Assembly (NCBI GenBank): GCA_003165795.1
Contig: PMWW01000107.1
Location: 2,888 to 56,309, forward strand
DNA: 53,422 bases
Source of the DNA: Acidobacteriaceae bacterium
Lineage (GTDB): Bacteria > Acidobacteriota > Terriglobia > Terriglobales > Acidobacteriaceae
Direction of reading: 5' to 3'
Below, piece after piece: positions 1 through 53,422 of this stretch. The first letter of the stretch is position 1, and each line of letters opens with the position of its first letter. Below the pieces are notes generated by a model, which saw only the letters and a program-made list of their open reading frames with translations, made no database searches and was not told the DNA's origin. The translations under genes were made by a program, and so were the position numbers.

Positions 1-185
1 CCCGCCATGACATCCCAGGCAGCCGGGATACAGCATCCCGAACGTTCTAATCCGCTCGCTCCGGGTTCTTCTCCAACGTACCCTGCTCGCCCTCCGAACT
101 CGCGAGCATCTGCTTGGCATCAGGTTAGCGTTTTCAGGCTTGGCCGGTAAGCGAAAATTGTCCAACATCAAGATAATCTCAATTC
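1..185. other. Left-edge intergenic sequence
   Basis: I see no convincing gene in this stretch. It lies downstream of the minus-strand methyltransferase and has no T-rich hairpin that would mark a clear terminator. Confidence 0.4.
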
Positions 186-1241
186 CTAACCGTCTATCCG
201 GGTACAAGTTTTTCGGAGCACAATTGTCATGTTCCACCACAGCCAGTTGACAACGGGCCATCGGGCGACACGATACGCCAAGCGGTGCAGCAGGTTTCCA
301 TTGGGATTGAAACGATACACGGCACCGTGCAGAGCTTCAATCGTGAGCGGTAGATCAGAAATGAAGGCTTCAATGTCCTGGCGCGTGAAGTCCCAATGAT
401 ACGTGTAGGCATCCACGAAGGTATTTTCGTGAACCATGGCAGGCAGAAGAATCCGGGGCAACCAGCGGCCTAGATAGGTCGCAATCAAATGGAGGGGGTT
501 CAGATTGCGGAGACGTCTCGCCGACGGACTCTGAATGACAATCCGGCCCGCGGGCTTAAGAATGCGGCAAAACTCACGCAACGCAACTCCGGGTTCGGTC
601 AGATGCTCAAAGCATTCAGAGCACACGATCAGGTCGGCGTGATGATCGGGTAGGGTGGTGGCTTCCGCCGTGCCCGCAAGAGCATGGGCAACGTCATTCG
701 TTTTTTCCCGCAAGATGGCAACGAGTCCGGGGGCATCGACTCCATAGTAGTTTTGAGGCGGGCAAGCATGATAACGCCAGCAAAGGCGTCCATCACCGCA
801 ACCGATATCCACTAATAAGCCATCTGCGTAAAACCGGCCGACTTCCCGATAGCGCAGTGCCGTGCGCCATTCCGGGACGAAAGCGAAGCCGGCCGCTTTT
901 TCAAAGTCGGTCATGGTCGGCGGTTTCTCGCCGCGTTGCGTGTAGGCATCGTCGACCGCGCGGAAATCGTCGGCAGTGGAGAGCCTCGGCTGACCTGCGT
1001 TGTAACGCGCCAAAACGCGGTGGCGGCGCATTATGAAAACGACAAAATCGCACCCCAGAAACGCGAGCAGAACGAGGGTTATGGGCCAGATGCGCGCTAC
1101 CGCTATCAACATGGCTGCGACATCCAGCAAGAACAAAACCCGATTGGAGAAAATGCCATAGTCCGCGGATTTGCGTTCAGCAAGTGTGGCAGCAACTTCT
1201 TCTTTAGTCTTGAAATGCAGACGAGGAGCGAGCTGCGCCAC
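186..1241 (-). CDS. Membrane-anchored class I SAM-dependent methyltransferase
   Basis: 351 aa. Residues ~32-70 are strongly hydrophobic and probably form two membrane-spanning helices. A Methyltransf_11-type Rossmann domain follows: motif I is VDIGCGDGRLCW (~143-154), the acidic strand-2 end is GVDAP, and a CSECFEHL segment marks the motif-IV region. The substrate is unknown; methyltransferases of this layout often modify glycans, lipids or quinones. The start is a GTG with only a weak purine stretch (GGAG about 10 nt upstream), so the exact N-terminus is uncertain. No operon partner is visible on the left, and a 343-bp gap separates it from the next gene on the same strand. Confidence 0.8.
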   Translation of the reverse strand: MAQLAPRLHFKTKEEVAATLAERKSADYGIFSNRVLFLLDVAAMLIAVARIWPITLVLLAFLGCDFVVFIMRRHRVLARYNAGQPRLSTADDFRAVDDAYTQRGEKPPTMTDFEKAAGFAFVPEWRTALRYREVGRFYADGLLVDIGCGDGRLCWRYHACPPQNYYGVDAPGLVAILREKTNDVAHALAGTAEATTLPDHHADLIVCSECFEHLTEPGVALREFCRILKPAGRIVIQSPSARRLRNLNPLHLIATYLGRWLPRILLPAMVHENTFVDAYTYHWDFTRQDIEAFISDLPLTIEALHGAVYRFNPNGNLLHRLAYRVARWPVVNWLWWNMTIVLRKTCTRIDG

Positions 1242-1584
1242 GATACACGGTCTCCATCGGGGAAAGATACTTCAATCGCTCCAGCCATTTCAAGCAAATT
1301 ACCGCTACGACGCCCGAAGAGCATTGGATAACGACGGGGGCGCGATCAACGAAAACGCGGTGGCGGGATAGAACTCGTATCCTTCAAAATCTCCGAAGCC
1401 GAGCTGAATGGAAAGAGCAGCGACGCTCAAGCAGCGTTAGCACCTCACCTTTGCATCCGCTCCCGAGAACGGTTTCAGCGCAGGTATACCCCAGAGCCGG
1501 GCCGTGGGCCGTGGCCCCCGGTAAACGCCGCCTTAGCGTTTGCCGGGGTGACTTCATGGGATATACCTTTTGCGCTAAACCGGT
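1242..1584. other. 343-bp intergenic region with a 13-bp-stem hairpin
   Basis: No gene is supported here. The region contains an imperfect hairpin at 1516-1548 (stem CCCCGGTAAACGC pairing with GCGTTTGCCGGGG, one G-T pair, 7-nt loop). It lies just downstream of the minus-strand LVIVD gene and may help end its transcription, but there is no T-run on either side, so it is not a standard intrinsic terminator. Confidence 0.5.
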
Positions 1585-3081
1585 CTAATCCAGCGGAACC
1601 GAACCAGTGTACTTAAGAACATAGAGACCGCCCGTAAAACGGTCGTTGGCGTAGATCAGCCCCTTCTCGTCCACCAGCGCGTGATTGATCTGCGCGGCGC
1701 CTCCGGGATTGCCGGGCAGGCCCGCGGGAATGTAGTAACCAATCTCCTCCAGGTGCGGAGGCGCCGCGGGAACCCCTGCCGGGCCATCGACGATGTGGAA
1801 AATCCGCACTCCACCGTTGAACCAGCTCGCGACGGTCGTGTTCTTCAGTCTAGCCGAAGTGGAACCGGGGTAGTTTGGGTGCAGGTTATGCGCCCCGAAG
1901 CGGCCGCCCCGCTTACAAAGCTCACCGTCGTTGGCGTGCAGAGGCGCCGTGTCAATCACCATGGGATTGCTCTCCGCGCGAATGTCGAGTAGCCAGACCA
2001 ACTTCGGCGCGTCCTGGCAATTGTCCATTACCGCCTCGTCGGAGACGAAGGCCATGCCACGGCTGAAAACTGGTTGGAAGGTGTGCGACCAAGCCGTGTA
2101 GGGAGGTGAAAACTTGGCGCTACCCACGAGCTTTGGAGTAAAACTCTGGGCGCGTCCGGCTTTGACATCAGCCAGGCCCGAGATGTCCAGAATAATCGCG
2201 CCTCCATCGATATAGCCCAGGTAGGCGCGATCCGGACGCTCTGGCCACACTTCGATGTTGTGCGGCCGGTAGCCATCGTCAAGCTTGTGCCGCTCGGGAA
2301 GACAGCCGGGCAAACAGCGGTCGCCCTGGCTGGTTCCCGGATACCACCAGCGCCCAACTTCCCTGGGGTGCCTGGGATCGCGCAGGTCGACGATGACATA
2401 GAATTGATCGTCCAGAGGATTGCTCGGATTGAAATCAGACATGCCGGTCGTCAGGTGGGCAAATTCGCCGTCCACGAACCAGAGACAGTGCGCCCCACGA
2501 GAGTGCGGTCCTGAAGCATCAAAGAAGGACAACGCCAGATCCTGCAAGCTCTTGGCTTGCTGAATGCGGTTGAAGTCCGAGACATCGAGCACCCACATCC
2601 CCGCACTCTTTTGCCCCACTTGGTTCGTCTGGTTCGCCACCGCGAGCAGGTTTCCCGAAAGGCTCAGCGAATCGCAGCGCGTGATGCCGGGGTTCGGAGA
2701 TGGAATCGTGTTAATCAACACCGGGCTCTCCGGACGCGTCACGTCCACGACGCTGATGCAATTCTTCGGCGCCTCGTGCGCGAGAAACAGGAGACGGCGG
2801 CCGTCAGGCCGCTGCTGAAGCGCTAAACCTTCACCGCCGTCACCATTGCCATTGAGATTGTGATGAGCAATGAGGACTACATTCTTGGCCTCGGCCGCAA
2901 TCTGCGCAGCCGCGGGCGCGACCATCAGCATCGCACTCAAGCAGACCAGCGCTACCAAGACCATCTTCACGCATCCCACGCGCCGCGCTCGTTTCCCGCA
3001 GCCATGATCTCCGCCACGATCTTCGCTACGATTAGGGGAGTCTTCCTGGGAACTGTTTACACGCGCCATAAACGGCTTCAT
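1585..3081 (-). CDS. Secreted LVIVD-repeat protein
   Basis: 498 aa. Repeated beta-strand units of the LVIVD kind (SVVDVTRPESPVLI, MWVLDVSDFN, YVIVDLRDPRHPREVG, AIILDISGLA, VWLLDIRAESNPMV) suggest a beta-propeller-like exported protein of unknown function; no catalytic motif is recognisable. The reading frame is open 88 codons further upstream, but the ATG at 3081 has a good AAGGAG ribosome site 8 nt before it, so I chose it. The hydrophobic signal segment (MVLVALVCLSAMLMVAPAAA) then begins near residue 40, giving an unusually long basic leader. An ATG at 2964, directly at that segment, is the alternative and would give a textbook signal peptide but has a poor ribosome site. Confidence 0.75.
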   Translation of the reverse strand: MKPFMARVNSSQEDSPNRSEDRGGDHGCGKRARRVGCVKMVLVALVCLSAMLMVAPAAAQIAAEAKNVVLIAHHNLNGNGDGGEGLALQQRPDGRRLLFLAHEAPKNCISVVDVTRPESPVLINTIPSPNPGITRCDSLSLSGNLLAVANQTNQVGQKSAGMWVLDVSDFNRIQQAKSLQDLALSFFDASGPHSRGAHCLWFVDGEFAHLTTGMSDFNPSNPLDDQFYVIVDLRDPRHPREVGRWWYPGTSQGDRCLPGCLPERHKLDDGYRPHNIEVWPERPDRAYLGYIDGGAIILDISGLADVKAGRAQSFTPKLVGSAKFSPPYTAWSHTFQPVFSRGMAFVSDEAVMDNCQDAPKLVWLLDIRAESNPMVIDTAPLHANDGELCKRGGRFGAHNLHPNYPGSTSARLKNTTVASWFNGGVRIFHIVDGPAGVPAAPPHLEEIGYYIPAGLPGNPGGAAQINHALVDEKGLIYANDRFTGGLYVLKYTGSVPLD

Positions 3082-3371
3082 GGCTTGCTCCTTCGCCGGA
3101 TGAGAATCGCACAATTCTATAACGTACAAGATGTTGGGGCTCGTTCTTCCCGGAACTTGTTTTTCAGCAGCCTCTTGGCCGGGCTTTCCGGCCGGGATGC
3201 AGTTCGCATTCCCGTCACCTTTATCAGGCAACGTTCTTTCGGCAATCGCACTCAGTATGAATGAGGCCGGCAAAAAGATCAGCACTGCTCGAACCAGTTG
3301 CGGCGGTGGTGCGGAGTTTTGGAGCTTTGCAGGTTTGGCCGCCAAAAGTCATTTTAAATCAAAGAGTTGAG

Positions 3372-3683
3372 ATGTTCGAAAAGCGCGAAAAAACGTCTGA
3401 ATTCCAGCCGAAAAACGGCGCACGGCCCTCGTTGGAAGCCATCATGGCATTGCAGAAGATGCTTGAAGACGGACTGTTAGATCAGTTGAACGAATCCGAC
3501 GAGGCTCCGCCGCTTGAGGTCCGCCCCTCTATCGATCGCGCCGGGCGCACGCGGCAGGCCGATGCCGTTCAAAACACTCCCGGGACTATACGTTGTTTTT
3601 TCAGAGATCTCGCACACAGGCTTTCCTTAGCGCTCGGGCGCAAAAAGCCAATCGGCGGCAAGTCTGCGCGTGGGAGCGGCTAA
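3372..3683 (+). CDS. Small hypothetical protein
   Basis: 103 aa, no recognised domain. The N-terminal half is charged and predicted helical (SLEAIMALQKMLEDGLLDQL); the C-terminus is basic. It starts at an ATG with a weak purine stretch and sits alone in the ~1-kb gap between the LVIVD gene and the cyclase gene. It could be a real small gene or chance coding potential. There is no neighbour evidence for function. Confidence 0.35.
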   Translation: MFEKREKTSEFQPKNGARPSLEAIMALQKMLEDGLLDQLNESDEAPPLEVRPSIDRAGRTRQADAVQNTPGTIRCFFRDLAHRLSLALGRKKPIGGKSARGSG

Positions 3684-3814
3684 AAGCCTTGGCCGAACCC
3701 GATTTGTTCCGGATGCGGACGTTTGATCGAGAACATATCTGCCCCTTGTAATCTTCGCAATCTTCCACAATACTTGTGATATAGCCAATTGCCTCATTAG
3801 ATTTGCGCCCCATG

Positions 3815-3842
3815 TGCCTTGCACCGTTTGCGGTGCAAGGCA
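3815..3842. repeat. Perfect 12-bp-stem hairpin
   Basis: A perfect inverted repeat with arms TGCCTTGCACCG and CGGTGCAAGGCA and a 4-nt TTTG loop. There is no T-run. It lies directly left of the CRP-like boxes and could be the terminator of the small upstream gene or part of the control region of the cyclase gene. Confidence 0.6.
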
Positions 3843-3857
3843 GGTCACCTGCATAGC

Positions 3858-3892
3858 GTGATCTTAATCACCCGACATGTGACATTCATCAC
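3858..3892 (+). promoter_or_regulatory. Two tandem CRP/FNR-family operator boxes, 21 bp apart
   Basis: Box 1 (3858-3871) is GTGATCTTAATCAC, a perfect GTGAT-N4-ATCAC dyad matching the E. coli CRP consensus core at 12 of 14 positions. Box 2 (3879-3892) is GTGACATTCATCAC. Both fit GTGA-N6-TCAC, and their centres are exactly 21 bp apart, two helical turns on the same face. A possible -10 element TATGCT follows at 3943-3948. The first downstream gene is the cyclase at 4106. A further palindrome CACCGCATGCGGTG (3890-3903) overlaps box 2. The regulator identity is inferred only from the motif. Confidence 0.6.
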
Positions 3893-4105
3893 CGCATGCG
3901 GTGCGGCATTGGCTTAATGTCCTTATCGCCAATCGAAGCCCTTATGCTGCCGCAGCGCCACTCATGATCGGGCGGGACAAACCACGGAAGTGGTGTCGCC
4001 TTGGGGACGGCATCTGCCACGCGATCCCTGCTTGGAGTGGGCAGGCTGCAGCGCCCAGCTTCGCACTGCGCATAGCGACCTAACCGGAGGAAGAGGAGAA
4101 CCAAC

Positions 4106-5089
4106 ATGAGCGGAACGCAAGCTGCGACTCGCAAGTTGACCATACAGGATATCCGTGAGGCTGCGGAGCGCCTGAAGAACTGGGGGCGCTGGGGCGGAGA
4201 CGACGAAATCGGCACGCTCAACTTCACGCAACCCGAGGACATTATCGCGGCTGCGCGTCTGGTGCAAAAAGGAAAGGTGTTCTCACTGGCGCTTCCCTTT
4301 GACAATAACGGCTGCCAGGGCGGCAAGACAAATTATCCGGCGATTGGCCGTTTCAATCCCGTACACGTCATGCTGCGGGCCGGCACCGATGCCTATTCCG
4401 GCGTGCTCGACCACCGCAAGATCCGGGGAGCTGACGACCTCGTCATCATGCCGCTGCAGTGCGGTACTCAATGGGACGGGCTGGGGCACATTTTCTACGG
4501 CGACCAGATGTGGAACGGCTACGACTGCCGTACCGTGACCTCCTTCGGCGCGCAAAAGTGCGGCATCGAGAAAACCAAGGCGAAGATGGTCGGCCGCGGC
4601 GTGCTCTTCGACATTCCGAAGATGCTCGGCGTGGAGTTCGCGCCGGACGGTTTTGCGGTCACCAACGAGATGCTGGACAAGGCTGAGGACTTCTTCGGGG
4701 TCAAGGTGCGCCGGGGTGACTTCCTGCTGGTGCGCACCGGGCAGATGGATGCCATGCTGGCAGGCAAGACGTGGGATGGCTATTCGGGCGGCGATGCTCC
4801 CGGACTGGCTTTCGAAACTCTCGATTGGCTGCACAAGAAGCAGGTGGCTGGAATCGTGACCGACACCTGGGGCGCCGAAGTGCGGCCCAACAATTGCGAC
4901 GATGCGGTGCAGCCGTGGCATTGGATCGCAATTCCGATCATGGGACTTTCGGTCGGGGAGATTTTCTGTCTCGGCGAACTGGCCGAGGACTGCGCCGCCG
5001 ACCAGCGTTACGAATTCATGTTCGTCGCGCCGGCACTGCCAATCACCGGGGCGGTTGGCTCGCCGCTTAACCCGCTGGCGATTAAGTAG
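4106..5089 (+). CDS. Cyclase-family (PF04199) metal-dependent hydrolase
   Basis: 327 aa, related to kynurenine formamidase and other 'putative cyclase' enzymes that hydrolyse amide or lactone bonds in small aromatic or cyclic substrates. The signature lies at residues ~119-128: CGTQWDGLGH. The canonical form is HxGTHxDxxxH, so the first and second histidines are replaced by Q and the Asp and last His are kept; this is the longer (~300+ aa) subgroup with a TQWD motif. The ATG follows a very purine-rich ribosome site (GGAGGAAGAGGAG). An MFS transporter and an acylating aldehyde dehydrogenase lie downstream on the same strand, suggesting uptake and breakdown of a small organic acid. The substrate is not deducible. 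Confidence 0.85.
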   Translation: MSGTQAATRKLTIQDIREAAERLKNWGRWGGDDEIGTLNFTQPEDIIAAARLVQKGKVFSLALPFDNNGCQGGKTNYPAIGRFNPVHVMLRAGTDAYSGVLDHRKIRGADDLVIMPLQCGTQWDGLGHIFYGDQMWNGYDCRTVTSFGAQKCGIEKTKAKMVGRGVLFDIPKMLGVEFAPDGFAVTNEMLDKAEDFFGVKVRRGDFLLVRTGQMDAMLAGKTWDGYSGGDAPGLAFETLDWLHKKQVAGIVTDTWGAEVRPNNCDDAVQPWHWIAIPIMGLSVGEIFCLGELAEDCAADQRYEFMFVAPALPITGAVGSPLNPLAIK

Positions 5090-5169
5090 TAGGTAAATCG
5101 CCGGATATACAAATTCTGATTGCCGTTTCTAATTACCGTAGGTTCGCGAAAGGCATATTCAAGGAAGTA

Positions 5170-5215
5170 ACCGGCCCCCGGCAGACACTGCCTTTGACGT
5201 TTGAGGGGGGCCGGT
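5170..5215. repeat. Nested hairpin between cyclase and transporter genes
   Basis: The outer stem ACCGGCCCCC (5170-5179) pairs with GGGGGCCGGT (5206-5215). Immediately inside the left arm is a second hairpin GGCAG-ACA-CTGCC (5180-5192). There is no T-run. It may be a transcript-stabilising or attenuating structure in the 258-bp gap between the cyclase and transporter genes. Confidence 0.5.
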
Positions 5216-5359
5216 GTTGAGAACTCCGGGATACACAGATTTCGAGACCGCTCGAGTTGTAAGAAGAAAGTAGTAGGGTTCGGGTGAGCGATGTAATGCA
5301 AGAGGGCTGACTATCACGCCCCGCTTCAGGACGCACATTTCATTGGTTTGGGGGAACCC

Positions 5360-6802
5360 ATGCTGGAGTACCTCGATACGCAGACGAAGCTCACGAAGAA
5401 TCAGTACAAGATTATCGCGGCGGCGATTCTGGGCGACCTGTTGGAGTTCTTTGACTTTTTCCTGATCGGGTTCGTCCTCGCCATCATCATCAAACCCTGG
5501 CATCTCACCTTCGGCCAGTCCGCGATCATTCTGCTTTCCTCCGGCGTCGGCGCCATCATGGGAGCCGTTTTCTGGGGCCATGTGGCCGACCGCATCGGGC
5601 GTAAAGCGGTTTTCATGGCTACCGTCATCAACTTCTCGGTGGCCACCGGCATCCTGGCATTCACGCCCGAGAACGGATGGATCTTCCTCACCTTCTTTCG
5701 CTTTCTCACAGGCTTTGGCGTTGGTGGGCTGTATTCGGTCGACCTGCCGCTGGTGCAGGAGTTCGTGCCGAGCGCCAAGCGTGGCTTTATCGGTGGGATG
5801 ATCACCTGCTCGGTGCCGGTTGGCATCATGATGGGCTCCATCATGGGAGCTTTTCTCTCGCCGTATATTGGTTGGCGCGGATTGTTCGCGGCTGGTCTTG
5901 CTCCGGCCTTCCTGACATTACTGATCCGCGCCTGGGTACCGGAATCGCCACGCTGGCTGGCCCGCATGGGCCGGGCGGAAGAAGCCCGCAAGTCGCTGGC
6001 TTGGGCTCTTGAATGCGATCCGGAAAGCATTCCGCTTTCGGCCTTGACCTTCACCGCGCAGGAGAAGCCGCGCTTCCGGGATCTATTCCGCTATCCGCGG
6101 AGCCTGGTGGTGTCGTGGTTAGGAAATCTTGGCGCGCAGACGGGCGTCTACGGCATTAATCTCTGGGTTCCGACCCTGCTGGTGCTGGTGCTGAAGACAA
6201 CCCCGCAACATGCGTCGTTCATGATGATCTTTATCGCGACCGGCGGTTTCTGCGGGCGTGTCGCGTTCTCCTGGTTGAGCGACGCGATTGGGCGGCGCGC
6301 CTCTGGAGCACTGGTTGGATTCGGCGCGGCAATCATGGTGTCGCTTGCTGGAATCTTCCACAACGCATTTCTCGGCGGCGTTTCCATGTTCTGGCTGCTG
6401 CTGATTATCGCGCACTTTTTCGGCGATGGCGGCTTCGCGATCGTCGGTCCATACTCGGCGGAGGTCTGGCCTTCGCACCTCCGAGCGACGGGGATGGGCT
6501 CGGCTTATGGCTTCGGCGGCCTGGGGAAGATCCTCGGCCCGCTGGGGCTCGCCATGATCGTCGGATCATCGAACGTGGTCAAACCGGAGGTGTCGGTTGC
6601 GGCACTTACCCCCGCATTTCTGTATCTAGCCGCCTGGTACCTCATGGCAGGTATTGTCTACGGCTTCTTTGGTATCGAGACAAGGGGACGTTCGTTCGAG
6701 GTTATCGAGCAAGAGCTTGAGGCCCAGGCCGTCCGCTCCGGCCACGCCAGTCTGGCCGTTGCGGCCGGTGTTGGAAAGGCGGGTGCGCAAAAAAGGAATT
6801 GA
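5360..6802 (+). CDS. MFS transporter (organic-acid / sugar-porter-like)
   Basis: 480 aa with about 12 hydrophobic segments. The MFS loop-2/3 signature is clear (GHVADRIGRKAVF, ~residues 73-85), and a related copy follows TM8 (WLSDAIGRRASG). LLEFFDFFLIGF in TM1 and PESPRWLARMGR after TM6 resemble the aromatic-acid:H+ and metabolite:H+ symporter groups. I chose the ATG at 5360, preceded by GGGGGA; an in-frame TTG lies four codons earlier. Its position after the cyclase suggests import of a cyclase substrate or export of its product. Confidence 0.88.
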   Translation: MLEYLDTQTKLTKNQYKIIAAAILGDLLEFFDFFLIGFVLAIIIKPWHLTFGQSAIILLSSGVGAIMGAVFWGHVADRIGRKAVFMATVINFSVATGILAFTPENGWIFLTFFRFLTGFGVGGLYSVDLPLVQEFVPSAKRGFIGGMITCSVPVGIMMGSIMGAFLSPYIGWRGLFAAGLAPAFLTLLIRAWVPESPRWLARMGRAEEARKSLAWALECDPESIPLSALTFTAQEKPRFRDLFRYPRSLVVSWLGNLGAQTGVYGINLWVPTLLVLVLKTTPQHASFMMIFIATGGFCGRVAFSWLSDAIGRRASGALVGFGAAIMVSLAGIFHNAFLGGVSMFWLLLIIAHFFGDGGFAIVGPYSAEVWPSHLRATGMGSAYGFGGLGKILGPLGLAMIVGSSNVVKPEVSVAALTPAFLYLAAWYLMAGIVYGFFGIETRGRSFEVIEQELEAQAVRSGHASLAVAAGVGKAGAQKRN

Positions 6803-6820
6803 ACTAGACCGGATTTGCGG

Positions 6821-6870
6821 GTATCCCCTAATCAAGCCGGACGTTAGCACCCGGCGGGCAAATTAGGGAT
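6821..6870. repeat. Imperfect nested inverted repeat after the MFS gene
   Basis: TATCCCCTAAT (6821-6831) and ATTAGGGATA (6861-6870) pair with one bulged C; the interior contains a second GCCGG/CCGGC pairing. It starts 19 nt after the transporter stop and could act as a transcript-end structure, though no T-run follows. I see nothing else in the gap up to 7044. Confidence 0.4.
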
Positions 6871-7044
6871 AGCAACACTGGAATTGCTCTAGCAGGTTTC
6901 GCGTAACCCTGAGTACGATCAAAGCGAATCGTGTTCGGGGATCGGCCTTCGATATCGCGAGCATAATGGGGGTTGCGATTTCGTTCTCATATTCGAATTG
7001 TTATCATTAGCCTGAGCTTTATGGGCACCATGGAGGAATAAAAA

Positions 7045-8607
7045 GTGTCGAGTACAGCAGAATTGACCGATGCAATGAAGAAGCAGGTATCCAGCGTGGC
7101 CAAGCTGAGATATTGCGTTAACAACGAGTGGCGTGAATCTAAGACCAGCAAGTACATGCCTGTCACAAATTCAAGCACGGGCGAGCTGATGGCGGAAGCG
7201 CCGTGCTGCACGCCGGAAGAAGTGCTGAGCAGCATCGAGGCGGCAAAGGCCGCATTTCCGGCTTGGTCCGGTACTCCAGTGGGCATGCGCGCGCAGCTCA
7301 TGTTCAAGTTGAAGGACCTGTTGGAGAAACATCTTTCGGATCTGACCCTGCTCTGCGCGATGGAACTGGGAAAGAACCTCGACGAAGCGCGGGGCGACAT
7401 CCTGAAGGCCATCGAAGTAGTTGAGATCGCCTGCGGCGCGCCCATGCTGATGCAGGGCGATGCGCTCATGAACGTCACCCAGGGATTCGATACGGTTGCC
7501 TACAGAGAACCCGTCGGAGTATTCGCCGCCATCATGCCGTTTAATTTTCCGGGCATGATCCCGTTTGGCTGGGTGTTGCCTCTGTGCATCGCGACCGGAA
7601 ATACCCTGGTGCTCAAGGCAGCCAGTCTCACCCCGCAGACTTCGATGCGCATGCTCGAGCTGCTGATCGAAGCCGGCTTGCCGAAAGGCGTGGTAAACCT
7701 GGTGACCTGCAGCCGCAACGAGGCTGAAATCTTCCTGAAGCACCCTGACATCAAGGGCATCAGCTACGTCGGTTCCACTTCCGTCGGCAGGCATATCTAT
7801 TCAACCGCGGCGGCCCACGGCAAGCGTGTGCAGGCATTGTGCGAAGCCAAGAACCATGCCCTGGTGCTGGAAGACGCGGCGCTGGAACGCTCGGCGCTGG
7901 GCGTGATCAACTCGTCGTTCGGTTGCGCCGGCATGCGCTGCATGGCGCTTCCGGTGGTATGCGTGCAGGAGTCGGTCGCCGATGAATTCGTTTCCCTGCT
8001 GGTCAAGCATGCCAAGGCGATGAAGGTGGGCTGTTCTTACGATCCCGCCGTCCAGCTTGGCCCGGTCGTCTCGGCTGAGCACAAGAAGTTCGTCACCGAT
8101 TGGATCGCCAAGGGCGTCGAGGAAGGAGCACAGCTCGTGCTCGACGGCCGCGAAGTTAAGGTCCCCGGTTTCGAAAAGGGATATTTCATTGGACCGACCG
8201 TTTTCGATCACGTGAAGCCCAATATGACCATCGGCGATTGCGAAGTCTTCGGTCCGGTTGTCTGCATCAAGCGGGTCAAGGATTTCGAGGAAGGCCTCGC
8301 CATCATGAATAAGAACGAATTCGCCAACGGTTCGGTTATTTACACCCAGAGCGGTTACTACAGCCGCGAATTCAGCAAGCGCACCGACGGCGGCATGGTT
8401 GGCATCAACGTTGGAATCCCCGTGCCCGCATCGGTCTTCCCGTTTGCCGGACACAAGAACTCCTTCTTCGGCGACCTGCACGTGAACGGCAAGGACGGAG
8501 TGAAGTTCTACACCGAGACCAAGTGCGTCACCACCAAGTGGTTCGACGAGGAAGACAAGAAGGCGACCCGCGTCAGTACCTGGGATGGCGCCTCGAATAG
8601 GACTTAG
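7045..8607 (+). CDS. mmsA: CoA-acylating methylmalonate-semialdehyde dehydrogenase
   Basis: 520 aa aldehyde dehydrogenase superfamily. The MMSDH branch is shown by GCAGMRCMA with the nucleophile Cys299, by AKNH at ~268-271 where ordinary ALDHs carry the general-base Glu region, and by YVGSTSVG at ~241-248. It converts methylmalonate semialdehyde or malonate semialdehyde with CoA and NAD+ to propionyl-CoA or acetyl-CoA (valine, thymine, inositol breakdown). The start is GTG with GGAGGA 5-6 nt upstream. A strong terminator follows. The window also carries a methylmalonyl-CoA mutase subunit at 14456, the next enzyme but one in valine-to-succinyl-CoA catabolism, but they are not co-transcribed. 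Confidence 0.88.
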   Translation: MSSTAELTDAMKKQVSSVAKLRYCVNNEWRESKTSKYMPVTNSSTGELMAEAPCCTPEEVLSSIEAAKAAFPAWSGTPVGMRAQLMFKLKDLLEKHLSDLTLLCAMELGKNLDEARGDILKAIEVVEIACGAPMLMQGDALMNVTQGFDTVAYREPVGVFAAIMPFNFPGMIPFGWVLPLCIATGNTLVLKAASLTPQTSMRMLELLIEAGLPKGVVNLVTCSRNEAEIFLKHPDIKGISYVGSTSVGRHIYSTAAAHGKRVQALCEAKNHALVLEDAALERSALGVINSSFGCAGMRCMALPVVCVQESVADEFVSLLVKHAKAMKVGCSYDPAVQLGPVVSAEHKKFVTDWIAKGVEEGAQLVLDGREVKVPGFEKGYFIGPTVFDHVKPNMTIGDCEVFGPVVCIKRVKDFEEGLAIMNKNEFANGSVIYTQSGYYSREFSKRTDGGMVGINVGIPVPASVFPFAGHKNSFFGDLHVNGKDGVKFYTETKCVTTKWFDEEDKKATRVSTWDGASNRT

Positions 8608-8635
8608 TTGGGTTGGTTGCTCGCGAGTACCCTGG

Positions 8636-8667
8636 CACTCGTCCACCCGTGGACGAGTGTTTTTTTT
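8636..8667 (+). terminator. Intrinsic terminator after mmsA
   Basis: The stem CACTCGTCC pairs with GGACGAGTG, with a 6-nt loop, followed by eight T. It lies 29 nt after the mmsA stop codon. Confidence 0.9.
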
Positions 8668-8706
8668 ACGTTTCGGCGGGTGCTTCTCGTAGTTGTCTGG
8701 CAGGTC

Positions 8707-8821
8707 GCTGAAAAACTCGTAACAGTATCATCCCGAGGTCACGCCGGATTTGCGCGACCGAGGGATCTGCTTTACCTTTAACGCGCACAAAAAGCAGATC
8801 CCTCGCTGCGCTCGTGATGAC
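8707..8821. repeat. Intergenic palindromic element with a 15-bp perfect inverted repeat
   Basis: CGAGGGATCTGCTTT (8759-8773) and its exact reverse complement (8791-8805) flank a 17-nt spacer. The left end carries GCTGAAAAACTC (8707-8718), the same terminal motif as the elements at 25458 and 48714. The right end (CTCGTGATGACA) resembles the element ends at 10693-10792, 21310-21366 and 24929-25020. It ends next to the treZ stop codon and may double as its terminator. Confidence 0.65.
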
Positions 8822-8824
8822 AAA

Positions 8825-10582
8825 TCACAATAATCTGCGAGCTTGACGGACGTAAACCGTGATCCCGCAGCCGTCTTCCTCTGACTGTAACGTCTCGTGC
8901 CAGCCTTCCGTGACTGGCGGCAACTTCGCTCCCGGCCGCAGTACCGCTTGCACCCATAGCTTCGGATCACGAGCCGGTACCTGCATCGTCAACACACCTT
9001 CTTCGTACGTCGCATTCGCCGTGCCTTCTTCTGCTGTCACGTATTGCTGGCGCAATTGCAGCAGCCGCCGATACCACTCCAGCATCTCGCGGTTCTCTGG
9101 CCCGTTGGCCCACGTAAGTTTCGATCGCTCGAAGGTTGCGGGATCTTCCGGATCGGGCACTTCGCTGAAGTTGAAATCTTTGAACTCACTGCGCCGTCCT
9201 TCGCTCACCGCTTTCTTCAGCGCCGGATCCTGAAAATCCGCGAAGAACTGGAACGGCGCTGTCTCGTCGTACTCCTGTCCCATGAACAAAAGGGGCGTGT
9301 GCGGCGCCAGCAACAACAACGCGGCTGCCACTTTGCGCGCGCCTCGCGGAATCAGCGCAGTGAGCCGTTCTCCCTGGGCGCGATTGCCCACCTGATCATG
9401 GTTCTGCAGACAAATCACGTTGGCCGGCAGCGGAACATCCTTCGCACTCGTCCCTCGCGGAGCATCCCAGAAAGTAAAATGTTCGCCCTGAAAAACGTAA
9501 CCTTCGCGCAACGCACGGGCGATCTGTTCGGGATCGCCGAAGTCCTGGTAATAGCCCTGACACTCGCCGGTGAAAAATGCGTGTACGGCGTGGTGAAAAT
9601 CGTCGCTCCACACCGCGTTCAATCCGTAGCCGCCGTCTGCCTGGGCCCTCGCGTAACGCGAATCGTTTTCATCAGTCTCGGCGATCACGCACACTGTCCG
9701 ATCCAGCTCCCGCGCCAATCCCTGCACGCGTTCCCGGATCTCCGCCATGATGTGCTTGGACGAATCGTCCTTAATGGTCTGCACCGCGTCGAGCCGCAAT
9801 CCGTCGAGGTGATATTCGCGAATCCAGTACAGCGCGTTCTCGAGCACGTAGCGGCGTACATGCTCGCATCCCACGCTGTCGTAGTTAACGGCTTCGCCCC
9901 ACGGCGTCTTATGATGCGCGGTAAAGTACGGCCCAAACTTCGGCAGGTAATTTCCTTCCGGGCCGAGATGGTTGTAAACCACATCGAGCATTACCGCCAG
10001 CCCAACGCGATGAGCGGCATCAACCAATCGCTTCAGCCCTTCCGGACCGCCGTAATTGGCCTGCACTGCGTAAGGAGACGCGCCGTCGTATCCCCAGTTA
10101 CGAGTGCCCGGGCAGGCCGCGACCGGCATGATCTCAACCACAGTGACGCCGAGTTCCTTTAAACATTCGAGCCTCCCGATCGCGCCATCGAACGTGCCTT
10201 CCGGCGTGAACGTTCCGATGTGCAACTCATAGATGACGTAATCGCGGAGCTCGAGGCCGCGCCAGTCCGCATCGCTCCAGCGAAACGCGAAGGGATCGAC
10301 AATCTCGGTTGGTCCATGCACACCCTCCGGCAGAAAGCGCGACACGGGATCGGGCACCGGCGTGCCGCCGTCGACAACGTAGGCGTATCGGTCGTCCGCC
10401 GAGGCTGCCGCAGTCGCGACCAAGTCTTCGCCATCGCGGCGCATCGCGATGTCCTGCGGTTCTTTGCCGACGCGCATCAGCCGCAGCCTGATCTCGCGCG
10501 GAATCGGCGCCCACACGCGAAACTCGGCTTCATTGCCGTTTAGAGTTGCGCCATAGGACAAAGTCTTGGTTGCTACCTTCAC
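8825..10582 (-). CDS. treZ: Malto-oligosyltrehalose trehalohydrolase
   Basis: 585 aa, normal length. An N-terminal CBM48-like region (RVWAPIPREIRLRL) is followed by a GH13 barrel with the conserved regions DVVYNHLG, DGLRLDAVQTI (nucleophile Asp), VIAETDEND (acid/base Glu) and CLQNHDQVGNRAQG. The tetrad region YELHIGTFTPEGTFDGAI is typical of TreZ. The enzyme releases trehalose from maltooligosyl-trehalose made by TreY. No treY or treX lies in the window, so the gene stands alone between two intergenic repeats. The start is a GTG with a weak ribosome site. Confidence 0.92.
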   Translation of the reverse strand: MKVATKTLSYGATLNGNEAEFRVWAPIPREIRLRLMRVGKEPQDIAMRRDGEDLVATAAASADDRYAYVVDGGTPVPDPVSRFLPEGVHGPTEIVDPFAFRWSDADWRGLELRDYVIYELHIGTFTPEGTFDGAIGRLECLKELGVTVVEIMPVAACPGTRNWGYDGASPYAVQANYGGPEGLKRLVDAAHRVGLAVMLDVVYNHLGPEGNYLPKFGPYFTAHHKTPWGEAVNYDSVGCEHVRRYVLENALYWIREYHLDGLRLDAVQTIKDDSSKHIMAEIRERVQGLARELDRTVCVIAETDENDSRYARAQADGGYGLNAVWSDDFHHAVHAFFTGECQGYYQDFGDPEQIARALREGYVFQGEHFTFWDAPRGTSAKDVPLPANVICLQNHDQVGNRAQGERLTALIPRGARKVAAALLLLAPHTPLLFMGQEYDETAPFQFFADFQDPALKKAVSEGRRSEFKDFNFSEVPDPEDPATFERSKLTWANGPENREMLEWYRRLLQLRQQYVTAEEGTANATYEEGVLTMQVPARDPKLWVQAVLRPGAKLPPVTEGWHETLQSEEDGCGITVYVRQARRLL

Positions 10583-10692
10583 CTTGGATCAGACGAAAGC
10601 GCTTCGATTAAGGATGCTTTACTATTTATTGGTCTGCGTTGATCAGCCGCGGTCGACACCACAGCACGGCCTGAAGACGTACGTCTGTGATG

Positions 10693-10792
10693 ATTGTCAT
10701 TACGAGCGGAGCGCGGAACCTGCTTTCGTCGGCGGGGTCACGCGCGTGAGCATCAGGTGCCTCAAGGCCCGAAGGCCGTTCGTGATGACAAT
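10693..10792. repeat. Intergenic inverted-repeat element
   Basis: The left end ATTGTCATTACGAGC and the right end GTTCGTGATGACAAT are imperfect reverse complements bounding ~100 bp. The right end shares CGTGATGACA with the 8707-8821 element. The element sits in the 252-bp gap between the treZ 5' end and the 3' end of the receptor gene. I see no gene in the gap. Confidence 0.55.
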
Positions 10793-10834
10793 TCAGAAAG
10801 CATAGTCAGACATTCTGAAACGCAGCCTGGCTCC

Positions 10835-13800
10835 TCAGAAGGTGATCTTCGCCGCAAACTGCACCCCGCGCGGACCGCCGCTTCCGAGGAATGGGTTTCC
10901 GATGCCAACATCGGCCGTCGCGGTCAGCGCGTAATAGCCTACTCCGCGTCCGTTGCTTCCAATGCCGTTTACCCCAGGATCGGCGATGAAATTCGGCAGC
11001 TCCGGATTGGCGAAATTCGGGTGGTTGAAGAGGTTGAATATCTCGGCGCGCAGTTGCAAGTTCACGTGCTCGGTGATCGGCGTGTCTTTGTACACGGAGA
11101 AATTGAATTCTTTGGACGGCGGGCCAATCAGAACGTTTCGTCCCAGATCGCCAAAGTGGCGTGTGCCCGCAAGGCAGTTGCTGTCTCCGGACGACGTGGT
11201 TGCCGTGGTGTTGCCGAACGTGCAGGGCACTTGAAAATTTGCCAGATTCAGGAAGTTGGCGGGAGCACTTCCGTATTGTATAGGTCCAACAACGTCAGGC
11301 CGGTCAAAGCCCTCGCCCGATCCCGAGTAGTCGCCCTCAAAATTGTAGTTGAGCGTGAAGGGCTGTCCATCCTGCAGGCTGGCCGTGCCATCGATGCCCC
11401 AGCCGCTCTTTACCTTTGCGTACGAGCCCTTGGAGCCGGGGAACTGATAGGTGAAGTACCAACTGAAACGGCGGCGAATATCGAAGTTCGAGTTGCCGCG
11501 CTCGGCGAGAGGGTCAAGACTATTGTTGGGCTGCGACGCATTGGGGATGAAGTCTTCCAGGTCGCTGGCGTTATCGATGGAATGCGACCACACGAAGTTA
11601 GCTTGCGTCGAGAGTCCGTGCCAGCCGTTCACATGAAAGCTGGCCTGCAACGCATTGTAGGTCGAGAAGGCGCTGGACTCTTCCTGGTTGAAATAGAAGA
11701 AATTTGGATACGTGGTTCTCGGTACGTTGCCGCCGCTATCGAAGCCGGCAATCGGACAGTTCGGAAATACAAAAGGCGCAACGCAAGCCGCCGTGTCAGC
11801 AGCCGTGATCTGTGCCTGGCTGGGCTGATTGATGTCGCGGAAGCGGAACAGCCTCGTCCCCTTCGATCCAACGTAACCAAGTTCCGCGGTCATCTTATTG
11901 CCCAAGGCCTGCTGAAGGTTTACGTTCCAATTCTGAATATACGGCGTGCGGATGTTGGGATCGATTCCAAAAAAACTACTCAACGGGGATCCGTTGACGT
12001 ACACCGGCGATCCCGCAGTAATAGGGCCTGGAGTCGCGCTGAAGAAGGTAATGGGCGCTATGCCGACGCCGGTAAACGCCGGTCCGGGACAGAACGTGCA
12101 GTTGTACGGAAGGTGTCCCAGGAACATGTCCTGGGAGAACGCATCGTAGAAAACTCCGTATCCGGCGCGAAACACCGTTGTGCCCTTGCCGGTCACGTCG
12201 TAGGCGAAGGCCACGCGAGGAGCGAAGTTTTTGTAGTCGGGATTGTAGAGGCGCGACGGACCGCCGGGTGCGCCGACTTGCACCAACGTTCCGCCATTAG
12301 CCTGCTGCAGTTGGTAGAACAGATCGTTCTTCTCGCCGGCTACGCCGAAGTAGTCCCAGCGCAAGCCCAAATTCACCGTCAATCGCGGCGTCCAGCGGAA
12401 GCTATCCTGGATGTAGAGCCCGTTGCTGTTCTGATATTCGTGCCGGTTCGTGTATCCCGCAGCCTGACTGCCGCCCGATGGCAAGCCCTCGACGAACGCC
12501 GTGAGGTCGTCGAAGCTGAGCTTGCCGCGAAAGTTCGAGTCCTGAATGATCTGAATGGAAGTCCGGCGGAATTCATAGCCGAACTTGAGATCGTGGCGGC
12601 CAATCTTCCATGAGTAGTTGTCGAGGGCCTGCCAGTTGGTGTCCACGCGTTGCCGGGGCACGCCGTCGCTGGCCCCGAGCTTCGAAAAGCTGCCCACCGA
12701 AATCAGCGGCAAACCGTAGTTGTAGGAGCTGGCGCCGGTGTCCAGGCCAATGGTTGCCGGGTTGAAATCGCCGTCCTGCGGGAAGAAGCCTTCCGCGAAA
12801 CGGTTCCAACCGAAGCGGGCCTCATTTACCTGCGTAGGACTGATGATCTTCACCCAGGACAGCGACACCAGCTGCACCCGGGTTGGCGTCACCGTATTGA
12901 ATCCCGGCAGCAGCCCTCCCGCCAGCTGCGCGAAGGGAAAGCTCTGGGTGCTGTTTCCATAGTAGTAGCGACCGGTAATGTTGTTGTTGGTGTTGGGATT
13001 GTAATCCAGCTTCGCAATCATGCTGTCCACGTCGTTGCTGAAGTTGGTTGAGGTGGCCAGGTTGTCGGCCGCGGCGCCGGGCGCAGGCGGATTGCACGTT
13101 CCATCCACATTGGCCGTGGCTCCGGGAATGTCCGGCGCGGGCCAGGGATTGCGCGCCAGCAGATTAAGCATCGGCTGGCTTAGCGGCACTCCGTTTTGCG
13201 CGGCGATCGCCTTCGCTTGGACAATCGCATTCTGATCAGGCACACAACTCAATCCGGCTTGCGCGCCGCTCTCCCGCTGGCCTTCGTAGTCCACGAAGAA
13301 AAACGCCTTGCCCTTCACGATAGGGCCGCCCAGCGCGCCGCCAAACTGGTTATTGAGAAACGGGTTCTTCGGTTGGCTGTCGATGTTGAAATAGTTTCGC
13401 GCGCCCAATTCACCGCTGCGCCAGTACTCCAACAAAGAGCCATGCCAATTGTTGGTGCCGCTCTTGGTCACGATGTTGACGATGGCGCCGCTATTGCGCC
13501 CGTACTCCGCCTCATAGTTGGAGAGCACATGCAGCTCTGCCACCGCATCGATGGGCAGGATGGTTGCCGGATCTCCGAACACGCCCGGCTCGTTGATCGC
13601 GGGATCGTTGCGGTAGCCGTCGTTCATATCAGTGCCATCCAGCAGGAAATTGTTGGAACGGCCGCGCGAGCCATTCATCGAGAACGTGCCAAACGAGCCC
13701 GGCGAATCGGTGATCTGGTCGGGAGAACCCGCCACTCCAGGGTTAAGGTAGATCAGCTTGGTGTAGTCACGGCCGTTGATCGGAATGCTTTCAATCGTCT

Positions 13801-14221
13801 TGGACGTAAGTATGCCGCCCAGCTCATCGTTGGTAGTGTCGACTTGCGGCACCTCGCCGGTGACTTCCACCTGCTGAGCAACGTCGCCCGGCTTGAGCGA
13901 AACATCCACCCGGCGATTGGTCGCGACGTCAACCACCACTCCCTTGATCACTGCGGTTTGGAAGCCGCTCTGGGAACAACTGACCGTGTAGGTGCCGATC
14001 GGCAGCTCGGGAACGTTATAGCTGCCGTCGGCGCTAGTCTGTGTGGCGCGTTCCAGCCCGGTATCGACATTGTGGATTTTGACGGTTGCGCCCGCAATGA
14101 CAGCGCCCGAGGTGTCCGTTACCGTACCAAGAACGGTTCCGCGAAAGGTTTGCGCCCAAACAGAAGTGGCTGCCGATAGCAGCAGCACCATGACCAACAG
14201 CAGCGAACGCTTGCTATCCAT
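10835..14221 (-). CDS. TonB-dependent receptor with carboxypeptidase-regulatory-like domain (Oar-like)
   Basis: 1128 aa. The signal peptide covers residues 1-23 (MDSKRSLLLVMVLLLSAATSVWA). A CarboxypepD_reg-like beta-sandwich (~25-105; GTVTDTSGAVIAGATVKI ... GTYTVSCSQSGF) precedes a plug domain (~115-235; PINGRDYTKLIYLNPGVAG, NNFLLDGTDMND) and a long beta-barrel that ends in phenylalanine, the usual outer-membrane insertion signal. Such proteins are strongly expanded in Acidobacteriota and are thought to import large ligands or to act in surface adhesion; the ligand cannot be read from sequence. The ATG follows GGGGGC. No dedicated TonB is next to it; the only TonB-like gene in the window (35970) is truncated. 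Confidence 0.9.
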   Translation of the reverse strand: MDSKRSLLLVMVLLLSAATSVWAQTFRGTVLGTVTDTSGAVIAGATVKIHNVDTGLERATQTSADGSYNVPELPIGTYTVSCSQSGFQTAVIKGVVVDVATNRRVDVSLKPGDVAQQVEVTGEVPQVDTTNDELGGILTSKTIESIPINGRDYTKLIYLNPGVAGSPDQITDSPGSFGTFSMNGSRGRSNNFLLDGTDMNDGYRNDPAINEPGVFGDPATILPIDAVAELHVLSNYEAEYGRNSGAIVNIVTKSGTNNWHGSLLEYWRSGELGARNYFNIDSQPKNPFLNNQFGGALGGPIVKGKAFFFVDYEGQRESGAQAGLSCVPDQNAIVQAKAIAAQNGVPLSQPMLNLLARNPWPAPDIPGATANVDGTCNPPAPGAAADNLATSTNFSNDVDSMIAKLDYNPNTNNNITGRYYYGNSTQSFPFAQLAGGLLPGFNTVTPTRVQLVSLSWVKIISPTQVNEARFGWNRFAEGFFPQDGDFNPATIGLDTGASSYNYGLPLISVGSFSKLGASDGVPRQRVDTNWQALDNYSWKIGRHDLKFGYEFRRTSIQIIQDSNFRGKLSFDDLTAFVEGLPSGGSQAAGYTNRHEYQNSNGLYIQDSFRWTPRLTVNLGLRWDYFGVAGEKNDLFYQLQQANGGTLVQVGAPGGPSRLYNPDYKNFAPRVAFAYDVTGKGTTVFRAGYGVFYDAFSQDMFLGHLPYNCTFCPGPAFTGVGIAPITFFSATPGPITAGSPVYVNGSPLSSFFGIDPNIRTPYIQNWNVNLQQALGNKMTAELGYVGSKGTRLFRFRDINQPSQAQITAADTAACVAPFVFPNCPIAGFDSGGNVPRTTYPNFFYFNQEESSAFSTYNALQASFHVNGWHGLSTQANFVWSHSIDNASDLEDFIPNASQPNNSLDPLAERGNSNFDIRRRFSWYFTYQFPGSKGSYAKVKSGWGIDGTASLQDGQPFTLNYNFEGDYSGSGEGFDRPDVVGPIQYGSAPANFLNLANFQVPCTFGNTTATTSSGDSNCLAGTRHFGDLGRNVLIGPPSKEFNFSVYKDTPITEHVNLQLRAEIFNLFNHPNFANPELPNFIADPGVNGIGSNGRGVGYYALTATADVGIGNPFLGSGGPRGVQFAAKITF

Positions 14222-14455
14222 GGTTGCCCCCGAGTCGCATGTCTTAATGAGGGAGCATTATTTAACAAGCGTGGCGCGCCGCCAAGAGAAATCGCAAGAA
14301 CGCGGTATTGGAACTAGAAATGAAAGTAGCGCTACTCGTGTGGCTCAGAGTTGCTTGCGCGTCCCAATCCGCACCCCGATTCGGAATCCTGCCATAAAAC
14401 CAAAGGGCACAGACATTCTCGCCGCCTTGATGTCTCTGAAGTGAATCAAGAGATG

Positions 14456-16081
14456 TCAGACCACGACGGTTTCGTGATATTCCCCGTACACCCGCCGCAT
14501 GGCGTCGGAGATTTCGCCCACGGTGGCATGCGCCTCGACCGCCTCCACGATCACCGGCATAAGATTGCCGGTAGCGCGCGCGGTGTCTTCCACCGCTTTC
14601 ACCGCTGCCTGCCACTTCGCCTGATCGCGTTTCGCTCGAACCGCCTTCAGCCGCTCCACTTGCTTACGCTCCAGCGACTCGTCGATGTGTTGCAGCGGAA
14701 TCGATTTCTCGTGGTCCAGCTCGAAGGCATTCACCCCAACCACGATCGCTTCCTTCTTGTCGACGGCCTTTTGATATTCGTAGGCCGCGTTCTGGATCTC
14801 CTGCTGCACAAAGCCGCGTTCAATCGCCTTCAACATGCCGCCCATGCCCTCGATTTTTTCCAGATACACCAGTGCATTGGCCTCGATCTGGTTGGTCAGC
14901 GCCTCCATGTAATATGAGCCGGCCAGGGGATCGATGGTCTGCGCCGCTCCCGATTCGTAGGCAATGATCTGCTGGGTGCGCAGCGCGATGCGCGCCGACT
15001 GCTCGGTGGGCAACGCCAGCGCTTCGTCGAATGAGTTGGTGTGCAACGACTGCGTTCCGCCCAGCACCGCCGCCAACGCTTGCAGGGCGGTGCGCACAAT
15101 GTTGGTCTCCGGCTGCTGCGCCGTTAGGGTCGAGCCTGCCGTCTGGGTATGGAAGCGCAACATCTGCGATCTGGCATTCTTGGCGCCAAAATGATCGCGC
15201 ATGATGCGCGCCCACATGCGGCGTGCGGCGCGGAACTTCGCCACCTCCTCCAGAAAATTGCTGTGCGCGTTGAAGAAGAACGACAGCCGCGGTGCGAACT
15301 TGTCCACATCGAGCCCGGCGTCGATTGCGGCCTGCACATAGGTCATGCCATTGGCCAGGGTAAACGCCACTTCCTGCACCGCGGTGCTTCCCGCTTCGCG
15401 CATGTGATAGCCGGAGATCGAGATGGTGTTCCACTCCGGCACGTGCTGGTTCGCATAAGAAAAGATGTCCGTAATGATGCGCATCGCCTGCGTCGGCGGA
15501 TAGATGTAGGTACCGCGCGCGATGTATTCCTTCAGCACATCGTTCTGGATCGTTCCCGACAGCTTGCGCACGTCGCGACCAGTGCGTCGCGCGGTCACGA
15601 TATACAGCGCCAGCAGGATCGCGGCGCTGGCATTGATGGTCATCGACGTGGACACCTTCTCCATGTTGATGCCATCGAACAGCCGCATCATGTCTTCGAC
15701 GGAATCGATGGCCACGCCCACCTTGCCGACTTCGCCCATGGCCAGCTCGTTGTCGGAATCGAGGCCGATTTGCGTCGGCAGGTCGAAGGCGACGCTCAGT
15801 CCCGTCGTGCCCTGGCTCAGCAGATACTTGTAGCGGCGGTTCGACTCGTCGGCGTCGCCCATGCCGGCGTATTGCCGCATAGTCCACAGCCGTCCCCGAT
15901 ACATCGTGGCCTGCACGCCGCGGGTGTAAGGAAATTCGCCGGGATAGCCGACCTCGCGGTCGTAGTCCCGACCCTCCAGATCGGACGGCGTGTAAAGAGG
16001 ATGAACGCTGATGTGCGAAGAAGTTTCCTTCGTCTCGGCAGGATTGGGGGCTGCGGCGTTCTTCGGTTTTGTTTCGGCCAT
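14456..16081 (-). CDS. Methylmalonyl-CoA mutase, catalytic (N-terminal) subunit
   Basis: 541 aa, matching the acid-CoA mutase large-subunit family (TIM barrel only). Seen: TMRQYAGM (R69-Q70-Y71; the Tyr is the methylmalonyl-CoA-type residue, where isobutyryl-CoA mutases have Phe), [44 protein letters not shown] and [21 protein letters not shown]. The chain stops where a one-piece mutase would continue into its B12-binding domain, so it needs a separate small subunit, which is not in this window. It interconverts (R)-methylmalonyl-CoA and succinyl-CoA. The 234-bp gap upstream of the receptor gene separates the two minus-strand genes. Confidence 0.88.
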
Positions 16082-16295
16082 GGGAGTTGGGCCTCACCTT
16101 ATTAGAAATGATTCAATTATTGGCCGTCGCTCGAAAACCAGCTATGACGCGCATCACAAAGCGGACGTTTTGCTCAGTCGGGTCTGAAAAGCAGTTTCGA
16201 GTTTCAAATTCGGAGCAAGGCCAATTGGACTTTGCCACGCTTGATCGTCCCAAGCTGAGTTCCATTGACCTGGTCCCGTCCGCGACTGGAAACTA

Positions 16296-16622
16296 TTACT
16301 TCCTCGATCGCCAGAACGAACTTACCCCAAAGTAACCAAACAGTAGCGCGAACGCCGACGCCAACAGCATCTTTGCGGTGGATCCATTCCCCGCGGCGTG
16401 GCGATGATATTCGCGCGCCGCAGCTGCAGCTCCGACGAGTGCCAGCACCAGAAAAAACAGGCCCGTCACCTCTAGCCACAGCACATGGAGCACCCGTCCG
16501 ATGCTCCGCAGGGTCACGCTACCGGCGTTGTAGAAGGCCCGCACCCAACGGTTTTCGCCGGTCTTGCGCCCCGCAACCCGCAGCAGGGCTCGTCCTTGAG
16601 TACCTAGGTCGCGGGATGGCAC
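16296..16622 (-). CDS. Small two-TM membrane protein of unknown function
   Basis: 108 aa. Two hydrophobic segments (~45-66, VLWLEVTGLFFLVLALVGAAAAA, and ~84-100, MLLASAFALLFGYFGVSSFW) flank a short polar loop; the C-terminus is basic. Lack of a known motif prevents assignment. The frame uses ordinary GC-rich codons, which favours a real gene. The start is uncertain: GRALLRVAGRK may belong to a leader, and a later start is possible. It follows the mutase gene on the same strand across ~210 bp in which I see no other feature. Confidence 0.5.
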   Translation of the reverse strand: MPSRDLGTQGRALLRVAGRKTGENRWVRAFYNAGSVTLRSIGRVLHVLWLEVTGLFFLVLALVGAAAAAREYHRHAAGNGSTAKMLLASAFALLFGYFGVSSFWRSRK

Positions 16623-16639
16623 AGTCGCAAGTCCCCCAC

Positions 16640-16693
16640 GGGCTAAAGCCCAATTCTTCGATCAGACGTTTACGGACGACCTGAAGGTCGTCC
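16640..16693. repeat. Pair of variable-stem hairpins with TAAA / TGAA loops
   Basis: GGGC-TAAA-GCCC (16640-16651) and GGACGACC-TGAA-GGTCGTCC (16674-16693). The tetraloops are the same as (or the complement of) those in the elements at 25498 and 48756, while the stems are unrelated in sequence. They are located in the 290-bp non-coding gap between two small genes. Confidence 0.6.
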
Positions 16694-16913
16694 TCTTCCA
16701 AGGCCAGACTTAAATCGACCTGGCCTAACGCCGTCCCTCTTAAAGCACCAGACTCAGTCCCAGCTTCCTTGGGGCCCAATCATTCTAGCAGTCGGGAGTG
16801 GCGGCTTTGGTGGCCAATCGTCGCTGCAAGCCCAACCCCCTACGGGGCGCAGCATCTAAACTATTAACGTTGGATTGACGGACAGGTGGCAGGTTTTCCG
16901 GCTCGACGCTAGG

Positions 16914-17240
16914 ATGAGTGCCAGGCCGGTTCGCAATCCCGCAGAGGGCGTAGGTGCAATCGTGGACAAGAGACTCAACAGCATGATGAAGGAACTAGGG
17001 GATGCCATCAATAATTCGCTTTCCGATTCCGATCAGATCGCGGAGGTGGTCTCGCGCATCAAAGCCCGAGGATATGACGTTTTCGTGGTGCTCGAGGCCA
17101 CCATCGGATTCAATCAGCGTGAGGACGAGGGAGAGCCAACCTCGGTCGGCACCCAGCATTACAACTCGGACTTCGAGATGACCTCGCAGGACGTGAAGTT
17201 CCTAAAGTCCCTTCGCATCAGCCTGGACGATGCCGGGTGA
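16914..17240 (+). CDS. Conserved-looking small hypothetical protein
   Basis: About 108 aa from this ATG; a TTG at 16875 or an ATG at 16982 are alternative starts. The protein is helical and acidic (VDKRLNSMMKELGDAINNSLSDSDQIAEVVSRIKARGYDVFVVLEATIGF). No domain recognised and no signal peptide. It precedes glgC by 156 bp on the same strand; a link to glycogen metabolism is not shown. Confidence 0.55.
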   Translation: MSARPVRNPAEGVGAIVDKRLNSMMKELGDAINNSLSDSDQIAEVVSRIKARGYDVFVVLEATIGFNQREDEGEPTSVGTQHYNSDFEMTSQDVKFLKSLRISLDDAG

Positions 17241-17396
17241 CAACACTGCGAGGCGCTTGCAGTCTCACCGCATCCGGTAACTTGGTGTGCTAAGATGCGC
17301 TTTCGTCTGCGGTCGGCAAACGCCGCCCAGGCATTGCGCCTTCCTAAACAATCGCCGTAGGCCTTTCGGGGACATTCGCAGTCAGGACATCATCAC

Positions 17397-18650
17397 ATGA
17401 GAGACACTCTCGGAGTCTTGCTGGCGGGAGGAGCAGGCGAGCGACTCTACCCTCTTACGCGTGATCGCGCCAAGCCCGCCGTTACTTTCGGCGGTATCTA
17501 CCGCATCATCGACATCACGCTTTCCAACTGCATCAACTCCGATCTTCGACGCACTTATATCCTGACCCAGTACAAAGCGCTGTCGTTGAACCGGCACATC
17601 CGCGAAGGCTGGGGCAACATCGTTGCGCGTGAGCTCGGCGAGTTTATCGAGATCCTGCCGCCGATGAAGCGGGTCAGCGAGAACTGGTACATGGGGACCG
17701 CCGACGCGGTGTACCAAAACATCTACTCCATCGGGTCCGAGCAGCCCCGCTACGTGCTCATCCTGTCGGGCGATCATATCTACAAAATGAATTACGACCT
17801 GATGTTGCGACAACACAAGGACTCCGGCGCTGACGTCACGCTGGCCACTATTCTGGTCGATCCCGCCGAGACCCGGCACTTCGGTGTGGTGGAAATCGAT
17901 CGCACCGGGCGCGTCGTCGGTTTCCAGGAGAAGCCGGAGGAAACCGACTTGCGCTCGCCCTACAATCCGCGCATGGTTTCCGCCTCCATGGGGGTATATC
18001 TGTTCAACACTGAGGTGCTGATTCCCGTGCTTCTGAAGGACGCCGAGGATCCCAATTCACGGCACGATTTTGGGCACAACATCCTGCCGCGAATGGTGGA
18101 TGACTACAAGGTCTACTCCTTCAACTTCATCGATGAGAACCGGAAGGAAGCGCTCTATTGGCGCGATGTGGGGACGCTTGAGGCTTACTACGAGGCCAAT
18201 ATGGACCTGGTTTCGGTGGCCCCGGTTTTTAACTTGTACGACAGCGCGTGGCCGATCCGCACCCACATGCGCCAGTATCCGCCGGCGAAGTTCGTCTTCA
18301 ACGATCCAGGGCGCACCGGGGAAGCGCACGATTCCATCGTTTCCATGGGCTGCATCATTTCCGGCAGTTCGGTGAGTAGCAGTGTTCTTTCGCCCGACGT
18401 TCGCGTGAACTCGTATTCACACGTCGATACCAGCATCGTTTGTTCGCACGTCACGATTGGCCGCCATTGCCGCATTCGCAAGGCCATCATCGACCGCGAC
18501 GTCCAGGTTCCCGAAGGAACGGTCATTGGTTACGACACCGAAGCCGACCGCCAGAAATATCACGTCACCGACAGCGGCATCACCGTCGTGACCCGTGACT
18601 ACTCGCTCTTCGAGAATCCCGTCACCGTCGACTACTTCACCTCGGAATAG
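17397..18650 (+). CDS. glgC: Glucose-1-phosphate adenylyltransferase (ADP-glucose pyrophosphorylase)
   Basis: 417 aa, normal length. The nucleotidyltransferase signature LLAGGAGERLYPLTRDRAKPAVTFGG is at residues ~8-33, followed by YRIIDITLSNCINS, WYMGTADAVYQN, SGDHIYKMNY and the sugar-phosphate-binding FQEKPEE. A C-terminal left-handed beta-helix (~300-417) carries the repeated hexapeptides. It makes ADP-glucose for glycogen synthesis, and the glucan is the source of maltooligosaccharide for TreZ-type trehalose production. No ribosome site is obvious before the ATG. No other glycogen gene lies beside it. Confidence 0.95.
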   Translation: MRDTLGVLLAGGAGERLYPLTRDRAKPAVTFGGIYRIIDITLSNCINSDLRRTYILTQYKALSLNRHIREGWGNIVARELGEFIEILPPMKRVSENWYMGTADAVYQNIYSIGSEQPRYVLILSGDHIYKMNYDLMLRQHKDSGADVTLATILVDPAETRHFGVVEIDRTGRVVGFQEKPEETDLRSPYNPRMVSASMGVYLFNTEVLIPVLLKDAEDPNSRHDFGHNILPRMVDDYKVYSFNFIDENRKEALYWRDVGTLEAYYEANMDLVSVAPVFNLYDSAWPIRTHMRQYPPAKFVFNDPGRTGEAHDSIVSMGCIISGSSVSSSVLSPDVRVNSYSHVDTSIVCSHVTIGRHCRIRKAIIDRDVQVPEGTVIGYDTEADRQKYHVTDSGITVVTRDYSLFENPVTVDYFTSE

Positions 18651-18916
18651 CCGGCAACTCTCAGTTAGCAACCGGCAGCCTCGGAATCCCACAGTGTCGC
18701 AGACGAATACGCCGCTGCGATGTAGCAGGCCTCGGGCGAATTTCCCGCCAAGGCCGAAGAGACCATGATTGGGGTGCCTGGTTTCGGGTCTTTGCATAAC
18801 CGGTAAATTCTATGCATCTGCTCTTCAGGTAAGAGGGGATGCCCGGATGGTCGGACGCCAGTCACCCCCCGCTCCCAGGCTGACGATAACTCCCTCGGCA
18901 GCCGCCCCGAGCTCCG

Positions 18917-19456
18917 TCACTCCCTCACCATGCGTGCTTTTATCGTCACCGCACCAACGCACCACAGCAGAGCATCTTCTATATGCTCGCGCAGCGAGTG
19001 GCTGCTGAAGATGTCTCGCAACTGCGCGCGTTCGGTCAGCCGCGCCGCCAATTCCGTCAGCAAGCCCTGATAGCGATCGGGCATGTGCAACTTGGTGGCC
19101 CGCACCAGATCGTCGAAAACCAGCAGGCAGTCGAGCACGACTCCATCCGGGTCGGCGTTTTGCGAATTCACCAGATGGAATGCTTCGGCGACATCACAAA
19201 AGGTTTCGATCTCTTGCGGCGGCGGACCGAGCTTCGCCATGGTGCTGTTGAGCGCTAGCGCTTTGGCGCCGAGTTCCAGACGAGTGAAGAAAACCAGGCG
19301 GCCATCCGCGGTGATCGGCCGCTCGTTGTCACCACCTACAGCGAGCACGGTGTAGAACTGCGGACCATCGTGCTGGCCGTCTACTCGAAAGCCGACGAGG
19401 ACTAGCTCTTCTTGCGGCGCGCGGGACGGCGAGTGAAGAATCGGTAGCTCGGCCAT
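18917..19456 (-). CDS. Hypothetical cytoplasmic protein
   Basis: 179 aa, no recognised domain, no signal peptide or TM segment. An N-terminal beta-rich part (EELVLVGFRVDGQHDGPQFYTVLAVGG ... ITADGRLVFFTRLELGAKAL) is followed by a helical part. It points towards glgC (convergent, 266-bp gap in which I see no terminator or gene) and lies 105 bp downstream of the kinase gene on the same strand, so co-transcription with the kinase is possible. Confidence 0.6.
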   Translation of the reverse strand: MAELPILHSPSRAPQEELVLVGFRVDGQHDGPQFYTVLAVGGDNERPITADGRLVFFTRLELGAKALALNSTMAKLGPPPQEIETFCDVAEAFHLVNSQNADPDGVVLDCLLVFDDLVRATKLHMPDRYQGLLTELAARLTERAQLRDIFSSHSLREHIEDALLWCVGAVTIKARMVRE

Positions 19457-19561
19457 GGGGAAATACTACAGTTGTCAGGCATCTGTTGCCAGTATTGACG
19501 GCAACTGTCGTGGTCCCAACCCTCAAATTTTTTCCCAGCACATCATTAAGAAGCCACAATT

Positions 19562-20230
19562 CTAGGCTCTGGCGGTTTGTTCGTCAGGACCTAGCGGCAG
19601 GAAGTACTGGGTCCCGCGAATAGGTTCGCTGACCCGCCGCAGCAGTGCCTGCAAGTCCTCGCTGCGTTCCACGAAATCGATCTCCGAGGTGTTCACGATC
19701 AGCAGATCCGACGACGTGTAGTGAAAGAAAAAGTGCTCGTAGGCCTTGATCACTTCTTCCAGATAGTCATCGCTGATGGTTTTCTCGCCCGGCGCGCCCT
19801 TTTTCTTCAGGCGCTTCTTCAGCACCTCGGGTGTGGCCTGCAGGTAGATGACGAGGTCGGGCGTGGGGACATTCTGGCGAAACAATTCATAGTAGCGATT
19901 GTAGACGTCGAGTTCGGCGTCGCCGAGATTAAGGCAGGCGAAGAGCTTGTCCTTCTCGAAAATGTAATCGGCCACGTAGGTCTTGTTGGGATTGCGCTTC
20001 ACCTCCAAGCCGCCCAGCTGCTCGTAGCGGGCGATGAGGAACGCGAACTGCGCTTGGAATGCCGCACCCGTTTCGCCCTGGTAAAAGCCGCGCAGGAAGG
20101 GATTGTTCTCAGGCTCGCTGATGCGCTGGGCGTGCAGGGTTTCGGCGATCACCCGGCAGAGCGTGCTCTTGCCGACCCGAATAGGCCCTTCGACTGCGAT
20201 ATACCGGGGTGGTTCGAAAAGGTTCGCCAT
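19562..20230 (-). CDS. Deoxynucleoside kinase (dNK/dGK-dAK family)
   Basis: 222 aa. P-loop GPIRVGKST at ~15-23, E-P-ENNPFL at ~39-45 for nucleoside binding, and a DYIFEKDKLFA segment (~85-95) that resembles the DR[S/T]-type region. The LID-like basic loop KKRLKKKGAPGEK lies at ~137-149. It phosphorylates deoxynucleosides for salvage; the precise base preference is not readable. The start ATG is clear. It is divergent from the polysaccharide deacetylase gene across 275 bp. Confidence 0.82.
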   Translation of the reverse strand: MANLFEPPRYIAVEGPIRVGKSTLCRVIAETLHAQRISEPENNPFLRGFYQGETGAAFQAQFAFLIARYEQLGGLEVKRNPNKTYVADYIFEKDKLFACLNLGDAELDVYNRYYELFRQNVPTPDLVIYLQATPEVLKKRLKKKGAPGEKTISDDYLEEVIKAYEHFFFHYTSSDLLIVNTSEIDFVERSEDLQALLRRVSEPIRGTQYFLPLGPDEQTARA

Positions 20231-20511
20231 GGTCGGAGAAAGGCTACGACTCGCAGAATATCTTGCCCGCGCGTCCGTGGCAATTACTTGGTTGTAAAAC
20301 TGCCGCTTTTCGCTCTTGGCTTTTCGCCAGACATGATTTGCTCAAGGTTCCACGTCCTCCCCTGGAAAACTGGCCGCATCAGTGCGCTAGCTATAAGAAG
20401 GGCCACCGGGAGAGTGGCGAGCGAGAAGCCGCAAAGATGGAACGAGATTGCATGAGGCAAAGCGAAAAGTGAATAGCGAAAAGCGGCTTTCCGCCAGCTA
20501 CAATCGTGACC

Positions 20512-21243
20512 ATGCTTCCACAGGTTATCGGTGGGGTCGCTGTCGCCGGACTGGCCACGGTGGCGGGTTTCCACACCATGTGGCCGACGTCGCAGGTGTA
20601 TGGCCGAACGTTTACCGGACTGAAGCCGGGCTCGCGGATGCTGGCGCTCACCTTCGACGACGGTCCCAACGATCCCTACACCCAGCAGATGATGGACGTG
20701 CTTGCTCGTCATGGGGTGAAGGCGACGTTCTTCCTGATTGGACGGTTCGTTCAGCAGCGCCCGGAGATCGCGCGGGCATTAGTTGAAGCGGGGCACGTGA
20801 TTGGCATCCATACCTGGGACCATCCCAACCTGATTTTCGCTTCGTCCACCGAAGTGCGCCGCCAACTGCGGCAGACCCAGCAGGCAATTTTCGACGTTAC
20901 CGGCGTCGAGGCCGAGCTATTCCGGCCACCTTTTGGCGGGAGGCGTCCGGCATCGTTGCGGATCGCCCGCGCCTGCGGGCTGCAAACCGTCATGTGGAAT
21001 GTCACCTGTTACGACTGGAAGGCGGAATCGGCGGACGAGATCGTGAAGCACGCGGAGCGGCAGATTCGCGGCGGCAATGTCATCCTGCTGCATGACGGCG
21101 AATACCACCGGATCGGAGTTGACCGCAGCCGTAGTGTGGCGGCTAGCGACCGCATCCTGGCGAGATACAAGGGCGAGGGATACAAGTTCGTGACCATTCC
21201 GGAGATGATGGAGAGGCAACAGCAATTAGCAGTTGGCAATTAG
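20512..21243 (+). CDS. Polysaccharide deacetylase family (NodB domain) protein
   Basis: 243 aa. An N-terminal hydrophobic segment (~3-20) may be a membrane anchor. NodB motifs: LTFDDGP (catalytic Asp and metal Asp), HTWDH (H-x3-H metal site), RPPFGGRR and LLHDGE. This set is complete, so it is probably an active carbohydrate esterase family 4 enzyme removing N-acetyl groups from peptidoglycan, chitin-like oligomers or an exopolysaccharide. A GTG two codons upstream is an alternative start. The last codons run into a short AT-rich direct repeat (GCAATTAGCA units). Confidence 0.85.
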   Translation: MLPQVIGGVAVAGLATVAGFHTMWPTSQVYGRTFTGLKPGSRMLALTFDDGPNDPYTQQMMDVLARHGVKATFFLIGRFVQQRPEIARALVEAGHVIGIHTWDHPNLIFASSTEVRRQLRQTQQAIFDVTGVEAELFRPPFGGRRPASLRIARACGLQTVMWNVTCYDWKAESADEIVKHAERQIRGGNVILLHDGEYHRIGVDRSRSVAASDRILARYKGEGYKFVTIPEMMERQQQLAVGN

Positions 21244-21309
21244 CAATTGGCGGTTACACCGGTGCGGGAAAAGTGAGGACGCGAAAGAACGGTCAGGCCG
21301 GGTTATAGC

Positions 21310-21366
21310 GGTCCTTCGACTCGTCAGTGCCCGCAAATGCGGCGCGGCCTCGCTCAGGATGACAGG
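21310..21366. repeat. Dispersed intergenic repeat (GGTCCTTCGAC ... CGCTCAGGATGACA)
   Basis: It shares the start GGTCCTTCGAC and the end CGCTCAG-ATGACAGG with the element at 24929-25020. It lies between the deacetylase gene and the end of hemL. Confidence 0.55.
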
Positions 21367-21375
21367 AGAAAAACA

Positions 21376-22671
21376 CTACAGCAGCGCCAACGCTTCTCGG
21401 GCTGCCGCGATTGTGTCTTCGATGTCGCCTTGGGTGTGCGCGGCGCTGAGGAATGCCGCCTCGAACTGCGAAGGTGGCAGCCAGACTCCGGCATCGAGGA
21501 GGGCGCCGTGGAAGCGGCCGAACTTCACGGTGTCGCAAGTAGAAGCACTCTGCCAGTCGGTGACCTGCCGGTCAGTGAAGAAGAAAGTGAACATGGAACC
21601 CACGCGGTTGGCAGTCATCGCGATGCCGGCCTCTTTCGCGGCGAGCGTGACGCCGGCGACCAGATTGCCCGCCATCTCGTCTAGCTGCTTGTAGAACCCT
21701 TGCCGGTTGGCCTTCAGCTGGCAAAGCGTTGCGATACCCGCGGCCATCGCCAGCGGATTGCCGCTCAGCGTTCCTGCCTGGTACACCGGACCAACCGGGG
21801 CGACCATGTCCATGAGCTTCGCAGGACCGCCATAAGCGCCGACCGGTAGGCCGCCACCAATGATCTTGCCCAGCGTGGTGAGGTCGGGCTTGATGTTATA
21901 CAGCTCGGAAGCGCCTCCGAAGGCGACACGAAATCCGGTCATCACTTCATCGAAGATGAGCAGCGTGCCTTCGCGCGCAGTGATCAGACGCAGAGCCGCG
22001 AGATATCCGGGCGTGGGAAGTACGCAGCCCATGTTGCCCACCACCGGCTCAACGATGACGCATGCGAGCTGGCCCTTGAACTTGTCGAAGGCGGCCACAA
22101 CGGCGGGGACGTCGTTGTAAGGCAGTGCTAACGTGAACGCGACGAACTCCTCGGGTACGCCCGCGGAGCCGGGAATGCCGAGCGTGGCCACGCCCGAGCC
22201 GGCCTTCACCAGCAGCGCATCGCTGTGACCGTGGTAGCAGCCCTCGAACTTCACAATAATCTTGCGACCGGTTGCGGCGCGCGCCAGACGGATGGCGGAC
22301 ATGGTCGCTTCGGTTCCGGAACTGACGAAGCGCACCTTCTCAATTGCCGGAAACGCGTCAATGACCAGCGCGGCAAGGTCGGCCTCGGTGGGAGTGGAGG
22401 CGCCGAAGCTGGTCCCGTTGCGCGCGGCCTGAACGATGGCTTCGATCACTTCAGGCGCGGCGTGACCAAGGATGAGCGGCCCCCAGGAGCCGACGTAGTC
22501 AATGTAGCGATTGCCGTCGGCGTCCCAGACGTGAGCGCCCTGGCCGCGAACCAGGAACGGAGGATCGCCACCGACCGAACCGAAGGCGCGAACTGGAGAG
22601 TTGACTCCGCCGGGGATTAGCTTTTCCGCGCGCTTTTGCAAGCTGCGGGATTGATCGAGGTTACGGGACAT
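21376..22671 (-). CDS. hemL: Glutamate-1-semialdehyde 2,1-aminomutase
   Basis: 431 aa, class III aminotransferase fold. Seen: [11 protein letters not shown] at the N-terminus, [49 protein letters not shown] and the PLP lysine in [17 protein letters not shown]. It makes 5-aminolevulinate from glutamate-1-semialdehyde for haem and corrin synthesis (C5 pathway). I chose the ATG at 22671, preceded by AAAGG; the frame is open 15 codons further upstream without a good start. It is divergent from the toxin-antitoxin gene. Confidence 0.94.
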
Positions 22672-22772
22672 GGTGCGCCTTTCGCGGTTCGCTCTTCGCT
22701 TTCGATCGTAAAACACAGGAGTTTATCAGGGCGGGCGTCTGATTGACGAAGGCGGAGTTTCCGTAGATCGTA

Positions 22773-22808
22773 ATAACGCTTGACGTTAATAACGCTAAGC
22801 GTTATGCT
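22773..22808 (+). promoter_or_regulatory. Sigma70-type promoter overlapping two operator palindromes of the higBA-like gene
   Basis: The -35 TTGACG (22780-22785) and -10 TATGCT (22803-22808) are separated by 17 bp. Two dyads of the form TAACG-N5-CGTTA lie at 22774-22788 and 22790-22804, 16 bp apart; the second extends to ATAACGCT-A-AGCGTTAT (22789-22805). Both cover promoter elements, as expected for autorepression by a HigA-type antitoxin. Transcription would start at about 22814-22816, that is at or next to the GTG start codon. Confidence 0.75.
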
Positions 22809-22813
22809 ACTTG

Positions 22814-23407
22814 GTGATTAAAAGCTTTGCCGGCTCACCGACGGAGCAGTTTTATCTGTCAGGAAAGAGCAGGGCCATACGTGCCACGCTCCACAGCGTC
22901 GCCAAGCGGAAGCTGTTTCAACTTGAATACGCGCGCGAGCTTAGTGACTTAGCTTCTCCTCCTGGAAATCGCCTGAAGGCGCTGAAAGGCGGCCCCAAGG
23001 GGCAGTACAGCATTCGAATTAACGATCAGTATCGACTGTGTCTTGAGTTCAGGAACGACCAAATGACCGACGAGCGCAAAACGAAAAGCCCGAAGAAGAA
23101 ACAAAGGATGTGGACTCTTCATCCCGGAGAGATTCTGCGCGAGGAGTATCTGCGGCCCTTGGGACTGACGCCCTATCGCCTAGCGCGCGACCTGCACGTA
23201 CCAGTTCCCCGGATCAATGACATTGTTCTCGAGAAAAGAGCTATTAGTGCCGACACTGCAGTCCGCCTGGCAAAGTTTTTTGGCACCTCGGAGGCGTTCT
23301 GGCTGGGGATGCAGGCCGACTATGACGCTCAGCAGGTCAAGAAGTCGCTGCAGAAAGAATTGTCGAAAATCAGTCCACTCAGGCCTCCGACCGTGACGGC
23401 GGCCTAG
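22814..23407 (+). CDS. In-frame fusion of a HigB-like toxin and its HigA antitoxin
   Basis: 197 aa. Residues ~1-83 match HigB of the RelE/ParE superfamily (VIKSFAGSPTEQFY ... PPGNRLKALKGGPKGQYSIRINDQYRLCLEF). Residues ~84-197 match the XRE-type HigA antitoxin (LHPGEILREEYLRPLGLTPYRLARDLHVPVPRINDIVLEKRAISADTAVRLAKFFGTSEAFWLGMQ). Family HigB proteins end with about twelve further residues (a last strand ending in ...VEIVDYH); these are missing and the frame passes without a stop into HigA. The ATG at 23063 with AGGAA before it would still give a free 114-aa antitoxin. The toxin part is probably inactive or permanently masked. No ribosome site precedes the GTG at 22814. Confidence 0.85.
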   Translation: MIKSFAGSPTEQFYLSGKSRAIRATLHSVAKRKLFQLEYARELSDLASPPGNRLKALKGGPKGQYSIRINDQYRLCLEFRNDQMTDERKTKSPKKKQRMWTLHPGEILREEYLRPLGLTPYRLARDLHVPVPRINDIVLEKRAISADTAVRLAKFFGTSEAFWLGMQADYDAQQVKKSLQKELSKISPLRPPTVTAA

Positions 23408-23628
23408 CTTATGTGTGGACCTGGAAGGCCTTTCAGCAAGTAGGGTAAAGGTTTGCCGTTCGTCGCTTACCTCAGCATCCTGTCGCACGTCCAACCCTCA
23501 GCCGGAATTGGGCATTTGCGGCGGAATCGGCTGAACTCTTCCGGAACCTTCCCGGCTGCCCGGCATCGAAACTGGGATAGAATAGGAGTTATCCTGCGGG
23601 AAGTATCTCTCCCATCAGTGAAATACAC

Positions 23629-24852
23629 ATGTCAAAGACTACCAAGTTTATCGTTCTCGGCCTCTCGTTTCTGATTGCTTCGTTTGTCGTGGTTGGCGGA
23701 CTGGGCGTCAAGGCCGATACCAATGACGACGGTTCGTATCGCCAGCTCGGAGTTTATAGCGAAGTGCTGTCGCGTATCCGCACCGAGTATGTCGAGGAGC
23801 CAAACATTTCGTCCGTGACCAACGGCGCATTGCACGGCCTGCTGGAATCGCTGGATGCCAACTCCAGCTATCTCGATCCCACCGAGTTCAAGGAATACAA
23901 GCAGCGCAAGGAAGGCAAGGCGGGCATCGGAGCGGCGGTTTCGAAGCGCTACGGCTACGCGGCGGTGATCTCGGTGGTTCCGGGAGGGCCGGCCGACAAA
24001 GCTGAGATCGAGAGTGGCGACATCATCGAAGCTATCGAAGGCAAGTCCACACGCGACATGTCGCTGGCGGAAATTGATGGCCGCCTGACCGGGCCTCCGG
24101 GATCAGTGGTCAACGTCTCGGTGGTGCGTCCGCGACGGGCGTTGCCGGTGAAGTCGGCGGTTACACTGGCCATCGTGGCCGATCCTCCCATCACCGACAA
24201 GATGATGCAGGACGGGATTGGCTATATCAAGATTGACGACTTTCCCAAGGGACGCTCGCAAGAGATTGCCAACAAGCTGAAGGCGCTGCAGAAAGACGGC
24301 GCCAAGAAGGTCATCCTCGACCTGCGCAACTCGGGCGATGGCCAAGAGGACGAAGGCATCGCGACCGCGAACCTCTTCCTGAATCACGGCACCATCACTT
24401 ATCTGCAGGGCCAGAAGTATCCCAAACAGACCTACAATGCCGATCCGCAGAAAGCGGTGGCGCCGAACCTGCCGCTGGTGGTGCTGGTGAATCGTGGCAC
24501 GGCCGGTCCGGCGGAGATTGTGGCGGCTGCGGTGATGGAGAATGCGCGCGGAGATGTGGTGGGCGACAAGACCTTCGGTTCCGGCTCCATTCAGAAGGTC
24601 ATCGATATGCCCGATGGCTCAGCCCTGATCCTGTCGGTGGCGAAGTACTACTCGCCTTCCGGCAAGGTGCTGCAGGACACGGCCATCACGCCGAATATCC
24701 TGGTCGCCGATAACAATGACGACTTCATCGCTCCCGACGAGGATGAAAACGCCGAGGACCAGGACCAGCAAGACAAGGAAAAGGCTAATCAGCCGGACGA
24801 TCAGCTGAACAAAGCGATCGAGGTGCTGAAGACGCAGGCTACGAAGGCATAA
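23629..24852 (+). CDS. S41 (C-terminal processing protease) family protein lacking the catalytic Ser-Lys dyad
   Basis: 407 aa. N-terminal signal/anchor at ~7-27, PDZ domain at ~97-168 (VISVVPGGPADKAEIESGDIIEAIEG), then an S41 domain (~195-365). Aligned without gaps to E. coli Tsp over the active-site block, the nucleophile Ser430 corresponds to Gly293 (VNRGTAGPAEI instead of SASASEI) and Lys455 to Ser318 (TFGSGSIQ instead of TFGKGTVQ). The usual DLRNNPGG reads DLRNSGDG. The protein is therefore likely a non-proteolytic periplasmic PDZ scaffold. The C-terminus (~368-395) is very acidic. No clear ribosome site precedes the ATG; a terminator follows. Confidence 0.85.
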   Translation: MSKTTKFIVLGLSFLIASFVVVGGLGVKADTNDDGSYRQLGVYSEVLSRIRTEYVEEPNISSVTNGALHGLLESLDANSSYLDPTEFKEYKQRKEGKAGIGAAVSKRYGYAAVISVVPGGPADKAEIESGDIIEAIEGKSTRDMSLAEIDGRLTGPPGSVVNVSVVRPRRALPVKSAVTLAIVADPPITDKMMQDGIGYIKIDDFPKGRSQEIANKLKALQKDGAKKVILDLRNSGDGQEDEGIATANLFLNHGTITYLQGQKYPKQTYNADPQKAVAPNLPLVVLVNRGTAGPAEIVAAAVMENARGDVVGDKTFGSGSIQKVIDMPDGSALILSVAKYYSPSGKVLQDTAITPNILVADNNDDFIAPDEDENAEDQDQQDKEKANQPDDQLNKAIEVLKTQATKA

Positions 24853-24876
24853 GACCTTCACCACCAGAGACCCGGA

Positions 24877-24913
24877 GGCACAGAGAATGCGAGTTCTCGG
24901 TGCCTTTTGTTTT
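24877..24913 (+). terminator. Intrinsic terminator after the S41-family gene
   Basis: GGCACAGAGAA (24877-24887) pairs with TTCTCGGTGCC (24894-24904) with one mismatch and a 6-nt loop, followed by TTTTGTTTT. It lies 24 nt after the stop codon. Confidence 0.85.
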
Positions 24914-24928
24914 AGAGAAGAGTACTGG

Positions 24929-25020
24929 CTGCAGGTCCTTCGACCGCGATGGGCTTCGCTCAGAATGACAGGCAACTCAGCACGAAGGGCTTAGTCTGCG
25001 CTCAGGGTGACAACCTGCAG
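24929..25020. repeat. Intergenic repeat with CTGCAGGT termini
   Basis: The terminal inverted repeat CTGCAGGT / ACCTGCAG encloses GGTCCTTCGAC and two tandem copies of a CGCTCAG-RTGACA motif (24957-24971, 24999-25012). It belongs to the same family as 21310-21366. Confidence 0.6.
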
Positions 25021-25076
25021 GACATGGGGTAGTCTTTCAGGACATTGGCTCTGGATGCAGCATCAAGGAGGGCGGC

Positions 25077-25460
25077 ATGAAACGTGTGATCGGCATGGGT
25101 GGGATCTTTTTCAAGGCGAAAGATCCGAAGGCGATTTATGAGTGGTACCGTGAGCATCTCGGGATCGAGAGCTCGCCTGATGCGGGCGCAATGTGGCGCG
25201 CTGCCGACAATCCTGAGATTCCTGTCTTCAACGTGTGGTCTATCTTTCCGCAGGAAACGAAATATTTTGACCCCAGCCAGTCTTCGTTCATGATCAACTT
25301 CCGGGTCGACGATCTCGACGGACTGCTGAAGGCGCTGCGCGAGGAAGGCGTGCAGGTGGACGACAAAGTCGAGCGCTGCGACTATGGAAACTTCGGCTGG
25401 ATCATGGATCCGGAGGGCAACCGGGTGGAGTTGTGGGAGCTGCCGAAAAGCGGAGCCTAG
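25077..25460 (+). CDS. VOC-family (glyoxalase/dioxygenase fold) protein
   Basis: 127 aa with paired beta-alpha-beta-beta-beta units (GMGGIFFKAKDPKAIYEWYREHLGI ... INFRVDDLDGLLKALREEGVQ). The C-terminal DPEGNRVELWEL is the typical metal-binding strand; the expected N-terminal His ligand is replaced (GGIFF), so the activity is unclear. The ATG has a strong AAGGAGG site. No partner genes are nearby. Confidence 0.8.
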   Translation: MKRVIGMGGIFFKAKDPKAIYEWYREHLGIESSPDAGAMWRAADNPEIPVFNVWSIFPQETKYFDPSQSSFMINFRVDDLDGLLKALREEGVQVDDKVERCDYGNFGWIMDPEGNRVELWELPKSGA

Positions 25461-25598
25461 CAGGTTGCTGCAAGAGTCATTCGACATGTTTTGAAGGGGC
25501 GCACCTTCAGGTGCGCCGTCCTAGGCCCTCTATTGTTGCCATTCCGAGCGGGCTTCAGCCCGCGAGGAATCTGCTTTCCCGACTTTTTCAGCAGACCG
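25458..25598. repeat. MITE-like palindromic element, copy A
   Basis: It begins TAGCAGGTTGCTG (overlapping the VOC stop codon) and ends with TTTTTCAGCAGACC, an imperfect terminal inverted repeat. Inside are two hairpins: GGCGCACC-TTCA-GGTGCGCC (25498-25517) and GCGGGC-TTCA-GCCCGC (25548-25563). The same layout recurs at 48714-48858 with different stem sequences. It encodes no protein. Confidence 0.8.
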
Positions 25599-25691
25599 CC
25601 AGGACCAGCGCAGCAAGAAAGTAGTCGGGAAGCGAATCGAGTCAAGGCCGGGCCATCTGGCGAATAGCGACTATGCCCAGGAGCAATACCC

Positions 25692-26042
25692 ATGAGCATA
25701 CCCGCTTCGGCGGAAGCGGCCACGGCCGCAACGATTAACCTCCCGTCTGGTTCGGCAGCCCCGATCGCCGCCAGAGAACGCATCGCGTCGCTCGACGTGC
25801 TGCGCGGAGTCGTCCTACTCGGCATTCTGCCGATGAACATCCAGGCCTTCTCCATGATCAGCGCGGCTTACGTGAACCCAACTGCGTACGGCGATTTTCA
25901 TGGCGCGCGAATCTGCGCTGTCCCCTACGTCACCCCAAGAAGCCAAGAGAGGCGCTCGTCGGCGACCCCATTACTAAACTCAGAACCATTTTCCACTTCC
26001 TACCCGGCCCTCCGGATGCGGGTGCGTCCCGGGTTAGACTGA
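25692..26042 (+). pseudogene. Truncated DUF418-type membrane protein gene
   Basis: The first ~70 residues match the DUF418 N-terminus (RIASLDVLRGVVLLGILPMNIQAFSM, AAYVNPTAYGDFHGA), the first TM segment of a family of ~400-aa multi-spanning proteins. After residue ~76 the frame reads unrelated, arginine- and proline-rich sequence and stops at 116 aa; the rest of the gene is absent. It has a ribosome site (AGGAGC) and lies ~95 bp after the MITE-like element. It is probably a deletion remnant; a short expressed peptide cannot be excluded. Confidence 0.7.
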
Positions 26043-26153
26043 GTCGCACTTGACCACGTCACTTTCCGGGTACGTTCCTCCTCTCATTCCGATTGCCTCC
26101 GGCGGCCAGCCAGAATAGAATCATCCCGCGTAAGTCCTCGCCTCCGAGGCCCT

Positions 26154-26675
26154 TTGAAAGATATCGTCGCCATCTATCCCGGATCGTTCGATCCCGTTAC
26201 CAACGGTCATCTGGACTTGATCCATCGCGGGAGCAAGCTCTTCGATAAACTGATTGTGGCCATCGCTCGCAACCTCAGCAAGGGCGAGACGCTCTTCTCC
26301 ATGGAGGAGCGCAAGGAGATGCTGGTGGCCATGACCGAAAAGCTCGACAACGTTAGCGTCGATATCTTCGAGGGCCTGCTAGTGACTTACTGCGTCCAGA
26401 AGAACGCCAACGCGGTATTGCGAGGCATTCGGGCCATCAGCGACTACGAATTTGAGCTGCAGATGGCGCTTATGAATCGCAAGATGGAGCCGCGCGTGGA
26501 GACCGTGTTCATGATGCCGGCGGAACAGTATTCTTACCTGAGCTCGCGGATCGTGCGCGAGATTGCCAAGCTCAGCGGGCCGTTGAATGGCCTGGTCCCC
26601 GAAATGGTAGAACAGCGGGTACGGCAGAGAATTGCACAACGACACATCTCGCCCACCGGCAAACATCTCTTATGA
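26154..26675 (+). CDS. coaD: Phosphopantetheine adenylyltransferase
   Basis: 173 aa. The nucleotidyltransferase motif YPGSFDPVTNGHLDLI (T/HxGH) is at ~7-22. RGIRAISDYEFELQMALMNRKM and SSRIVREIAKLSG are the family's other signatures. It catalyses the fourth CoA-synthesis step, 4'-phosphopantetheine plus ATP to dephospho-CoA. The start is TTG, with no ATG near the conserved N-terminus. It overlaps the following aminotransferase gene by four bases (ATGA), indicating translational coupling. Confidence 0.94.
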   Translation: MKDIVAIYPGSFDPVTNGHLDLIHRGSKLFDKLIVAIARNLSKGETLFSMEERKEMLVAMTEKLDNVSVDIFEGLLVTYCVQKNANAVLRGIRAISDYEFELQMALMNRKMEPRVETVFMMPAEQYSYLSSRIVREIAKLSGPLNGLVPEMVEQRVRQRIAQRHISPTGKHLL

Positions 26676-27883
26676 AGGGTCCAGCCGTGATCGCTGCCGT
26701 AACTCAGCTTTCGTTTCTGACCAACCGGATCCAAAGTATCGAAATCTCCGCGACTTTGGCGGTGGTGGCGGAGGCAGAGAAACTGCGCGCGGCGGGCGCG
26801 GACCTGGTGGATTTCGGCCCGGGAGAACCGCACTTCGCGACGCCGGAGCATATCAAAGAAGCTGCGATTGCGGCGATTCAAAACAATTTCACCAAGTACA
26901 CGGCGGTGGGCGGCACGGCTGAACTACGCGACGCCATCGTGGGCCGGCACGCCGCCGATTTCAGTTCCGATTACAAGCCCGACAACTGCATGGCGTCGGT
27001 CGGCGGCAAGCACGCGCTGTTCAATGCCATCCAAGTTCTGGTGGACCAGGGCGACGAGGTAATTCTGCCGGTACCGTACTGGGTTTCGTTCAAGGACATC
27101 GTGCGTTACGCGGGCGGCGAACCGGTTTACCTCGCGACCGACGAAAGCCACGGTTTCGCCCTGACGGCTGACATGATCGAACGAGCGATCACACCTCGCA
27201 CCAAGGTCATCCTGTTGAACTCGCCGAACAACCCATCCGGATCAGTGATGAAGCCGGAAGACATGACGGTGGTACTCAAACTGGCCCATGATCGCGGCAT
27301 CTACGTCGTCTCTGACGAGTGCTACGTGTATCTGAATTACACTGGGCATCCGTTCTCGGCGGGATGTGTCCGCGAAGTCAAAGAGCATCTGATCATCATC
27401 GGCTCGCTCTCGAAGACATACGCGATGACCGGCTGGCGGCTAGGTTATGCGCTCGGCCCGGCGCCCATCATCAGTGCGATGCAGAAGCTGCAGAGCCAGA
27501 GCACGTCGAACCCGACATCCATCGCGCAAAAGGCGGCCGTAGCCGCCCTGAGTGGATCGCAAGAATGCGTTGAGCGGATGCGGGACGGCTACATCTCGTT
27601 GCGCGATAAAGTGATTGAGGGATTGCGCGCGATTCCCGGAATCACCTGTGCGTTGCCGCAGGGAGCGTTTTACGCCTATCCTAACGTCAGTCATTATTTC
27701 GATCGTGGCGGGATGACTGCGGCGGCCGACGTGGCGCACCGGCTGTTGCATGAAGCGCATGTGGTGGTCGTTCCCGGCGAAGGATTTGGGACGCAGAACC
27801 ATGTCCGGATTTCGTATGCAACTTCGCAAGAGAACCTGGAGCGAGGTCTGGAGCGGATGCGCGACTTCTTCGCCAGCGTGTAG
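26672..27883 (+). CDS. Class I PLP-dependent aminotransferase (aspartate-type)
   Basis: 403 aa. Seen: DFGPGEPHFATPEHI, NSPNNPSGSV, SDECYVYLNY, the PLP lysine in GSLSKTYAMTGWRLGY, and the C-terminal Arg in VRISYATSQENLERGLERM. This is the Igamma aspartate/prephenate aminotransferase pattern; substrate preference is not certain. Coupled to coaD by a 4-bp overlap, and manA starts 3 bp after its stop codon, so coaD, this gene, manA and manC appear to form one transcript. Confidence 0.88.
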   Translation: MKGPAVIAAVTQLSFLTNRIQSIEISATLAVVAEAEKLRAAGADLVDFGPGEPHFATPEHIKEAAIAAIQNNFTKYTAVGGTAELRDAIVGRHAADFSSDYKPDNCMASVGGKHALFNAIQVLVDQGDEVILPVPYWVSFKDIVRYAGGEPVYLATDESHGFALTADMIERAITPRTKVILLNSPNNPSGSVMKPEDMTVVLKLAHDRGIYVVSDECYVYLNYTGHPFSAGCVREVKEHLIIIGSLSKTYAMTGWRLGYALGPAPIISAMQKLQSQSTSNPTSIAQKAAVAALSGSQECVERMRDGYISLRDKVIEGLRAIPGITCALPQGAFYAYPNVSHYFDRGGMTAAADVAHRLLHEAHVVVVPGEGFGTQNHVRISYATSQENLERGLERMRDFFASV

Positions 27884-27886
27884 GCA

Positions 27887-28873
27887 ATGTCCGAACTCTA
27901 TCCATTCCTGCTGATTCCCATCTTCGACGAGCGGCCCTGGGGTGTTCGTGATCTGCGCCCGATCTACACCAGGATCGTGAAGGAGCCCATCGGCGAGAGC
28001 TGGCTGACCTGGGAAGATAATCGCATCGCCAATGGGCCGTTTGCCGGACGCACTTTAGGAGAACTGGCCAAGCAATTTGGTCGTGACGTTGTCGGTCAGG
28101 CTGCGCCCTACGAACATCGCTTTCCGCTGTTGGTAAAGTTCCTGTTCCCCGGCGACAAGCTGTCGGTGCAAGTGCATCCCGATGATGAGCAGGCGCGGAA
28201 AAGCGGCAAGCCTTGTGGCAAGACTGAATGTTGGTACATCTTCCATGCTGGGCCGGGTGCTAAGGTGGCCCTCGGGCTGAAGCCAGGCGTGACGCTGCCC
28301 CAGTTCGAGCAGGGGATCTACGATGCGCGTGCTGAAGATTTGCTGAACTGGGTAGATGTTCGCACTGATGACATGCTCTACGTCGCTGCTGGAACGGTGC
28401 ACACCATCGGCGGCGGAATGGTCCTGGTGGAGACCCAGCAGACTTCGGACATTACTTATCGCCTGTACGATTATGGCCGGCCGCGTGAATTGCATATTGC
28501 CGACGGGCTGGCCGCGACCAAGCTGCATACGAATGCCGGCAAAGTCGTTCGCGGTCCAAGCGACGGGGCGAACCTTTTAGTGCGCTCACCATTTTTCCAA
28601 GTCGAGAAAATGCGGTTGCGCGGTCCTCTGCATTTCGGGATCACGCGGGATTCGCCGCATGTCCTGGTCGCGGTAGAGGGCTCGGGGATCGTAGAATCGC
28701 AAGGGATGGAACCGATCAGCTTTGCCACGGGCGACGCAGTCGTGGTTCCAGCCGGCGGGCGCGACTACACGGTCCGACCGCAGTGGGAGTTGGAACTGAT
28801 GCGCATGTCCCTGCCCATGGGGGCGGTCGCCGAACCGCAAACCGAGCTGCCGCAATCTGTCAGCGTGCCCTAA
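27887..28873 (+). CDS. manA: Mannose-6-phosphate isomerase, type I
   Basis: 328 aa, the short single-domain PMI length. Zn-site motifs: VQVHPDDEQARK (~97-108), GKTECWYIF (~113-121) and GTVHTIGGGMVLVETQQTSDITYRLYD. It interconverts fructose-6-P and mannose-6-P. It is followed by manC and a phosphohexomutase, completing GDP-mannose synthesis. A cupin-like C-terminal part (AVEGSGIVESQG) is intact. Confidence 0.92.
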   Translation: MSELYPFLLIPIFDERPWGVRDLRPIYTRIVKEPIGESWLTWEDNRIANGPFAGRTLGELAKQFGRDVVGQAAPYEHRFPLLVKFLFPGDKLSVQVHPDDEQARKSGKPCGKTECWYIFHAGPGAKVALGLKPGVTLPQFEQGIYDARAEDLLNWVDVRTDDMLYVAAGTVHTIGGGMVLVETQQTSDITYRLYDYGRPRELHIADGLAATKLHTNAGKVVRGPSDGANLLVRSPFFQVEKMRLRGPLHFGITRDSPHVLVAVEGSGIVESQGMEPISFATGDAVVVPAGGRDYTVRPQWELELMRMSLPMGAVAEPQTELPQSVSVP

Positions 28874-28915
28874 CTTCCCAACAACGCCCGCGAACCGGGC
28901 AAGGATCTGGATCTG

Positions 28916-30028
28916 GTGGCCAATTCCGAAAAGTTCAATTTCTATCCCGTCATACTCGCTGGCGGCCGAGGCACGCGTTTCTGGCCGTTGAGCCGCAAGC
29001 GCATGGCCAAGCAGCTTCTTCCGCTGAACGGTAAGAAAAGCATGATCCAGGAGACCGTCGAGCGCCTGCTGCCGCTGGCCAAACCTCGGCAATTCTGGAT
29101 CATCACCAATGAAGACTTGCGCGATGCCATCGTCCGGCAACTGGAGCGGCTCGACAAGAAACAGATCGTTGCCGAACCGATCGGACGAAATACGGCTCCG
29201 GCTATCGGGCTGGCCGCATTCCTGCTGGAGAAACTTGATCCCGTTGCCATCATTGGCATGTTTCCCTCCGATCACGTGATCGCCGACGAAAAGCACTTTC
29301 GCGATGACATCCAGCGCGCCGCCGGGATTGCAGCCAAGGGCGCAAACATTGTGGTGATCGGCATTCCTCCCACTCGCGCCGAAACCGGCTATGGGTATAT
29401 CGAGGCTGGTAGCGGATCGCAGAAGGGCGTCCTGCAGGTGCGGCGCTTTATGGAGAAACCCTCCGCCGAGGTGGCTGAGCAGTTCGTCAAGGCTGGCAAT
29501 TTCTTCTGGAACAGCGGGATGTTCGTTTGGAGCGCGCGTACCCTTGCCGACGCTTTGCGCGAGCACCTGCCGAAAACCGCGCCGTTGCTGGAGAAAATTG
29601 CCGCCAGCTACGGCACACGAAAATTTCAGAAGACATTCGCCAGACTGTATCCGAAGTGCGAAAACATCAGCATCGACTACGCCGTGCTCGAGCCGCGCTC
29701 GGCCAAGGGAGAAGGCAAGTCAGGCCTCTACTGCATCCCCGCCAGCTTCGGCTGGAACGATTTGGGTTCCTGGACGGCGCTTTACGAACATCGCAACGGC
29801 GGTAAGGAAGACGGCGCTAACGTCATCACGGCGGAACAGAGCTTCACGTTGAATGCAGCGGGGAATTTCGTTCATTCCGGACGGAAGTTTGTGGCGGTGG
29901 TCGGAGTGAATAATCTGGTGGTGGTGGAAACCGATGATGCCCTGCTGATCACCACCCGCGAACACTCGCAGGACGTTGGCAAAATAGTGAAGCATCTCGA
30001 CGAGAAAAAGCTGAAGCGGCTGGTGTGA
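28916..30028 (+). CDS. manC: Mannose-1-phosphate guanylyltransferase
   Basis: 370 aa, nucleotidyltransferase domain only (no fused isomerase domain). Signature VILAGGRGTRFWPLSRKRMAKQLL (~12-35), AEPIGRNTAPAIGLAAF (~83-99), GMFPSDHVI and FMEKPSAE. It makes GDP-mannose from mannose-1-P and GTP. The start is GTG, 42 bp after manA. GDP-mannose could feed the AlgD-like dehydrogenase encoded at 44214 and mannosyl transfer. Confidence 0.93.
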   Translation: MANSEKFNFYPVILAGGRGTRFWPLSRKRMAKQLLPLNGKKSMIQETVERLLPLAKPRQFWIITNEDLRDAIVRQLERLDKKQIVAEPIGRNTAPAIGLAAFLLEKLDPVAIIGMFPSDHVIADEKHFRDDIQRAAGIAAKGANIVVIGIPPTRAETGYGYIEAGSGSQKGVLQVRRFMEKPSAEVAEQFVKAGNFFWNSGMFVWSARTLADALREHLPKTAPLLEKIAASYGTRKFQKTFARLYPKCENISIDYAVLEPRSAKGEGKSGLYCIPASFGWNDLGSWTALYEHRNGGKEDGANVITAEQSFTLNAAGNFVHSGRKFVAVVGVNNLVVVETDDALLITTREHSQDVGKIVKHLDEKKLKRLV

Positions 30029-30172
30029 TGAGAGCAGTCGCCGGCGAGGGTGCGTAGGGAACGGAACCGCGGGGCTTCGTATGCGCGCTCTTGGCCCAAT
30101 TGGATTGCGACCGCTTCCCATGTGACAGACCATTCTCGTTATGTCCGCCGCCGCTGGTTAGAATGAAAGAGA

Positions 30173-30190
30173 GCTGCCCGGTCGGGCAGC
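30173..30190 (+). promoter_or_regulatory. 7-bp hairpin in the leader of the small CGCNHC gene
   Basis: GCTGCCC-GGTC-GGGCAGC ends 13 nt before the ATG at 30204, leaving room for an AGGA ribosome site. A TAGAAT sequence (30159-30164) just upstream could be a -10 element, although no good -35 is visible. This is a possible 5'-UTR structure affecting translation. Confidence 0.4.
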
Positions 30191-30203
30191 GCAGGACAAC
30201 ATT

Positions 30204-30494
30204 ATGAGTACGAATCTTCCAAAATCGTGGGAAATGCGGCTGGAAAAGTTGACGCACACATGCGGCTGCAATCATTGCGAAAGCGCGCCCCCTGAGGTTT
30301 CCCAGTTCATCGAGGACCTGGAGGAGGTCTACCAGGCGAACAACATGTTGCAGGTGATTCGTCTTCTGAATGAGCACACCTTCACGCTGGACGAAGCAGC
30401 GGAAAAGCTCGCCAAGATGGCTCAGCTGGATGATGACAGCCGTCACCAGATGCGAAGCGCTGCTCCGTTAACCTCGAGGGATCACGACAAGTAA
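30204..30494 (+). CDS. Small protein with a CGCNHC motif
   Basis: 96 aa, predicted soluble and mostly helical (VSQFIEDLEEVYQANNMLQVIRLLNEHTFTLDEAAEKLAKM). CGCNHC at ~20-25 offers three Cys and one His that could bind zinc or be redox-active. I do not recognise a family. It lies between manC and the phosphohexomutase gene, ending 13 bp before the latter's start codon, so it is co-transcribed with it. The ATG has AGGA 9 nt upstream. Confidence 0.65.
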   Translation: MSTNLPKSWEMRLEKLTHTCGCNHCESAPPEVSQFIEDLEEVYQANNMLQVIRLLNEHTFTLDEAAEKLAKMAQLDDDSRHQMRSAAPLTSRDHDK

Positions 30495-30507
30495 CGCAGG
30501 AGGCATT

Positions 30508-31968
30508 CTGGCGACTGAGATCAAGTTTGGCACCGATGGATGGCGCGGCATCATTGCCGACGACTTCACCTTCGACAACGTTCGCCGCGTGGGCAACGCG
30601 ATGGCGACTTACGTCCACCAGCACGAGGACGCAAGCAAGGGTCTGGTCGTCGGATACGACACGCGATTTGCCTCGCAGCGCGCGGCGGAAATCATCTCCG
30701 AAGTACTGGCCGGCGCGGGCATCGCGGTGCGGCTCTCCGACGACTACACGCCTACGCCCGCGCTTTCCTACGCGGTCAAGAATCTTGGCGCTGCCGGCGG
30801 CGTAATGATCACTTCCAGCCACAATCCGTTCAATTGGAATGGCGTGAAGTACAAAGCCGACTACGGGGGCTCGGGCACTCCGGCGATCATGCGATCCATC
30901 GAAGGCGAATTGGACTCGCCGCGTTTGGAGCGCAGGGGCGGCAGCGTCACTCTCACCGACTTTAAGACTCCCTATATCGCCGCCATCAAGAACTTGGTCG
31001 ATCTGAAAGAAATCCAAGAAGCCGGTTTCAAGTTTGCTATCGACGTGATGTACGGCGCCGGACGCGGCGTGCTGAAGGGCATCTTCACGGAAAGCGGCAT
31101 CGACCACGTTGAAATTCGAGGAGAACTCAACCCGCTGTTTCCGGGAATTAACCCGGAACCAATCGCACCCCACATTGCAATGCTGCAGGAGACCGTCGTG
31201 CGCGAGCGTTGCCAGGCGGGAATGGCGACTGACGGCGACGCCGACCGCCTCGGCGCAGTCGCCGAAGACGGCACCTTCGTCGATGCGCACAAGTGTTTTG
31301 CCGTGATCCTGGAGTGGATACTCAAGCGCAAGCAATGGCCGGGCGAAATCGTGCGGGCGTTTAACACCACGCGCCTGCTCGATCGCATTGCCGCGAAGTA
31401 CGGCCGCAAGCTACACGAGTGCAGTATCGGCTTCAAGTACATCTGCGATCTCATGCTGGAACGCGACATCCTCATCGGCGGAGAAGAGTCGGGCGGCATC
31501 GGCATTCCCCGGCACCTGCCGGAGCGCGACGGCATTCTGAACTCTCTACTTCTGGCCAACATCATGGCCGACGAAGGCAAGCCGCTGGGGCAACTGGTAC
31601 GCGATCTGCAACAGGAGTATGGCGAACATCACTATGGCCGAACCGATCTTCATCTGAGCAGCGAGGTGAAGGACGATGCCATGCGCCGCGCCCAGGACAA
31701 GCCCGGAAGAATGGGCAGTTTCGGCGTGCTGAAAATTGAAACCCTGGACGGCGTGAAGTTTTTTCTCGACGCCCCGACCTACGGAAACGGGGCCGAAGCC
31801 TGGGTACTGATTCGAGCGTCGGGTACCGAGCCGCTGTTGCGCGTCTATTGCGAAGCGGCCTCGCCGGAGCTGGTTGGGCAAATCCTGAAGGAGACGGAAG
31901 CCTTCGTAAGAGCTGGGGACCTCCAGCTGGTGGATTCGACGAGCGATGCCGGAGGGCGCACGGCTTGA
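30508..31968 (+). CDS. Phosphoglucomutase/phosphomannomutase family protein with a CTG start
   Basis: 486 aa. The alpha-D-phosphohexomutase domains are complete: N-terminal IKFGTDGWRGIIADDF, phosphoserine loop ITSSHNPFNWNGVKY, metal loop DGDADRLGAV, sugar loop GGEESGGIGIPRHLPERDG and phosphate loop RASGTEPLLRVY. The first in-frame ATG (30589) would delete the conserved KFGTDGWRG segment. The only sensible upstream start is CTG at 30508, with AGGAGG at 30498-30503. In this context it most likely makes mannose-1-P for ManC, though glucose-1-P formation is equally possible. Confidence 0.9.
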   Translation: MATEIKFGTDGWRGIIADDFTFDNVRRVGNAMATYVHQHEDASKGLVVGYDTRFASQRAAEIISEVLAGAGIAVRLSDDYTPTPALSYAVKNLGAAGGVMITSSHNPFNWNGVKYKADYGGSGTPAIMRSIEGELDSPRLERRGGSVTLTDFKTPYIAAIKNLVDLKEIQEAGFKFAIDVMYGAGRGVLKGIFTESGIDHVEIRGELNPLFPGINPEPIAPHIAMLQETVVRERCQAGMATDGDADRLGAVAEDGTFVDAHKCFAVILEWILKRKQWPGEIVRAFNTTRLLDRIAAKYGRKLHECSIGFKYICDLMLERDILIGGEESGGIGIPRHLPERDGILNSLLLANIMADEGKPLGQLVRDLQQEYGEHHYGRTDLHLSSEVKDDAMRRAQDKPGRMGSFGVLKIETLDGVKFFLDAPTYGNGAEAWVLIRASGTEPLLRVYCEAASPELVGQILKETEAFVRAGDLQLVDSTSDAGGRTA

Positions 31969-32089
31969 GTCGTCCGAGAGCCTCAGGATCTTGTAAAATA
32001 TAGGGTTCGCGCGGCCTTCGCATCTCTCCTGGCCGCGCCGCATCTACTAAGAGTCACCCTTAAATCGCACCTACTGAGAGGACGCACTT

Positions 32090-33715
32090 ATGGCTACAAC
32101 CACCACTCCCGCCCGGGAGGGAACGCGCACCGCCGCCACAATTAATAATGCCCGCATTCCGACCACATTCAAGAACGAACCCTCGGTCGATTTCAGCAAC
32201 CCCGAGAATACGCGCCGCATGCGCGCCGCCATCGAGAAAGTCCGCAACGAACTGGGCCGCGAATATGATCTGGTGATCGGCGGCCGGCGGGTGAAGACCG
32301 CCGAGAAGACCGAGTCACTCAATCCGGCCAAGCCGTCGGAAGTAGTTGGCCTTCACCAAGCGGCGGGCGCCGCTGAAGTCGAGCCCGCGATGCAGGCTGC
32401 CCTGAAGGCGTTTGAAACCTGGAAGTATTGCTCCGTCGAAGAGCGCACCAACCTGCTGTTCCGCGTAAGTCACCTGCTGCGCGAGCGCAAGTTCGAGCTG
32501 ATGGCCTGGATGGTCTTCGAGGTCGGCAAGAACTGGCTTGAGGCCGATGGTGACATCGCCGAACTGATTGACTTCTGTGACTTCTACGCGCTGGAAGCGA
32601 TTCGTCTGTCGAAAGCTGAATCGCCCGTGCAACTACCGGGCGAGCGCGACTGGCTACGCTACATTCCGCTCGGTGTGGGTGCGGTGATTCCGCCGTGGAA
32701 TTTTCCCGGCGCGATCATGGGCGGCATGACGCTGGCATCCATCGTCTGTGGCAACACGGTTGTGCTGAAGCCCTCGGGTGATTCGCCAACCATCGCTGCA
32801 AAGTTTTTCGAGATACTGGAAGAAGCCGGTCTGCCGGACGGCGTGGTCAACTTCTGCCCCGGTCATGGCAACAGCTTTGGCAATTCAATCGTCGAGCATC
32901 CTAAGACGCGCTACATCGCATTCACTGGATCGAAGGAAGTTGGTCTGCAGATCAACCAGCGAGCTGCCGTGCAGCAGCCTGGCCAGATATGGATTAAGCG
33001 CACCATTCTGGAGATGGGCGGCAAGGACTCAATCGTGGTCGATGCGGACGCCGATCTGGACGCGGCCGTCGAAGGTGTCGCGAGTGCGGCGTTCGGGTTT
33101 AGCGGACAAAAGTGCTCGGCGTGCTCGCGGGCGATCATCGACGAGCGCGTCTATGACAAATTCCTGCAGCGCCTGAAGGAGCGGGTCGAGAAGATTACGG
33201 TGGGCGATCCGGCGCTGAATCCGGCGATGGGCCCGGTGGTCAATGAGAAGGCGATGAAGACCATTCTCGGCTACGTCGAGAATGGCGTCGCCGAAGGCGG
33301 ACGGCTGATCACCGGCGGTTCTCGCGCGCAGGACGCCGGCGAGGGCTATTTCATCCAGCCGACTGTGATTGCCGACGTCGATCCGATGGCTACCATTTCG
33401 CAGCAAGAGATCTTCGGACCGGTGCTGGCGGTGATCAAGTCGCACAACTTTGAGCACGGTCTGCAGATTGCCAACAACACTGAGTTCGGACTGACCGGCG
33501 CGGTCTACACCACGTCAGACGACAAGATTGAGGTCGCCAAGCAGCAGTTCCATGTTGGCAACCTCTACATCAATCGCAAGTGCTCGGGAGCCATGGTGGG
33601 CGCGCATCCGTTCGGCGGCTTCAACATGTCGGGTACGGACTCGAAGGCGGGCGGCCCGGACTACCTGCTACTGTTCACCCAGGCGAAGTCGATTGGCGAG
33701 AAGATCACAAAATAG
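32090..33715 (+). CDS. pruA: L-glutamate gamma-semialdehyde (1-pyrroline-5-carboxylate) dehydrogenase
   Basis: 541 aa ALDH superfamily member of the PruA/RocA group. Seen: VIPPWNFPGAIMGG, FTGSKEVGLQINQRAA, the general base in ILEMGGKDSIVVD, the nucleophile in FSGQKCSACSR and the C-terminal MSGTDSKAGGPDYLLLFTQ. It oxidises glutamate-5-semialdehyde to glutamate, the second step of proline catabolism. The proline dehydrogenase (PutA/FadM type) is not in the window. The ATG has an AGAGG site. Confidence 0.93.
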   Translation: MATTTTPAREGTRTAATINNARIPTTFKNEPSVDFSNPENTRRMRAAIEKVRNELGREYDLVIGGRRVKTAEKTESLNPAKPSEVVGLHQAAGAAEVEPAMQAALKAFETWKYCSVEERTNLLFRVSHLLRERKFELMAWMVFEVGKNWLEADGDIAELIDFCDFYALEAIRLSKAESPVQLPGERDWLRYIPLGVGAVIPPWNFPGAIMGGMTLASIVCGNTVVLKPSGDSPTIAAKFFEILEEAGLPDGVVNFCPGHGNSFGNSIVEHPKTRYIAFTGSKEVGLQINQRAAVQQPGQIWIKRTILEMGGKDSIVVDADADLDAAVEGVASAAFGFSGQKCSACSRAIIDERVYDKFLQRLKERVEKITVGDPALNPAMGPVVNEKAMKTILGYVENGVAEGGRLITGGSRAQDAGEGYFIQPTVIADVDPMATISQQEIFGPVLAVIKSHNFEHGLQIANNTEFGLTGAVYTTSDDKIEVAKQQFHVGNLYINRKCSGAMVGAHPFGGFNMSGTDSKAGGPDYLLLFTQAKSIGEKITK

Positions 33716-33739
33716 CGGTTATGTCAGTTTGTAACGATG

Positions 33740-33769
33740 CGGCCGGAGCGAAGCCGCGGCGGCCGTTTT
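33740..33769 (+). terminator. Probable terminator after pruA
   Basis: CGGCCG (33740-33745) pairs with CGGCCG (33760-33765), followed by TTTTC. It lies 25 nt after the stop codon. The stem is short, so efficiency is uncertain. Confidence 0.55.
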
Positions 33770-33960
33770 CGTTGCAGCGAACGGTGAACTGGCCCACGAT
33801 AGCCGGTCGCACCAAGGAGAACACGCAGGACACGAAGAAGCGATCTGTTTGGTCTCCGCGAACTCCGTGGCAAACCACGAGCCTTCTCTGTTGTCGAGTT
33901 CAGTCCAAGCCCCGCCTTTGGGCCAGGGCGGGGCTGTCGGCTATAGTATGAGCTTCGAAG

Positions 33961-35076
33961 ATGACTAGCGAAGCCACTCGCGCTGCAGTTGCGGCTACTG
34001 GTTCCACCACCTCGTTGATCTATGACGACTGGTATCAGGCAATTCGTTCGTCGGAAATTGCTGATAAGCGCATGAGCAAAGCCATGTTGCTCGGCATCCC
34101 GCTCGTGATGGGAAGAACGGCAACGGGCCGCTACTTCGCTATGCGCGATTCGTGTCCTCATCGCGGCATTCCGCTCTCTTACGGATGGTTCGACGGCAAG
34201 CAGGTGACCTGCAAGTATCACGGCTGGGGATTTGAGCCGATCTCCGGACAGTGCCGCGAGATTCCTTCCCTCACCGAGCGCGATTCGCTCGATCCGTGCC
34301 GCATCTACGCAACTGCGTTCCCCTGCGAAGAGCGCGACGGCCACGTCTGGGTGTATGTCCCACAAAGTGGGAGGGGGAAATTGCGCGCGGACGACCTCTC
34401 GCAACTCCCACCCGTACCTGAGATTTCCAAGTTCAGCCGACGATTCCGCTCGGCGTATCTGACGGCTGATCTGCCGTGCAACATTGACCACGGCATCATT
34501 GGATTGATGGACCCCGCGCATGGGCCGTTCGTTCACCAGGCATGGTGGTGGCGTTCGCGGGCCAGCATCCACGAAAAGGAAAAGCGCTTCGAGCCGATCG
34601 AAAACGGTTTTCGGATGACGGCGCACCAGCCGTCGGCCAACAGCGCGCCCTATAAGCTGCTGGGCGTTTATGGCGAACCGATCACCACCACCATCGATTT
34701 CGTTCTGCCTAACCGCCGCTATGAAATCATTCGCTGCGGCGAGAAATGGTTTGCCAGCCTCACCACGGTGACACCGACCACAGAAAACCATTGCCGCATC
34801 GACGTCTGCGCGGCCTGGAACGTTTTCTTGAACGTGCCGTTTCTGACTCCCATCGCAAAATTCTTTGGCAACCGCTTTGTGCGCCAGGACCAGCTCACCA
34901 TGATCCAGCAAGCCGAGGGCCTGAAGTACAATCCCAGCCTCATGCTGATCGACGATGCCGACCGTCCCGCAAAGTGGTACTTCGAGCTGAAGCAAGCGCG
35001 GCTGGAATCACAGACCACCGGCAAGCCGATGCGCCATCCCATGGACGGGCCGGTGACCCTGCATTGGAGAAGCTAG
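33961..35076 (+). CDS. Rieske [2Fe-2S] aromatic-ring-hydroxylating-type oxygenase
   Basis: 371 aa. The Rieske cluster ligands are C65-x-H67 and C84-x2-H87 (CPHRGIPLS ... CKYHGWGF). The mononuclear iron site is D184-x2-H187-x4-H192 (LMDPAHGPFVH). The layout matches the single-component alpha-subunit group that includes vanillate demethylase and pheophorbide a oxygenase relatives; the substrate is unknown. No ferredoxin or reductase gene is adjacent. The downstream AlbA_2 gene starts 5 bp after the stop, so the two are probably one transcript. Confidence 0.87.
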   Translation: MTSEATRAAVAATGSTTSLIYDDWYQAIRSSEIADKRMSKAMLLGIPLVMGRTATGRYFAMRDSCPHRGIPLSYGWFDGKQVTCKYHGWGFEPISGQCREIPSLTERDSLDPCRIYATAFPCEERDGHVWVYVPQSGRGKLRADDLSQLPPVPEISKFSRRFRSAYLTADLPCNIDHGIIGLMDPAHGPFVHQAWWWRSRASIHEKEKRFEPIENGFRMTAHQPSANSAPYKLLGVYGEPITTTIDFVLPNRRYEIIRCGEKWFASLTTVTPTTENHCRIDVCAAWNVFLNVPFLTPIAKFFGNRFVRQDQLTMIQQAEGLKYNPSLMLIDDADRPAKWYFELKQARLESQTTGKPMRHPMDGPVTLHWRS

Positions 35077-35081
35077 CGGCG

Positions 35082-35894
35082 ATGAGAAGTCCCATGCAGT
35101 TTTCCTGGCAGCTCAGGTCGCGGCTTCGAATGTTTGCGATCGCGCTGCTGCTGGGCGCGGCCGTGGGCATCTTCGTACTCTATCCGGCGAACGAGTTCGT
35201 CTATTACCAGGAATATCAACCTCCGGGAAACTCGACCGCCGCCGAATTCACCGTCTCGCAGATGCATCGATCGATCAGAGGCCAGACCCCTAAGAAGACC
35301 ACGTTTTATGCCGTTGTCGGCATGATCCTGAGCATTGGCGGGGCGGGACTGTACTCCAGCATGCAACGGCGCTCTGAGCGAATCGAACAGCTGAGCGCGG
35401 CGCTGCAAAGCGACCTGCACACCTTGATCGCGCAAGGAGAAAGTGCCAATCTCGAATTCAAGTCGTCTTTTCGCTGGGACCTGCGCGAGAACAAGGTCAA
35501 TCGCGCGCTGGAGGGCGTGATCCTGAAGACGCTGGCCGGCTACATGAATGGCAGTGGTGGAACGCTGTTGATCGGCGTGGCCGACGATGGCGCCATCGTT
35601 GGCCTCCAGAATGACTACAAAACGCTGAAGAAGCCCGACCGTGACGGCTTTGAGCAGGCGCTGATGACCGCCATCGCAACGAAGATCGGCGCGGACGCCT
35701 GCCGCTCGGTGCAGATGGTGGTTCACTCTATGGACAACAAAGAAGTCTGTCGCGTCATGGTGGCTTCCGCCAGCCGGCCGATGTACGTAAAGGAAGGCGA
35801 GGCCCCCAGGCTCTATGTACGCACTGGCGTGAGCACGCGCGAGCTGAACGTTCAGGAAGCCATCAACTACACGTCGGATCGCTGGCCCAAGTAA
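35082..35894 (+). CDS. Membrane-anchored AlbA_2 (Schlafen-like) domain protein
   Basis: 270 aa. Two hydrophobic segments (~12-35 and ~71-88) enclose a short probably periplasmic loop. A cytoplasmic AlbA_2 domain (~118-225) carries GESANLEFKSSF, KTLAGYMNGSGGTLLIGVADDGAIVGL, and a C-terminal RLYVRTGVSTREL. AlbA_2 domains occur in putative nucleic-acid-binding or nuclease proteins; the two-TM anchor is the unusual part. I chose the ATG at 35082 with GGAGA ~10 nt upstream, since the larger open frame begins inside the Rieske gene. A CCCAGAA-CTT-TTCTGGG hairpin (35899-35915) follows the stop codon. Confidence 0.82.
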   Translation: MRSPMQFSWQLRSRLRMFAIALLLGAAVGIFVLYPANEFVYYQEYQPPGNSTAAEFTVSQMHRSIRGQTPKKTTFYAVVGMILSIGGAGLYSSMQRRSERIEQLSAALQSDLHTLIAQGESANLEFKSSFRWDLRENKVNRALEGVILKTLAGYMNGSGGTLLIGVADDGAIVGLQNDYKTLKKPDRDGFEQALMTAIATKIGADACRSVQMVVHSMDNKEVCRVMVASASRPMYVKEGEAPRLYVRTGVSTRELNVQEAINYTSDRWPK

Positions 35895-35969
35895 TACTCC
35901 CAGAACTTTTCTGGGAACAATAGCCCGCGGCTCCGGTGTCTATGTATGCAACCGAACGGAGCACGCGTC

Positions 35970-36389
35970 ATGTTTGAAGCCAGCCTGCTTGAGTCGAGTG
36001 GAAAACTCTCTGGCGGCAATCCATGGACAACGGCAGCATCCTTCGCAGCGCAAGTCTTACTGAGTGGGACAGTAATCCTGCTCTCGATGATCTACACAGA
36101 AACGTTACCGCAGCGTCAGCTCATAAGTATGCTGGACGCGCCAGCTTCGCCGCCGGTTACTGCGGCACCGCATGCCGCAGTCAGTTCGGGGCAGGCGACA
36201 AGCGAATTCGACCACAATGTTGTGCAGCTTCCACGGGAGATTCCAAAGTCCATCGCGATGGTGCGTGACGAAGCGCCGCCGCCGGGAAATGCCTTTGGAA
36301 TCGACGGCGATGTACCAGGCGGCATTCCGGTCGGTGCCACGGGCGGAGTAGCCGAGATCCTGAGCAGCGCAACGGCTAGTCTAGTCTAG
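35970..36389 (+). pseudogene. C-terminally truncated TonB-family protein
   Basis: 139 aa. The N-terminus MFEASLLESSGK, a single TM segment (~17-40), the ETLPQRQLIS linker, and RxxPKSIAMVRDEAPPPGN followed by a glycine/valine-rich VPGGIPVG run match the N-terminal half of acidobacterial TonB energy transducers. The C-terminal TonB domain that contacts receptors is missing. The frame ends in a CTAGT repeat right next to a 10-bp inverted repeat. It is probably a decayed gene. The ATG at 35970 has GGAG ~9 nt upstream. Confidence 0.65.
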
Positions 36390-36390
36390 A

Positions 36391-36475
36391 CTAACCTGGG
36401 CAGAGGAAGGTCGGGGCCCTTTACATCACAGAACCTATACCCGTGCGGCTGTCCGGTGCAGTGATCCCAGGTTAG
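36391..36475. repeat. 85-bp segment bounded by a 10-bp perfect inverted repeat
   Basis: CTAACCTGGG (36391-36400) and CCCAGGTTAG (36466-36475). It begins directly after the stop codon of the truncated TonB gene and is preceded by three CTAGW repeats. A related AACCTGG lies again near 36490. There is no coding content. Confidence 0.6.
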
Positions 36476-36568
36476 CCCAACGGAAGGGCGAACCTGGTTC
36501 ACTCGACGATTCAACAAACCCCACTTCGCGGGACGCCTCACTGGAAGCGATGAGCAACGCTTTCGCGC

Positions 36569-36609
36569 AAAAAAAAAACGGCCTGCCATCGCGCGTGGAT
36601 GTCAGGCCG
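36569..36609 (-). terminator. Intrinsic terminator of the exosortase operon
   Basis: On the minus strand CGGCCTG-A-CATC pairs with GATG-G-CAGGCCG around a short loop, followed by ten T. It lies 30 nt after the stop codon of the TPR gene. Confidence 0.92.
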
Positions 36610-36638
36610 AGAACTGCCGTGGAGGGGATCGATTCCAA

Positions 36639-38918
36639 CTACTGCAATGATGCTAGGGTTTTTTGCGCCTCTTGCGCATCGGGGCCATTCAGCTTCAGCT
36701 GCAGCGCTTTCTGCAACTCGGTGCGAGCGCGGTCCTTTTCTCCCGCTCCACTCAGAGCCATGCCGAGATGGTAGCGGAAGCCGGGGTTATCTGGGGCTTT
36801 CTTGACGGCATCTTCAGCCAAAGAGACGGAAACCCGGAAGTTGCCTTTCTTGTACTGGATCCAAGCCAGCGTGTCGTTGACGGACTCCATCTCGGGGGCA
36901 ATCTGCTTGGCCTGAGTAGCCAGGCTCAAAGCCATGTCGAGGTTTTCGCCTTGTTCGGCGTAAACCCAGGCCAGGTTATTGGCGGCCACGGGATCATGGG
37001 CATTCTGCGCCAAGCTTGCCTGGAAGTATTTCCCGGCATTTTTCAGGTCGTCTTTGCGGACGTAAATGTTCCCAATGGAGTTGTTTACCGTCGATGAGGT
37101 GGGTTGGATGGCGAGCGCTTTCTGATAACTATCCAGGGCCATATCCAGTTTTCCCGTCACCTCGTAGATCTGCCCGATATGCACATAGGCCGCAGCCGAC
37201 TTGGGCTCGAGCTGAAGCGCCTTCTGATATTCCGCCAGTGCCTGATCGAATTTCTTGGTTGTGGCTAGCGCAGAAGCGTAGATGTAGATCGCCGGGGGCC
37301 GGTTGGGATTCGCCGCCGCATACTGGCTGGCCACGGCAAGGGCTTTGGGGCCCTCATTGGTGCCAAACAACAGGGCAACGTAGTGGGCAACAGCATTGTC
37401 ATAGGTGGGATAAATCTTCAGGGCGGTTTGGAACATCTGCTCGGCTTCGGTGTACTTTTTTTGGCCGGCATAGGCGACCCCCAGGTTGACATACAACAAA
37501 GGATCGTTGGGTGCCGACTTCTGCGCCTCTTTCAATTCATCGATAGCTTTGTCATAGTCCCCGGCACCGAGGTCGATGGTGGCGTTCAAGAAATGCGCGG
37601 TGGGATTATTATCGTTCAGCTTTTGCAGTCGCGCTGCGTACTCCCGGGCGGTGTCGAAATCGCGCGAGTCCCGATAGACCTCAGCCAGCGCCTGCAACAC
37701 CATGGGGTTGTTGGGCTGAATCCGATTAGCTTCCTGCAGCTCGTTCTTGGCTCCAGGGATGTCCCTGGTCTCGCGCAGCACCTGACCGAGAATATAGTGG
37801 GCCTGGGGATTTTCTGGCGCGTCTTTGATGACGTCACGCAACACGGTGACGGCATCGCCGGTGTTCCCTTTGATGGCCAGCAAACGGCCGTTGGTGATAC
37901 GGGCGGTGATGTCGCCCGGATTGTCTTTCAACAGCCGATCGGTCATTTTCGTGGCTTCGTCGATCTTGCCGGTGTTGAGCATGGTCTCGAGGGCACGGAC
38001 CTGCAGCTGCTGATTTTTCGGGTCGAAGTTCAAGCCGCGCTGATACTCTTTCAGCGCCGCATCAGGATTTCGCGCGGCGATGTAAAAGTCGCCGATCGCA
38101 GCGGCCACATCGGCCGAGGTCGGCTGTTTGGTGCGTAGTTCCTGTACCATCTCTTCCGCGTCGGCTTTGCGGCCTTCCTGCATCATCAAACCAGCCAGCC
38201 GCAAGTAAGGTACCGGCGAGTCGGGATTGTTCTGGATCTCCAGACGATAGATCTCTTCCGCCTTTTTGGGATCTTTCTTGTACAAGTAGAAACCGGCCAA
38301 ATTGGCATAGGCCTGCAGCACGTGGGGGTCGATGCTGATGGCTTTGCGGAAATCTTGTTCCGCCGCCTCGTCTTGCTTGAGAAAGGCGTAGGTGGTGCCG
38401 CGGTTGAGATAGGCATTGGGATCGTTCGGCTTTAATGCGATGGCCTTGCTGAAGGCGGAGAGGGCCTCGTCCAGATGCTTCTGGCCGAGCAAAACGTTCC
38501 CCAGAAGTACATAGCCCTCGGAGTTGTCGGGGTCGTGCTCGTTAACGTATCGCGCCTGCTCTTCCGCGTTGCTGTAAAAGTGCGGACCGGAGGCCAGATA
38601 CATGGCCCCCAGTGCAAGACGCGCCTTGATATGGGTGGGGTCAAGTTCCACCGCCTGGCCCATCTCCTTGAAGGCGTCGGAGTTCTTTCCCTGTTTCATA
38701 TCGGCGTTCGCCAGCTGGTAATGAGCGTCGGCGTACTTGGGGTCGATCTGCAGGGCTTTCTTGAATTGAATCGCCGCCGAGTCGTATTTCTCCTGTTCCA
38801 TGTACTTCATGCCACTTTCCAGGTACTTACGCTTGGCGACATCGGGGTTACGGCTGCAACCGCCGAGGACGACGGCCAACATGGCCATCACGATAGAGAC
38901 GAAATAACGATTACGCAT
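36639..38918 (-). CDS. TPR-repeat lipoprotein of the exosortase locus (PrsT-like)
   Basis: 759 aa. The lipoprotein signal peptide has a lipobox LGG-C21. The rest is an almost uninterrupted array of TPR units (for example AAIQFKKALQIDPKYADAHYQLA, ALSAFSKAIALKPNDPNAYLNRG), about 18-20 repeats. It is probably anchored in a membrane and acts as a scaffold for polysaccharide or protein export. I chose the ATG at 38918 with AGGAG 6 nt upstream; a longer open frame lacks a signal peptide. It is the last gene of xrt-epsI-TPR, 13 bp after epsI. Confidence 0.85.
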   Translation of the reverse strand: MRNRYFVSIVMAMLAVVLGGCSRNPDVAKRKYLESGMKYMEQEKYDSAAIQFKKALQIDPKYADAHYQLANADMKQGKNSDAFKEMGQAVELDPTHIKARLALGAMYLASGPHFYSNAEEQARYVNEHDPDNSEGYVLLGNVLLGQKHLDEALSAFSKAIALKPNDPNAYLNRGTTYAFLKQDEAAEQDFRKAISIDPHVLQAYANLAGFYLYKKDPKKAEEIYRLEIQNNPDSPVPYLRLAGLMMQEGRKADAEEMVQELRTKQPTSADVAAAIGDFYIAARNPDAALKEYQRGLNFDPKNQQLQVRALETMLNTGKIDEATKMTDRLLKDNPGDITARITNGRLLAIKGNTGDAVTVLRDVIKDAPENPQAHYILGQVLRETRDIPGAKNELQEANRIQPNNPMVLQALAEVYRDSRDFDTAREYAARLQKLNDNNPTAHFLNATIDLGAGDYDKAIDELKEAQKSAPNDPLLYVNLGVAYAGQKKYTEAEQMFQTALKIYPTYDNAVAHYVALLFGTNEGPKALAVASQYAAANPNRPPAIYIYASALATTKKFDQALAEYQKALQLEPKSAAAYVHIGQIYEVTGKLDMALDSYQKALAIQPTSSTVNNSIGNIYVRKDDLKNAGKYFQASLAQNAHDPVAANNLAWVYAEQGENLDMALSLATQAKQIAPEMESVNDTLAWIQYKKGNFRVSVSLAEDAVKKAPDNPGFRYHLGMALSGAGEKDRARTELQKALQLKLNGPDAQEAQKTLASLQ

Positions 38919-38931
38919 GATTTCTCCTGGG

Positions 38932-39579
38932 TCACCGGGGAATAATCTGGTCGACATCACTTGTGATCTGCTGGGCAAACGCCACCGCTCGGGTCCGCGC
39001 CTGCTCCACATTTTCGTGCTCGATCGGCACTGTAATGCGGACCAGGGCAGCGTCGGTGCGGTTCAAGCGCAGCGCGTCGTAGACCAAATAAAACTTGCCC
39101 CAATACTCGCTGGCTACGATGCGTCCATGGGCCTGGTACCAGTACAGCACCAGTTGCTGGTCCAGCCCTTTGCGCAGGATGTACAAATTTATGGGAACTT
39201 TCCGGCCATCGTCCAGCTGCATCTGATAAATGGAGGAGCTTACCGGGTTCCAGCCTGCTCCGGGCAGACAGTTCTTGGGCGAATGGATTGTGGTTCCCGT
39301 CCTTTGGCTGCGGAAATACGCGATGAACAGGGTCATCAGGTTCCGATCCATGCCCGGCTGCCAGTAGCCGCGGTCGATATAGTCGGTGACCTTCAGAATG
39401 TCCAGGGTTTCCTTGTCCAGCGGCCAATCGACGATCTGCACGTAACCCGCAACCGCTTTGGGAAACTCCGCAAGTGGCTTGGCTGGAGGCGTGGCTTCGC
39501 CGTGCGAGAGGTGCGCCATTCCCGCGGTAGCTCCCAGCAGAATGGCAATCATGGCCCAGTAGCGGATCCCGGCCTTCAT
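38932..39579 (-). CDS. Exosortase-associated EpsI family protein
   Basis: 215 aa. N-terminal signal/anchor (~5-24). The EpsI signature is clear: RSQRTGTTIHSPKNCLPGAGWNPV, followed by INLYILRKGLDQQLVLYWYQAHGRIVASEY. In other bacteria EpsI is encoded with or fused to exosortase and is needed for exopolysaccharide/PEP-CTERM systems; its biochemical role is unresolved. The start ATG overlaps the exosortase stop by 4 bp (ATGA). Confidence 0.88.
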   Translation of the reverse strand: MKAGIRYWAMIAILLGATAGMAHLSHGEATPPAKPLAEFPKAVAGYVQIVDWPLDKETLDILKVTDYIDRGYWQPGMDRNLMTLFIAYFRSQRTGTTIHSPKNCLPGAGWNPVSSSIYQMQLDDGRKVPINLYILRKGLDQQLVLYWYQAHGRIVASEYWGKFYLVYDALRLNRTDAALVRITVPIEHENVEQARTRAVAFAQQITSDVDQIIPR

Positions 39580-40562
39580 GGACCCACCTGGGAGATGGCG
39601 GGCTGCCGGTCGCTGGGAAGCCATCCCAGCTTCTTGCGGACCAACGTTATCAGACTATGCATGGTTAGAAACATAATCGTGGCTACAACAAATATCACCC
39701 ATCCCGAAAACTCGTGCATGAATCCTTCCGCCGCCTGCGGACCCATATAGTTTGCCATGACGGCGGTGATCATGATCCGCATTCCATTGCTAACAATGGC
39801 CAGGGGAACCATCGCCAAAACCAGAAACCAGCGTACCGGAGTGCTCTTCTCCACCAGATAGCCATAGCCCGCGGCCAAGGCCAGCAGCGACATCAGCGAC
39901 CGGATTCCACTGCATGCCTCCACCACCTCCAGCCTCATGTGGGGCAGAATCAACACGTTCCCCTCCCGCATGATGGGGAACAGGTTAAGGAGCTCCAGCA
40001 CTCGGGTGGCAAACTTGGAAGCGATGAACTGTAGCGGAAAAACAATTTCGTTGTAAATCACCACCGGGATCGGAATGGCGAACAGCAAGAATGCCATGGG
40101 GAAGGCCACGGCCCGCAACATGGCCGAACCGGTGAAGTACACGATCAGCCCACATAGCGTTCCCAGTATCGAAAGCCGCGCCAGCGACAGTTCTGCACCC
40201 AGGCTTCCCAGAAATAACAGGCCCAGTGAAAACCCAACGATCACCATTCCCCACCACGACGGGTGCCGGGGAACTTGGCGCAACTTGTCCCGCCGCTGCC
40301 AAATCAAGTAAGCCGATAGCAACGGTACCAGAAATCCATGGGAATAGTCAGCATCGCTGTACCACTGGTACACCAGCAGCTTAAGGACCGAGGCGTACAG
40401 AACCCCCAGGACCGCGACTAGCAGAAGCCCTTGCCAGCCAAAGGGCTTCAAGGTCTGCCCAATTGTTGCAAACTTCGAAGGCGGCTTTCCCCCGGGCAAA
40501 ACTTCGTCTTCCCCCGGTTGCGTTAACGCAGTACTCGTCGTGTTGCTGCCCGCCAGCGCCAC
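39576..40562 (-). CDS. Exosortase (EpsH/Xrt family)
   Basis: 328 aa, about eight TM segments. The catalytic triad is intact: C217 (EVVEACSGIRSL), R262 (SNGMRI) and H283 (FMHEFSGWVIF). Exosortases are multi-spanning transpeptidases that process PEP-CTERM-type C-terminal sorting signals in Gram-negative bacteria, usually in exopolysaccharide clusters. The start is a GTG without a clear ribosome site. No protein in the window shows a PEP-CTERM tail, so substrates must be encoded elsewhere. Confidence 0.92.
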   Translation of the reverse strand: MALAGSNTTSTALTQPGEDEVLPGGKPPSKFATIGQTLKPFGWQGLLLVAVLGVLYASVLKLLVYQWYSDADYSHGFLVPLLSAYLIWQRRDKLRQVPRHPSWWGMVIVGFSLGLLFLGSLGAELSLARLSILGTLCGLIVYFTGSAMLRAVAFPMAFLLFAIPIPVVIYNEIVFPLQFIASKFATRVLELLNLFPIMREGNVLILPHMRLEVVEACSGIRSLMSLLALAAGYGYLVEKSTPVRWFLVLAMVPLAIVSNGMRIMITAVMANYMGPQAAEGFMHEFSGWVIFVVATIMFLTMHSLITLVRKKLGWLPSDRQPAISQVGP

Positions 40563-40638
40563 TCGTTATAACCCCATGTTGGATTTCTGCTCTAGAACGT
40601 AAGTAGCATGTGCAATTATTTTGCCGAGAGCTTTCAAT

Positions 40639-40666
40639 AGCATACCAAATAAACGATTGAAAACAA
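40639..40666 (-). promoter_or_regulatory. Candidate promoter of the exosortase operon
   Basis: On the minus strand, -35 TTGTTT (40666-40661) and -10 TATGCT (40644-40639) are separated by 16 bp within a distinctly AT-rich stretch (~40580-40690) that stands out in this GC-rich window. It leaves a ~70-nt leader before the GTG at 40562. I see nothing else in the rest of the 292-bp gap. Confidence 0.5.
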
Positions 40667-40854
40667 ATGAGTTCCAATTTTGCATTATGCTAAGCGCAAA
40701 AGTTTGAAGGCCGCGACTGCAATACTTTGCACATCCGTTCCAGCCCAGTACACTCCCCTTGCTGAGGCCGAATCATTAAGGGTGGAGGGCAATGCCTGGC
40801 CGGCTTTTCAAGTTTCGATCCTGGGGGTGATCCCCGTCAGCCTCTTGCAGCACG

Positions 40855-42180
40855 TCACAACCGGACGATCTTATCCGATTCGAACCCCTTCATCGCATTG
40901 CGGGTATCGACGATCAATCTTGCGGAGTTGAGCAGACCCTTGTAGTCGAAGTTCGAGTGGTCGGTCACGATCACTACACAGTCCGCATCACTCGCCGACT
41001 CCCTTAGCTCAGCCGATTGCAGCGTAACGCCGTCGAGTTTCAGGCTAGGCACGAACGGATCGCTGTAAGACACCAGGGCGCCGCGCTTTTTCAACAGCAG
41101 AATGATGTCTAGCGCAGGCGATTCCCGCATATCGTCGATATTGCGTTTGTATGCCACCCCGGCGATGTGGACCCGTGAGCCCTTCACCGGTTTGCCATGC
41201 TCGTTGAGCGCTTTCTGCACCTTGTCGACGACGAAATGCGGCATGTTGCCGTTTATGTAGCCCGCCAGTTCAATGAATCGCGCCTCGATGCCCGACTGTT
41301 TCGTCTTCCACGAAAGATAGAACGGATCGATCGGGATGCAGTGGCCGCCCAGACCCGGTCCGGGATAGAACGGCATGAAGCCGAACGGCTTGGTCGCAGC
41401 CGCGTCAATCACTTCCCAGACGTTGATTCCCATTCCGTCGCACATCAGCGCCATTTCATTGGCCAATCCAATGTTAATCATGCGGAAGGTATTTTCCAGC
41501 AGCTTCACCATCTCGGCAACGCGCGTGTTGGCTACCGGGACGACGGTTTCCAACGCCTGGGAGAAGAAGAGCCTTCCCATCTCGGTGCAAGCTGGCGTTA
41601 TGCCGCCAACTACCTTGGGGGTGTTAAAGGTTTGATATACCGGATTGCCGGGATCAACGCGCTCGGGCGAGAAACACAGAAAGAAGTCTTCACCGGCCGT
41701 GAAGCCCAGCTTTTCGAAGGTGGGCAGCAACAGCTCGTCAGTGGTTCCGGGATAGGTGGTCGACTCCAGAATCACCAGCAGACCCGGGTGGGCGTACTTG
41801 GCGATCTCCTCGACCGCGGACACGATGTAGCTCATGTCCGGATCTTTGGTTTTCCGCAAGGGAGTGGGAACGCAGATATTGATGGTATCCAGATCGCGGA
41901 CCACGGAAAAATCGGTGGTGGCCCGGAAGCGATGCGTGCTTACCAGCTTCGCGACTTCGGAGGAAGGGATGTCCTGAACATGCGACTCACCGCGGTTTAG
42001 TCCCTCGACCTTCGTCGCCAGCACGTCGATGCCGGTGACTACGAATCCGGTTTTCGCGAACTCAACTGCCAGCGGCAGCCCAACATACCCTAGCCCAACA
42101 ATGCCGACTCGCGCCGTTTTCGCTTCGATCTTGCGCTTCAGCGCTTCGAACGTCGCAATAGCTTTTTCCGCAGCCTGCAT
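40855..42180 (-). CDS. Nucleotide-sugar dehydrogenase (UDP-HexNAc dehydrogenase, WbpA/WecC-like)
   Basis: 441 aa. Rossmann motif VGIVGLGYVGLPLAVEFAKTG (~24-44), LESTTYPGTT, FSPERVDPGN, catalytic Cys in PGPGLGGHCIPIDPFYLSWK, and the C-terminal GVAYKRNIDDMRESPALDII. This branch oxidises C6 of UDP-N-acetylhexosamines to uronic acids. It is the last gene before the exosortase operon, with ~115 bp between it and the heparinase-like gene. Confidence 0.87.
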   Translation of the reverse strand: MQAAEKAIATFEALKRKIEAKTARVGIVGLGYVGLPLAVEFAKTGFVVTGIDVLATKVEGLNRGESHVQDIPSSEVAKLVSTHRFRATTDFSVVRDLDTINICVPTPLRKTKDPDMSYIVSAVEEIAKYAHPGLLVILESTTYPGTTDELLLPTFEKLGFTAGEDFFLCFSPERVDPGNPVYQTFNTPKVVGGITPACTEMGRLFFSQALETVVPVANTRVAEMVKLLENTFRMINIGLANEMALMCDGMGINVWEVIDAAATKPFGFMPFYPGPGLGGHCIPIDPFYLSWKTKQSGIEARFIELAGYINGNMPHFVVDKVQKALNEHGKPVKGSRVHIAGVAYKRNIDDMRESPALDIILLLKKRGALVSYSDPFVPSLKLDGVTLQSAELRESASDADCVVIVTDHSNFDYKGLLNSARLIVDTRNAMKGFESDKIVRL

Positions 42181-42295
42181 ACCCTATGGCCCTCACCAGA
42201 GTCCAGCCCGGCACAATTTTTCGATTGCCGCCGGTCCAAATGTCCACTAAACGGAGTCCCCAGAGTACCACAAGGCGTCCGGCGCAAAGGCTGTT

Positions 42296-44227
42296 CTACC
42301 GCGTGTTGACGCGTTCCTCGGTATTCTGAAGTCGCTTGTCGATTAGTCTGAGTCGGGCCCGAAGCGCCGTGGGGAAAATCGCGTGGCGACGCACAATCAC
42401 CACTGGCGAACTTTCTTTCGATCCAAACGTACGCGACCGCCAACCTGGTTCGCATTGACCGTCTTGCAGCATCAGCTCGGCTAAATCTCCGATCCGCCAA
42501 ACCTCGCGACCGGTTGGTTGCACGGTGAGTCCAATATGCCAGAACTGTTCCACCAGATGTTCGCCCGGCGGCCCGTCCAGTTCGTCGGTAATTTGGAGTT
42601 CGCCGCCATTCCCGAACTCGACCGTCCTCTGGTGGGTGAAGCCTCTATACCGGCAGACCGCAACTGCATAGTCCCGCTGCGGAGTGCTCGAGAAATCGAT
42701 CAGGCAGACTTCGGGTTTCTCCAGCCATCGAAACGGGCCGGCGGGTGTGGCTTGATCTTTGCCGTCAATTCGAATCGTGTTATGGGCAGCGGTACCACGA
42801 AAAGTTTCTCGCCAGTCAGGGTCCAGGTACGTGTAGGTACCAGGATCGATCAGTATCTCCTGATTTGCAACCGACACAACGACAGACAGCGTGTCGGCAT
42901 GACTGTGGCCCGCGCTCCACGGCCCAAAGGGTCCGGCATCAAACAACACCGAAGCGTTGCCGCGCTTCATCACGACCAGTCCGCAATCGCCAAACACTCG
43001 GGATTGCTGCGCGACATTCGATGGCCTGCGCTTCTCGCATGTCTCCGGACCCAGCCACCACAGCGCAACTTCTTCGACGTCCCGCTCCGAATAGGGAAAC
43101 ACAGACTTACCCAGCATCAGAGAAGCCGTCGCCAGCGTGCCGCGAGCAAATTGTGTGCGCTTGCCATAGGGATGGAACAGCCGCCCTCCATCATCGTCTC
43201 CCAACAGAGGAAGCTGTCCGTCGGCATGAAGCACAGCCGCGAGAAAGTCCGTCATCCTCGCCAGTCCGGCGCGATATTCCTCGGTAACGTCTTCCAGCGC
43301 CGCGTGCAGCAGGAAGAAATCGAGCGCGTAAACGTGATAGTAAGTTGATTGTTCGAAGTGACTCCCGTCGTTCTTGACCTGGGCTGTCATTTGAGCGCGT
43401 ACGATGTCGCGGCCAATTGTTCGCCAATGCTGCGCCTTGGGGAAGTCCGGAAATAAGCGGCCTAGGGCATGAAGCGCCACTGCTTCCCCCAGAAGGTGGG
43501 TGTTGGGCGAAAAATAAATCGACAGATTGTATTGGAGATATGACCCGTGCCGATAAAGTTCCGCCAGGAAGCGCTGGCGAACGTCGCGCGGCGTGCGCTC
43601 GCCCAGCAGATGCCAGATCCATATCCACGACAGCGTTCGAAAGCCAACCTCGAGTGCGCTCGTCCAGTTGATGCCTCGCTGAAAGGGATTGTCGTTCCAC
43701 CACGATTCGAGTTGACGGATTACCTCATCGCAGTAGGCCTGCCTGCCAGTTACAACGAATGCTTGCGCCAGCAAGACCAGATGCTGATGACGATTCACTT
43801 CCCAAACCCACTTATGATCACCGGCAACCGCGAGGTCGAGGTACGGGATTCGCCGGAAATAATTGCTGGGAGTCTCACTGCCGCGCACCGGATCCCGCCG
43901 CCATGCCACCATTGGCCCGTAATCGATCTCGCTGTCGAAGATTGGAATCTTGCCCAGCAGGATTTGATCGGCCAGCTTCACCAGTTCGTCGGCATAGGGT
44001 GTTCCACGAACCGCATCAACTACGTCCTGGGGCGAAGGCAGCTCCTCCAGCGGCGTCCGAGCGCGAAGCTCCCGATGCGGCGGCGCAAACCAGAGAACGG
44101 CGTTGGCGATCTCCTGCTGGAGCCGGAATGAAATTTCCTTGGGGCTTCGCATTTCGGGGAATGGTGGAGCAGGTCTCACGGGCCGTGTGTAACCGCACAA
44201 AAACGGAACGGCTTTAACCCCCTGCAC
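42296..44227 (-). CDS. Heparinase II/III family protein (polyuronate lyase-like)
   Basis: 643 aa. An N-terminal alpha/alpha toroid (~60-380; SALEVGFRTLSWIWIWHLL, YFSPNTHLLGEAVALHALG, GSHFEQSTYYHVYALDFF) precedes the Heparinase II/III-like beta domain with SAGHSHADTLSVVV and FRGTAAHNTIRIDGKDQ, which carry the family's conserved histidines. It probably cleaves uronic-acid-containing polysaccharide, perhaps in trimming or turnover of the polymer made by this locus. The GTG at 44227 overlaps the AlgD-like gene by 14 bp; the ATG at 44149 is an alternative. No signal peptide is visible, typical for such biosynthetic-cluster copies. Confidence 0.82.
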   Translation of the reverse strand: MQGVKAVPFLCGYTRPVRPAPPFPEMRSPKEISFRLQQEIANAVLWFAPPHRELRARTPLEELPSPQDVVDAVRGTPYADELVKLADQILLGKIPIFDSEIDYGPMVAWRRDPVRGSETPSNYFRRIPYLDLAVAGDHKWVWEVNRHQHLVLLAQAFVVTGRQAYCDEVIRQLESWWNDNPFQRGINWTSALEVGFRTLSWIWIWHLLGERTPRDVRQRFLAELYRHGSYLQYNLSIYFSPNTHLLGEAVALHALGRLFPDFPKAQHWRTIGRDIVRAQMTAQVKNDGSHFEQSTYYHVYALDFFLLHAALEDVTEEYRAGLARMTDFLAAVLHADGQLPLLGDDDGGRLFHPYGKRTQFARGTLATASLMLGKSVFPYSERDVEEVALWWLGPETCEKRRPSNVAQQSRVFGDCGLVVMKRGNASVLFDAGPFGPWSAGHSHADTLSVVVSVANQEILIDPGTYTYLDPDWRETFRGTAAHNTIRIDGKDQATPAGPFRWLEKPEVCLIDFSSTPQRDYAVAVCRYRGFTHQRTVEFGNGGELQITDELDGPPGEHLVEQFWHIGLTVQPTGREVWRIGDLAELMLQDGQCEPGWRSRTFGSKESSPVVIVRRHAIFPTALRARLRLIDKRLQNTEERVNTR

Positions 44228-45506
44228 CCTTTGTCAACGTCTCACCCTCACCGCTGGTTACATCGATGACCGGAATGCTGCGCCGGGCAATCGCGTGACT
44301 CGTCTCGGCCGCCGTCGGTTGCGTAATCACCATTACCTCGGCCCAACCCAGAACTGCCTCCAGGGTCTTCTCCATGCATCGTCCAATATGCGGCAACGAG
44401 TTCAGCAGAAATGCCTGGTTGCTCCCGTAAATGGATTCCAACTGGATGTGCGGGTCATAGATCCTTACGTCGCAGCCCTTGCCAATCAGCATCTCGATCA
44501 GGGCGACACCGGCGCTCTCGCGGAGGTCATCCGTATTGGGCTTGAACGCCAAGCCGTAGATTCCGATCTTTCTCGACCCCGTTTCCATCACTCTCCGGAA
44601 AGCTCGAGCGATATGGGCTTCGTTGCTGGGCAGGATGGCGTTCAGCAGCGGCAGTTCGATGTCGAGTTGCCGGGACCGATAGTTCAGCGCCCGCAGATCT
44701 TTGGGTAAGCACGATCCGCCAAACGCGAATCCCGGCTTCAGGTAGGCCGGCGAAATGTTGAGCTTGGTATCGCGGCAAAGCGTCTCCATGACCTCGTCGC
44801 CCTCCAGCCCAAGCGCAGCGGCGACAGTTCCTACTTCATTGGCGAAGGCAATCTTTAGCGCATGAAAGGCGTTGCACGCGTACTTGATGAGTTCGGCGGT
44901 GCGCAGGCTGACCACGGAAATTTCGACTGGCAGAGAAGCATAGAGCGACGCCACTTTTTGTGCCGCCGATCGATCATGGCTGCCCACCACCACCAGCGCC
45001 GGCTTCATGAAGTCCTTGACGGCGCTGCCTTCGCGCAGGAATTCCGGATTGGCCACTACTGCAACCGATCCATGCAGGCTCAACGGAGCTACCACTTCGT
45101 CGCATGTGCCCGGGAAGACCGTGCTGCGCACCACCACCGTCAATGGCCTTGTTCGGCCGGCCAGCTCGCCGGTAATGTCCGCCGTGACCCGCCGCAAGGG
45201 ATCAAGGTTCAGATTTCCGTTGCTCACCGACGGCGTGCCGACACACAGAAAGGCAAAGTCAGCATCCCGCAATGCCTCGGCTGTAGAGACCGTGGCCGAC
45301 AACCTCTGATTTTGCAGGTTGGACTGGATCAGCGCTTCCAGACCAGGCTCGTAGAAGGGCGACTGCCCGTCTTCTACCGCGCGGACTTTCCTAATATCAA
45401 CGTCCACGCCGGTGACTCGATACCCAAGCTCGGCGAAGCAGGCCGCGGTTACGCAACCTACGTAACCCAGCCCAAAAATTGCAATCGAGGGAGTTTCTTT
45501 GTCCAT
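44214..45506 (-). CDS. GDP-mannose/UDP-sugar 6-dehydrogenase (AlgD-like)
   Basis: 430 aa from the ATG at 45506. Rossmann motif IAIFGLGYVGCVTAACFAELGY, VRSTVFPGTCDEV, NPEFLREGSAVKDF, catalytic Cys in GFAFGGSCLPKDLRAL, and GLAFKPNTDDLRESAGVALI. The C-terminal IYDPHIQLESIYGSNQAFLLNSLPHIG is the AlgD-type ending, favouring GDP-mannose to GDP-mannuronate. GDP-mannose supply genes (manA, manC, phosphohexomutase) are in the same window. The frame is open 35 codons upstream but the family N-terminus starts here; 119 bp separate it from the GT2 gene. Confidence 0.85.
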   Translation of the reverse strand: MDKETPSIAIFGLGYVGCVTAACFAELGYRVTGVDVDIRKVRAVEDGQSPFYEPGLEALIQSNLQNQRLSATVSTAEALRDADFAFLCVGTPSVSNGNLNLDPLRRVTADITGELAGRTRPLTVVVRSTVFPGTCDEVVAPLSLHGSVAVVANPEFLREGSAVKDFMKPALVVVGSHDRSAAQKVASLYASLPVEISVVSLRTAELIKYACNAFHALKIAFANEVGTVAAALGLEGDEVMETLCRDTKLNISPAYLKPGFAFGGSCLPKDLRALNYRSRQLDIELPLLNAILPSNEAHIARAFRRVMETGSRKIGIYGLAFKPNTDDLRESAGVALIEMLIGKGCDVRIYDPHIQLESIYGSNQAFLLNSLPHIGRCMEKTLEAVLGWAEVMVITQPTAAETSHAIARRSIPVIDVTSGEGETLTKGAGG

Positions 45507-45625
45507 GCCCACTACCCGCTCCATTTGCTCATGCTCTCGCTGGGAACAACGCACCGCCCAGCGGCCCGCAAACTTTCCGCGTTTCGGGACTTCGCAATCT
45601 TTGTCCAGCACGCGTGCCGACTGGA

Positions 45626-46426
45626 CTACGGATCCATGCGCCGTTTACCCGCCGGCATGGAGGGCGGCATGCACTCGGGCTCGGAACTGCCCGCGCTACG
45701 CGCCGCTCGCTCGCTGGTACGTACCGGTTGGAAGGCGTAGAAATACCATTTCAAATAGTGCGGCAGCCACTGCAAGATGCGGAATTGCGAACTACCCGCA
45801 GTGCGGTCCCGCCAGGTGCTGGCAATCTCTGTTATACGATAACCGTTGAGAAATGCCTTGACCGTCAATTCCAGGCCGAGTTCGAAACCCGCTACGCTCT
45901 CGATCGACAGAGTGCGAACCATGGCCGCGTCGTAGAGCTTGAAACTATTAGTCGCATCGTGGGTGGGAATTCCCCGCAGGTAATGAAGGCTTAGCCCGCT
46001 CATCCGCGAAAGCGCCTGCTTGAAGAACGGCCCGCCGATCAGCCGGCCTCCCTTCATATAGCGGCTACCGCAAACCAAGTCAAAACCTTCCAGATACAGT
46101 CCATACATCTCATCGACCTGGGTAAGGTCGTCCGACAGATCGGCCATGGTTACCAGCACGGAACCGGACTCGACTGCCTCCAGACCTGTCTTGATCGCGC
46201 CGGTGACGCCCCGGCCATAACCGTTCTTGCGGAGCGTGATCCTGCTCTCGCCGGAAGCCACCACTTCGGCGACCACGGGAACCGTGTCGTCCTGCTCGAA
46301 GTCGTACACCACAATTGCGCCAAATGGCGTGCGAATGCTCGAGGCGATCACCGACCAGAGCGCCTTAAAGTTCGCGCCCTCGTTGTAGACGGGGATGACA
46401 ATCGTTAGTGGAGGACGGAATGCCAT
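45626..46426 (-). CDS. Family 2 glycosyltransferase (dolichyl-phosphate-mannose-synthase-like)
   Basis: 266 aa. LTIVIPVYNEGANF at the N-terminus, MADLSDD as the DxD region, SRYMKGGRLIGG, and THDATNSFKLYDAAMV typical of DPM1/polyprenyl-phosphate glycosyltransferases. There is no C-terminal TM pair, so it acts at the membrane surface. It probably transfers a sugar to a lipid carrier or growing glycan. I chose the ATG at 46426, 13 bp after the epimerase stop; the frame continues upstream into that gene. Confidence 0.85.
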   Translation of the reverse strand: MAFRPPLTIVIPVYNEGANFKALWSVIASSIRTPFGAIVVYDFEQDDTVPVVAEVVASGESRITLRKNGYGRGVTGAIKTGLEAVESGSVLVTMADLSDDLTQVDEMYGLYLEGFDLVCGSRYMKGGRLIGGPFFKQALSRMSGLSLHYLRGIPTHDATNSFKLYDAAMVRTLSIESVAGFELGLELTVKAFLNGYRITEIASTWRDRTAGSSQFRILQWLPHYLKWYFYAFQPVRTSERAARSAGSSEPECMPPSMPAGKRRMDP

Positions 46427-46439
46427 TCCGGTTCTAAGC

Positions 46440-47462
46440 TCAAATCTGACCCAGGGAAATCTGCTCTTCGATCCAGGGAACCACTTCGTCCAGGATCTCA
46501 TGCAGGCTGGTGGTAGCTTCGAACCCGAGGATGTTTCTGGCCTTGGTGACATCCGGCGAACGTTCCTGCACGTCGTACTCGAAGGGCGGGTCGGACACGT
46601 AATCGAAGGGTTTGCCGCTGCCGTGAATCTTCTCCCAGATCAGTTTCGCCAGTTCCAGCGCAGTGGTTCGCGTCGGGGTGGAGAGATTAAAGTCATCGTT
46701 GGTCGCGGCCGGGGCTTCGATGCACAGGCGGATACCCTTGGCCAAGTCTCCCCCGTACGTATAGTGCCGGACCTGGTTGCCGCTACCGAGAATATGTAGC
46801 GGGTCCTGGCCCTTCAGTACTTTCTGCGCCAGGTCGGGGACCACGTGGGACATCGCCAGCTTTACGTTCCCGCTCATGATGTCCCGGTCCGTGAGCGCCC
46901 GCTTCTCGCCCACTCCAACACAGTTGAACGGCCGCGCCACGGTGTAGGGAAGTTTGTATTGTTCCCACGCGCCTTGAGCAAAATATTCCGTTGCCAGCTT
47001 TTGGAAGCCATAGGTGGAGCTGGGCGGCGGACTGCGACGCTGCGCTCCTTCCGGCGTGGGAAATTCATCGGTGTTCTCAAACACCATACTGGAGGAAACC
47101 ACGGTTATCTTCTGCAGGCGGCCATGCTCGTGGGCGCGAATCGCGGCGTCGAACGCAGTCGCCGTGATGCGCTCGTTTTCCGCCAGAAGGTCGTAGGCAA
47201 ACTCATGGAAGTAACTGATGCCGCCAATCATGGCCGCGGATGCGACGAAGTGGTCGCAATCTTCCAGTAGCTCGTTCAGCAGCTCTTGGTCTTTGGCGTT
47301 GCCTTCAACAAAGCGATAGCCGGGATGCGAGTCGTAGCTCTTCTCAACTCTTCCGTACTTGCTGTAGTTGTCCAGGCCAACCACGGCGTATCCAGCGTCC
47401 AAAAGCTCCTGGATAAGATAACCGTTGATGAAGCCGGCCGAGCCGGTTACGAGTATTTTCAT
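46440..47462 (-). CDS. NAD-dependent sugar epimerase/dehydratase (extended SDR)
   Basis: 340 aa. The Rossmann motif reads TGSAGFINGYL, so the third glycine of TGxxGxxG is Asn and the glycine is shifted by one. The active-site motif is YGFQK (YxxxK), preceded by VVSSSMVFEN. The C-terminal DVQERSPDVTKARNILGFEAT is typical of UDP-sugar epimerases. It probably interconverts or epimerises a nucleotide sugar for the polymer. It lies 20 bp after the upstream dehydrogenase and 13 bp before the GT2 gene, in one operon. Confidence 0.85.
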   Translation of the reverse strand: MKILVTGSAGFINGYLIQELLDAGYAVVGLDNYSKYGRVEKSYDSHPGYRFVEGNAKDQELLNELLEDCDHFVASAAMIGGISYFHEFAYDLLAENERITATAFDAAIRAHEHGRLQKITVVSSSMVFENTDEFPTPEGAQRRSPPPSSTYGFQKLATEYFAQGAWEQYKLPYTVARPFNCVGVGEKRALTDRDIMSGNVKLAMSHVVPDLAQKVLKGQDPLHILGSGNQVRHYTYGGDLAKGIRLCIEAPAATNDDFNLSTPTRTTALELAKLIWEKIHGSGKPFDYVSDPPFEYDVQERSPDVTKARNILGFEATTSLHEILDEVVPWIEEQISLGQI

Positions 47463-47482
47463 GCTTGGTGCTGTCTATCCTG

Positions 47483-48688
47483 TCAGGCGGTGGTTGACGC
47501 CAGCACTCGGGCAGGGAAAAAGTTCCAAGGATCGACCACGATCTTGTCGCTGGAAATTTCGAGGTCGCGATAGATGACGTGCGGCGCACCCAGGACCAGG
47601 ATGTCCGCCCTATCGATTGCCGTCTCCAGGGAAACGAATGCCGGCTCGGAAATATAGGGATCGGTGCACAGCACTTCCAGAGCTTCCACCTCCAGCAACT
47701 TTTTCAATTTGTAGGAGAGGCTGTCGCGCTTATCGTCCGACTCCGCCTTGAAAGCCATTCCCAATATCGCCACTCGTTTGCTGGACAAGTCGTGACCGCG
47801 AATCTGTTCCACCAGGAACATGGGAAGTCCTTCGTTGATCAGCATGGCGGCGTGGCCGAGAAAGAAGTTGTTCTGCGAAAACGCCGCCAGTTGGAGCGTG
47901 TCCTTCAACAGGCAGGGGCCGGCCGCAAATCCAGCCTTGGCAAAACTGCGCATGCGAGGATAATCGCGGGTCACGGCATCGTGAATGCGGTAGAAGTCCA
48001 GCCCTCGGCTTTCCGCCAGCATGTAAAACTGATTGGAGATCGCGAAGTTGGCGTAGCGCCAGGCATTGGTGAACAGTTTGGCCAGTTCTGCCTCCTGGGG
48101 AGTCAGTTCGATCAGCGATGGCGCGATCAATCCGAATAACCGGCTGGCGGCCGCAATCGCTTCCGCGTCGAATCCCGATACGATCTGCGGCAGCTTGATC
48201 AACTCTTCAATGGCATTGCCTTCGGCGATGCGTTCCGGACAGAAGGCCAGCAGAATTTTTCTCTTCAGCCGCCGTAGCCGCTCATGCACTAGCTTGGTGA
48301 CTCCGGGATACACCGTGCTGCGCAATACCAGCAAGGCACCATCCGGCATGTGATCGAGCAGGGTATCGATGCTGCGGTAGACATCGCCCACGGTTGGATT
48401 CAGGTGCCGGTCCACTGGCGTCCCTACTACCGTAATGACCGCATCTGCGTGTTGGATGCAGGTAGGATCGAGGGTAGCTTTGAGCGACTTCTTTACCACG
48501 CCCCGCAAGAGCGCGTCAGCCCCACACTCCATGAACGGCATGGTCCCGGAATTGACCTGATCGACTTTCGCTGCATCCACATCCAACAGGTCAACTTGCA
48601 ACCCAGCCTTACTGGCGAAGACGATTCCCAGCGGAAGCCCAACGTGTCCGCATCCACCAACGATCACAACTCTCTGCAACTTTGTCAT
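47483..48688 (-). CDS. Nucleotide-sugar dehydrogenase, divergent UDP-ManNAcA-type
   Basis: 401 aa. VVIVGGCGHVGLPLGIVFASKAGL (~7-30), VGTPVDRHLNP, LRSTVYPGVT, FCPERIAEGNA, KLFTNAWRYANFAISNQF, Cys in AKAGFAAGPCLLKDTLQL, and GMAFKAESDDKRDSLSYKL. The GCGHVG variant of the Rossmann loop sets it apart from the other two dehydrogenases in the locus. It likely produces a further UDP-linked uronic acid. The ATG is preceded by the MITE-like element at 48714-48858, so its promoter must lie in or upstream of that element. Confidence 0.84.
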   Translation of the reverse strand: MTKLQRVVIVGGCGHVGLPLGIVFASKAGLQVDLLDVDAAKVDQVNSGTMPFMECGADALLRGVVKKSLKATLDPTCIQHADAVITVVGTPVDRHLNPTVGDVYRSIDTLLDHMPDGALLVLRSTVYPGVTKLVHERLRRLKRKILLAFCPERIAEGNAIEELIKLPQIVSGFDAEAIAAASRLFGLIAPSLIELTPQEAELAKLFTNAWRYANFAISNQFYMLAESRGLDFYRIHDAVTRDYPRMRSFAKAGFAAGPCLLKDTLQLAAFSQNNFFLGHAAMLINEGLPMFLVEQIRGHDLSSKRVAILGMAFKAESDDKRDSLSYKLKKLLEVEALEVLCTDPYISEPAFVSLETAIDRADILVLGAPHVIYRDLEISSDKIVVDPWNFFPARVLASTTA

Positions 48689-48713
48689 TCAGACCCCGTT
48701 CCATTTACCGACT

Positions 48714-48858
48714 TAGCAGGCTGCTGAAAAAGTCTGATTCGGTGAGTTTTGAAGGGGCGTAGCTTTAGCTACGCCGTAGCAACTCCCTTGTTCTTGTCAT
48801 CCCGAACCGACTCTAGTCGGTGGGGATACGCTTTTCCGAGTTTTTCAGCAACTTGCTA
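48714..48858. repeat. MITE-like palindromic element, copy B
   Basis: 145 bp bounded by an 18-bp imperfect inverted repeat TAGCARGYTGCTGAAAAA (two mismatches). Internal hairpins: GGCGTAGC-TTTA-GCTACGCC (48756-48775) and ACCGAC-TCTA-GTCGGT (48806-48821). It shares order and linker sequence with copy A (25458-25598), including GTTTTGAAGGGGCG before hairpin 1 and the TTTTTCAGCA end. It lies inside the exopolysaccharide cluster between the GT4 and dehydrogenase genes. Confidence 0.82.
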
Positions 48859-48922
48859 GCCTATTGCTCCATCAGCCGAACCACTCCCTGTCGAAAATGT
48901 GACTCGCTGTCTACCCAAGAGA

Positions 48923-50140
48923 TCATCGAAGTTGCGGGAGTGGGGAGCGATTCCGTGAGGCCAGCAGCAAGCGCTCGAACTCTGTCGTGACCACGTCCCA
49001 GGAAAAGTGCGCCGTGACCAGGGCCAAAGCTTCCGCCGCCAAGCGCTCACGCTCCTGCGCATTCTCCAGCAGTTCAATACACTGGTCCGCGAATCCAGCC
49101 GCTGTGTCGGCCAGCCGGATGTTGGCGGGATGACTCACATCTAGACCTTCCGCACCGATGCTGGTCGAGACCGTGGGCGTGCCGGCCGCCATGGACTCGT
49201 AAATCTTCAACCGAGTCCCGCCGCCGATGCGCAGCGGCACGATGGATACTTTCGCACTCCAGAGCCAGGGCCGGACGTCGGCCACCGTGCCTGTGACTTG
49301 GATTCCCGGATCTCGTTGCGCCAAGGCCCGTATCGCCGCCGACGGTGTTCGGCCGACTATCGCCAGCGTACACGCCGGCACGCGCTTCCTAATCAGCGGC
49401 AATATCTCTCGGACAAAGTATTCTACCCCATCGATATTCGGCAGCCAGTCCATCGATCCCAGAAAAACCAGGTCCACCTTGGGCTGGACATCCGGCGGAC
49501 GGCGAAAAAAATCGATGTCCACGCCGGTAGCTATCGCTGCCACCCTGGTAACACCGAACATGTCTCGCATTAAGTCAGCGTCCTGCGGAGAAACCGCGAT
49601 GACCTCAGCCGCCTCCCCGCACATGCGGCACTCCCAGCGAAACATGCGTTGGGCTTGTACTTTGAAGTACAGCTTGCGCAGCGGATCGGGAGCGTTCTCG
49701 GCATGACGCCGCCAGATCATCGTCTCCACATTGTGCTGAAAAAGCACGCTGTTCTCAAGACATTCGAAATTTGGCGCGGGAGCAAGGAAGTCGCAGACCA
49801 CACTATCGAACTGCGACTCTTGTAGGACTGCGGCGATCTGCTTCCGCATTGCCGTGGAGCGGTAGCGGCTGAGAGACAGCGGCATCGACGAAAACAGGTT
49901 CCCCGCTAGCTGAGCAACAAAGGCCAACGATCTCCTCTGGGGTACGTCGAGCCGCACGGGATACGCCCGGGTGCAGTATTCCGAAGCTCGCTTCGGCCCC
50001 TCTGGATTGTCGGGCGTCGCATAGGCCAGATAGTGAACTTCGTGCCGGGCGTGCAGCCGCTTCACGATCTCCAGCGTCCTGATTTGACCGCCGCGGGTAG
50101 TCGGATGCAGAAAGTCGCACTTCACCCACAGAATTTTCAT
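48923..50140 (-). CDS. GT4-type glycosyltransferase
   Basis: 405 aa GT-B enzyme. N-terminal LWVKCDFLHPTTRGGQIRTLEIVKRL, central VIAVSPQDADLM and GVDIDFFR, C-terminal FLGSMDWLPNIDGVEYF and the donor-site segment VPLRIGGGTRLKIYESMAAGTPTVST with the E-x7-E region. It adds a hexose from a nucleotide donor to the repeat unit. The ATG overlaps the asnB stop by 4 bp, so it is translationally coupled; a larger open frame that runs into asnB is not the gene. Confidence 0.88.
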   Translation of the reverse strand: MKILWVKCDFLHPTTRGGQIRTLEIVKRLHARHEVHYLAYATPDNPEGPKRASEYCTRAYPVRLDVPQRRSLAFVAQLAGNLFSSMPLSLSRYRSTAMRKQIAAVLQESQFDSVVCDFLAPAPNFECLENSVLFQHNVETMIWRRHAENAPDPLRKLYFKVQAQRMFRWECRMCGEAAEVIAVSPQDADLMRDMFGVTRVAAIATGVDIDFFRRPPDVQPKVDLVFLGSMDWLPNIDGVEYFVREILPLIRKRVPACTLAIVGRTPSAAIRALAQRDPGIQVTGTVADVRPWLWSAKVSIVPLRIGGGTRLKIYESMAAGTPTVSTSIGAEGLDVSHPANIRLADTAAGFADQCIELLENAQERERLAAEALALVTAHFSWDVVTTEFERLLLASRNRSPLPQLR

Positions 50141-52083
50141 GCGGTTTGAGTGGCGCCGGTGGGCACCTGCATCAGGCCATCCCAAAACTGTTCGCGACGG
50201 CCGGTCAAGTACATGTCTCCCCAGACCTGCAGACTTAGAAGACGCCAAATGCGATCGGTTGCGTCGTACTTGCCGCTGTAGTGTTTCTCCAGCAAGTCTC
50301 CGAGAAACTCCTGGTTCACATAGGTAGCCAGAATGCCATCGGGATCGCGCAGGTAGTTGACCAGAACTTTGGCGCGATCGCGCCGCAGCCAGTCGCCAAT
50401 CGGCGTGGGAAAGCCCTGCTTCTGACGGTAGATAATGCTCTCCGGGAGCAGGTCTGTAACCGCCTTCTTCAGGATGTACTTCCCCTCTTTTCCGCGCAGC
50501 TTCATGTGCGGCGGTACCGACGCCGCAAACTCCACGAATAGGTGATCGAGGAACGGCACCCGGCTTTCGATCGAGCAGGCCATGCTCATCTGGTCCTGCT
50601 TCATCAACAGCTCGACCAGGTACGTCTTTTGGTCGGCGTAAAGCAGACGGCCCAGGGTCGGCGAACGTTTGACCGTCTCCCAATACTTCAGGAAAAACGC
50701 ATACGGGTTCGCAGCGTAATGCTCCGCTAGAAGCTGCTTCACTTCGGCGCCGTCAAAAGCACAGTAGAAGTTGTCCAAGTACAGCGATTCGATGTTCGCG
50801 TCCCTGCCCAGCACGGTATGTCCCAATTTTCGCCGCAAAGAAGCCGACAGCATTGGGCGGTTGGTGACCAGATCTCGAATGCCGCCGCGAACGCTGCCGG
50901 GAACGCTACGGTAGGCATTCATCCAGCGCTGATTCAGTTGATAGAAGCGGTAGCGGGCGTAGCCTCCAAACAGTTCGTCACTGCCTTCGCCGGTCAAGAC
51001 AACTTTCACCTGCTCGGCGGCCAGGCGAGCTACAAAAAACAGAGACACACTCGATGGCCAGCTGATCGGTTCGTCCTCGTGCCAGACCAGCTGGGGCAGG
51101 GCATTGAAGAAATCGTCCATTGAGACGACGACATCGTGGTGCTCGGTGCCGATGCGCTCGGCCACCTGGCGGGCGTAGGCGAGCTCGCTGAAATCCGATT
51201 CCCCGTATCCCACGGCGAATGTCTTCACCGGTCCCGAGGTCGATCGCTTGATGATGGCGGCAATGGCACTGGAATCGACCCCGCCGCTGAGAAACATTCC
51301 GATGGGCACGTCGCTCATCAACCGCGTCCGCACGGCGTCCTCCAGCCGCGTCCGGCATTCCGCAATCCACTCCTCGTCGCTGCGCCGTTCGAACTCGGCC
51401 GGGCACGGAGCGTCCCAGAACTGTTTGATCTCGATTGTTGGATCGCTGCCGCAGCGCAGGGTAAGGGTGTGGCCCGGCATGAGCTTGCGAATACCGGCGA
51501 ACATCGTCTCCTCGCCGCTGTTGTACCCAAACGCCAGATACTCGGGCAGGAGTTGTTCATTGATGTTGGCGGAGATTTCCGGGTGCTCCAGAAGGGCCTT
51601 AATTTCCGATGCGAAGGCGAACCGGCGCCCGTTCCAAAAATAGTAAAAGGGCTTGATGCCCAGCCGGTCGCGAGCGCAAAACAGGCGCTGGTTCGTCTGG
51701 TCCCAGACCGCGAAGGCGAACATTCCACGAAACCGGCAAACGCATTCGTCGCCGTACTCTTCGTAAGCATGCAGGACGGTCTCAGTGTCGCAACGGCTGT
51801 GGTAGCGGTGCCCGGCGCGCTCCAACTCCGGTCGCAGGTCGGCATGATTGAAGATCTCGCCGTTATAGGTGATCCACAGCGAGCCGTCCTCGTTGGTCAT
51901 CGGCTGGGAGCCGGTAGCGAGGTCAATGATGCTCAGGCGGCGGTGGCCGAAAGCCACTCCATCATTTTCGTAAAAGCCATCCCCGTCAGGCCCGCGGTGC
52001 GCAATGATGTCCGTCATCCGGCGGATCGCTCGCGATTCCCCGCGACTTCCGTCCGCGATCACCGTGCCCGCGATGCCACACAT
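50137..52083 (-). CDS. Asparagine synthase-type glutamine amidotransferase (AsnB family, EPS-locus type)
   Basis: 648 aa. The mature N-terminus is Cys2 (MCGIAGTV), the Ntn glutaminase nucleophile, followed by RGPDGDGFYENDGVAFGHRRLSIIDL. The synthetase domain has the PP-loop SGGVDSSAIAAI (~236-247) and EDEPISWPSSVSLFF. In exosortase and O-antigen clusters (for example WbpS) such enzymes amidate uronic acids rather than make asparagine, which fits the three dehydrogenases here. The start is MCGIAG at 52083, one base after the polymerase stop; a longer frame would bury the catalytic Cys. Confidence 0.88.
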   Translation of the reverse strand: MCGIAGTVIADGSRGESRAIRRMTDIIAHRGPDGDGFYENDGVAFGHRRLSIIDLATGSQPMTNEDGSLWITYNGEIFNHADLRPELERAGHRYHSRCDTETVLHAYEEYGDECVCRFRGMFAFAVWDQTNQRLFCARDRLGIKPFYYFWNGRRFAFASEIKALLEHPEISANINEQLLPEYLAFGYNSGEETMFAGIRKLMPGHTLTLRCGSDPTIEIKQFWDAPCPAEFERRSDEEWIAECRTRLEDAVRTRLMSDVPIGMFLSGGVDSSAIAAIIKRSTSGPVKTFAVGYGESDFSELAYARQVAERIGTEHHDVVVSMDDFFNALPQLVWHEDEPISWPSSVSLFFVARLAAEQVKVVLTGEGSDELFGGYARYRFYQLNQRWMNAYRSVPGSVRGGIRDLVTNRPMLSASLRRKLGHTVLGRDANIESLYLDNFYCAFDGAEVKQLLAEHYAANPYAFFLKYWETVKRSPTLGRLLYADQKTYLVELLMKQDQMSMACSIESRVPFLDHLFVEFAASVPPHMKLRGKEGKYILKKAVTDLLPESIIYRQKQGFPTPIGDWLRRDRAKVLVNYLRDPDGILATYVNQEFLGDLLEKHYSGKYDATDRIWRLLSLQVWGDMYLTGRREQFWDGLMQVPTGATQTA

Positions 52084-52084
52084 G

Positions 52085-53422
52085 TCAGTAGAGACGGCCA
52101 CTCCAGGCCGGTTCGTACTCAGGCTCGGGCAGTTGCGCAGGAGGCTCCTCGATCTTCTCCCGCAGGTCTTGGGGAGGACGCTGGTCGCGCGCGATGAAGC
52201 TGAGCGCGGTAATCAAACCGGCCACAATGGGTATGTTCACGTCATAGCCAAAACTCTCGAAGAACGCCACCGTAACCATAACGAGAAATGCGGCTTGCAG
52301 CGTTTTCGCCATTACCCGCACGTCCTTAGTGACATACTTCTTGCGAATGATGGACGACAGTACCCTCCAGCACTGAACCAGAAATGCCACATAGATTAAA
52401 AGACCGGTGATGCCCATCTCGCTCGACAACTCGGTGTAGGTATTGTGGGTAACGTGCCAAAGCCCGTAGGGTTCACCGCGCTGGATGGCAAGGCCGTTCT
52501 GTGCCACCTGAAAATTGCCCGGACCGACTCCGAAGAACGGGTGGTTGAGGGTCAGGGTAATACTGTCCAGCAGTAGTTCCAGCCGCGCGTCGCTGGAGCC
52601 GGAAGCATCAATTTCGGATGCCGTCAACTGCGAAGGGTCCTTCTTCTCAAATAACGTTGTGTAACGGTCGCGAAGCTGCTTTGGCATCATCATCACCAGC
52701 CCCACCAACAGGATAGGCACGGCGACGATCATCTTGGCGCGGGTGGCTCCCGAGGACCGGAAGAAGACGTAGAGAAACAGAACGGCTGCGCCGATCAGAA
52801 GCGCGCGCGATCCCGTCCTCGACAGCGCCAAGAGCACAGGAAAGGCAAAGCCTACGGCGATGACCTTCCGCGTTCCTCCGCCTTGCAAGAAGAGGTAGGC
52901 TAGGAAGATCAATCCCACCAGCAAAGTCCACGCCAAGTCATTGGAGTTCGAATAGCGCCCTCCCGGCATACTCAAACGTCCGTCCTCAGAGTACCGGTGG
53001 AGCACCAACGCCATGGTGCCAAGCAAGCCTACGCCATAGGCAATCGTGTGGAAAATCTTCTTGCTCTCCGCGGCCGTTGAAATCAAGCCCGCCGTGAGCA
53101 CGAACGCCAGGAACGACTTAGACCAGTAATCTTCAAAAATCACCAGGCTGCCGCCGCGCCAAATTGCCAGCGGAATGCAGATGATGAACCAAACCGTAAA
53201 CAGCGTCAGTGCCTTGCCAATGGGGCTGGATACCACCTTCATGAACCGTCCGGTGACGCCGACCGCAAGCAACCCCAGTGCCCCGATAAAAAACAGGGGA
53301 CGCAGGTCACGAACCACGGGAGTGAACTCGGGAAGCCCGGTGAAAACGGCGAACAGGAACACTACAAGGATGGGAAATACGGCACTAAGGATGGCATCCG
53401 GTCGCCGCTGCTGGATGGAATC
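52085..53422 (-). CDS. O-antigen ligase/polymerase-like membrane protein (partial, 5' end beyond window)
   Basis: The reading frame stays open to the right edge, so the start lies outside; at least 445 aa are visible. Around ten TM segments. The Wzy_C/O-antigen-ligase region is recognisable by RTGSRALLIGAAVLFLYVF, HPFFGVGPGNF and VTHNTYTELSSEMGITGLLIYVAFL. It polymerises or ligates lipid-linked glycan at the periplasmic face. It is followed one base later by asnB. A GTG at 53362 exists, but upstream codons continue hydrophobic (DAILSAVFPILVV), so the true start is probably earlier. Confidence 0.84.
   Translation of the reverse strand, partial: DSIQQRRPDAILSAVFPILVVFLFAVFTGLPEFTPVVRDLRPLFFIGALGLLAVGVTGRFMKVVSSPIGKALTLFTVWFIICIPLAIWRGGSLVIFEDYWSKSFLAFVLTAGLISTAAESKKIFHTIAYGVGLLGTMALVLHRYSEDGRLSMPGGRYSNSNDLAWTLLVGLIFLAYLFLQGGGTRKVIAVGFAFPVLLALSRTGSRALLIGAAVLFLYVFFRSSGATRAKMIVAVPILLVGLVMMMPKQLRDRYTTLFEKKDPSQLTASEIDASGSSDARLELLLDSITLTLNHPFFGVGPGNFQVAQNGLAIQRGEPYGLWHVTHNTYTELSSEMGITGLLIYVAFLVQCWRVLSSIIRKKYVTKDVRVMAKTLQAAFLVMVTVAFFESFGYDVNIPIVAGLITALSFIARDQRPPQDLREKIEEPPAQLPEPEYEPAWSGRLY

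Follow-up and report, generated by a model that had tools for sequence, protein, structure and literature searches.

REP doublets carried inside a family of MITEs in the Acidobacteriaceae, with hairpin stems that differ in pairs

Background

The IS1182 family includes IS1272. IS1272 is reported in passages of PMC5678879 to target inverted repeats, without target duplications, and IS elements inserted in REPs are described in parts of PMC1525189 and PMC8450116. With regard to the REPs themselves, PMC2817692 has passages on RAYT genes flanked by inverted REPs, and in PMC3116915 compensatory changes in the hairpins of REPINs are called common. The substrate of RAYTs and their IS200/IS605 relatives is given as folded single-stranded hairpins in passages of PMC6006769 and PMC2817692. 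The literature considered here has little on the RAYT repeats of Acidobacteria, with single passages in PMC3733652 and PMC6006769, and in the open-licence literature on REPs, MITEs and Acidobacteria we found no description of a MITE that carries REPs.

Here we discuss two copies of such an element, A and B, in a stretch of 53,422 nucleotides from an Acidobacteriaceae genome. The whole of this stretch is referred to as the window, and the genome that it comes from as the home genome (G000).

The two copies and their surroundings

The positions of the two copies and their parts are given in Table 1. The initial annotation had reported internal hairpins in A and B that differ in sequence while remaining complementary, and both hairpins are indeed present at the places it gave, with the stem differences between A and B, at 12 of 42 positions, making up 6 compensated pairs. 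Its start for copy A, 25458, has been corrected to 25461 (CAGG), the preceding TAG being part of the flanking 4-mer CTAG. Nor do the stems change unusually fast, as the two copies differ at 18 of 55 positions in the linkers, 5 of 31 in the terminal repeats and 3 of 4 in the loops. The stems of A and B are changing no faster than their surroundings, but they are changing in pairs.

Table 1. Positions in the window of copies A and B, their hairpins and their flanking 4-mers.
Feature	Position	Strand	Remarks
Copy A, left flanking 4-mer CTAG	25457..25460	.	target duplication; its TAG doubles as stop codon for the glyoxalase-like gene
Copy A, MITE, 138 bp	25461..25598	+	ends CAGGTTGCTGCAAGAGTC / CGGTCTGCTGAAAAAGTC (the latter on the minus strand)
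REP-doublet cassette in copy A	25490..25578	+	R2 match G000:C5:28377-28465, shifted by 2887
Hairpin 1 of A	25498..25517	+	stem GGCGCACCT/AGGTGCGCC, loop TC closed by T-A
Hairpin 2 of A	25541..25570	+	ATTCC-GA-GCGGGCT/AGCCCGC-GA-GGAAT; symmetric GA/GA mismatch between stems ATTCC and GCGGGCT
Copy A, right flanking 4-mer CCAG	25599..25602	.	one mismatch to CTAG
Copy B, left flanking 4-mer TTAG	48713..48716	.	
Copy B, MITE, 139 bp	48717..48855	+	
REP-doublet cassette in copy B	48748..48835	+	R2 match G000:C5:51635-51722, shifted by 2887
Hairpin 1 of B	48756..48775	+	stem GGCGTAGCT/AGCTACGCC
Hairpin 2 of B	48799..48827	+	stems ATCCC and ACCGACT
Inner stem of B hairpin 2, ACCGACT/AGTCGGT	48806-48821		
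Copy B, right flanking 4-mer CTAG	48856..48859	.	one mismatch to TTAG

The symmetric GA/GA mismatch between the outer and inner stems of hairpin 2, seen in A, is frequent among hairpin-2 copies. Tandem GA pairs are known for their stability.

Copy A lies close behind a glyoxalase-like gene, whose stop codon its left 4-mer overlaps. It had been said to abut a truncated gene, and there is a frame of 73 aa to its right, at 25692-25910, which may resemble the start of a DUF418 protein; the frame itself has no Pfam match. The peptidase and glyoxalase-like gene pair is found without the element in 6 of 8 other genomes of the genus. In 6 relatives neither the 73-aa frame nor coaD was found in the 1.5 kb on the right side of the glyoxalase-like gene, and copy A is therefore at or near a break in synteny. 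As the right flank is missing there, the relatives do not provide a clean empty site for copy A, and uninterrupted REP target sites were used instead.

Extent of the family

A DNA search with copy A gave 43 matches in the home genome, and a covariance model (R1) built from 18 copies gave at least 142 matches there at E <= 0.01, a lower bound with 150 of 1963 first-look candidates scored. Collection with a covariance model thus places A and B in a dispersed family. R1 matches are present in 19 of 41 genomes, these being 9 of 9 in the genus and 10 of 16 in the rest of the family (mostly with few matches each), and there were none in 14 genomes of another family of the order or in 2 more distant genomes. 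A search of named genomes for the exact hairpin pattern, in which records near the home genome may have been left out, gave 4 stretches, all of them in acidobacterial MAGs.

Several MITE copies are at contig ends (C55, C80, C124, C158 and others of the home genome). The assembly is therefore probably interrupted by the repeat, which makes the copy numbers low estimates. There is also a subfamily, here called X, with the same terminal repeats and another cassette.

The REP doublet and RAYT genes

Within the MITE there is a cassette of about 89 bp with two hairpins and T-YY-A loops, which as DNA may be two-residue loops. The same cassette is found without the terminal repeats, and sharp-ended, in 55 of 142 cases. 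On the left of these 55 end-less copies conservation goes from background to 0.91 at TTTGAAGG, and on the right it is back to background past CTGCTTTT, with a recognisable hairpin 2 in 38 of the 55. A second model, R2, was built from 27 cassettes (25 of the 32 listed free ones, one A-type and one B-type). With scoring limited to 109 candidates in any one genome it matched in 22 of 40 genomes, with 9 of 9 in the genus and 13 of 16 in the family, and in none of 15 genomes outside the family.

The home genome has 13 matches to Y1 transposases. Five of the 13 were classified by RAYT and IS200 models, and of these L166, L167, L169 and L173 are above the cut-off for REP-associated tyrosine transposases and L161 is above that for IS200. 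At L173 a complete cassette is ahead of the gene and an inverted hairpin 1 is at the 3' end of the gene, and R2 matches face each other across the L166, L169 and L173 genes, those at L166 and L169 being weak at 20-30 bits. Homologs of the L173 protein define a set of 30 loci, and in these 32 of the 41 R2 matches are no more than 120 bp from an end of the RAYT gene, a zone that makes up 15% of the DNA. The loci are related to one another, and a binomial value for this concentration would therefore be inflated. All but one of the near-RAYT matches (31/32) have the inverted arrangement. Twelve of the 30 loci have an R2 match at both ends, 5 at one end and 13 at neither.

The hairpins at these loci include types seen in the MITEs. 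The hairpin-1 stem of copy A, GGCGCACCT, is present in two relatives, at L317 (both ends) and L296 (one end), while L295 has a compensated hairpin-1 variant, GGCGCGCCT, at both ends and L298 has hairpin 1 GGCGGGGCT at both ends. The cassette of subfamily X is the hairpin type that flanks RAYT L167. The occurrence of free cassettes, and of cassettes that flank RAYT genes in inverted orientation, shows the inside of A and B to be a REP doublet packaged in a MITE.

However, there is evidence against a one-to-one link of cassette and RAYT, as two genomes have cassettes with no L173 homolog at E <= 1e-10 (G005 with 53 matches and G008 with 32), and two others (G016 and G018) have an L173 homolog with no R2 match. 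There is no GTAG or GTGG foot 5' of hairpin 1, where we find TTTGAAGG instead, and only the X type has GGTAGA. REP hairpins were also seen inside the 3' ends of two RAYT genes (L173:1282-1806 and L167:1495-2115), so that the repeat is translated as the tail of the protein.

The MITE shell

The terminal repeat CAGGNTGCTGAAAAAGTC with up to 2 mismatches gives 115 matches, compared with 7 for the reversed pattern. The status of the ends was scored for 142 cassettes, those with a recognisable hairpin 1 among 155 distinct hits, an end being counted as present with up to 5 of 18 mismatches. Both ends were present in 41, the left only in 28, the right only in 18 and neither in 55. Identical 4-mers flank 18 of the 41 two-ended copies, in comparison with 10 of 986 control positions, and are CTAG in 7 cases, TTAG in 4, TTCA and CTAA in 2 each, and TTTA, TAAA and TTAA in 1 each, so that CTAG, TTAG or CTAA accounts for 13 of the 18 exact duplications. 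The other 23 do not have an identical 4-mer, and include A and B with one mismatch each. The description of the element as MITE-like is confirmed by these duplications, together with the uninterrupted counterparts of insertion sites found elsewhere and discussed below. A lone match resembling the terminal repeat, CAGGTCGCTGAAAAACTC, is at 8701-8718 (+) in the window, with no partner found.

An IS with the same terminal repeats would be the natural parent. At the transposase loci examined in the home genome no parent IS with the MITE ends was found; the matches there to PF05598 (one) and PF01609 (three) do not have the MITE terminal repeats. The L242 protein also has four matches in the home genome. 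These are IS1182-like fragments, close to or at the ends of contigs and with no convincing MITE-like ends, and it is possible that the parent IS has been broken up by assembly. Two loci in genomes of the genus were considered as parents and rejected. L226 passes the IS1182 model and has ends, TTGCTGTTGAAAAAGTC, that are related but inexact, and L242, with CTAG and CAGGCCGTGGTGCAAG, is of a related type and also inexact. An element with similar ends was found only in another genus of the family (L252:485-1960, in genome G048). It is 1476 bp long with a CTAG duplication, and its ends, CAGACTGTTGAAAAAC / CAGACTGTTGAACAAT, are similar but not identical to those of the MITE. The transposase of 469 aa is nearest to IS1182, at 165 bits against a model cut-off of 270. 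Judging from these sequences L252 is likely to be the kind of parent, and not the actual parent.

Other carriers of such hairpins were seen. A second MITE type (L052:1220-1338, L058:1176-1295 and 1669-1787, L041:2589-2708) has ends like GGAAACTCTGATTAAGTC, YTAR-like flanks and a hairpin doublet of the same kind, with stem GGACGGCC in several. L239, in genome G002, has a transposase matching an IS5 model, ends GGAACCCCTGAACAAG and TTAG at the left, and on sequence is a possible parent type for the second MITE. A repeat that has TTTGAAAGGGCACGGC hairpins, and whose copies share a right part with GAGGACGTTCCGG as its end (L045:517-592, L037:222-297, L052:1099-1174, L135:59-149), is perhaps a third carrier element.

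Pairing between stem types and within copies

In a structure-blind alignment of 27 cassettes there are both-sided changes in 13 of 21 pairs and 58 of 567 cells. Shuffles, which do not keep relatedness, gave 18.7 (sd 3.0) and slid partners, which do keep it, gave at most 6, and covariation is thus well above expectation. Single pairs may be found in both orientations in large numbers, as in pair 7 of hairpin 1 (C-G 72 and G-C 50 in 148 modules) and pair 3 of hairpin 2 (C-G 46 and G-C 39 in 99 modules). The stem is perfect in 70 of the 148 hairpin-1 and 48 of the 99 hairpin-2 modules, and the types of perfect stem are joined by single-pair steps in 11 of 11 cases for hairpin 2 and 7 of 8 for hairpin 1.

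It could be proposed that A and B merely have their ends in common and that their stems are unrelated, coming from different families of repeats, which the initial annotation had named as the finding that would undo its reading. Subfamily X and the GGACGGCCT cassette, each of which resembles a REP type of its own, under ends that are the same or different, give some grounds for this. However, A and B are identical at 37 of the 55 linker positions that can be aligned and at 26 of 31 terminal positions, and there is an intermediate stem type, GGCGCAGCT, with 12 perfect copies. For A and B we give the proposal hardly any credence.

The changes within copies are of another kind. We compared 15 A-type copies, selected by hand for completeness and subfamily out of 27 listed. 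Private substitutions in these are at 19 of 630 stem positions, 30 of 868 linker positions and 17 of 538 positions in the terminal repeats, with stems hit as often as linkers, and all 19 of the changed stem pairs are one-sided, with 15 broken and 4 G-T. If shared changes are included the figures are 19/630, 72/868 and 41/538, and stems are thus the conserved part among the older, shared changes, a contrast that is partly circular since the A-type copies were in part picked by their likeness to A. The residual changes in all modules that could be assigned a type, which leaves out 41 of the 148 for hairpin 1 and 22 of the 99 for hairpin 2, are 88 one-sided, 4 two-sided and paired, and 2 two-sided and broken. 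Pairing is kept in the spreading lineages and freely lost in landed copies. The view that pairing itself is selected is thus upheld for the copy-making lineages, in which differences between types are paired, but not for landed copies of the A subfamily, where 0 of 19 changes are compensated.

This contrast bears on the possibility that the hairpins act as RNA, be it as a small RNA, a processing site or a terminator, with the host maintaining the pairing. Both A and B fold as RNA better than 200 of 200 shuffles on either strand, and RNA roles are known for other MITEs and REPs according to passages in PMC3733652. Against this, private changes in landed copies break pairs freely, covariation is common to the repeats that flank RAYT genes, Rfam gave 0 matches at gathering score across the window, and a promoter and terminator scan of positions 25300-25800 gave nothing, with no terminator-like site. 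We regard an RNA role maintained by the host as quite improbable.

The stems might also be kept perfect by a mutational process, such as template switching or conversion against the pool of REPs, with units replaced and no selection for pairing. In 9 stems the two arms are exact matches to different common types, and a recombinant-like stem with a left arm of A type and a right arm of B type was seen at L148:201-309. Hairpin-1 and hairpin-2 types combine freely (n = 60), with GGCGCACCT found with 7 of 7 hairpin-2 types, GGCGCAGCT with 5 and GGCGTAGCT with 3, and in subfamily X there is another cassette under the same ends. All of this would fit replacement. However, such a process does not account well for the complete lack of two-sided changes in the 15 A-type copies, for the single-pair steps that connect the stem types, or for A and B stems that have diverged no more than the linkers, and as a full explanation we consider it unlikely. 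The suggestion that stems are replaced as units is therefore not needed for most differences, for which the single-pair networks suffice, but it does fit the 9 two-type stems and the cassette swap in X.

A and B are composite elements, a MITE shell with a REP doublet inside, and we think it likely that the recognition of folded hairpins by RAYTs drives the matched changes in their stems. The shell is a MITE with terminal repeats of about 18 bp, CAGGYTGCTGAAAAASTC, and its target duplications are of 4 bp and YTAR-like. An IS1182-like DDE transposase presumably moves it in trans, a role that we infer from the sequence of L252. The cargo is a REPIN/BIME-like cassette such as is found beside RAYT genes in this bacterial family, and it also occurs free. 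A REP hairpin would have to fold for propagation, with RAYT-type enzymes acting on the folded single strand as is established for other REP systems, and lineages that keep the pairing would go on copying while their stems drift by compensated single-pair steps. For a landed copy there would be no demand for pairing, and decay would be one-sided. That RAYT recognition is the selective agent we infer by analogy with the described systems.

The inner hairpins should be dispensable to a DDE transposase, so pairing in the MITE lineages is only partly explained in this way. Either the cassettes are refreshed from the REP pool, as the 9 two-type stems and the free combination of hairpins in 60 cassettes suggest, or the hairpins matter to the MITE too.

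Insertion sites

For six chosen copies (L034, L031, L061, L035, L062 and L038) the flanks when joined form hairpins or near-hairpins, and each of the joined sites has matches across the junction to uninterrupted repeats among the loci compared. The match is strong for L034 (92.6% over 68 bp to L045 and 87.8% over 90 bp to L047), fair for L062 (with the RAYT locus L169, 81.7% over 71 bp), and short or weak for the rest, as in L031 (about 31-34 bp at 85-88%), L035 (62 bp at 82%) and L038 (64 bp at 77%). The duplication is the loop in L034 (TTCA), L031 (TTTA), L061 (TTCA), L035 (TAAA) and L062 (TGAA). These cases indicate that some of the MITEs have inserted into other REP hairpins, at the loop, and that such loops can be used as targets. 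The hairpin loop as the general target of the MITE was rejected, as only a minority of two-ended copies, 5 of 40, have complementary flanks at 6 or more of 8 pairs, in comparison with 2.9% of mismatched pairings.

It may be that the two transposition systems feed each other, with the IS1182-type MITE carrying REP doublets, landing in REP loops and so planting new sites. The REP loop would become the duplication of the MITE, each insertion would add landing sites, and pairing would serve both RAYT recognition and targeting by the MITE. We hold this reading tentatively and find it rather doubtful, although if true it would explain covariation within an element that can be moved without its inner structure.

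Comparison with known systems

The family serves as a clean natural test for the conditions under which selection acts on DNA pairing, with paired change between lineages and one-sided decay within a lineage, and the comparison of lineages with copies can be applied to any genome that is rich in copies of REPs or MITEs. A further indication from it is that a MITE is able to carry the repeats of another transposase system.

REPs, RAYTs and covariation in REPINs are known; here the covariation is seen in an acidobacterial type of REP without the GTAG foot, and the REP is packaged in a MITE. The cassette resembles REPIN/BIME elements and their RAYTs in being a short dispersed hairpin doublet, in its association with RAYT genes in inverted orientation and in its compensatory changes. 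It differs in that hairpin 1 follows TTTGAAGG and has no GTAG/GTGG foot, in that the two hairpins of the doublet are not inverted copies of one another, and in that many copies are inside a MITE.

In its length of about 140 bp, terminal inverted repeats, target duplications and lack of coding capacity the shell is like the bacterial MITEs ERIC, NEMIS and RUP, as these are treated in passages of PMC3733652, but here the cargo is a repeat that also spreads by itself and that belongs to a transposase system of unrelated type (tyrosine, HUH). The IS1182 family is similar with regard to the CTAG duplication and MITE-like ends of L252 and, in the relevant part of PMC5678879, the inverted-repeat targets of IS1272. 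However, L252 is below the model cut-off, and the elements here have target duplications, unlike IS1272 as described in that part of the paper. Finally, the IS elements found in REPs (sections of PMC1525189 and PMC8450116) share with these MITEs the use of REP hairpins as insertion targets, whereas in our case it is a MITE itself carrying REPs that is found in REP loops.
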